Shown here piece by piece: positions 1-35,491 of a stretch of DNA of 35,491 bases. Source of the stretch: Deltaproteobacteria bacterium (GTDB taxonomy: Bacteria > Myxococcota_A > UBA9042 > DTJE01). The position numbers and the translations under genes were made by a program. Each line of letters starts with the position of its first letter. Position 1 is the first letter of the stretch. Under the pieces are notes generated by a model, which was not told the origin of the DNA, did no database searches, and saw nothing but the letters and a program-made list of their open reading frames with translations. The stretch lies in the NCBI GenBank assembly GCA_016784945.1, contig JADHTP010000004.1:1-35491 (forward strand). The letters run 5' to 3'.

Positions 1-648
1 AGGCAGCTGGCTGGAAAGATGGGGCTCAAGGACGTGACGGTCTATCACGCATCGGACATGGGCGAGGGCTTCTCCTATTTCATCCTGTACGGAAAATGTC
101 GTCACACCGTGGATTTCACAAGGATCACGGTGCCGAAGATCACCACGCGGACAATGACCTTCAAGGAAGTGAACGAATCCGTGGGTCTCGAAACCGACAG
201 ACCCATCAGGGTCATCGGAGCCTGCACCGGCAGCGACGCCCACACCGTGGGTATCGACGCCATCATGAACATGAAGGGATTCGCCGGTCAGTACGGGCTC
301 GAACGCTACACGGCCTTCGACACCCGGAACCTGGGCAGTCAGGTCGCAAACGATTCCCTGCTGGCCCAGGCGCTGGAATTCGACGCGGACGTGATCCTGG
401 TGTCCCAGGTCGTGACCCAGAAGGACATCCACCTCGGCAACCTTGCCGAACTCGTGGACATGGTGGAGGCCCAGGGAATCCGTGAGCGCGTCCTCATGCT
501 GTGCGGCGGTCCGCGGATCAACCACGAGGTGGCCCTGGAACTCGGCTTCGACGCCGGGTTCGGTTCGGGGACGACGCCCCTGGACGTGGCATCGTACATT
601 GCCCAGGAGGCAATCCGGCGCAGCCTGGCATCGGGAGGCGACTCATGA
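1..648 (+). CDS. kamE: Lysine 5,6-aminomutase beta subunit (3' part)
   Basis: C-terminal part of the adenosylcobalamin- and PLP-dependent lysine 5,6-aminomutase small subunit, which moves an amino group from C6 to C5 in lysine fermentation. The reading frame is open from base 1, so the gene begins upstream of the window; the Met at base 19 is probably internal. The B12 base-off motif DAHTVG is present, with the cobalt-ligand His at bases 241-243. Eleven residues later, at bases 274-276, is the Lys of NMKGFAG, which matches the Lys that forms the PLP aldimine in characterised enzymes. The run VSQVVTQKD and the CGGPRIN loop are also typical of the family. The alpha subunit (kamD) is expected just upstream. 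The stop codon overlaps the agmatinase start as ATGA, which suggests translational coupling. Confidence 0.9.
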   Translation, partial: RQLAGKMGLKDVTVYHASDMGEGFSYFILYGKCRHTVDFTRITVPKITTRTMTFKEVNESVGLETDRPIRVIGACTGSDAHTVGIDAIMNMKGFAGQYGLERYTAFDTRNLGSQVANDSLLAQALEFDADVILVSQVVTQKDIHLGNLAELVDMVEAQGIRERVLMLCGGPRINHEVALELGFDAGFGSGTTPLDVASYIAQEAIRRSLASGGDS

Positions 649-1550
649 GCGAGGAATGGAAGGTCCAGTTTCCCATGAACTTCGGCTTCCTGCCCCTGGA
701 GTCGTGCCGCTACGATGGCGCTCGCGTGGCCATCCTGCCGGTACCCTTCGACAGCACCGCGTCCTTCAGATCCGGCGCCCGGGAAGGGCCCCAGGCCATC
801 CTCCGCGCCTCCGAGTCCATCGAGGTGTTCGACCATGAAACGGGCACGGACCTGGTGAACGTGGGTGTGGCCACCCTGCCACCGCCCCTCCTGGACAGGG
901 GAAACCCCGAGGCCATGGTGGACGCGGTGGAAGAAAAGGTCCGCGCCATGGTCAAGGACGGCAAGTTCCCCGTCCTGCTGGGCGGTGAGCACACGGTCAG
1001 CCTCGGGGCCATCCGGGCCCTGGCCGCCGAAGAGGGACCCCTCACCGTCCTTCAGATCGACGCCCATCTCGACCTCAGGGACTCTTTCGACGGCACGCGC
1101 TACAGCCACGCCTGCGTCATGCGGCGGGTCATTGAAGACTTCCCTTCCTGCCGCCTGGTCCAGGTGGGGATCCGCAGCGTGAGCGCGGAGGAGGCAGGCT
1201 ACCTCGAAGAGACCGATCTCCATCCCTTCTTCATGGAACGGGTCAGGGCTCTCGGCCCGAAGTTCGTGGACCGGGTGATCGGCGATCTGGGCGAAAGGGT
1301 CTACCTGTCCCTGGACCTGGACGGAATGGATCCCGCCTGGATGCCCGCCGTGGGCAATCCCGAACCGGGGGGCCTGGGATACTACGATCTGATGGATCTC
1401 CTGCGTTCGGTGTGCACTCGGACCCGCGTGCTTGGCGCGGACATCGTGGAACTCAGCCCGCTCCCCGGAGAGTTCCGGTCCGACGTGGCAGCGGCCAAGA
1501 TCCTGCTCAAGCTCATCGCCTGGCTGTTCAAGGACTCCCCGTCAACCTGA
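645..1550 (+). CDS. speB: Agmatinase/arginase (ureohydrolase) family enzyme
   Basis: Predicted binuclear-manganese ureohydrolase of 301 residues, the usual size for bacterial agmatinases, which hydrolyse agmatine to putrescine and urea. All three metal-binding signatures are visible: GGEHTVS (His116), DAHLDLRD (Asp139, His141, Asp143) and SLDLDGMDP (Asp224, Asp226). The start is the ATG of the ATGA overlap with kamE. An in-frame extension further upstream lies wholly inside kamE and was discarded. Substrate choice within this family cannot be read reliably from sequence, so arginase, guanidinobutyrase or a related activity remains possible. Agmatinase fits best because speD, the next polyamine step, lies 4.6 kb away. 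The join to a lysine aminomutase may instead point to a role in amino-acid catabolism. Confidence 0.85.
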   Translation: MSEEWKVQFPMNFGFLPLESCRYDGARVAILPVPFDSTASFRSGAREGPQAILRASESIEVFDHETGTDLVNVGVATLPPPLLDRGNPEAMVDAVEEKVRAMVKDGKFPVLLGGEHTVSLGAIRALAAEEGPLTVLQIDAHLDLRDSFDGTRYSHACVMRRVIEDFPSCRLVQVGIRSVSAEEAGYLEETDLHPFFMERVRALGPKFVDRVIGDLGERVYLSLDLDGMDPAWMPAVGNPEPGGLGYYDLMDLLRSVCTRTRVLGADIVELSPLPGEFRSDVAAAKILLKLIAWLFKDSPST

Positions 1551-1605
1551 ATTTCAACGGAAAGACGGACCGCTGCAAGCCCGGAAGTCCTGAATAAAAA
1601 ATACC

Positions 1606-1640
1606 TTGACAGACCAGATTTCCGGAATTAACTTGATAAT
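1606..1640 (+). promoter_or_regulatory. Candidate promoter for the 68-residue small protein
   Basis: A perfect TTGACA lies at 1606-1611. A weak -10 candidate, TAACTT (1629-1634), follows at 17 bp; a better match, GATAAT (1635-1640), follows at a non-optimal 23 bp. A second possible -35, TTGATA (1633-1638), lies inside the downstream palindrome. The segment is clearly more AT-rich than its surroundings. Confidence 0.5.
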
Positions 1641-1656
1641 CAAGACCAGGTTGGTC
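1632..1656. promoter_or_regulatory. Two abutting palindromes, likely operators
   Basis: CTTGATAATCAAG (1632-1644, six-base arms around one base) is directly followed by GACCAGGTTGGTC (1644-1656, five-base arms around three bases); the two share base G1644. They lie in and just after the candidate promoter and about 35 bp before the start codon. The second has the general shape of a TetR-family operator. A half-site, GACCAG, also occurs at 1612-1617. The binding proteins are unknown. Confidence 0.5.
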
Positions 1657-1691
1657 GTATTTGTCTAATTGGTGGGAATTAGAGGTGCTCC

Positions 1692-1898
1692 ATGAGATTC
1701 ACATACTCCATACCGGAAGTACTCGGCTTTAATGAAGATTTCTACTGTCGTCCCAGGCGCAAGCACCTCCCGTTGGAGAAGTGCCTGGACGATTTCATGG
1801 AATCGAACGCTTTCGAGAAACGGCGTTCGGCCTGTTTCCGTTGTCCCCAGGGACGCCGGAATCGCGAGAGTTTCGCCGAAGGATCGGGCGACGAATGA
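1692..1898 (+). CDS. Small Cys-containing protein of unknown function
   Basis: A 68-residue protein that I do not recognise as a named family. Support for it being real is its own AT-rich promoter region, palindromic operator-like sites, and a good ribosome-binding site (AGAGGTG) about six bases before the ATG. Four cysteines are present (residues 18, 31, 48 and 51), the last two as CFRC followed by a basic stretch. This could be a small metal-binding or redox site. There is no signal peptide or membrane segment. It ends three bases from the stop codon of the convergent thiolase gene. Function is not inferable from the sequence alone. Confidence 0.6.
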   Translation: MRFTYSIPEVLGFNEDFYCRPRRKHLPLEKCLDDFMESNAFEKRRSACFRCPQGRRNRESFAEGSGDE

Positions 1899-1901
1899 TC
1901 A

Positions 1902-3119
1902 TCAGTTCGTCTTCAACACGGTGGTCACACTGGCACAGATCGGACCGCCGATATTGAACGACGCCGCGTAGGTCGGGTTCTTCACCTGGAGTTCGGCTGG
2001 CGCCTTTCCCGTCAATTGCATGAAGTTCCAACCCACCATGGCAATACCCGTGGCGCTGATGGGATGGCCCTTGGCGATGAGGCCGCCCGAGGTGTTCACG
2101 GGCAGGGCTCCGCCGTTCACGTCCGCCTTGCCATCCACGAAGTATCGTGCCCCCTGGCCCGCCGGCACCTTGCCCAGGATCTCCACGGCCATGGCGCCCA
2201 TGATCCCGAAACAGTCGTGCACCTCCGCCACGCTCAGGTCGTCGGGCTTCACGCCGGCCATCTCGTAGGCGCTCGACATGGCCCGATAGGCGCCCGCGGG
2301 CCGCAGCACGTCCCGCCCGCTGGTGGACAGGGGATCGGTGGCCTGGCCGAATCCCACCAGTTCCACGGTGTCCCCCTTGGGGATCCCCAGGCGCTGAAGT
2401 CCGGTCTCCGTGGCCAGCAGGATCGCGGCGTACCCGTCGCTGATCTGGGAACACTCGAAGGTCTTCAAGGGCAGGCCCTCGGCGATGTATCGATTGGGGC
2501 CGCCCAGGGTCATGATCTTCTCGACGGTCATGTCCACCCCCCGCATCTGGGCCAGGGGGTTGTGGGCGGCATGGCCATAGAAAGTAGTCGGCACGTGGGC
2601 CAGGTCCTCCTCTGATACGCCCCATTCCTTCATGTACTTGTCCATCACCTCGGCGAAGATGTGGGGAAAGACAAACAGTTTGCCCGGTCGATCGTCCGGG
2701 TGGGAGGCCGTGCCGAGAACCTTGCCGATGAGCTTGCCATCAGCCTTGCCTTCGTCGTCGCGCATCTTTTCCACGCCCAGGGCGACGCCCACCTCCCCTT
2801 CACCGAGGAGAAGCTTGTGGATCACGCTGAGAATGGCCTGGCCACCGGAGGCGCAGGCATTTTCCACGGTCTCGATGGGTTTGCCCTCCATCCCTTTTTC
2901 CGACGCCACCAGACCGGACAGCAGGACCTGGTCGTTGAGCAGGGGGGTCAGACAGCCGGCCACCGAACCCACGTCCACGGCCTCCATCTGGAAGTTCCCG
3001 GCCCGGACCAGCCCCTGCAGGGCCTCGCTGATGAGGTCGGGCGCCGTCAGGGCCCCGAGCTTCCCGAAGGGGCTTTGATGGTAGGCGGCAACGTACAGTC
3101 GTTTCTGTGTGGGCAGCAT
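1902..3119 (-). CDS. Thiolase family protein (SCP2-type acetyl-CoA acetyltransferase)
   Basis: A 405-residue thiolase-fold acyl-CoA acyltransferase, predicted to cleave or form beta-ketoacyl-CoA thioesters in the cytoplasm. The nucleophilic Cys89 is in ENACASGG, the second active-site segment is VHDCF (residues 300-304), and the C-terminal catalytic segment is GGLIAKGHP (345-353). These spacings fit the SCP2/archaeal-type thiolases better than the short biosynthetic type. In that group a small DUF35 zinc-ribbon OB protein is often a neighbour, but none is seen here. The ATG is preceded by AAGGAG. It is the last gene of a minus-strand group after selA and an unknown gene, 26 bp downstream of the latter. 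Its exact substrate is unknown. Confidence 0.9.
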   Translation of the reverse strand: MLPTQKRLYVAAYHQSPFGKLGALTAPDLISEALQGLVRAGNFQMEAVDVGSVAGCLTPLLNDQVLLSGLVASEKGMEGKPIETVENACASGGQAILSVIHKLLLGEGEVGVALGVEKMRDDEGKADGKLIGKVLGTASHPDDRPGKLFVFPHIFAEVMDKYMKEWGVSEEDLAHVPTTFYGHAAHNPLAQMRGVDMTVEKIMTLGGPNRYIAEGLPLKTFECSQISDGYAAILLATETGLQRLGIPKGDTVELVGFGQATDPLSTSGRDVLRPAGAYRAMSSAYEMAGVKPDDLSVAEVHDCFGIMGAMAVEILGKVPAGQGARYFVDGKADVNGGALPVNTSGGLIAKGHPISATGIAMVGWNFMQLTGKAPAELQVKNPTYAASFNIGGPICASVTTVLKTN

Positions 3120-3145
3120 GTTGTTCTCCTTTGATGTGAGCTCGT

Positions 3146-3529
3146 TCAGCCGAGCACGGAACGCAACTCGTCGCAGGCGGTCATCAACTGGCGGACCAGT
3201 TGAGGATCCCCTTTCAATCGCAAGGCCACGGCGGAGGTGTTCCGATCCCGCGTCACCCCTTTTACGAAGACATCCCGATCCTCCACGACCTGGGATACCA
3301 GGTTATCGGCCCAGTCCAGGAGGCTAGAGGCCTCCCGTGCGACGCCATCGGGGATCGATTCGCCCGACACACGGACCTTACGGGCCTCCACGAACAGGGC
3401 GCTGATCCGCAGGTAGCGCTCGTCCAGGTCGGGGTGGCTCTCCGATAGGGGCGGCTTCTTTTCCGGCTTCTTCTCCGCCTTGGCCACGGGCTCGCTTTCT
3501 GTCTTGGTCACGGTCTCGTTGTCAGTCAT
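3146..3529 (-). CDS. Hypothetical protein between selA and thiolase
   Basis: A 127-residue soluble protein of unknown function. The first 35 residues are rich in Lys, Glu and Pro and look disordered. The rest is predicted largely helical, with DLDERYLRISALF and a Leu-rich C-terminus. There is no signal peptide and no membrane segment. Its ATG lies eight bases inside the end of selA, so the two genes are probably translationally coupled. That link is the only functional hint; it could be a selenium-related accessory protein or unrelated. Codon third positions are GC-rich in this frame, which supports coding. Confidence 0.75.
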   Translation of the reverse strand: MTDNETVTKTESEPVAKAEKKPEKKPPLSESHPDLDERYLRISALFVEARKVRVSGESIPDGVAREASSLLDWADNLVSQVVEDRDVFVKGVTRDRNTSAVALRLKGDPQLVRQLMTACDELRSVLG

Positions 3530-4937
3530 TGTCGTCCTCTCCGGCTTTCAGTCCGGCCAGCGCCCTGGCCACCGGTTCGCTCTGCCCATCGAGCAGCGTC
3601 CTCAGGTCCAGGACCAGCCGGCCCCCGTGGACACGCCCGATAATGGCGTTTTCGTTTTCCCGCAAGGACCTCTCGACGAAGGTCTCCGATCGGCCTTTCA
3701 GGCTGACTTCCACCCCGAAAGACGGGATGATCCTGCCCGGCAGGGTGCCTCCGCCCACCTCGGCCTCCGTTGGAACCACACGCAGTTCAAGGCCGGCCTC
3801 GGCCCGGATGCGCTTGACCCTGCGGACCAGGCTCCGGCAGCGTCCCCGCACGGTTTCCGGCGATGCCGCAAGGGCGGCAAGGACCGGAATATCCTCCAGG
3901 CGTCCATCCAGGTGACGCCGCAGGGTGGCCTCCATGGCGGTGATGGTGAACCGGTCCACCCGAAGGGCGCGCAGAAGGGGGTTCTTGCGAAGGCTGTCGA
4001 TGAGGTCCGCCCGGCCCGCGATCACGCCGGCCTGGGGTCCGCCCAGAAGCTTGTCCCCCGAAAAACAGACCAGGTCCGCCCCGGATTCCAGGACATCCTT
4101 TGGCGAGGGTTCATCCAGTCGGGACAGGGGGCCCTGGTCCGTGAGACGACCGCTGCCAAGGTCCGCCGTGAACACCAGTCCGTTGCGCCGTGCGAGATCC
4201 GCCAGTTCCCGGTAGCCGGTCTCTTCCGTGAAACCTACCATCCGGAAGTTCGACTGGTGGGCCTTGAAGATCATGGCGGTGTCCTGCCCCAGGGCCACTT
4301 CGTAGTCCGCCAGGCGCGTCCGGTTCGTGGTCCCCACCTCCACGAGTCGGGCCCCGGACTGGGTCATCACGTCGGGGATCCGGAACCCGCCCCCGATCTC
4401 GATGAGTTCACCCCGCGAGACCACCACCCCCCGACCCGCCGCAAACTCGGACAGGATGAGCAGGACAGCGGCGGCATTGTTGTTGACCACCAGGGCGGCC
4501 TGGGCCGGCATCAACTGCAGCAGCAGCGCCGCGACGTGATCGTGACGGCTGCCCCGGGCGTGGGCGGTCAGGTCGAATTCCAGGTTGTTGTAGGTCGACA
4601 GCCGCTGGTCCACATCCTCCAGCACGGCCCGTGACAGGGGCGCACGACCCAGGTTGGTGTGGATCACGATGCCCGTCAGGTTGATCACGGACCGCAGGGA
4701 TCCGGCGTGGAGTCGGCCCATCCGTCGCCGGGCTTCACGGCCAATGGATTCCGGCGCCATTTCGTCCTCGCCCACGAGGTCGCCCCCGCGAATCCGGTCG
4801 CGCAGCGCCGCGATGGTCCGGCGTACACATTCGGTCAGCACATCCCGGCCCGCCCGTGGATCGGAATCCCCCGGTTTCAGGCAGTCCAGCACCTGGTCGA
4901 CGGCAGGCAATCTCTTAAGGGTATCGGACACATCCAT
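3522..4937 (-). CDS. selA: L-seryl-tRNA(Sec) selenium transferase
   Basis: PLP enzyme that converts seryl-tRNA(Sec) to selenocysteinyl-tRNA(Sec) using selenophosphate. Characteristic segments are NLTGIVIHTNLGRAPLS near residue 80, the Asn run VVNNNAAAVLL, GTTNRT, and the PLP-lysine motif SGDKLLGGPQAG. About 471 residues from the ATG at 4937 is normal for the family. A GTG six codons further out (4955) would add MLAFAA, but the N-terminus MDVSDTLKRLPAVD already matches the family's usual beginning. Neither start has a strong ribosome-binding site. selB, selC and selD are not in the window. selA implies that the organism decodes UGA as selenocysteine somewhere in its genome. No selenoprotein gene was recognised here. 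Confidence 0.95.
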   Translation of the reverse strand: MDVSDTLKRLPAVDQVLDCLKPGDSDPRAGRDVLTECVRRTIAALRDRIRGGDLVGEDEMAPESIGREARRRMGRLHAGSLRSVINLTGIVIHTNLGRAPLSRAVLEDVDQRLSTYNNLEFDLTAHARGSRHDHVAALLLQLMPAQAALVVNNNAAAVLLILSEFAAGRGVVVSRGELIEIGGGFRIPDVMTQSGARLVEVGTTNRTRLADYEVALGQDTAMIFKAHQSNFRMVGFTEETGYRELADLARRNGLVFTADLGSGRLTDQGPLSRLDEPSPKDVLESGADLVCFSGDKLLGGPQAGVIAGRADLIDSLRKNPLLRALRVDRFTITAMEATLRRHLDGRLEDIPVLAALAASPETVRGRCRSLVRRVKRIRAEAGLELRVVPTEAEVGGGTLPGRIIPSFGVEVSLKGRSETFVERSLRENENAIIGRVHGGRLVLDLRTLLDGQSEPVARALAGLKAGEDDND

Positions 4938-4976
4938 GGCCGCAAAAGCTAGCACGGGGCCTGCGGGAAAACAAGC

Positions 4977-5006
4977 TTGACATCCCCTGGGGCGAGTGCC
5001 AACATT
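4977..5006 (+). promoter_or_regulatory. Candidate promoter for the coiled-coil lipoprotein
   Basis: TTGACA (4977-4982) is followed after 18 bp by AACATT (5001-5006), a weak -10. A ten-base perfect palindrome, ACGTCGACGT, lies just downstream at 5013-5022 in the divergent selA/lipoprotein spacer and could be an operator. Confidence is limited by the poor -10. Confidence 0.4.
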
Positions 5007-5089
5007 CGTCCCACGTCGACGTCTGTCGGTTCATTAAACGGATGAACGGACGGAACCACGTATTTTTTCCCGGGCTGGAGGAAGAGCCG

Positions 5090-5632
5090 ATGAGGAAACT
5101 AGGAATCGTCGTGGCGGCCGTGGTCGCCCTGGCTTTCGCTGCATCCTGCGCCAAGAAGGCGACACCCGCCGAGTGCAAGGCCGCGTGCCAGAAGCAGGCG
5201 GGTTTTGCCGAGCCGACCAAGCCGGCCGAAGACCCCATCAAGAAGGTCCAGGCTGACTTCGAGGTCAAGGTCAAGGCGCTCCAGAAGGAGCAACTGGCCG
5301 CCATCACGGTGATCGATCAGGAACTCCAGGGCAAACTGGCCGAGGCCAGGAAGGACGCGAAAAAGGAAGCCCTTGCCGAAGAGTACAAGGCCAGGAAGTC
5401 CGAAAAGGCCAAGGAGTTCGCGCCCCGGTTCACCGAACTCAACAAGCAAAAGGCCGACGGAATCAAAGCGGCCACGGAAGCCAAGGCCAAAGCGGAAGCC
5501 GATGCCAAGGCCGCCGCCGAAAAGGCCCTGCAGGATTGTGCGGACAAGTGCGTGAAGGACCGCACCGCAAAAGCCAGGGTGGATTGTCAGCTCAAGGCCA
5601 AGACCCTCGAAGACTTCGGCGGATGCAAATAA
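5090..5632 (+). CDS. Lipoprotein with Lys/Ala-rich coiled coil
   Basis: A 180-residue predicted lipoprotein. The start is the ATG at 5090, preceded by GGAGGAAG; an in-frame upstream ATG at 5042 would place extra residues before the signal peptide and is less likely. The signal peptide MRKLGIVVAAVVALAFAASC ends in lipobox AASC, giving a lipidated Cys about 20 residues in. The mature part has CxxxC pairs near both ends and a long central helix rich in Lys, Ala and Glu, very probably a coiled coil. It resembles periplasmic spacer-type lipoproteins in composition only. No enzymatic motif is seen. Maturation would use the Lnt and Lol machinery encoded elsewhere in the window. Confidence 0.85.
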   Translation: MRKLGIVVAAVVALAFAASCAKKATPAECKAACQKQAGFAEPTKPAEDPIKKVQADFEVKVKALQKEQLAAITVIDQELQGKLAEARKDAKKEALAEEYKARKSEKAKEFAPRFTELNKQKADGIKAATEAKAKAEADAKAAAEKALQDCADKCVKDRTAKARVDCQLKAKTLEDFGGCK

Positions 5633-5640
5633 CCACCGCC

Positions 5641-5930
5641 ATGCACCGGATTCTGCTCCTCGCAACCTGCCTGACGCTGATCCAGGACATCGCCGTCGCT
5701 TCAGGTGAATGGAAGAAGGTCCATTCCAAGTCGGCGAGTTGATGCTCGACCTGTCCCACGTGCAATCCGTGGCCGACCAGACCGAACTGTTTCTGGCGGG
5801 CGTGGACATGTCCACCGGCCAGACCGGCTTCCCCTCCCTGCAGTCCCTGGTCTACTGGACCCAGGACGGCGGCCAGTTCCTGAAGCCATTCGAGGGCTCC
5901 AGGCCCGTGGAGACCGGTGATGCTCGTGTC
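5641..5930 (+). pseudogene. Possible frameshifted exported-protein gene
   Basis: The 508 bp between the lipoprotein and speD have no intact gene of convincing quality. An ATG at 5641 begins a 33-residue reading frame with a signal-peptide-like start (MHRILLLATCLTLI) that stops at 5740-5742. From about 5709 a different plus-strand frame has GC-rich third positions and protein-like sequence (LMLDLSHVQSVADQTELFL) until about 5920. Read together they look like one exported protein broken by a single frameshift near 5700-5740. No family was recognised. Alternatives are a sequencing error or two unrelated short reading frames. Confidence 0.3.
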
Positions 5931-5933
5931 GGC

Positions 5934-5965
5934 CCTTTTGGGCCTGGCGATCCTGGCCCAAAAGG
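5934..5965. repeat. Perfect 11-bp inverted repeat
   Basis: CCTTTTGGGCC (5934-5944) and its exact reverse complement (5955-5965) are separated by a 10-base loop. There is no T-tract after it on either strand, so it is not a standard intrinsic terminator. It lies about 57 bp upstream of the speD -35 box, at the end of the possible broken gene. Confidence 0.6.
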
Positions 5966-6021
5966 CGGCTCCCGACACACCTGGGTCCCCGACGGTCAGG
6001 TTTTCAAGGCCGCAGACCATC

Positions 6022-6051
6022 TTGACTTTCCAATTTCGTTCTATCGATAAT
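6022..6051 (+). promoter_or_regulatory. speD promoter
   Basis: TTGACT (6022-6027) and GATAAT (6046-6051) are separated by 18 bp in a locally AT-rich patch. Transcription would start near 6058, leaving a leader of about 80 bases before the speD GTG. Confidence 0.6.
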
Positions 6052-6074
6052 AGCCCTCGCTTCGGCTCGACTCT

Positions 6075-6120
6075 CCGGTGGAAGGACCGGCGGGGGTCAA
6101 GCGCGTATCCCGATTGCGGG
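6075..6120 (+). promoter_or_regulatory. speD leader with two short hairpins
   Basis: Within the predicted leader, CCGGT (6075-6079) pairs with ACCGG (6086-6090) around a six-base purine loop. CCCG (6109-6112) pairs with CGGG (6117-6120) around ATTG. The second hairpin ends shortly before the GGGAGG at 6126-6131 that would serve as ribosome-binding site. I do not recognise a known riboswitch class. Confidence 0.3.
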
Positions 6121-6140
6121 CTGTTGGGAGGGCCGGGAAC

Positions 6141-6545
6141 GTGAAGGCACTGGGACGTCATCTCGTGGCGGATTTCCATGGGTGTGCATCGGACCTGAAC
6201 GATCCGGAACTCGTGGTGAGCACGCTGGTCCGTGCCTGCGAGGTCGCCGGGGCCACTGTAAAGGAATGCACCCGTCACCACTTCAGCCCCTACGGGGTCA
6301 CGGCGGTGGTGATCATCGCCGAATCCCACCTGGCCATCCATACCTGGCCCGAGTACCGCTTCGCCGCAGTGGACCTGTTCACCTGCGGCACGGACGTGGA
6401 CACCATGAAGGCCTTCGAGTTCATCCGGACCGCTCTCAAGGCGTCGCGGGTCGAACTGCAGGACCTGCGCCGGGGTATCATGAGCGACGGTGAGACCGCG
6501 GGCAGGGAGTCCCCCTGTCCCCCGAAGATCCGCGTGGTCGCCTGA
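6141..6545 (+). CDS. speD: S-adenosylmethionine decarboxylase proenzyme
   Basis: Pyruvoyl enzyme of the short bacterial class (134 residues) that decarboxylates S-adenosylmethionine to supply aminopropyl groups for spermidine. The self-cleavage site is Glu61-Ser62 in ESHLAIHTWPEY; Ser62 becomes the pyruvoyl group. His67 and Cys82 (in FTCG) match the processing and catalytic residues of characterised homologues. The start is GTG at 6141, giving the family-typical MKALGRHL. An ATG at 6078 would add 21 unrelated residues and run through leader hairpins. It has its own promoter. Together with the agmatinase at 645-1550 it supports putrescine-to-spermidine synthesis; the aminopropyltransferase speE is not in the window. 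Confidence 0.93.
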   Translation: MKALGRHLVADFHGCASDLNDPELVVSTLVRACEVAGATVKECTRHHFSPYGVTAVVIIAESHLAIHTWPEYRFAAVDLFTCGTDVDTMKAFEFIRTALKASRVELQDLRRGIMSDGETAGRESPCPPKIRVVA

Positions 6546-6588
6546 GGGCCCCCGGTCCCCACCGCCAGCCAATGAAGTCCCAAACGTG

Positions 6589-6594
6589 TAGAAT
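6589..6594 (+). promoter_or_regulatory. -10 element directly before ftsH
   Basis: TAGAAT ends six bases before the ftsH ATG at 6601, so transcription would begin at or next to the A of the start codon. No ribosome-binding site is present between speD and ftsH. No good -35 was seen. Confidence 0.35.
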
Positions 6595-6600
6595 CGGGTC

Positions 6601-8484
6601 ATGAACCGTCGTTCCAACATCATCATGGTCTGGGTCGTACTCGGCCTGATCGTGCTGGCAGCCCTCTTTTTCGGATCCAGGGACGAGCCCCCTGCCATGG
6701 CCTATTCCGACTTCAAGTCCCTGATACGTGAAAGAGCCGTGGCCAGTGCCGTGGTTTCCGGATCGGAAATCGAAGCCACCCTGGTGCCGGACTGGCGAAC
6801 GCGCCTGACTGGCAAGGCGGTCCTGAAGAAAATGCCCCCCGGCGCTTCGAAAATCGTGACCACTCTCCTGCCCGTGGAGGATCGTTACCTCGTCAGGGAC
6901 CTGGAGGGAGCCGGCGTGGAACTGAAGGGCGAACCGTCGGACCTGTGGGTGTCCGTGCTGCTGACCTGGATCGTTCCCCTCCTGCTCGTCATGGCGTTCT
7001 GGATCTTCATGATTCGCCGGCAGGCCCGGTCCCAGGGAAGCGTGGTTTCCTTCGGAAAATCCCGGGTGCGGGTGTACCGGCACGACGACGTCAAGGGCTC
7101 CTTCGAGGACGTAGCGGGTGTGGACGAAGCCCGGGAGGAGTTGCTGGAGGTGGTGGAATACCTGCGCCAACCGGAGAAGTTCATCCGGGTGGGCGCGAAG
7201 ATCCCCAAGGGCGTCCTGCTGGTGGGACCCCCGGGAACTGGCAAGACGCTCCTGGCCCGAGCCGTGGCCGGTGAAGCCAACGTGGCGTTTTTCTCAATTT
7301 CGGGATCGGAATTCGTGGAGATGTTCGTGGGGGTGGGGGCCGCCCGGGTGCGGGACCTCTTCGAACAGGCCATCAAGGCCTCTCCCTGCATCATTTTCGT
7401 GGACGAACTCGACGCGCTGGGCAAGGTCAGGGGCGTGTCCATGGCGGGCGGCAACGACGAACGTGAGCAGACCCTGAACCAGCTCCTCGTGGAGATGGAC
7501 GGCTTCGAGACCAACCGCGGCGTGGTGATCATGGCGGCCACCAACCGCCCCGAGATCCTCGATCCCGCTCTGCTGCGACCCGGGCGCTTCGACCGTCAGA
7601 TCCTCGTTGACAAACCCGATCGAAAGGGCCGGGAGGCCATCCTGGGGGTCCACGCGAAGAACGTGGCGCTGGGCCCCGGCGTGGACCTGGAACGGGTGGC
7701 CGGTTCCACCCCGGGACTGGCCGGCGCCGACCTGGCCAACATCGTGAACGAGGCCGCCCTCCTGGCGGCACGGCACGGCCGGGACAGCGTCACTCAACCG
7801 GACTTCGATGAGGCCATCGAAAGGGTGGTGGCGGGCCTCGAAAAAAGGGGCCGCCTCATCACCGACAAGGAACGGCGCATCATCGCGGTCCACGAGGTGG
7901 GGCACGCCGTGGTGGCAGAGTCCATCCCGGACCAGGACCCGGTACGCAAGATCTCCATCGTGCCCCGTGGTCTGGCCGCTCTTGGCTACACGTTCCAGGC
8001 CCCCACGGAAGACCGCTACCTCCTGACGCGGACCGAATTGAACGGGCGGTTGTCCGTGCTCCTGGGCGGTCGGGCCGCGGAGGTCCTGGTGCTTGGAGAG
8101 ATGTCCACCGGGGCCCACAACGACCTGGCCCGGGCCTCGGATATTGCCCGCTCCATGGTCACGCAGTTCGGCATGAGCCAGCATATCGGGCCCGTCTCGC
8201 TGGACCCCCGCAGCCAGGGTGCGGCCTCCTCCCAGGATCCTTTCATGGCCCCCGAATACGGGAACCAGGTAGCCGATCGCATCGACGTGGAGGTCAAGCG
8301 GCTCGTGGAAGAGGCGGAGTCGAGGGCCGTCTCCATCCTGACCGGGCGGCAAAGGGAACTGGAGGAAGCAGCGGACCGTCTCATCGAACGGGAGTACCTG
8401 GACGGCGATGAACTCAGGGAACTGCTGGAGGCCAAAACGCCGGCCCCGGAAGGGGAACTTTCTGACGGGGAGACGGACCGATGA
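6601..8484 (+). CDS. ftsH: ATP-dependent zinc metalloprotease FtsH
   Basis: Inner-membrane AAA+ protease of 627 residues that degrades misfolded membrane proteins and short-lived regulators as a hexamer. There are two transmembrane segments (about 7-25 and 117-138) flanking a small periplasmic domain. Walker A is GPPGTGKT (209-216), Walker B ends in Asp268-Glu269, and the pore loop is MFVGVG (241-246). The zinc site is HEVGH (431-435), with third ligand Asp508 in AHNDLARA. The C-terminal tail is helical and acidic. The ATG lacks a ribosome-binding site and follows a -10-like TAGAAT by six bases, so it may be leaderless. Its stop overlaps the next gene's ATG. Confidence 0.96.
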
Positions 8485-10883
8485 AAAGGATGGCATACCT
8501 GTGGCCCTTCCTCGTCCTTTTCCCGGCGCAATGCGCCGACGTCAACCACCCGCCCGACGTGGCCCCGGTGGGGGATCTCACGGTCACGGTGGGCGAGGCT
8601 CTGTCCATTGCCCTGGTGGCCACGGACCCCGACGGGGACTCCGTCACCTTCGAGGTGCAGGGGGCGCCTGCGGGAGCACGGGTCACGGCGGACGGCCAGG
8701 GCGGATGGCGATTCGAATACAGTCCCCTGGCGTCCCATGCCGGCCCCAGCGGAACGACCTATGAACTCGTGTTCACCGCCCTCGACCATCGCGGGGGTGA
8801 GACCCGGGAAGCCACGGACCTGCACGTGCTGCCCGAGGGATCGGTGCCCGAATTCAAGGGACCGTTCGCGTGGACGCTGAACCTGGCCGAAAATGATCAC
8901 CTGACCGCGTTCATCCAGGTGAAGGACGCGGACACCGCCTCCCTAGTGATCGAATTGATCAAGGGATTCGAAGGGGCCCTGTTCGACCAGGTGGACGGAC
9001 ACACGGCCTCCATCTACTGGAAGCCACGTCCCCACCAGGTGGGGGGAAGCCCGGTCTATACCTTCACCGTGTCCGCCGACGACGGGTCCCACGCCAAGGT
9101 CTTTGCCGACTTCGCGGTGGTCCTGGTCAATTCCGAGATGTTCGGCGGATGCCCGGGCACACCGCCCACGGCAACCCACCAGCCGCTGTCGGACCAGCAC
9201 GGCGGCGGTTCCTACTCGGTTTCGGTGGAGACGGACGACCTGGAAAGCCAGGTCCGCGAGGTCACCTGTTTCTGGAGCGCCGTCAAGGGCACACCGGAAC
9301 CGGAGATGAACCGGCTGGAACTTCCCGGGTCCATCCCGAACCTTGCAGCGGCAGCCGATTCCGGCCGCCTGGTGTACTACCACTTCCTGGCCACCGACGA
9401 TGACGACCAGACGTCGGACTATTGCGACCACGCGGTCCGTCTGCCGAAGACCGGCGAATTCGCCTTCGCGGCCTATGGACCGGATCACCCCGACACCTGT
9501 CTCGGGGACCTCTACGGCGACCCCCAGACCGTCCCGGCCCAGCTACCTGAAGGGACGGTCACCGGCCTGCGTCTGTGCCATGGAACGGAAGACGTGTTCA
9601 CGCGCCTGTTGGTCCATGGCGAAGGACTGGCCGTGGCGGCGACGCCCATGTCGGCCTCGGGACCCTTGACTGTCATCCTGGAGGACCCCCAGGGGGCCAT
9701 TCTGGTCCAGGCGCCCTTCGGTGCCTTCACCACGGCCCTGGTCGACGGGGAATTCCGGGTACGCGTGAGACCCGACGACGGTAAAGCCGTGACCTATTCC
9801 CTGGCGGCGACCACCTCGGCCGACCCCTGCCAGGACGACACCTTCGAGCCCAACCAGACACCCACGACGGCTTCCCTCATCACCCAGGGCCTGCATCAGG
9901 CCACCCTGTGCCCCGCGAACCCGGACTACTACGGGTTCCACCTGGATGCCGGTAAAGCGGCAGCGGTGACCCTGACCTTCGACCCCCAGGAGGCCGATCT
10001 CGACCTGACCCTCTTCGAAACGGACTGGTCCGTCCCCATCCGGGTGTCGGCCTCGACCCTTGGCACCGAGGAACTGGTGGCCGAGGCCGCGGTTCCCACG
10101 GACTTCCTGGTTCGCGTGGACGCCGTGGGGCTCGATTCGTCCGCCTACGGCCTGGACCTCCAGGTGGAGGGTCAGGAAACGCTGTGCGAAGACGACCTGT
10201 TCTCGCCCAACGCCTCACCATACCAGGCGCCCGTGGTCTTCGAGGCCACCTACCCCAAGCTGAAACTGTGTCCCACGAAGACTGACTACTTCGAAACGGG
10301 ACTGAACGGGGGAGAAACCCTGTCCGTGTGGGTGGAGGTGCCGGCGGGACAGGTGGCGCCGCCCCTGGCCATCCTCGCAGGCGATGGACAGACCGTGCTC
10401 GCCCAGGGCAATACCACCGGCCAGATGTCCCAGGCGGAGGTGGTGGTGCCCGGACCGGGCCCGATCCTGATCCGCACGGGACCGGTGACGGGGCAGGCGG
10501 TCAACTACTCCCTGGGATTCGCGGCGTCGGACCCTCCCGGGCCCTGCGGACCGGACCGGTTCGAGCCCAACGACCAGGTGGAAACGGCGCCGTCGTTGCC
10601 CCAGGGCCTCACTACCCACCTGACCCTGTGCCCGGGGGACGTGGACATCTTTGCCACGAAGATGGGGGCATGGCAGACCATCGCGGCCTACGTGCTGAAC
10701 GGTTCCGTGGCCGTCAGCACCTCGATTCTGGATGCCGAAGAGGCCCTGGTGGCCGCGGGGACGCCGGCCCAGTACGGTGAGGAACTGTTCTTCCTGACCC
10801 AGGAAACCGGCACCTTCTACCTCCAGGTCCGGGCCTCGACGGGGGGTCAGGGCTGGTACGACGTGTTCCTGCAGACAGAGTGA
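8481..10883 (+). CDS. Large exported protein with Ig-like and PPC-like domains
   Basis: An 800-residue predicted surface or secreted protein. An N-terminal signal sequence ([18 protein letters not shown]) has a Cys at residue 18, but its preceding residues are not a canonical lipobox. Residues about 22-110 look like a putative Ig/cadherin-type domain, with ATDPDGDSVTFE, and a second such segment follows to about 210. From about 450 there are at least three pre-peptidase-C-terminal-like modules, each beginning with a DxFEPN or DLFSPN acidic motif and a CPxxxDYF-type segment (near 452, 571 and 692). Paired cysteines suggest disulphides. No protease or other catalytic domain is seen. Its ATG overlaps the ftsH stop (ATGA) and follows GGGGAGA. 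Such architectures are common in myxobacterial-type surface proteins. Confidence 0.85.
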   Translation: MKRMAYLWPFLVLFPAQCADVNHPPDVAPVGDLTVTVGEALSIALVATDPDGDSVTFEVQGAPAGARVTADGQGGWRFEYSPLASHAGPSGTTYELVFTALDHRGGETREATDLHVLPEGSVPEFKGPFAWTLNLAENDHLTAFIQVKDADTASLVIELIKGFEGALFDQVDGHTASIYWKPRPHQVGGSPVYTFTVSADDGSHAKVFADFAVVLVNSEMFGGCPGTPPTATHQPLSDQHGGGSYSVSVETDDLESQVREVTCFWSAVKGTPEPEMNRLELPGSIPNLAAAADSGRLVYYHFLATDDDDQTSDYCDHAVRLPKTGEFAFAAYGPDHPDTCLGDLYGDPQTVPAQLPEGTVTGLRLCHGTEDVFTRLLVHGEGLAVAATPMSASGPLTVILEDPQGAILVQAPFGAFTTALVDGEFRVRVRPDDGKAVTYSLAATTSADPCQDDTFEPNQTPTTASLITQGLHQATLCPANPDYYGFHLDAGKAAAVTLTFDPQEADLDLTLFETDWSVPIRVSASTLGTEELVAEAAVPTDFLVRVDAVGLDSSAYGLDLQVEGQETLCEDDLFSPNASPYQAPVVFEATYPKLKLCPTKTDYFETGLNGGETLSVWVEVPAGQVAPPLAILAGDGQTVLAQGNTTGQMSQAEVVVPGPGPILIRTGPVTGQAVNYSLGFAASDPPGPCGPDRFEPNDQVETAPSLPQGLTTHLTLCPGDVDIFATKMGAWQTIAAYVLNGSVAVSTSILDAEEALVAAGTPAQYGEELFFLTQETGTFYLQVRASTGGQGWYDVFLQTE

Positions 10884-10940
10884 CCTTTGCAGTTTTCCGT
10901 GCACGTGCACGTGGACGACACCAACGGGGAATCAGCGACT

Positions 10941-11834
10941 GTGGATACAGGTCCCACCTCCCGCAACATCAAGATGATCATCCAGTTCGACGGTACGGAT
11001 TTCTGCGGCTGGCAGTTGCAGGACGACGTAAGGACGGTACAGGGGGTGCTGGGGGACGCAATCCGGGAACTCACCGGTACTGCCGTCACACTGCATTCGT
11101 CCTCCAGGACCGATTCCGGGGTGCATGCCCTGGCCATGCCAGTGGGGTTCCAGCTGGACTCGAACCTGCCCATCAGGGCCTTCCACAGGGGTCTCAATTC
11201 CCTCCTTCCCCGTGACCTGAAGGTGGTGACGGCCGAGGACGCGGCCCCGGACTTCCACACCCGGTACATGCACAGCACAAAGTCCTACCGGTACCGGATC
11301 CTCAACCACCAGACGGCCCTGCCCCTGGAACGTCGCCATTCCTGGCACGTGCCCCAAACCCTGGACGTGGAGGCCATGGAGTCAGCCGCGGAATGCCTCG
11401 TGGGGCACCACGATTTTTCGTCTTATCGATCGGTCCATTGCGACGCCCATTCGGCGGTCAGGACCGTGGATTGCCTGGACGTGGCCATCGCGGAACCGCA
11501 CCTGGTGACCCTCTACGTCAGGGCCGGGGGCTTCCTGAGGAACATGGTCCGGATCATCGCCGGCACCCTCGTCCAGGTGGGTCTGGGACGCTTCCCGCCC
11601 GGGTGGGTGCGGGAGGTGCTGGAGGCCCGCGACAGGACCCGCGCCGGTCCCACGGCACCGCCACAGGGCCTGTTCCTGGTGGAAGTGGTCTACCATCCGA
11701 CACAACCGCCGCAGGGGACCCCCGCCGGGTCACCGCCGTCTGCGCAGGACGGAAAGGGCGGCCCGCATGTCGTCCGTTCCGACGGCCCTGCCTGCGACGA
11801 GCACCACGGTGAAGACACCAGCGGCCGCCAGTGA
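10941..11834 (+). CDS. truA: tRNA pseudouridine synthase A
   Basis: Converts uridines 38-40 of the tRNA anticodon arm to pseudouridine. The catalytic Asp58 is in SSRTDSGVHA. FDGTDFCGWQ near the N-terminus and FLRNMVRIIAGTL near the C-terminus are family signatures. The start is uncertain: GTG at 10941 gives a family-like beginning (TSRNIKMIIQFDG), while TTG at 10887 would add 18 residues; neither has a clear ribosome-binding site. The conserved core ends near LFLVEVVYHPT. About 45 further Pro/Gly-rich residues form an extension that runs antisense into the end of the convergent flippase gene, overlapping it by 105 bp. The gene follows the PPC-like protein in the same direction. Confidence 0.93.
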   Translation: MDTGPTSRNIKMIIQFDGTDFCGWQLQDDVRTVQGVLGDAIRELTGTAVTLHSSSRTDSGVHALAMPVGFQLDSNLPIRAFHRGLNSLLPRDLKVVTAEDAAPDFHTRYMHSTKSYRYRILNHQTALPLERRHSWHVPQTLDVEAMESAAECLVGHHDFSSYRSVHCDAHSAVRTVDCLDVAIAEPHLVTLYVRAGGFLRNMVRIIAGTLVQVGLGRFPPGWVREVLEARDRTRAGPTAPPQGLFLVEVVYHPTQPPQGTPAGSPPSAQDGKGGPHVVRSDGPACDEHHGEDTSGRQ

Positions 11835-13256
11835 GCGCACTGGCCAGGGAACCGACGCACCCGCCACGTGATCCAGGCCGATCACCACGCAAAGGCCCCC
11901 GACGGCGATGACGGCCGTCCGGACCCACGCGGCCCCGGGAAACACGCGCCGCAGGAAAACCAGGCTGGTCACGGCCCCGCAGGCACAGCCCGCCATGGTG
12001 GACAGGGAGGCCGCGGTCCACGCCTGCGCTGGGTCCTCGGCATCGGTCAACAGCCAGAACAACAGGCATGCCTGGACCGCCACCGCCACGCCTCCGCACA
12101 GGAGCGAGACCAGCGGTCGGCCCGCCGACGCCAGGATGGCGTTGCCCACGAACATCAACGCCATGAGGCTCACCGCTGTGAGCAGGGGCACCAGGACGGA
12201 GCCTCCCCCGGAATAGGCTTCCCCGAACAGGAGGGTAAGGAGGCCTTCCCCCGCCGTGCCCAGAACGGCCACGGCCAGGCCGGAGAGCACTGAAGCCAGG
12301 CGCATGGCACCGGCCACAGCGGCGTTGGCGGCATCCGTGTCATGGGCGCTGGTGGCCCTGGAAACGAAGGGGAAGACCACGAATGTCAGGGATATGACCG
12401 CCTGGTATGGAATGGTGGCCACGTTCTTTGCGGCCCCGTAAATCCCGGCGGCAAAAGACGCCTCGTCGGCCAGGGCCGGATCGGACCACCAGGCATTCAG
12501 GCCCCCGCCCAGGGAAGCCTTGATACCGATGATGTCCGCCTGCAACAGGAGGTTCAATACCAGAGCGTAGCCGCCCAGCGGCAGGAGGAACGATAGATAC
12601 CTTTTCTTCAATGGGTCGCCCGACCCGGCGTCGGGGCCCAGTCCCGCCACGAAAAAGGCCAGGCCCAGGACCAGGAAGGCTGCGGTCGCAAAGCCACCGA
12701 AGGCCCAGGTCACGGAACCGGTGGCCACCACCAGGGCCACCATGAAAGCGGTCTTCATGGTGGAATAGGTCACGTCCAGCGCCGCCTGTCGGCCGAAACG
12801 CCGGGTCCCGTTCAAGGTGCCCACCAGGACGGCGTAGTAGGCGTAGGCCAGGACCACCAGGGAAGCCACCCGCAAAGGGGTTCCCAGGCCCGGGTCCCGC
12901 AGCAGAAAGCCGGACAGTTCGTCGGCGAACAGGAACATCCCGAGGAAGATCGGGCCGAAAAGAAAGGTCTGCACGACCACGGCCGATCGTCTCACCGATC
13001 GAAGGGGGGCCCCGGACTCCGATGACAGCTTGGACACCGCCTGGACCGTGGCTGTAATCACCACCATGGTGACCACGTTGAGGAGCCCGGAAACCACGCG
13101 GTACCGGCCGAACAGGACCGGATCCCCGAAAAGCCGTGGGAATGCCAGTGAAGCAAAGGTGGCCGTCAACAGGAAGTAGAGCTTGGCCCCCGTGATGAAC
13201 AGGAACCCGCGCCCCGCCTGTCGGGTGATATCGTTGTGGGAATCGGTGTCAGCCAT
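11730..13256 (-). CDS. Polysaccharide flippase (MOP/MATE-type) membrane protein
   Basis: A 508-residue multi-pass membrane protein with about 12-14 hydrophobic segments. It resembles the Wzx/MurJ branch of the MOP exporter superfamily that flips lipid-linked glycans across the inner membrane. The N-terminus GRGFLFITGAKLYFLL, followed by a charged loop and repeated helix pairs, is typical. Which glycan it moves cannot be told. Its ATG is nine bases after the stop of the HEAT-like lipoprotein gene and has no good ribosome-binding site, so translation is probably coupled. Its 3' end overlaps the convergent truA extension by 105 bp. No glycosyltransferase genes are adjacent. Confidence 0.85.
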   Translation of the reverse strand: MADTDSHNDITRQAGRGFLFITGAKLYFLLTATFASLAFPRLFGDPVLFGRYRVVSGLLNVVTMVVITATVQAVSKLSSESGAPLRSVRRSAVVVQTFLFGPIFLGMFLFADELSGFLLRDPGLGTPLRVASLVVLAYAYYAVLVGTLNGTRRFGRQAALDVTYSTMKTAFMVALVVATGSVTWAFGGFATAAFLVLGLAFFVAGLGPDAGSGDPLKKRYLSFLLPLGGYALVLNLLLQADIIGIKASLGGGLNAWWSDPALADEASFAAGIYGAAKNVATIPYQAVISLTFVVFPFVSRATSAHDTDAANAAVAGAMRLASVLSGLAVAVLGTAGEGLLTLLFGEAYSGGGSVLVPLLTAVSLMALMFVGNAILASAGRPLVSLLCGGVAVAVQACLLFWLLTDAEDPAQAWTAASLSTMAGCACGAVTSLVFLRRVFPGAAWVRTAVIAVGGLCVVIGLDHVAGASVPWPVRSLAAAGVFTVVLVAGRAVGTDDMRAALSVLRRRR

Positions 13257-13265
13257 GGTCTCGGA

Positions 13266-14657
13266 CTATTGTTTGCTCTCGCGTTCGAATCGCCCCTGGA
13301 CAGCCTGACGATAGTCTTCCCCGGTGTCGAGAAGATCGACGAGGATGATGAACAGCTTCCTTTTCGCATCCTTGGCTGTGAGTTTCCCGGCCTTTCGGGC
13401 GGCGTCAACCTCCCCCATCATGGCCAGTCCTTCCTGCCCGTTTCTGGCCAGGCGCCCCACCGTGGTTTCTTCACCCAGAACGCCAGCCAGGGCCTTGCGG
13501 GAACGGGTGAGCCGCTTGAGAAGCTTCGAACGGGATGGTTCGCCCGAAGACTTGACGCAGATGATGCCGAGGGTCTGGTGTACGCGATTACTGGACTTGA
13601 GCAACCGGTTCACAACGTCCCAGGCGGCCACCGTGCCCCCCTTCTTGAACACCACCTGGCGACAGAAGTCCACCATGGTCTTCATGGGGTCTTCGAAGGC
13701 CCTTGGGTAGACATCGTCGTCCTTCAGGGCATCCATGACCTCACCCATGACGTCGAATCCTTCCAGCTGGACGAGATAGCGGGACGCGCTCCACCGGTCG
13801 TCCGCGTTCTTGCGGGCCAGCAGGCGCCTGAGCCGCAGGACCACCCCGGCCCGATCCCCCTTGAGGTCCCCGGAGTCTTCCAGCAGGTCCGTGGCCGCGT
13901 TGAAGGCGGCGGCCCTCACGTCGGGGTCCTGATCTTCGTTGGAAGCGAGGTCCAGGAGGTGATTGACGGCATCGGGGCTCCGGATCTTGCCGATGACGAC
14001 CACGTGGGTGAACTGGACCACGACGTCCGGGATGGCGTGCAGCACCTTCATGGCCTCGAGGAGCTTCAGACTGGATTCGGGGTCCTTCAGGCCCACCACG
14101 TAGTTGGCCAGCTTGTCTACGTGGAATCCGTGCCGGATCATGAGGACCGCGCCGTCCACGCCTTCCATGCCCAGGTCCGAGATCTGGTTCACCAGGATCC
14201 GCGGCTCCACCACGTCCTTCACCTTCTCCGGGGTGGAATCCGGTTTTAGTCCATCGAAGGCCCAGGCCGCCAGGCGTTTCTGAAATCCCCCCCGCTGGTC
14301 CGACGGGATCCGGTTCAAGCCGATGAAGGCCGCGTCACGCACCGGCGCCAGCTTTTTCCGGTCGCCCACCAGGGCCGGCAGACGACCCACCAGGTTATCG
14401 GTGAGCCGAACCGCCAGTTCGTCCCGGTCCTTGCACCCGTCCAGGAAGGTCCGGGTCTGGAGGGCCCATCCGGCCTCGATGAGAGCCATGAAGGCCCCCA
14501 CCCGTTCTTCCATGGAATTGGAGCCGTCCTGCACGTAGTCGTGCAACTGCCGGATGCCGTTTTCGTTGGCGGTGTACTTTTCGAAATTCCCGGGACCGGG
14601 TCGGCCGCATGCAACCAGGGCCGCTGCCGCAAAGAGCATGATGAGCAACCGGCGCAT
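13266..14657 (-). CDS. Lipoprotein with predicted helical (HEAT-like) repeats
   Basis: A 463-residue predicted lipoprotein. The start is the ATG at 14657, preceded by AAGGAG. The reading frame is open much further upstream, but that part lies antisense to the two receiver genes and was discarded. The signal peptide MRRLLIMLFAAAALVAC ends in a good lipobox (LVAC, Cys17). The mature protein is mainly helical, with repeated segments such as DPDVRAAAFNAATDLLED, as in HEAT/armadillo-like scaffolds. No catalytic motif is visible. It is expressed from a clear promoter (14687-14716, minus strand) and followed by the flippase after nine bases, so the pair probably forms an operon. A role in envelope glycan export is possible but inferred only from that pairing. 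Confidence 0.8.
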   Translation of the reverse strand: MRRLLIMLFAAAALVACGRPGPGNFEKYTANENGIRQLHDYVQDGSNSMEERVGAFMALIEAGWALQTRTFLDGCKDRDELAVRLTDNLVGRLPALVGDRKKLAPVRDAAFIGLNRIPSDQRGGFQKRLAAWAFDGLKPDSTPEKVKDVVEPRILVNQISDLGMEGVDGAVLMIRHGFHVDKLANYVVGLKDPESSLKLLEAMKVLHAIPDVVVQFTHVVVIGKIRSPDAVNHLLDLASNEDQDPDVRAAAFNAATDLLEDSGDLKGDRAGVVLRLRRLLARKNADDRWSASRYLVQLEGFDVMGEVMDALKDDDVYPRAFEDPMKTMVDFCRQVVFKKGGTVAAWDVVNRLLKSSNRVHQTLGIICVKSSGEPSRSKLLKRLTRSRKALAGVLGEETTVGRLARNGQEGLAMMGEVDAARKAGKLTAKDAKRKLFIILVDLLDTGEDYRQAVQGRFERESKQ

Positions 14658-14686
14658 TGACAGACTCCTTGCCTTGATACGGCTTG

Positions 14687-14716
14687 GTTCTAGCATCCAG
14701 CGCGCCCCGGGGTCAA
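14687..14716 (-). promoter_or_regulatory. Promoter for lipoprotein-flippase operon
   Basis: Read on the minus strand: TTGACC (14716-14711), 18 bp, TAGAAC (14692-14687). Transcription would start near 14680, giving a leader of about 23 bases with AAGGAG before the ATG at 14657. Confidence 0.6.
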
Positions 14717-14762
14717 CCTGGGACGGCCCGCGGGCGGCCCGCCACGGGACAGGGTTGTCGTC

Positions 14763-14792
14763 TTCGACCGCCGGCGTTGACTGGGGTATACT
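14763..14792 (+). promoter_or_regulatory. Candidate promoter for the receiver gene pair
   Basis: TATACT (14787-14792) is a good -10. TTCGAC (14763-14768), 18 bp upstream, is a weak -35. A TTGACT at 14777-14782 is only four bases from the -10 and cannot pair with it. The leader to the ATG at 14820 would be about 20 bases and includes GGAGG. Confidence 0.4.
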
Positions 14793-14819
14793 CGTCGGGC
14801 ACGACGAAGGAGGGTGCGG

Positions 14820-15389
14820 ATGAACGACGTAGCGACGATTCTTATCGTGGACGACGAGCAACCGGTCCTGAACGCGCTCGAACGTTCCCTGGGACTGGAC
14901 GGCCACAACATGATCAAGACCACCAGCCCCAAGCGCGCACTGGAGATCGTGGGCAGCCAGAAGGTGGACCTGATCATATCTGACCATCTCATGCCGGAAA
15001 TGAAGGGACTGGACCTTTTGCGGGAAGTGAACCGCCTTCGCCCCAAGATCATCCGGATCCTGCTGACCGGCCATGCGGACCTGGAACTGGCCATGAAGGC
15101 CATCAACGAGGGCGAGGTCTACCGGTTCTTCCAGAAACCCTGGGACGACGAGAATCTGCGACTGGACGTGCGCCTGGCCCTGTCCCACCGGAAGCTCGAG
15201 ACCGAGAATGTCCGGCTTTCCAACGAGGTGGACAAGCAGGCGGGCATCATCAACCGGCTGGAAAAGGACCATCCCGGGATCGGCAGCGTGGAGAGAACCT
15301 CCACCGGGGCCATCGTCATCGACGACGACGAACTGGACGTCAAGCATTCCAAAACCGGTGAGATCATCCTCGACGACAAGGACTTCTGA
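14820..15389 (+). CDS. Single-domain response regulator with acidic tail
   Basis: A 189-residue receiver protein. Acidic pocket residues Asp11-Asp12, phosphoacceptor Asp55 (ISDHLMPEMKG), Thr83 (LLTGHAD) and Lys106 (FFQKPWDD) are all intact. The QKPW form is common in receivers of the HD-GYP/RpfG type and of stand-alone receivers in deltaproteobacteria. After the domain comes a short coiled coil (about 123-148) and an acidic C-terminal tail with two related segments, GAIVIDDDELD and GEIILDDKDF, of unknown function. There is no DNA-binding or enzymatic output domain. The start is the ATG at 14820, six bases after GGAGG; a GTG two codons earlier is too close to that site. It is followed after 18 bp by a second receiver protein. 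Confidence 0.9.
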   Translation: MNDVATILIVDDEQPVLNALERSLGLDGHNMIKTTSPKRALEIVGSQKVDLIISDHLMPEMKGLDLLREVNRLRPKIIRILLTGHADLELAMKAINEGEVYRFFQKPWDDENLRLDVRLALSHRKLETENVRLSNEVDKQAGIINRLEKDHPGIGSVERTSTGAIVIDDDELDVKHSKTGEIILDDKDF

Positions 15390-15407
15390 CACCGATCGGA
15401 CGGAATC

Positions 15408-16223
15408 ATGACACAGGCAAGCCCCCTCCATCCAGTGGTCCTGGTGGTGGACGACGATCCGGGCTGCGTTCGCGCCATCCGACGCGCCCTGGAATACGCG
15501 GGAATGGGGACCGTGGCCGCCACCAGCCTGGAAGAGGCCCATGAGGCCCTTCAAAGGCACGACCCGGCCTGCGTGATTACGGAATTTCGCATGCCTGACG
15601 GGCAGGGGGTGGAATTCCTGACCCGGTCCCGGGAATCGGTCGAACACCTGGGGCGCGTCATGCTGACCGGGGTGGTGGACTTCCTGGCGGTACAGGAGGC
15701 CGTCAACCAGGGCTCCGTCCACGCCTTCTTCACCAAGCCCTGGGACAACAACAGCCTGGTTCAGGGCGTCAAGGGTGTCATCGAACAGTGTCGTCTCGCG
15801 CGCGAGAACACGGAAATGATGCGACAGCTGTCGGAACACAACCGGGTCCTGGAGGCCACGGTCAAGGAAAGGACGGGGCAGCTCGAACAGGCCAAGAGCG
15901 AGCTGGAAGCCGTGTTCGATTCCTGGGACGAGCCGGTGGCCATCGTGGACAACCGGTTCACGGTCCTGAGGGCCAACAAAGCCTATTCCAGGCAGGCCGG
16001 GCTGGTCGTGCGGGATGTGCCGGGCCGCCTGTGTCACGAGGCCCTGTTCCACCGGGAATCGCCCTGTGAGGACTGTCCCCTCGGGCGCGAGCCCGTTGAC
16101 GACGGCCCGCGGGAAGGCCGGATCGCGCAGGACGGGAACGAGTGGCGCATCATGACACGGTCCATGGGTATCGCCCGTCGAACCGGGCAGGCGGCGCTCT
16201 GTCGCTACGAGCTCCTGCGGTGA
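15408..16223 (+). CDS. Receiver-PAS protein with Glu at the phosphorylation site
   Basis: A 271-residue regulator. The receiver domain (about 10-125) keeps acidic residues Asp15-Asp16, Thr87 and Lys110 (FFTKPWDN), but the phosphoacceptor is replaced: ACVITEFRMPDGQG has Glu59 where the preceding gene's protein has Asp55. Glu often mimics phospho-Asp, so the domain may be locked or unregulated by phosphorylation. A coiled coil (about 130-168) leads to a PAS-like domain (about 165-271) with a Cys-rich segment, CHEALFHRESPCEDCPL, seen in a subset of PAS sensors. No kinase or DNA-binding domain follows. Its stop overlaps the GTG of the DUF167 gene. Confidence 0.88.
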   Translation: MTQASPLHPVVLVVDDDPGCVRAIRRALEYAGMGTVAATSLEEAHEALQRHDPACVITEFRMPDGQGVEFLTRSRESVEHLGRVMLTGVVDFLAVQEAVNQGSVHAFFTKPWDNNSLVQGVKGVIEQCRLARENTEMMRQLSEHNRVLEATVKERTGQLEQAKSELEAVFDSWDEPVAIVDNRFTVLRANKAYSRQAGLVVRDVPGRLCHEALFHRESPCEDCPLGREPVDDGPREGRIAQDGNEWRIMTRSMGIARRTGQAALCRYELLR

Positions 16224-16510
16224 AGGTCGTCACGGCACATCCCGAGGGCACGGTGCTGGAAATCAAGGTCCGCCCACGGGCCGGGAAATGCCGGGTGACC
16301 CATCGAAAAGACGGTACCGTTGTGGTGGAAGTCACGTCGGCGCCCGAAAACGGCCAGGCCACGAAGCAGGCGCTTCGTACCCTGGCCCGGGCCGTGGGGC
16401 TGAGGTCTTGTGACGCCACCATCTTGAAGGGCGCCAGAAACCGAAAGAAGACCGTGCTGCTCAAGGGCCTTACGAAGGGGGCCTGCCTGGCCGGACTGGA
16501 AGTTTCATGA
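16220..16510 (+). CDS. DUF167/YggU family protein
   Basis: A 96-residue protein of the UPF0235 (YggU) family, a small alpha/beta fold with no established biochemical role. Recognisable segments are IKVRPRAGK near the start, VEVTSAPENGQATKQAL in the middle and a basic ILKGARNRKKTVLLKG. The start is GTG at 16220, overlapping the preceding stop as GTGA, which gives the family's usual length. Its end overlaps the ATG of the lnt gene by four bases. In many genomes this family lies near cell-envelope or division genes, but that does not define a function. Confidence 0.85.
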   Translation: MKVVTAHPEGTVLEIKVRPRAGKCRVTHRKDGTVVVEVTSAPENGQATKQALRTLARAVGLRSCDATILKGARNRKKTVLLKGLTKGACLAGLEVS

Positions 16511-19092
16511 GCAAGGGACCGAAAAAATCCAAGGGACCCACGGAGCCGCTGACCCACATGGTGGCGGCCATTCCCCTGGCACTGGTGTCCGGGTGCCTGG
16601 TGTTCCTGTCCTTTCCCACCTATGACCTGTTTCCCCTCCAGTGGGTTGCCCTCGTTCCCCTGCTGGTGGCCGTTCGAGGACGCGGCCTGCAAAGCGGACT
16701 GTTCTTGGGTTTCTGCACGGGACTGGTCACCAATGTCGGCGGTTTCTACTGGATTTCCGGACTACTGGGGGAATTCGGCCACATGGGTCCCATCCCGTCG
16801 GTCGCGCTGATGCTGGTGGTGGCCTCCTACCAGGCCATACCCAACGCCCTGGCCACGGGACTGTCGGCCATCGTGGCCCGACGTTTCGGGCCGTCGGCTT
16901 GGTTCCTGGCCTTTCCCGTCCTGTTCACCGCCACCGAGTTCCTGGTGCCCTTCATCTTTCCCTGGTATTTCGCCAACGGTCAGCAACCCTTCCACGCCGT
17001 CACCCAGATCGTTGATATCACCGGCGTGTCCGGGCTGACCTTCCTCCTGGTTCTCGTGAACTGTGCCCTGGCCGCCGTGGTGACGCAGCGGCTGGCGAGG
17101 CAGCCCTTTCCAATCGTCCGGGTGGCCTCGGCGGCCGTCGTGCTGCTGGCATCCCTAGTCTACGGTGTGATGACCCTGCGCAGCGTGGACAGACAGGTCC
17201 GGGAAACCCGCAAGTTCCGGGTGTCCATGGTGGAAGCCGACGTGGGCATCTGGGAAAAAGAGGCCCAGCTTCCCGACGGGTCTCCCATGCCCTGGGAACA
17301 GCAGGTGCGCATGCTCTACGGCAACCTGCTTAAGCACCAGTTCCTCACGGCCGATCTGGAGCGCGAGGCGAAACCCGACCTTATCGTATGGCCCGAGTCT
17401 TCCTATAACCCGCTGCACGCGGTCTTTGCCCGGCGAACCGACGCCTTCGCCGTCACGGCCGGCGCGGGCGGCAAGGCGTCCTGGATCACCGCCCGGGGCA
17501 CCCGGCCCCTTCCGGGCGCGGACACGGCATCGCTGAGCGTCACGGGCATCCGCGGCGTGGCGGCCGCCCACGAGGAGTTCATCGTCGCGGTGGGAGCGCG
17601 TGGAGCCATCCATGTCTTCAACGGCCGGACATGGACCCGGGAACCATCGGGCACCGATCGCGACCTCTTTGCCGTGGCCGCCATTCCGGGGACCGGGGAT
17701 GCCCTGGCCGTGGGCGCCCAGGGGACGGTCGTGCTCCGCAAGGGAGGCCGCTGGGACACCCTGGAACCGGGGACCTCGGTGGACCTGAAAAGCGTCACCT
17801 GGTCGGGCGGAAGGAGCTTCGCCACCTGCGGTGACCAGGGGACACTCGTGACCCTGAAAGGCCGCCGGGCCACCTTGATCGACACGGGCACCACACAGGA
17901 CCTCCTGGCCCTGTCCTGGTCGGACCAGCGGGGATTGGTGGTCGTTGGTCGGGAAGGCTCCGCTCTCCGGGTGGAAGGCAGGCGAACCCTGAAATGGGGG
18001 ACAGGGGCCATGGTGGACTTCCTGGGCGTGGCGGCCGGAAAGGACACCTGGATCACCGGCCGAAAAGGCCTGTTATTGCGGTGTCGCGAGGAATGCGAAC
18101 GGATCAGGACGGGGCTCGACGAGGACCTCGTATCGGTTTCAGGTGACGGGGGGGGCAAGGCCTGGGCCGTGGGTGCCCGCGGGACGGTGCTGGCCCTGTC
18201 CGGCGACGCCGCGCGAAAGGTGGCTCCATTGGCGGGCCACGGTCCCCTGGGCAAACAGCGATCCGTGGCCTGGGTGCCCCTGCGCGAAGGATACCCCCTG
18301 TACCGGGACGTCCGCTATCTCTACACGTCCCCCGAACCGCTCCCCGGCGCCGGCTCCGCCGAGGATCCCGGACAGGCCGTGGACGCCGACCACGACACAC
18401 CCACCCGGGACCGGAATGCCGCCATTCGGGGATTCTCCACACCGTTGCTCATGGGGGCGATCACCTACCGGAACCTACCGGGCTTCGACAGCGAAAGCGA
18501 GTACTTCAACACGGCCCTCCTGGTGGCGCCGGACGGGGAGGTCCTGGGGCGCTACGACAAGAACTACCTGTTGATATTCGGCGAGTACCTCCCCTTCTCC
18601 GACTGGTTCCCCTTCCTGAAGACCTGGCTGCCCGAGGCCGGAGACTACCGGGCCGGCGAAACCGTGGAGGTCTTCGAACTGGACGGCGTCCGTATCGGCC
18701 TGATGATCTGCTACGAGGACATCATCCCCAGTTTCACGCGGCGCCTGGCGGACAAGGACCCCCACATCCTGGTGAACGTCACCAACGACGCCTGGTTCGG
18801 CAAGACCTCGGAACCGTATCAACACCTGCAACTGGCCACGTTCAGGGCCATCGAGAACCGCCGGTTCCTGCTGCGATCCACCAACACGGGGATCACGGCC
18901 GTTGTGGACCCCGCGGGACGCATACTCCAGCACACGTCCCTGGAGGAAGCGGAGGTCCTCACGGCGGACATCGCCGTCATGACCGGGGACACGCTGTACC
19001 GGCAACTGGGGGACGTGTTCGCCTGGGGATGCTGCGTGCTGTCTCTGCTGGGGTTGGTGGCCACCCGGTTGCGACGGGGAAAGAAGGCATGA
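16507..19092 (+). CDS. lnt: Apolipoprotein N-acyltransferase with inserted beta-propeller
   Basis: Lnt transfers the third acyl chain from phospholipid to the N-terminal Cys of lipoproteins at the periplasmic face of the inner membrane. The N-terminal membrane domain (about 17-225) and C-terminal helix (about 838-855) flank a nitrilase-type domain. The catalytic triad is present: Glu297 (WPESSY), Lys685 (RYDKNYLLIFGEY) and Cys735 (MICYED). The length, 861 residues, is far above the usual 500-550. The spacing from Glu to Lys is 388 residues, against 70 in the second Lnt of this window. The excess (about 304-593) consists of repeats of about 38 residues with a VGxxGTV core, most like a YCF48-type or related beta-propeller. 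After it, the normal Glu-Lys linker resumes (YPLYRDVRYLY onward). It overlaps the DUF167 gene by four bases. Confidence 0.93.
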   Translation: MSKGPKKSKGPTEPLTHMVAAIPLALVSGCLVFLSFPTYDLFPLQWVALVPLLVAVRGRGLQSGLFLGFCTGLVTNVGGFYWISGLLGEFGHMGPIPSVALMLVVASYQAIPNALATGLSAIVARRFGPSAWFLAFPVLFTATEFLVPFIFPWYFANGQQPFHAVTQIVDITGVSGLTFLLVLVNCALAAVVTQRLARQPFPIVRVASAAVVLLASLVYGVMTLRSVDRQVRETRKFRVSMVEADVGIWEKEAQLPDGSPMPWEQQVRMLYGNLLKHQFLTADLEREAKPDLIVWPESSYNPLHAVFARRTDAFAVTAGAGGKASWITARGTRPLPGADTASLSVTGIRGVAAAHEEFIVAVGARGAIHVFNGRTWTREPSGTDRDLFAVAAIPGTGDALAVGAQGTVVLRKGGRWDTLEPGTSVDLKSVTWSGGRSFATCGDQGTLVTLKGRRATLIDTGTTQDLLALSWSDQRGLVVVGREGSALRVEGRRTLKWGTGAMVDFLGVAAGKDTWITGRKGLLLRCREECERIRTGLDEDLVSVSGDGGGKAWAVGARGTVLALSGDAARKVAPLAGHGPLGKQRSVAWVPLREGYPLYRDVRYLYTSPEPLPGAGSAEDPGQAVDADHDTPTRDRNAAIRGFSTPLLMGAITYRNLPGFDSESEYFNTALLVAPDGEVLGRYDKNYLLIFGEYLPFSDWFPFLKTWLPEAGDYRAGETVEVFELDGVRIGLMICYEDIIPSFTRRLADKDPHILVNVTNDAWFGKTSEPYQHLQLATFRAIENRRFLLRSTNTGITAVVDPAGRILQHTSLEEAEVLTADIAVMTGDTLYRQLGDVFAWGCCVLSLLGLVATRLRRGKKA
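17440..18243 (+). repeat. Seven propeller-like repeats inside Lnt
   Basis: Residues about 312-579 contain seven units of 36-42 residues. They begin near residues 312 (weakest), 348, 384, 424, 463, 501 and 538. Six end in variants of AVGAQGTVVLRKGGRW: AVGARGAIHVFNGRTW, ATCGDQGTLVTLKGR, VVGREGSALRVEGRR, ITGRKGLLLRC and AVGARGTVLALSG. Sequence divergence between units is high, so this is an old protein repeat and not a recent DNA duplication. Confidence 0.8.
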
Positions 19093-19105
19093 TCCTGCCC
19101 CATCC

Positions 19106-20035
19106 CTAGGCGTTCTCCACCACGATGCCCGTTACCTCGCCATCGACCTGCACGCCCGGGAACACCACGGCCTCCTCGACCGCGGCGTCCGATCCGATGC
19201 GGGCGCCCTCGCACACCACGGCCCGCGGGCCCACCCTGGCGCCCGCGTCCAGGAGGGCGCCGGGACCCAGTATCACGCCGTCCGGCCCGACCCGGAACCC
19301 GTCGAGTCCCACGTCCGCATACAGTCCTGGCGCCTCTTCCAGGAGGTCCCACTGGAGGTCAAGGAAACGCCCGGGCGTGCCGATGTCGCAGAAACGGCCG
19401 TCCATCACCCGGCCGGCCACGTCCTTTCCCGAGGCGAGCAGGGGAATGATCCCGTGGGTCACAAGGCAGGATTCCACGCCGGGAGGCAGGTGCTCGAACA
19501 GGGATGGGGACAGGACCGATACCCCGGAGAACACGAACTTCGGGCCGCCGTGGCCTTCGGGTTTTCCCCGGATGCCGACCACCCGCCCCTTTTCAAGTTC
19601 CACCAACTGGGCATCGGGCCTCGCCGGGTCGTCCACCAGGGCCAGGGTGGCGTCGGCGCCTAACCGCCTGTGATGCTCCACCAGCAAGGACAGGTCCCAG
19701 TCGTGGAACACGTCGCCGTTGTGTACCAGGAACGCCTCTTCGCCAGCAAAGAAATCCCTCACCGCGCTCAGGCCGCCCCCCGTGCCCAGGATGAAGGTCT
19801 CATCCGACCAAGTGATGTTCACGCCGAGTCTGGCGCCCGAAGCCAACCGCCGCACCAGTTGGGCCGGCAGGTGATGGAGATTGATCACGACCTCGGACAC
19901 GCCCGCATTCTTGAGGCGCCTGAGGGCCCACTCCACCACGGGCGCGCCCAGTACGGGAAACAGGGGTTTCGGGACCTTTTCGGTGAAGGGCTGGAGTCGC
20001 TTGCCCAGCCCCGCTGCCAGCACCATGGCCTTCAT
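19106..20035 (-). CDS. murU: MurNAc-1-phosphate uridylyltransferase-like nucleotidyltransferase
   Basis: A 309-residue sugar nucleotidyltransferase. The N-terminal signature is LAAGLGKRLQPFTEKVPKPLFPV, the substrate loop is LGTGGGLSAV, and a metal-binding Asp108 lies in HNGDVFHD. The C-terminus has hexapeptide-like turns (GPGALLDAGARVGP). Directly upstream is an AmgK-like kinase, and the AmgK-MurU pair makes UDP-MurNAc from recycled MurNAc while bypassing de novo synthesis. Alone, the sequence could also be a mannose-1-phosphate guanylyltransferase; the neighbour decides. The start at 20035 has AAGGA at good spacing. An alternative ATG at 20050 overlaps the kinase stop as ATGA and adds five residues. 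The gene is convergent with lnt, 13 bp away. Confidence 0.8.
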   Translation of the reverse strand: MKAMVLAAGLGKRLQPFTEKVPKPLFPVLGAPVVEWALRRLKNAGVSEVVINLHHLPAQLVRRLASGARLGVNITWSDETFILGTGGGLSAVRDFFAGEEAFLVHNGDVFHDWDLSLLVEHHRRLGADATLALVDDPARPDAQLVELEKGRVVGIRGKPEGHGGPKFVFSGVSVLSPSLFEHLPPGVESCLVTHGIIPLLASGKDVAGRVMDGRFCDIGTPGRFLDLQWDLLEEAPGLYADVGLDGFRVGPDGVILGPGALLDAGARVGPRAVVCEGARIGSDAAVEEAVVFPGVQVDGEVTGIVVENA

Positions 20036-20046
20036 GCCTTGATCCT

Positions 20047-21081
20047 TCATCCGAAGTGGTCGGGGAGATATTTCGCCAGGATCTTCCGGGCAGGGGTGAA
20101 TTCGGGGAACCGTTCCAGGGCCTCCCGGGCATAGGCCAGGGACTGATCGATGTTTCCCAGGAACTTGGGATTCCCCTTCACCCGGTCGATGTACACGAAC
20201 CGTCCGGCGTCCTTGAGCTTTCTCTGGAGGGCCTGGATCTGGAACGCCTCTTTCAGTTCCTCGGCGGGAGGCACCCACAGGCCGGCGTCGGCGCGCGCCT
20301 CGCGGAAGATCTGCTGGTTCTCCGCCACCTCTTCGACGCTGAAGGTCACGTAGGAATCCCTCAGCAGGGCCACCAGGTCGTAGAGGTAGGGCCCCTGCAG
20401 GGCGTCCTGAAAATCGATGAGCCGCAAATGGTCACCCTGGACCATGAGGTTCCTGCTCTGGAAGTCGCGGTGCACGAAGCCCTGGGGCAGGCCCGTAAGC
20501 CGCTCAACCACCCCGTCATAGAAGGCGTACAGCTCATCCTTTTCCCCGGGTGTGGGCGTCAGTCCCGTCCAGGCCAGAAGGCCCCATTCGTGGAAGTGTT
20601 CCAGTTCCCAGCGCAGCAGGTCCTTCCCGAACCGTCGTTTGAACGCGATGCAGCCGGGGTCCGGATTGGACTGGGCCCAGGCCTGCATGCGGACCATGAT
20701 GTCCACGGCATCCCGATACAGAACGGCTTTTTTGCTACCGAAGGCCAGGGCCCGCTCCACGGTCATGTTGCCCAGGTCTTCCAGTACGATGATCCCGGCG
20801 TCCAGGTCCACGAAGGACACGCCGGGTACGGGCAGACCACCCCTTGCAAGGTATTCGCCCACGTCCAGGAAGGGGACGGTGTCGGGCCGTTCTCCGTCCA
20901 CCACTTCGTCGCTCTTGAGAGGATCGTCGGCCATCTTCATCACGATGGCCGTGTTCCCGTTGGGCGTGGGGGCCCGGAAGTAGGACCGGCTGGATGCGTC
21001 CCCGGCCAGGGGGGTCACGTCGGGATCGGTGCGGCCTTCGACCACGGCCAGAACCCTGGTGACGGTGTCCTTCCATTCCAT
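20047..21081 (-). CDS. amgK: N-acetylmuramate/N-acetylglucosamine kinase (AmgK-like)
   Basis: An aminoglycoside-phosphotransferase-fold kinase of about 344 residues, predicted to phosphorylate the anomeric position of MurNAc or GlcNAc. The catalytic loop is FVHRDFQSRNLMV (Asp206, Asn211) and the metal-binding motif is LIDFQDALQGPYLYD (Asp223). The N-terminal phosphate-binding segment is GDASSRSYFR. These segments match AmgK closely. The last bases overlap or abut the MurU-like gene. The start is ATG at 21081; a GTG two codons earlier is possible, and neither has a clear ribosome-binding site. It lies 116 bp downstream of the fibre gene on the same strand. Confidence 0.85.
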   Translation of the reverse strand: MEWKDTVTRVLAVVEGRTDPDVTPLAGDASSRSYFRAPTPNGNTAIVMKMADDPLKSDEVVDGERPDTVPFLDVGEYLARGGLPVPGVSFVDLDAGIIVLEDLGNMTVERALAFGSKKAVLYRDAVDIMVRMQAWAQSNPDPGCIAFKRRFGKDLLRWELEHFHEWGLLAWTGLTPTPGEKDELYAFYDGVVERLTGLPQGFVHRDFQSRNLMVQGDHLRLIDFQDALQGPYLYDLVALLRDSYVTFSVEEVAENQQIFREARADAGLWVPPAEELKEAFQIQALQRKLKDAGRFVYIDRVKGNPKFLGNIDQSLAYAREALERFPEFTPARKILAKYLPDHFG

Positions 21082-21196
21082 GGACACAGTCTACCGTCAT
21101 TGACCCGATCCGGTGAAATGGATGCAGGGAATCATTCTGGAAATGAGGCAAAACCGTTGTGATGGCGAAGGGGTCGGGTGGGGGACGGAACGCAGC

Positions 21197-24100
21197 CTAC
21201 TTGAGGATGCCTTCGTCCACCAGGAGCTGCTCGATGAGGGCGATGCGGTCCTCGAGGTCCTCGATCCGCTGGTCCCTCTGCTGGATCTGCCGGTCCAGGG
21301 TCTTGAGGCCCGCCATGAGGAGACCGTCCATGTCGTTGAGGCTGTAGCCGTGCTTGTCCACGCCGTTACCGTCCGCAGTGGCCATACCCAGTTCGTCGGG
21401 CAGGCTCTCGGCGATCACACCGATGTGAGGCACCGTGCGGTAGACCTTCCTGACGGCCAGTTCAAGGTGCTTCTCCCGCTCCCGGCCACCCACCTCTACC
21501 TCGATCCTCTTATCGATTTCCTCGCCGCTCATGGAGGTTTCTTCGTATTCCTTCCGCTTCTTGGCCTCGATCCCGCGTACTTCCTCTTCGGCTATAGCCT
21601 GGGCCGACGCGCGGTCCCGTATTTCCTCATTCATGTAGAACTTGGCGGAACGGACCTGGCGCAGGCTCGACAGAACCCACTCGTCGTCCTTGGCATCCAG
21701 GTCCTGGATGTCCTTCTTGAACTTCTCGGAGGAAATGGTGATGAATCCATAGGACTCCATCCGGTGCCATACCCGGTACTCGCGATTCCAGTGATAACCC
21801 ATCCAATAGCCGTTGTTGCTGTGCGGAATGATGTGTCCCGAATTCATCCAGGAGGTGGCCTGGTAGAAGTCCGAGCCATGAAGCCGCAGACCGTCCACAC
21901 GGCCGTAGTTGGCGTGGAAGTGGCCATGAACGTAGGCGTCATAAACACCCAGGCGACCGGTCTGTGAACCACTGCCGTCGGTCCCGTCCCAGTAGCAGCC
22001 CGTGTTGTTCCGGTCATAGAACCGGTCACCCCAGACGCTGCCGGAGGTGTAGAAGCCCGTGTTGGTCCACAGGCCGTAGGAAGAATGGGAGCCCAGGTAC
22101 CACGACGTGTTCCAGCCGCCGCCGTTGACCCGGCCGGGGTACATGTAGTTGTACTGGTACATGGAGATACCCTTCGAACCGCCGCCGAGCCAGGGGGCGA
22201 ATTGACCCAGGACCACGTTGGCATTCTTGGAAAGGTAGATGGATGATCCCATCCGCGAGTTGCCCGCCGGGTCCACGTAGTAGGTATGGTCGTTGCCGTC
22301 ATAGTACAGAGGAGCCGTCATGTAGGTCAGGCTCTGGGACCAGCCCTGGACCGACAGGTTCGGGTTCGTGCTGGAATTCTTGCGCAGGTTCAGGTTGTTG
22401 CCGCTGGGGGTGAGGTTCATGTCGTTGCCGTTCCAGCGGATCCCCTCGTTGGATTGCATGAAATACAGAGGATCACTCAGTTGCAACCTGTTGATATTCG
22501 ACGTGGAGGCCGGGTTCACGTAGTAGCCCGGATTGTCGGCATCGCGGAAGACTCTGGCGTCCAGGTTGCCGTACACCGTCATGGTGTTGCCGCCGCAACC
22601 GCCGGTGAAGACCCGAACGGGCCCGCAACGGTAGTGGTTGATCTCGAGGGGATCGCCGGCCGCACCGGTGTTGATGGTATCGAAATAGGCGTTGTTGCCG
22701 TAAAGACCATAGGAATTGCTGCCGCCGGACCGGACGGAACCGTAGTACCGGATGACGTTCATGTCGCTGGTGCCGTTCGGGTCGGCGTCCCGGGCGGTGT
22801 TGCCACGGTCCACGAACCGGTTGGCGATGACCTCGTCGGCTGTGATGTCGCCGCTGGTGGTGAAGCTGATGTTGGACGCCAGGTCGCCGCCGGCGATGGT
22901 GCCGTTGGCGATGTCGGCCGAAGAAACGGCGCCGTCCTTGATGTCCGCGCTGTCGATGCCGCCGCCGGCCTTGGTGGTCAGTTCACCCAGGAACTCCAGG
23001 TCACCCTTGTGGTAGGCCTTGCCGTTGGCGTACAGGGCGTGGGTGACACCCGTGTTGCCGGGGGCCTCGGTGTAGATTTCGAACCGTTCCGACTGGTCGT
23101 ACTCGTTGCCAAGGACCAGTTGGAAGGCGATCTGCTCGTCGGAGGCAGTGGTGTGGTTCCGGAAGTAGGCGTAGTCCTGAGAGCCGCCGTCATACAGGTG
23201 GAACTTGAAGCCAGCGTTCAGGTACAGGTCCTCGGTGCCCTTCTTGAAATACAGGGCGCCATGGTCGTGGGCCGCGGGTGACACTTGGGTGTAGTCCACA
23301 GTGACCAGGGCGTTGCCGTCCACGCTGAGGCCCGATCCGAACTTGGCCACACCCACCGCGGACGCGGTGGCCTTGTCGATCTTGGAACCCGAGATGGGGC
23401 CCGCGATCTTGACGTTCGTCACCTGCATGTTGTTGATGTCCGCGGTGTCCACGCAGCCACCGGGGCAGTTCACGTCCACGGCCGGACCACCCTTGGAACT
23501 GGAACCGGCGTAGTTGTTCTGCAGTTCGGCGTTGCCCACGCAGCCCGTACAGGTCAGGCCCGTGGCGTCGCCACCCTGGCTGGCGGAAGCCGCGTAGTTG
23601 AAGTCGATGTCGCTGTTGCCCACGCAGCCGGAGCACTGCAGGCCCGTGGCATCGCCGCCCTTGGCGGTACCGGCCGCATAGTACACGCTGCCGTGGATTT
23701 CACCTTCCACCACGCAGCCCGAGCAGGCCAGGTCGGAAGCCGCGCCGCCCTTGCTGGCCGATCCGGCGTAGTTGAAAGCCACGTCACCGGTGCCGACGCA
23801 ACCCACGCCTGCTCCGCCGAAGTTGGGGCATTCCACGTTGGTGGCCGGGCCGCCCTTGGAATTGGAAGCGGCATAGTTGAAGTCCACCTCACCGCTGCTC
23901 ACGCACTGGGAAGAGCAGGTCAGGTTGAGGGCCGCGCCGCCCTTGCTGTCCGAATCCGCGTAGTTGAAGTTGATGTCGGCGTTGCCCACGTTGCCGTCGG
24001 CAATCTTTGCCGCGGTCACCGCGTTGTTCTGGATGTGGTGGGTGCCCACCGCACCGGCGGCGCCGGTCGGGTCGTCCTTCAGCTTGTTGGAATCCACGGC

Positions 24101-24763
24101 GTCGTTGGCGATCTTGTCCGTGGTAACGGCCCCGTTGTACAGGTTCCAGGAGCCGATGGTGCTGCCCGCGATGTTGCCCACGCCGGTGAGGTTCTGGGCA
24201 CCGGTAATGGTGGTGGTGGCCACGTCGGTGTTGGCCACACATCCGTTGCAGACCAGGTCGTCGGCCGGGCCGCCCTTGGTAGCGGAACTGGCGTAATTGA
24301 CCGCCAGGTCCGCCAGGTCGATGCACCCGGACGGGTTGGCGCAATCCACGTCGGTGGCGGCACCGAGCAACTCGTCGCATTGCTCCGCGTGCTCTGCCTG
24401 GAAGGCGAAGCCAACCGAAGTGATGGCCCGTCGTGGCAGGACGTCGGTCCCGATCTGGATTTCGAGGTATACCTGCGACTTGTCAACGAATACCGTGGGC
24501 GATACCGGCCCCAGATAGACGTTGAACACGCCGCCTACCACCGATGCGGTCTTGATCTGGGTGAACAGAAGCGACCCACCGCTGGAGGCGTCGAACAGCC
24601 GGAACGTCATGCCGTAGTTTCCCGTCACGACCTCGCCGGCAACATTGCGCAACACGCCCTGCACATTCAATTGTGAGGGGACGTGATCCTGCGCGTAGGC
24701 ATCACCGACAGCCATGCCTACGACAAACACGCAGGCCAACACAAACTTGAGGAGCGACTTCAT
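21197..24763 (-). CDS. Exported fibre-like protein with S74 chaperone domain
   Basis: A 1188-residue predicted surface fibre. The start is the ATG at 24763, 12 bases after GGAGGTGG spacing included, followed by a signal peptide ending near AYAQD (about residue 25). After an N-terminal domain like those of many deltaproteobacterial tail-fibre-domain proteins come seven Cys-containing repeats (about 155-441). Four NTxYYxDPxGTS-like repeats follow (about 649-938). The C-terminus (from about 1009, SSEKFKKDIQDL) is a Peptidase_S74 intramolecular chaperone, which in phage tailspikes trimerises the fibre and then cleaves itself off. It ends in a coiled coil (IQQRDQRIEDLEDRIALIEQ). No phage structural genes are nearby, so this looks like a cell-surface protein and not prophage debris. 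Confidence 0.88.
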   Translation of the reverse strand: MKSLLKFVLACVFVVGMAVGDAYAQDHVPSQLNVQGVLRNVAGEVVTGNYGMTFRLFDASSGGSLLFTQIKTASVVGGVFNVYLGPVSPTVFVDKSQVYLEIQIGTDVLPRRAITSVGFAFQAEHAEQCDELLGAATDVDCANPSGCIDLADLAVNYASSATKGGPADDLVCNGCVANTDVATTTITGAQNLTGVGNIAGSTIGSWNLYNGAVTTDKIANDAVDSNKLKDDPTGAAGAVGTHHIQNNAVTAAKIADGNVGNADINFNYADSDSKGGAALNLTCSSQCVSSGEVDFNYAASNSKGGPATNVECPNFGGAGVGCVGTGDVAFNYAGSASKGGAASDLACSGCVVEGEIHGSVYYAAGTAKGGDATGLQCSGCVGNSDIDFNYAASASQGGDATGLTCTGCVGNAELQNNYAGSSSKGGPAVDVNCPGGCVDTADINNMQVTNVKIAGPISGSKIDKATASAVGVAKFGSGLSVDGNALVTVDYTQVSPAAHDHGALYFKKGTEDLYLNAGFKFHLYDGGSQDYAYFRNHTTASDEQIAFQLVLGNEYDQSERFEIYTEAPGNTGVTHALYANGKAYHKGDLEFLGELTTKAGGGIDSADIKDGAVSSADIANGTIAGGDLASNISFTTSGDITADEVIANRFVDRGNTARDADPNGTSDMNVIRYYGSVRSGGSNSYGLYGNNAYFDTINTGAAGDPLEINHYRCGPVRVFTGGCGGNTMTVYGNLDARVFRDADNPGYYVNPASTSNINRLQLSDPLYFMQSNEGIRWNGNDMNLTPSGNNLNLRKNSSTNPNLSVQGWSQSLTYMTAPLYYDGNDHTYYVDPAGNSRMGSSIYLSKNANVVLGQFAPWLGGGSKGISMYQYNYMYPGRVNGGGWNTSWYLGSHSSYGLWTNTGFYTSGSVWGDRFYDRNNTGCYWDGTDGSGSQTGRLGVYDAYVHGHFHANYGRVDGLRLHGSDFYQATSWMNSGHIIPHSNNGYWMGYHWNREYRVWHRMESYGFITISSEKFKKDIQDLDAKDDEWVLSSLRQVRSAKFYMNEEIRDRASAQAIAEEEVRGIEAKKRKEYEETSMSGEEIDKRIEVEVGGREREKHLELAVRKVYRTVPHIGVIAESLPDELGMATADGNGVDKHGYSLNDMDGLLMAGLKTLDRQIQQRDQRIEDLEDRIALIEQLLVDEGILK
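21950..22819 (-). repeat. Four fibre repeats of the NTxYYxDPxGTS type
   Basis: Within the fibre protein, related segments occur at residues about 649-671 (NRFVDRGNTARDADPNGTS), 738-760 (RVFRDADNPGYYVNPASTS), 819-842 (LYYDGNDHTYYVDPAGNS) and 914-938 (DRFYDRNNTGCYWDGTDG). The spacing of about 80-95 residues and the trimer-forming C-terminus suggest beta-rich shaft modules. Confidence 0.65.
23441..24301 (-). repeat. Seven Cys-containing fibre repeats
   Basis: Residues about 155-441 carry seven copies of a unit with consensus NYAxSxSKGGxAxxLxCxxCV, the last Cys being followed by an acidic D/E-I/L segment. Most copies are 28-36 residues apart; the first is separated from the second by about 110 residues. 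Each copy has two Cys, close enough for an intra-unit disulphide or a metal site. Confidence 0.75.
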
Positions 24764-24812
24764 AGGGCCACCTCCAAATACGCACCGTGGTTCCATACCT
24801 TCCCAAGACCTC

Positions 24813-24835
24813 AAAAAACGACCGCCACGCTGGCG
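24813..24835 (-). terminator. Terminator-like hairpin in the fibre gene leader
   Basis: On the minus strand, CGCCA (24835-24831) and TGGCG (24827-24823) form a five-base stem around GCG, followed after four bases by six T (24818-24813). It lies about 50 bp upstream of the fibre start codon, within the expected leader, so it could act as an attenuator. The stem is short, and chance is possible. Confidence 0.35.
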
Positions 24836-25170
24836 TTCGTCTCATTTCCGAACAAATAACCGGCAAAGAGACAGTTTCTCGCGCAAATGGACATCCGTTG
24901 CCCCAAACCCCGCAAGAATTTCACAGCCATCCTTTCGGACTTTTGTCCTCTTACCAGCAACTCCAAACAGATCAAGCACTTCGGGACCACACCAAAACGC
25001 GCCGGTCACCCGAAGCAAAGCCGAAGTAAGAATTTAGCACGTTTTGTACCACCCGTCAGCACTCCCCGGATAAAGTTCACGGGGGGGGCGCCATCGACAT
25101 GTCGTGGTCGTCGAACACCAATGGGCTTCTCCTGCCGCTGGGGGTTCCTCACCGTCCCAGTCGTTTCAGA

Positions 25171-25199
25171 TTGACACGTGGGTTTGCCTACCCTATCCT
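25171..25199 (+). promoter_or_regulatory. Promoter for lipoprotein/carboxylase gene cluster
   Basis: A perfect TTGACA (25171-25176), 17-bp spacer and TATCCT (25194-25199). The start codon at 25237 follows about 30 bp after the expected transcription start, with AGGGGG as ribosome-binding site. Confidence 0.7.
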
Positions 25200-25236
25200 C
25201 CATTTCCAATTGTTCCAGCCTCACAAGGGGGCACTC

Positions 25237-26016
25237 ATGAGAATGATACAGGTTTTTCCCGGACTTATCCTCGCCACGCTGGCAGGGGTGACGTTGGCGT
25301 CCTGCAAGGACGACGAGCAACTCGCCGAACCCGGTGAGACAAAGAAACAGGTCCCTGCGGTCACGGAAGCCGGTCCCGAGCCCGCCCATGAACGGTCGGC
25401 GGAACCGACGAAGAAACAACCCGTCGACGGGAAGACGCAGGCGGCACCCCCGAAAATGGCCGCTCCTGGTCCGGGGAGCGTCCCGGGTCCCGCCGAGAAG
25501 ATGGCGCCTCCGCCCGGACTCCCGCCATCGGCCCCGCGGCCCGTGGCCGTCAAGCCGCCGGTGCCGGCCCCTGCGCCCGCGGCACACACGCCCAAGTCCC
25601 TGCTGCCCGACCTGCGGCTGCTCCTCACGGCCACGGACGTCACCCAGACGGCGGGTCCCAAGGCCGTCTTCCGCAGGAAAGCCATGCCGGGCATGGTGGT
25701 CACGGCGGAACAGGACGCCTTGTACTATGAACCGGAGAAGGGCTCGTCCTACGGATTCGGCATTCAGGTGTTCCACGAAAGGAACGGGGCAAAAGCCAAG
25801 CAGCGCTTCGAGTCCATGTTCGCCTCCTACCCCAACGCGGTGGAAATCCCCCCCGTGTCGGGCAACAGTTTTTTCGCGTACTGGGACGAGGTCCTGTTCG
25901 TGGCCTTCATGCCCCAATATAAAGATACGATTGCCGTGGTCTCCTGCGGGAGGCCCTACTGCGATTCCGACGATCTCTACGGCCTGGCGCAGAAGGTCGG
26001 CAGCCGACTCAAGTAA
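25237..26016 (+). CDS. Pro-rich lipoprotein of unknown function
   Basis: A 259-residue predicted lipoprotein. The start is ATG at 25237, chosen because of the AGGGGG site, the upstream promoter, and the signal peptide that follows (MRMIQVFPGLILATLAGVTL, lipobox LASC, Cys23). Residues about 24-125 are Pro-, Ala- and Lys-rich and probably form a flexible tether. The C-terminal domain (about 128-259) is compact, with a Cys pair in CGRPYCD, and is unassigned. Two bases separate its stop from the biotin carboxylase ATG, so both are likely cotranscribed, though a functional link between a lipoprotein and a cytoplasmic carboxylase is not obvious. Confidence 0.85.
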   Translation: MRMIQVFPGLILATLAGVTLASCKDDEQLAEPGETKKQVPAVTEAGPEPAHERSAEPTKKQPVDGKTQAAPPKMAAPGPGSVPGPAEKMAPPPGLPPSAPRPVAVKPPVPAPAPAAHTPKSLLPDLRLLLTATDVTQTAGPKAVFRRKAMPGMVVTAEQDALYYEPEKGSSYGFGIQVFHERNGAKAKQRFESMFASYPNAVEIPPVSGNSFFAYWDEVLFVAFMPQYKDTIAVVSCGRPYCDSDDLYGLAQKVGSRLK

Positions 26017-26018
26017 CT

Positions 26019-27518
26019 ATGGACGGCAAGGAAACAAAGGTGCTGGTCGCGAACCGTGGCGAGATCGCGGTGCGGGTCCTGCGCGGTCTCCGCGAGGCCG
26101 GCTACGGCACGGTGGCGATCTTCTCGGAGCCCGACGCCACCTCGCTCCACGTCCAGATTGCCGACGAGGCCGTGGCGCTGGGGGGCAGCACGTCGGCTGA
26201 ATCCTACCTGGACATCGGCAAGGTCATCGGGGCGGCCCGGGACTCGGGGACCACGGCCATTCACCCCGGGTACGGTTTCCTGTCCGAAAACTCCGATTTC
26301 CGGCGGGCCTGCGACGACGCCGGGATCGTGTTCATCGGCCCACCCGAAGGGGCCATCCGCGACATGGGCAACAAGCTGCTGGCCCGCAAGACCATGTCCG
26401 CCGCCGGCGTGCCCGTGGTGCCGGGAAGCCTGGACCCGGCCACGGACGTGGCAGCGGCAAAGAAGGACTCCGCCAAGGCCGGCTATCCCGTGATGCTCAA
26501 GGCCGTGGCCGGCGGCGGTGGCAAGGGCATGCGAAAAGTCGAGCGGGAGGAAGACCTGGCCGCCGCTTTCGAAGCCGCGTCCCGCGAAGCCTCTGCATCC
26601 TTTTCGGACGCCGCGGTCTACGTGGAAAAATTCCTGCGCGGGCCCCGTCACGTGGAGGTCCAGGTCCTGGCGGACGGGGAAGGGCGGGTGGTCCACCTGT
26701 TCGAGCGGGAATGCTCGGTGCAGCGCCGCCACCAGAAGGTGATCGAAGAAACCCCGGCCCAGAATCTCCCGCCCGACGTGCGCGACGCCATGTGCGAAGT
26801 GGCCGTGCAGGCTTCCAAGGCCATCGGCTACCAGTGCGCGGGCACCGTGGAATTCCTGGTGGACGAGGACCACAACTTCTATTTCCTGGAAATGAACACG
26901 CGGCTCCAGGTGGAGCACCCCGTCACGGAGGCGGTGGTGGCCGTGGACCTGGTGCAGGCCATGGTGGGAGTGGCCCTCGGGGAGCCCCTGCCATGGTCCC
27001 AGTCCGACCTGTCCCAGCGCGGACACGCCATCGAATGCCGGGTGTACGCCGAGGACCCGTTCCATGATTTCCTGCCTTCGCCCGGCCACCTGTATCGCTA
27101 CCGGCGACCCTCCGGCCCCTTCGTGCGGGTGGACGACGGCGTGGACGAGGGGGGAAGCGTCAGCCAGTTCTATGACCCCATGATCGCCAAGGTGGTGACA
27201 TGGGGCGAGTCCCGTGACCAGGCCATCTCACGCATGATCGGAGCGCTCGGCGAGTATTCCATCGGCGGTGTCCGCCACAATATTCCCTTCCTGGTTCACG
27301 CCCTTCGATCCGTAGAGTTCGCCGGCGGGCGGTACGACACCGGCATCCTGGACAGGCTGGGTCCCGTGGAAGATCAGGCTCCCACCGGGGAGGAAACGGC
27401 CCTGGCGGCGGCGGCTGCGCTCCTGGGCAATGGGCACAACGGACACGAACCGACGCGCAAGGACCCGCAGCCCTCGGCCTGGAGACGCGCGCTGATGCCC
27501 TCGAACGGGAGGAAATGA
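26019..27518 (+). CDS. accC: Biotin carboxylase subunit of acyl-CoA carboxylase
   Basis: ATP-grasp enzyme of 499 residues that carboxylates biotin on the carrier protein using ATP and bicarbonate. Clear signatures are VLVANRGEIAVRVLR, HPGYGFLSEN, the Gly-rich ATP loop AGGGGKGM and the active-site segment EMNTRLQVEHPVTE. A C-terminal tail of about 60 residues beyond the core is variable. The biotin carrier protein follows after three bases and an acyl-CoA mutase comes next, which suggests a propionyl-CoA carboxylase role (making methylmalonyl-CoA) over the fatty-acid acetyl-CoA enzyme. The carboxyltransferase subunit is absent from this cluster. The ATG has no ribosome-binding site and probably relies on coupling to the gene before it. 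Confidence 0.95.
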   Translation: MDGKETKVLVANRGEIAVRVLRGLREAGYGTVAIFSEPDATSLHVQIADEAVALGGSTSAESYLDIGKVIGAARDSGTTAIHPGYGFLSENSDFRRACDDAGIVFIGPPEGAIRDMGNKLLARKTMSAAGVPVVPGSLDPATDVAAAKKDSAKAGYPVMLKAVAGGGGKGMRKVEREEDLAAAFEAASREASASFSDAAVYVEKFLRGPRHVEVQVLADGEGRVVHLFERECSVQRRHQKVIEETPAQNLPPDVRDAMCEVAVQASKAIGYQCAGTVEFLVDEDHNFYFLEMNTRLQVEHPVTEAVVAVDLVQAMVGVALGEPLPWSQSDLSQRGHAIECRVYAEDPFHDFLPSPGHLYRYRRPSGPFVRVDDGVDEGGSVSQFYDPMIAKVVTWGESRDQAISRMIGALGEYSIGGVRHNIPFLVHALRSVEFAGGRYDTGILDRLGPVEDQAPTGEETALAAAAALLGNGHNGHEPTRKDPQPSAWRRALMPSNGRK

Positions 27519-27521
27519 CCC

Positions 27522-28019
27522 GTGCGGCGATGGATGATCGAGACCCGCGGCGGCGGCACCAGCGAAGCGGCCATCCAGAAGGTGGCCAGGGACCACGTGA
27601 TCGTGCGGGTGGGCGATGAAACCTTCCGGCTTGAAATCCGCCGCGCGGGGGACTCGGTGGCCTTCGTGCTGCCGTCGGGCCGCACCGTCACACCCTTCGT
27701 GGGACCCGCCGCCGAAACGGGACAGGAAGTCCTGGTGGACGGTCGGAGCCTGTATCTCAGCGAGATGGGAAACGGCGCCAGGGCCTCCGGGAACAACGGA
27801 TCCACCCAAAAGAAGGTCTGCTCCCAGATGCCGGGCCGGGTGGTGAAACTGCTGGTGACCCTCGACGACGAGGTCGTCAAGGGTCAGGGCCTGGTGATCC
27901 TGGAAGCCATGAAGATGGAAAACGAGGTCAAGGCGAACCGCGACGGCCGGATCGGCGGCATGTTCGTTTCGGAAGGAGACCTGGTGGACGCCGGCGCCGA
28001 CCTCCTGGAGTTCGAATAG
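27522..28019 (+). CDS. Biotin carboxyl carrier protein
   Basis: A 165-residue biotinyl-domain protein. The biotinylated Lys131 is in EAMKMENEV, and the domain spans about 95-165 with MPGRVVKLLV before it and GDLVDAGADLLEFE at the end. The N-terminal 90 residues form a separate segment seen in carriers of stand-alone acyl-CoA carboxylases. The start is GTG at 27522; ATGs at 27531 and 27534 are alternatives that shorten it by three or four residues. It carries biotin between the biotin carboxylase directly upstream and a carboxyltransferase encoded elsewhere. Confidence 0.92.
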   Translation: MRRWMIETRGGGTSEAAIQKVARDHVIVRVGDETFRLEIRRAGDSVAFVLPSGRTVTPFVGPAAETGQEVLVDGRSLYLSEMGNGARASGNNGSTQKKVCSQMPGRVVKLLVTLDDEVVKGQGLVILEAMKMENEVKANRDGRIGGMFVSEGDLVDAGADLLEFE

Positions 28020-28022
28020 ACG

Positions 28023-28036
28023 GGTCCGGACGGACC
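28023..28036 (+). terminator. Hairpin after the biotin carrier gene
   Basis: GGTCC (28023-28027) and GGACC (28032-28036) form a five-base stem with loop GGAC, followed by TTCGTCGTTT. The T-tract is poor, so this is a weak terminator at best. It may let the mutase gene be expressed separately. Confidence 0.35.
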
Positions 28037-28112
28037 TTCGTCGTTTACCCTTTCCCGTGGACCGTATACCGTACAACCTGTATGGAAGACCGACTCGGAC
28101 CAGGAGACGAGT

Positions 28113-29771
28113 ATGAACGACAAGGGCCGGGACCACGACCTCCAGGAGTTCTACCGGACCGCCGGAGCGGATTCCCAGGGAAGGCTGAAGGACGACGAAG
28201 GCCATTGTCTTTCCACCGGGGAAGACATGCCTTTCCTGTTCACCGAGGGTGATACGGCCCACGGGGACGGGGAACTGCCCGGACGCCCGACCTACCGGCG
28301 CGGGGTGTACCCCACCATGTACCGGGGACGGTTCTGGACCATGCGCCAGTACGCCGGTTTCGGGACCGCCGAGGCGACCAACCGACGATTCCGCTATCTG
28401 CTGGAACAGGGCCAGACCGGCCTTTCCACGGCCTTCGACCTGCCCACGCAGATGGGGCTCGACTCGGACCACGCCCTGGCCGTGGGCGAAGTGGGTCGGG
28501 TGGGCGTGGCCATCGACACGGTGGACGACCTGGACCGGGTGTTCGAGAACATTCCCCTGGACCAGGTGTCCGTTTCCATGACCATCAACGCCACCGCCCC
28601 CATCCTGCTGGCCATGCTCCAGGTGGTGGCCGAGGAGCGGGGACTGGACCCCTCGGTGCTGAAAGGCACCACCCAGAACGACATCCTCAAGGAGTACGTT
28701 GCCCGCGGCACCTACATCTACCCTCCGCGACCCAGCCTCGACCTGGCCGCCGACCTCATCGCCTATTGCAGCAAGCGGCTCCCGAAGTGGAATCCCATCA
28801 GCATCAGCGGCTACCACATCCGGGAAGCGGGGTCCGATTCCGTCCAGGAAGTCGGTTTTACCCTGGCCGATGGCCTGGCCTACGTGCAGGCGGCCGTGGA
28901 CCGGGGCTTCGACGTGGACCGCTTCGCCCCGCGGTTGTCCTTCTTCTTCGGCTGTCACAACCATCTCCTCGAGGAGGTGGCCAAGTTCCGGGCGGCCCGC
29001 GTGGCCTGGGCCACCCTGATGAAGGAGCGCATGGGGGCGAAGGACCCCCGTTCCATGGCCCTGCGGTTCCACACCCAGACGGCGGGGTGTTCGCTCACGG
29101 CCCAGCAACCTGAAAACAACGTGGTGAGGGTGACGCTGCAGGCCCTGGCCGCAGTGCTGGGCGGCACCCAGTCGCTGCACACCAACGCCCAGGACGAGGC
29201 CCTGTCCCTCCCCACGGAGGACACGGCCAGGGTGGCCCTTCGCACGCAGCAGATCATCGCCCACGAATCCCACGTCACGGACTTCGTGGATCCCCTGGGA
29301 GGCTCCTACGTGGTGGAGGCCATGACCGATCGCATCGTGCAGAGCGCCCTGGACCTGGTGGACCAGGTGGATGGGCTCGGGGGCATGGTCGCGGCCATCG
29401 AGAAGGGCTTCGTGCAGAACCGGATCGAAGAGACGGCCTACCGGCACCAGCAGGACCTGGAGGCCGGGCGTGCACGGGTGGTGGGCATGAACTGCTTTAC
29501 CGGCGAAGAACCCCGGGGCGCCACGGATCCCGAAGACGACGAGGCGGGCAGCCTTGTGGAACTGGAAGCAAGCCAGATAGCCCGGTTGGGGCAGTTCAGA
29601 AAGGACCGGAACGAAACCGAGGCGCAGGCGGCCATCGACGGAGTTCGTGAGGCCGCCAGGGAGGGGGTCGGCGTGGTGGAGGCCGTTGTGGAGGCGGTCA
29701 GACGACGGGCCACCGTGGGCGAGGTGTCCGGCGCCATCGAGGACGTGTTCGGCCGCTTCGGACCCGCGTAG
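28113..29771 (+). CDS. Methylmalonyl-CoA mutase family large subunit
   Basis: Catalytic TIM-barrel subunit (552 residues) of an adenosylcobalamin-dependent acyl-CoA mutase, most likely methylmalonyl-CoA mutase, which interconverts methylmalonyl-CoA and succinyl-CoA. Signatures include [72 protein letters not shown] and [18 protein letters not shown]. The B12-binding domain is missing, as in the two-chain enzymes where a separate small subunit carries it; no such gene is in the window. Mutases for isobutyryl-CoA or ethylmalonyl-CoA share this architecture and cannot be excluded. The ATG follows AGGAGA. The biotin carboxylase and carrier genes upstream would supply methylmalonyl-CoA. Confidence 0.93.
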
Positions 29772-29800
29772 TCATCGGCCACCGGGAGGGAAAGAGGGTC

Positions 29801-30979
29801 TTGAGACTGCTGGATTCAGTCCAGGAAAGTTCCATCGTGGTGGTCCTCGGCGACGGGGGCGTGGGCAAGACCACCGTGGCTTCCGCCCTCGCCATGCTGG
29901 CCGCGGCCCGGGGACGTCGGGTGCTGGCCGTCACCGTGGACCCCTCCAACCGCCTCAAGACCGCCATGGGCCTGACCGGGCGGCCCGGCGAAGAAGAGCC
30001 CGTGGATCTCGGGGGTCTTCCCGTTGCCGAAACGGGAGGCTCGCTTCATGCCATGGTCCTGGATGCCGCCACGGAGATGGACCGGTTGGTGGATCGCCTT
30101 CTCCCCACGCCGGAAGCACGTCGGCGGATCACGGACAACGTGTTCTATCGCAAGGCCGCCGCCACCATGGCGGGCACCCACGAATACATGGCCATGGAAC
30201 GGTTGCTGGAAGCCCTGGAGTCCGGGCGATACGACCTGGTGGTCCTGGACACGCCCCCGGAACGACACGCCCTGGATTTCCTGGATGCACCGGCGCGCCT
30301 CGACGGGTTGCTGTCCAGTGACGTGTTCCGCCTGTTCGTGACGGCGTCCGCGGGCCTGGGACGAATCGGACTCGGCGCCTTGCGCTGGCGTTCCGTGATC
30401 CTGAAGGGCATCAGCAAGTTCGCCGGAGAGGAGACATTTCTCGCCATCCTGGACTTCGTTCTGGCCTTCCAGCCCCTGTTCGAGGGCTTCAGACAGCGGG
30501 CGGCCCGGGTCGGTTCGTGGTTCACGGGGCCGGACTGTTCCACCCTCATCGTCTGCAGGCCGGGCCCGCAGTGCGCCCGGGAAGTGTGTTCCACCCTGAA
30601 CGCCCTGCGCGGACGGGGCATCGAACCCGCGGCAGTGGTGGCCAACCGGGTCCGGTTCTGGCCGCCTTCCGGATCCGACGCCCGGACCGCCAGGCCGGTG
30701 ACGGCCAGCACGCTCCGGAAGACGCTGGAATCGAATCCGGCGCTCAGCCTCCATGATCCGGCCACCATCGAGCGACTGGCCGCCCGCACACTGGACCTGG
30801 CGGGGAGCTACCGTGAACTGGCCAAGGAGGACCGGGGCCACATGGAGTCGCTGGCGGCCTCCACCGGGCCGGTGGCCCTGTACGAGATCCCGCTGCTCAA
30901 GGGAGAAGTGCGGGACCCCGCCACCCTCGCCCTCTTCGCCGCCGTTGTCGAACAAGCCGTTTCAGGCGATCTTGCGTAG
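29801..30979 (+). CDS. ArsA/Get3-family ATPase with altered P-loop
   Basis: A 392-residue P-loop ATPase of the ArsA/Get3 branch of the SIMIBI class. The P-loop is VVLGDGGVGKTT: Lys23 of the ordinary Walker A is present, but the signature Lys of the deviant motif (GKGGVGKT) is Asp18. Switch segments include TVDPSNRLKTAMG and VLDTPPERHALDFLD, both typical of ArsA-like proteins. It starts at TTG 29801 behind AAAGAGGG. It lies 29 bp after the mutase gene, where many genomes have a MeaB-type mutase chaperone GTPase, so a mutase-linked role is conceivable but unproven. Its last 18 bp overlap the convergent permease gene. Confidence 0.85.
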   Translation: MRLLDSVQESSIVVVLGDGGVGKTTVASALAMLAAARGRRVLAVTVDPSNRLKTAMGLTGRPGEEEPVDLGGLPVAETGGSLHAMVLDAATEMDRLVDRLLPTPEARRRITDNVFYRKAAATMAGTHEYMAMERLLEALESGRYDLVVLDTPPERHALDFLDAPARLDGLLSSDVFRLFVTASAGLGRIGLGALRWRSVILKGISKFAGEETFLAILDFVLAFQPLFEGFRQRAARVGSWFTGPDCSTLIVCRPGPQCAREVCSTLNALRGRGIEPAAVVANRVRFWPPSGSDARTARPVTASTLRKTLESNPALSLHDPATIERLAARTLDLAGSYRELAKEDRGHMESLAASTGPVALYEIPLLKGEVRDPATLALFAAVVEQAVSGDLA

Positions 30980-32398
30980 ACCGTCCACGGGATTGATGCG
31001 GATGGCCCGCAGGGAAGACAGGAGACAGGACAGCAGAACCACGAGAACCGACAGGCCGGCAATGGCGGCTATGTCCTCCCAGTGGATGATCGCGGGCAAC
31101 TCGGTGATGTGATAGACTTTCGGATCCAGGGCAAAGCCGATTTTCTGGATCAGGCGCACGATACCGTACCCCAGCACCAGCCCCACGGCCACACCGGCAC
31201 AGCCCAGGATGAACCCGTGGGTCACGAAGACCCGGTACAGCTGACGGCGGGCGGCCCCCAGGGCCACCAGCGTGGAAATCTCCTTCAGCCGCTCTCGGGC
31301 CACCACCAGCTGGGTGCCCACGATGTTGAAGGCCGCCACCACCACGATGATCAGGAAGAACAGGGCAAGGACCACCTTCTGCATCCTCAGGGCCGAAAAC
31401 AGGTTGCGGTTCATCTGTTTCCAATCGATGAGCCGGTACCGGCTGGGCGGCCCCGCACCGAGGTCGCTGTATTCCAGTCCCTTCTTGAGCCGGGACACGC
31501 CAGCAAAGAGGTCCTGCACGTGTGGTTCGCGGTCGGCGGGGGGCAGGATCCCTTCCGTGAGACGGGACGCATCGCGCCGAAGCCTGGCCGCGTCCCGCAC
31601 CAGGTCCGGGAGTGTATAGGGTTGGAGGGCGGACAGGACCTCCAGGCGCATCCGATCCGTGTCGAACAGGTCTTCGAGACGAATTTCGATCCATCGCACG
31701 GCGGGTCCCCGATTGAGGAACCGCTGTGCCGATGCCAGGTCCATCACCACCAGCCGTGAGTCGTACTCGTAGAACCCCGAATCGAAACAGTCCCTGACCA
31801 CGAAGGACTCTTCCATGGGGGCCATGCCCAGGGGACCGGCGGTGCGACCTTCGAGGCCGCGGATGGGGGTGGTCAGCGTGACACGGTCCCCGGGCGCCAC
31901 CCGCAGCCGATCGCGCAGCTCGCACCCGATCACCACCTCCATGGGGGCGCCTTCCTGAAAACGAATGGATTCCAGTGACCCGCCGTGGGTCAGGTCCCTC
32001 AGGTTGGAAACCCCGTCAATCCCGTCCAGGGCCACACCCTTGACGATGGCGCCGGCGGTGCCCGAGTCCGACGAGACCATCATCTCGTCGTAGGTGGAGG
32101 GATTGGCCCCCTGAACCCCGGGGACCCGGGACAGCCGATTGGTGACCTCCCGGTAGTCTTCGAACCGTTCACCCCTTTTCAACACCACCAGGTGGGGATA
32201 GACACCGAGGATCCGTTCGCGGAAGGCCTCCTCGAAGCCGCCGGTGACGGACAGGACCGCCGTCAACGTAGCCACCCCCACCCCGATCCCGAGGACGGAC
32301 ACCACCGTGGCCACGGACACACGAGACCGGTTCCGACCCGCGAAAAGGGTCAGGCCCATGGACCATGAAAAAGGCAGTCTCTTGAGGAGTCCTCCCAC
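30962..32398 (-). CDS. LolC/LolE-like ABC transporter permease
   Basis: A 478-residue inner-membrane permease of the MacB/FtsX type that, with a LolD ATPase, releases lipoproteins from the inner membrane to a periplasmic carrier. There is one transmembrane segment near residues 30-52, a large periplasmic domain, then three more segments near 340-470, which is the LolC/E topology. The family's cytoplasmic coupling segment KEISTLVALGAARRQL is present, and the end RAIRINPVDGLRKIA is typical of FtsX-like permeases. The start is GTG at 32398 with GGGAG before it. lolD is not in the window. It is divergent, by 48 bp, from the second lnt, which supports a lipoprotein-related role. Confidence 0.88.
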   Translation of the reverse strand: MGGLLKRLPFSWSMGLTLFAGRNRSRVSVATVVSVLGIGVGVATLTAVLSVTGGFEEAFRERILGVYPHLVVLKRGERFEDYREVTNRLSRVPGVQGANPSTYDEMMVSSDSGTAGAIVKGVALDGIDGVSNLRDLTHGGSLESIRFQEGAPMEVVIGCELRDRLRVAPGDRVTLTTPIRGLEGRTAGPLGMAPMEESFVVRDCFDSGFYEYDSRLVVMDLASAQRFLNRGPAVRWIEIRLEDLFDTDRMRLEVLSALQPYTLPDLVRDAARLRRDASRLTEGILPPADREPHVQDLFAGVSRLKKGLEYSDLGAGPPSRYRLIDWKQMNRNLFSALRMQKVVLALFFLIIVVVAAFNIVGTQLVVARERLKEISTLVALGAARRQLYRVFVTHGFILGCAGVAVGLVLGYGIVRLIQKIGFALDPKVYHITELPAIIHWEDIAAIAGLSVLVVLLSCLLSSLRAIRINPVDGLRKIA

Positions 32399-32476
32399 CA
32401 GCTCTCCCGGATGATCGGGGGTCGCAACGAAGAATACTATTGACTATTGGCGCAGGACTGTCGACCATTTTCACCC

Positions 32477-34060
32477 GTGAGCACTCAATCGAAACTCCGG
32501 TCGGGGCCCTGGTGGAAAGTGCTGCTTTGTGCCCTGGCCACCGCCGCGATGCTCGTGGCGATCCTTCCGGACCACGGCCTCTGGTACCTGACGCCGGTGG
32601 CCCTCATTCCCCTGTTCTTCGTGCTCCCGGACCTGTCCTGCGGCAGGGGATTTCTGGCCGGGTGGCTGGCGGGGACCCTGGCCAACATGGGCATCTTCCA
32701 CTGGATCGTCCATACCGCCGTCACCATGAGCGAGTTTCCCTTTGCCCTGGCCTTGCTGGTTCTGCTGGCCTTTGCCATGTACTCCGGCCTTCCGTTCGGA
32801 TTGCTGGCCCTGGTGGGCCGCTCCCTGCTCAAACGACGGGGGGCCGTGTGGACCGTGCCGGCGGCCCTGGTGACCCTGGAATTCCTGTGGCCCAACCTCT
32901 TTCCCTGGCACCTCGGCAACGCCTACTTCCGGGTGCCCCTGCTGATGCAGGGAATGGACCTGACGGGAATCTACGGAGGCTCGTTCGTCTCGACCGCGGT
33001 GGCCGTGGCGGCGGCCACCTGGCTCCGCGGACGCAACCGAGGGGACCGGGTGCCCCTTTCCGTGCCGGTAGCGGCCGCGATCCTGGTGGCGGCCTGGACG
33101 GGCTACGGCGCCATCCGGCTCCAGACCCTGGACAGGGGCGAATCGGCCCCCACGCTGACCCTGGCCCTGGTGCAACCCGACATCACCGCCGAAGACAAGA
33201 AGCGCCGCGATGGCAAGAGCCGGAAGGCCCTGTTCGCCAGGTTGAAGGGGCTCACGGAATCGGCGGACCTGGAAGGTGTGGATGCGGTGGTCTGGCCCGA
33301 AGGGGCCTTTTCCTTCTATTTCGCCCCGGATTCGGAAGGACGGAAGGGCTGGACGAACATCGTTCAGACGTCCCGTCGCCTGGTGGCCATGGTAAGGGAC
33401 CTGGAAAAGCCCCTGGTGTTCGGATCCCTGACGCGCCCGCTGAACTCGCGCACCCGCAACTCGCTGGTCATGCTGGGTTCCGACGGACGGGAAGTGGAGC
33501 GCTACGACAAACGGGTCCTGCTGGCCTTCGGCGAGTACATGCCCCTGTCGGACACATTCCCGTTCCTCAAGAAGAAGGTCAAGGAAGTGTCGGACATGGT
33601 GGGAGGGGACCGGGCGGTTTCCTTTCCCGTGGGTCCCGGCCGGGCCCTGGGTTCCATCTGCTACGAGGCCATCTTCCCCACGCTCACCCGCCAGTCCCTG
33701 ATCGAGACCGGATCCAATCTCATCCTGAACGTGACCAACGACGCCTGGTTCGGCACCAGCGGTGCTCCGGCGCAGCATCTCATGGTCCAGGCCCCCCGGA
33801 CCGTGGAACTGCGGGTTCCCCTCGTCCGACTCACTGAGACGGGGATCTCCGCCGTGATCGGGCCATCGGGCGAGTTCGCCTACGAAACGGAACTGCACGA
33901 AAGACGGGTGGACCGGGTGGTCATTCCCATGGTGGACGGATCGAGCGTCTACCGGGAGGTGGGGGACGTTTTCGCGTGGGCCTGCGTGGCGCTGGTGATC
34001 GCGTCCCTGGCCACGGGCTACTTCAGGAGGAAGAAGTCCCTTTCCACCAGGATCGGATAG
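32477..34060 (+). CDS. lnt: Apolipoprotein N-acyltransferase, second copy
   Basis: A conventional-length Lnt (527 residues from GTG 32477). The membrane domain spans about 15-215. The catalytic triad is Glu275 (WPEGAF), Lys345 (RYDKRVLLAFGEYMP) and Cys395 (SICYEAIF). The Glu-Lys spacing is 70 residues, as in ordinary Lnt, with no insertion. A TTG at 32447 would add ten residues; neither start has a good ribosome-binding site. It is divergent from the LolC/E-like permease, which acts at the next step of lipoprotein handling. Its last 43 bp overlap the convergent small membrane protein gene. The propeller-bearing Lnt lies 13 kb upstream, so this may be the housekeeping copy. Confidence 0.94.
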   Translation: MSTQSKLRSGPWWKVLLCALATAAMLVAILPDHGLWYLTPVALIPLFFVLPDLSCGRGFLAGWLAGTLANMGIFHWIVHTAVTMSEFPFALALLVLLAFAMYSGLPFGLLALVGRSLLKRRGAVWTVPAALVTLEFLWPNLFPWHLGNAYFRVPLLMQGMDLTGIYGGSFVSTAVAVAAATWLRGRNRGDRVPLSVPVAAAILVAAWTGYGAIRLQTLDRGESAPTLTLALVQPDITAEDKKRRDGKSRKALFARLKGLTESADLEGVDAVVWPEGAFSFYFAPDSEGRKGWTNIVQTSRRLVAMVRDLEKPLVFGSLTRPLNSRTRNSLVMLGSDGREVERYDKRVLLAFGEYMPLSDTFPFLKKKVKEVSDMVGGDRAVSFPVGPGRALGSICYEAIFPTLTRQSLIETGSNLILNVTNDAWFGTSGAPAQHLMVQAPRTVELRVPLVRLTETGISAVIGPSGEFAYETELHERRVDRVVIPMVDGSSVYREVGDVFAWACVALVIASLATGYFRRKKSLSTRIG

Positions 34061-34266
34061 TCGAAGACCGTCTGCAGCAGCAGGAATCCCACACCGAACA
34101 GGATCGAGGCGACGCTCACGAAGAGCGTCACATATTCGTGCCAGGCGCGCCGACGCACCAGCAGGCCCAACAGCAGGATGGTGATCCCCGTACACAGCAG
34201 GGCGAGAAAGGCGAAGAGCCGGACATCCACCAGGATCCACCCGGCATACAGACCTGCCCGGGTCAT
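34018..34266 (-). CDS. Small two-helix membrane protein
   Basis: An 82-residue protein with two strong hydrophobic segments (about 13-37 and 44-65) separated by a basic loop (RRRAWHEY). No family was recognised. Its ATG overlaps the stop of the CPBP protease gene as ATGA, suggesting coupled expression and perhaps a partner or substrate relation. Its 3' end overlaps the convergent lnt gene by 43 bp. The reading frame extends far upstream on the minus strand, but that part is antisense to the transposase remnant and in another frame from the CPBP gene. Confidence 0.6.
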   Translation of the reverse strand: MTRAGLYAGWILVDVRLFAFLALLCTGITILLLGLLVRRRAWHEYVTLFVSVASILFGVGFLLLQTVFDYPILVERDFFLLK

Positions 34267-34850
34267 GGGCGCCCCTCCCGGTACAGACGGATCACCAGCG
34301 GGATGTTCACCGCATCGATGACGGCATGGGCCACAGCGGGCGCCAGCACCCCTCCGGACACCATCCTCAGACAGCCCAGCATCACGCCGGTCACCAGGGC
34401 AAAAACGCTCCAGGTCAGGAACCGCCCCCGGAACAAACCATGGGCCGCGCCGAAAAGCAGGGAGGTTCCGGCCAGGGCCGCCGTGTCCCCCCAGGCGGAC
34501 CCGATCAAGGTCCAGAGCGTACCACGGAACACCGCTTCTTCGGCCAGGCCGGCCGTCAGTGACAACAGAAGCGCTCCCCAGACGGGAATCCCGTCGAGGA
34601 CCTCGCCGAGCAGCCCGATCAGGCGTTTTCCGGCCCGCGTCCTGGCGGCGAACACCAGGGACAGGACGGCCACGGGAAGGCCGGCCAGGAGGCCCCAGGC
34701 CAGGTGGTGCGGCCAGGGGGTGGGACCGATCCACCCATAGCCTACGGTGTGGGGCCACAGGCGGGAAGAAGCCTCGGAGGCTGCCAGGATCAATCCGTAG
34801 AAACCCGCGGCTGCCAGGATGAAACCGATCCTCGAGCGGGACGAATCCAT
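34263..34850 (-). CDS. CPBP family intramembrane metalloprotease
   Basis: A 195-residue multi-pass membrane protein of the CAAX-protease/bacteriocin-processing (CPBP) family. The three diagnostic motifs are present: EEAVFRG (Glu104, Glu105, Arg109), FGAAHG (His137) and HAVIDA (His175). Substrates of bacterial members are mostly unknown; some process peptides, others act in envelope quality control. The start is ATG at 34850, with a GTG eight codons upstream as an alternative; neither has a clear ribosome-binding site. A transposase remnant begins about 60 bp upstream and may have replaced its original promoter. It overlaps the following small membrane protein gene by four bases. Confidence 0.85.
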   Translation of the reverse strand: MDSSRSRIGFILAAAGFYGLILAASEASSRLWPHTVGYGWIGPTPWPHHLAWGLLAGLPVAVLSLVFAARTRAGKRLIGLLGEVLDGIPVWGALLLSLTAGLAEEAVFRGTLWTLIGSAWGDTAALAGTSLLFGAAHGLFRGRFLTWSVFALVTGVMLGCLRMVSGGVLAPAVAHAVIDAVNIPLVIRLYREGRP

Positions 34851-34908
34851 GGCCCAACCGTAGGTCAAACGCACGGACGGGGCAACCGCCCACAGAAAAC
34901 GATCCCTT

Positions 34909-35070
34909 GTAGGGGCGAAGCGTGTGGCCGAGTTCGAGCGGGAGAACCAGAAGCTGACACGGAAGCTGTCGAACGCGGAGCTGATAATCGAAGTCCAAAA
35001 AAACGTGGCATCGCTCCTCGGGATCTCGATGGAGACCGAGGAGAAGGGGAAGAAGGGGAAGAAGGGGTGA
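34909..35070 (+). pseudogene. IS3-type transposase orfA remnant (C-terminal)
   Basis: The frame reads AKRVAEFERENQKLTRK, then AELIIEVQKNVASLLG, the leucine-zipper-like end of IS3-family OrfA. The helix-turn-helix N-terminal half is absent. It ends in a Lys/Gly-rich tail, and its TGA overlaps the ATG of the OrfB remnant. Confidence 0.7.
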
Positions 35071-35335
35071 TGCAGGCCGTCGCACAGATCGCGCCGCAGG
35101 TGGGGACCACACTGGCGTGCCGTGCGCTCGGTGTTCCCCGGGCGACGTTCTACAGGCTGCGGCAGGCTGCGGCAGCTCCCCCGGATGTCGAGGTGCTGCG
35201 GCGTCCGCGCCCAACCAGGTCTGGTCCTGGGACATCACGAAGCTCAAGGGGCCGGTCAAGTGGGTCTACTTTCACCTGTACGTCATCCTCGACATTTTCA
35301 GCCTGCACGCCGTAGGCTGGATGGTCGCCACCCGA
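35070..35335 (+). pseudogene. IS3-type transposase orfB remnant, internally deleted
   Basis: The first frame from ATG 35070 gives an OrfB-like start (MQAVAQIAPQVGTTLACRAL, then GVPRATFYRLR). Near 35190-35210 the sequence jumps, in another frame, to the integrase-core start APNQVWSWDITKLKG and on to WVYFHLYVILDIFS and GWMVATRE. About 90 residues normally lie between these parts, so an internal deletion with a frameshift has occurred. The rest of the catalytic core is missing; homology switches to a different transposase near 35334. Confidence 0.75.
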
Positions 35336-35491
35336 GAAAATCGGCGTGGAGTGGGCGGAAGTCTGCTTCGTGCCGACCGCTGTAGGCCACAGCAAGAAAG
35401 GTCTTGAGTACCGCTACCTGGCAACGCGGGAGGCGATGCGCGATACGGAACTGCCCGGGCTGGAATCACTGCGAGAACTGCCTTTTCCCAC
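35334..35491 (+). pseudogene. IS1380-type transposase fragment (runs off window)
   Basis: A third frame opens with EKIGVEWAEVCFVP and continues with GHSKKGLEYRYLATREAM and LPGLESLRELPFP, which matches my memory of the middle of IS1380-family transposases. It begins directly where the IS3 remnant ends and continues beyond base 35491, so its intactness downstream is unknown. There is no start codon context of its own. Confidence 0.6.

Follow-up and report, generated by a model that had tools for sequence, protein, structure and literature searches.

The DNA analysed here, hereafter the window, is a stretch of 35,491 nt from a Deltaproteobacteria bacterium (GCA_016784945.1, contig JADHTP010000004.1, positions 1-35,491, forward strand; GTDB lineage Bacteria; Myxococcota_A; UBA9042; DTJE01), whose genome is available as a draft of 2.73 Mb in 247 contigs and is 68% complete. 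A single uninterrupted open reading frame (ORF) in the window encodes a protein of 861 residues, which is an intact apolipoprotein N-acyltransferase (Lnt) that bears an inserted domain, and which we call propeller-Lnt after the predicted fold of the insert. The gene, its parts and the surrounding genes are the following.

14814..16223, + strand: two response-regulator genes, upstream, kept in loci L039, L040 and L042
16220..16510, + strand: DUF167/YggU gene, directly upstream of propeller-Lnt
16507..19092, + strand: propeller-Lnt, 861 aa
16558..17205, + strand: membrane domain, residues 18-233 (Pfam LNT_N at 28-187, AlphaFold2)
17212..17415, + strand: nitrilase domain part 1, residues 236-303 (alignment, AlphaFold2)
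17395-17397, + strand: codon of the catalytic Glu297
17425..18273, + strand: inserted seven-bladed beta-propeller, residues 307-589 (AlphaFold2, Foldseek)
18082..18096, + strand: CX3C pair Cys526/Cys530 in the propeller
18274..18426, + strand: conserved linker 3' of the propeller, residues 590-640, PLPRDVxxxYxSxxPLP...RNA (alignment)
18427..18996, + strand: nitrilase domain part 2, residues 641-830 (alignment, Pfam, AlphaFold2)
18559-18561, + strand: codon of Lys685
18709-18711, + strand: codon of Cys735
19106..21087, - strand: MurU-like nucleotidyltransferase and AmgK-like kinase genes, convergent with propeller-Lnt
21197-24814, - strand: gene of a protein of 1205 residues, no Pfam match
30962..32398, - strand: LolC/LolE-like lipoprotein-releasing permease (TIGR02212 lolCE, 257.8 bits, below the cut-off of 362)
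32447..34060, + strand: ordinary second Lnt, 537 aa from the listed TTG, with 70 residues between Glu and Lys

The identity of the 861-residue protein is supported by several comparisons. It scores 255.8 bits against TIGR00546 (lnt), for which the cut-off is 132.9, and both LNT_N (residues 28-187) and CN_hydrolase (residues 656-823) of Pfam are matched above their gathering scores. Alignment with the E. coli enzyme equates Glu297, Lys685 and Cys735 with E267, K335 and C387, respectively, so that a full Lnt with its catalytic triad in one frame, as had been read from the letters in an initial annotation of this DNA, is confirmed by profile, domain and alignment evidence alike. The triad is kept in all aligned members of the group, with or without the propeller, and Glu693, Tyr736 and Glu737 are likewise invariant in our alignment A2. 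What sets the protein apart is the distance between Glu and Lys, i.e. 388 residues compared with 68 in E. coli Lnt and 61-82 in most of the ordinary Myxococcota Lnts compared. The insert of ~283 residues (307-589) starts ~6 residues past the catalytic Glu and is followed by the conserved linker, which is partly retained in propeller-less members as well; Lnt sequence is back at residue ~641.

The whole protein was modelled by AlphaFold2 with a mean pLDDT of 92.9 and a pTM of 0.92, using an alignment of 42 sequences. In the model the insert consists of six complete four-stranded blades (residues 348-571) and one composite blade (residues 313-334 with 584-589); the composite blade closes the ring in the way usual for propellers, and it places both termini of the insert side by side, a requirement for a domain lodged within another. 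The same propeller strands were obtained when the insert was modelled separately (pLDDT 92.8), and both the predicted strand pattern and the Foldseek matches point to a closed ring of seven four-stranded blades. When the insert sequence is compared with itself, similarity is highest at a shift of 39 residues, where BLOSUM62 scores average -0.13; the best of 200 shuffles reached -0.34. The initial annotation had proposed a propeller of seven repeats at about residues 304-593; the number of blades, their approximate extent and the period are borne out, a closed ring is predicted, and its picture of repeats in tandem needs correction, as the blades are six contiguous ones and one composite rather than seven contiguous ones.

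The Lnt fold is predicted to be kept around the insertion. The top Foldseek matches of the full model are solved Lnt structures, aligned over the whole chain with TM-scores of 0.71-0.81 normalised by target, and this overall match to all solved Lnts indicates a nitrilase fold on top of a membrane domain of eight helices. The model superposes on E. coli Lnt with a TM-score of ~0.8 of the solved chain. The orientation of the domains was judged from the overall confidence of the model; from this and the fold match, the triad is predicted to be still assembled around the insert. For the insert, the best Foldseek match is a designed seven-bladed propeller (TM-score 0.75 of query), and the nearest natural bacterial propeller by fold is Ycf48 (TM-scores 0.57-0.58), chains of which type are also picked up by the sequence profile of the insert. 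Pfam, including PSII_BNR (PF14870), gave no match to the insert of the window protein up to an E-value of 0.5, and only two of 22 relatives match PSII_BNR; similarly, WD40 (PF00400) is not matched by the window protein and is matched by only 2/22 relatives.

The propeller has a mean identity of 25%, compared with 39% for the membrane domain and 52-54% for the two nitrilase segments. The faster divergence of the propeller could reflect a binding surface that tracks its partners, a passive spacer or a tolerated passenger. No conserved ligand site was found in the propeller beyond structural Gly residues and the repeat motifs. Each of the nine A2 sequences from family f1 with a whole propeller has the CX3C pair, and the sister-family sequence L040 carries two Cys residues at a wider spacing; such a pair is consistent with a disulphide in an oxidising, non-cytoplasmic compartment.

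Full-length propeller-Lnt with the insert at the same site was found in 41 of the 52 class genomes; four further ones have the gene split over contigs. The relatives are uncultured Myxococcota, Myxococcales and Deltaproteobacteria assemblies, some of which bear species labels that are clearly wrong. In G006 the propeller is shortened in frame to about four blades (L042 on G006:C107, Glu-Lys distance 280), through either a real deletion or a draft error; G009 and G016 have long Lnts without the propeller only, so the propeller is dispensable in some lineages, and the remaining genomes of the class yielded fragments or blanks. Outside the class, propeller-Lnt was found in none of ~327 genomes (phylum sample of 379 genomes, E-value 1e-40). 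The architecture is a feature of almost the whole class and not a peculiarity of one genome. The recurrence at one site in related genomes that the initial annotation had proposed to look for is seen throughout the class, and its view of the locus as a domain insertion instead of a misassembly is upheld by these separately assembled genomes. It had also been aware of no described Lnt of this type, and no description was found in the papers that we searched; the architecture may already be present, without comment, in subscription journals or domain databases. In the same phylum sample, ~16 fairly complete genomes of family f19 gave no LNT_N match, so that this family may lack Lnt or have a strongly diverged one.

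The history of the insertion was studied on trees of the Lnt core from which the insert had been removed. In these, the class's ordinary second Lnts split from the long-Lnt clade with an SH-aLRT support of 99 (100/100 with fewer rows). Within that clade, the propeller-less sequences L028 and L062 of genus g3 are nested beside a propeller-bearing protein with a support of 100/100, which implies that the propeller was secondarily lost in this genus. The presence of the propeller requires at least four changes on the careful tree, in which the deep long-Lnt branches are weak and the rooting paralogue is a long branch; the pattern may reflect one gain followed by several losses, or more than one gain.

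The propeller is not the only insert in the Glu-Lys loop. A separate Lnt lineage (L080, L084, L085, L103 and L109) keeps the triad and carries ~130 extra residues in this loop, in which neither propeller repeats nor a Pfam match were found. This unrelated insert at the same loop in another lineage marks the Glu-Lys loop as an insertion hot spot. Moderately long loops are present in L069, L071, L075 and L081, which, like the L080-type lineage, lie near the long-Lnt clade on the tree. An extension elsewhere in the enzyme was also observed, i.e. an Lnt at L108:5398-7926 with ~330 additional C-terminal residues, a part in which no Pfam match was obtained. As to the origin of the propeller, two adjoining genes of the source genome, L161 and L162 (G000:C51), encode large propeller proteins with the same repeat type as the insert, and the N-terminus of L162 has a signal peptide and an LTAC lipobox. 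Free-standing proteins of this kind are a likely donor type. One may even speculate that the inserted domain derives from a lipoprotein, i.e. from a client of Lnt.

The second, ordinary Lnt in the window, on which the initial annotation of propeller-Lnt is silent, has counterparts in 40 of the 52 class genomes, and a LolC/LolE-like gene is divergent from it, which places genes of lipoprotein maturation and release side by side. In three draft genomes propeller-Lnt is the only Lnt found, namely G013 (96% complete), G028 (90%) and G027 (87%); the same holds for G020 (94%), whose draft sequence has a stop codon within the gene. Since no other Lnt was found in at least three genomes that are fairly complete, the propeller form is probably a working enzyme, active as an N-acyltransferase. 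G003 encodes two Lnts of the same type, one with and one without the propeller; in the draft genomes of genus g3, to which it belongs, an ordinary Lnt paralogue was not found; the pair in G003 looks as if one of each type were wanted.

Other steps of the pathway were also surveyed. The source genome has two Lgt genes (G000:C172:777-1556 and G000:C167:32534-33439), and at least two are present in most of the class. One Lgt type, which in several genomes is a neighbour of LspA, is longer by ~50 residues around profile position 70. A duplication of the whole pathway was considered and rejected, as only one LspA was found in the source genome beside the two Lgts and at least two Lnts are common in the phylum.

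The immediate neighbourhood is partly conserved. The ATG of propeller-Lnt lies on the stop codon of the DUF167 gene (ATGA overlap), and this gene accompanies propeller-Lnt in the sister family (L040) and in those family f1 loci that extend to this point; the two genes are likely co-transcribed. The MurU-like and AmgK-like genes are near propeller-Lnt in several related loci. Proteins similar to the 1205-residue product are encoded near propeller-Lnt in L038, L039 and L043.

We consider it rather probable that propeller-Lnt is an active Lnt in which an early-inserted, Ycf48-like propeller serves as a periplasmic protein-binding adaptor beside the active site; enzyme activity, periplasmic placement, adaptor role and division of labour are what we infer from the comparisons above. 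A Ycf48-like propeller would have entered the loop leaving the strand of the catalytic Glu, early in one class of Myxococcota. Acyl transfer would proceed by the normal ping-pong reaction of Lnt through Glu, Lys and Cys, with the acyl-thioester formed on Cys735. As the nitrilase domain of E. coli Lnt is periplasmic (PMC5500890), the inserted propeller should be periplasmic too, and it would stand by the funnel that the mobile arms form at the active site. There it might keep certain lipoprotein clients as a class, or else a partner of the Lgt, LspA or Lol type, close to the active site, and the remaining lipoproteins would be processed by the ordinary second Lnt. Propellers are common binding platforms. 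A more specific form of the proposal, in which N-acylation is split between the two Lnts and the propeller picks the lipoproteins that receive the third acyl chain, is possible but on balance doubtful; if true, no earlier Lnt would have had a domain for client selection.

A role in regulation instead of recruitment, in which the propeller gates the active-site funnel, e.g. upon ligand binding, would suit the position of the insert, as it departs ~6 residues after the catalytic Glu, among the mobile arms that surround the entrance (PMC5500888). However, the core is predicted in the normal Lnt fold, propeller-less members share the same linker, and the propeller lacks a conserved ligand-site signature besides its structural Gly and repeat motifs, so we regard gating as unlikely. 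We give the same weight to a neutral or nearly neutral insertion, in which the loop simply tolerates domains and the propeller, structurally harmless, has been inherited as a passive passenger. The rapid divergence of the propeller, its secondary loss in one genus, its partial deletion in G006 (L042) and the unrelated insert at the same loop in the other Lnt lineage are all as expected of a passenger; yet the whole propeller is retained in ~11 families of the class with regular blades and, in nearly all cases, without stop codons, and the CX3C pair is conserved in family f1.

It is far less probable that the propeller form has given up acyl transfer and is a membrane-anchored binder only, leaving all the chemistry to the ordinary Lnt. 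Such a loss could be accommodated by the 40 of 52 genomes that keep an ordinary second Lnt, but not easily by the genomes in which the propeller form is the only one found, nor by the triad and the invariant Lnt residues, which are complete in all members. Finally, the fragmented state of the draft and the GC content of the insert (0.70, compared with 0.63-0.64 in the flanks) might raise the suspicion of a chimeric assembly or a gene-fusion artefact; the identical junctions in dozens of separate assemblies refute it and leave it a negligible chance.

How full-length lipoproteins enter and leave the active site of Lnt, and whether the enzyme discriminates among its clients, has been little explored, as work has centred on the enzymes of E. 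coli and Pseudomonas. An entire bacterial class that keeps a folded domain of a protein-binding kind beside the catalytic Glu bears on this question, and its propeller-less relatives are ready-made natural controls. In addition, the Glu-Lys loop takes whole domains with the triad retained, which makes it a useful site for reporters or tags.

Among known propellers, that of propeller-Lnt is most readily compared with Ycf48/HCF136 (PDB 2XBG, 5OJR and 8AM5), with which it shares seven blades and repeats of the VGxxGxV type, and which it matches significantly by profile and by fold. Newly synthesised D1 is bound by Ycf48 (PMC10403576). Unlike Ycf48/HCF136, the Lnt propeller is embedded in a membrane enzyme and is not free, and the likeness does not imply photosystem II. 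The free-standing proteins L161 and L162 have the same repeat type as the insert, at roughly 24-34% identity, and differ from propeller-Lnt in being without an Lnt part. Among known Lnts, the active-site entrance of the solved enzyme is funnel-shaped and lined by loops called arms (PMC5500888); the loop that received the propeller, between the Glu strand and helix 2, is by our reading arm 5, given as beta1-alpha2 in a legend of that paper. Like the Lnts of E. coli (5N6H) and P. aeruginosa (5N6M), propeller-Lnt combines a membrane and a nitrilase domain, and it shares with them the triad and the invariant residues nearby; unlike them, it carries a propeller of ~283 residues and a longer linker between the catalytic Glu and Lys.
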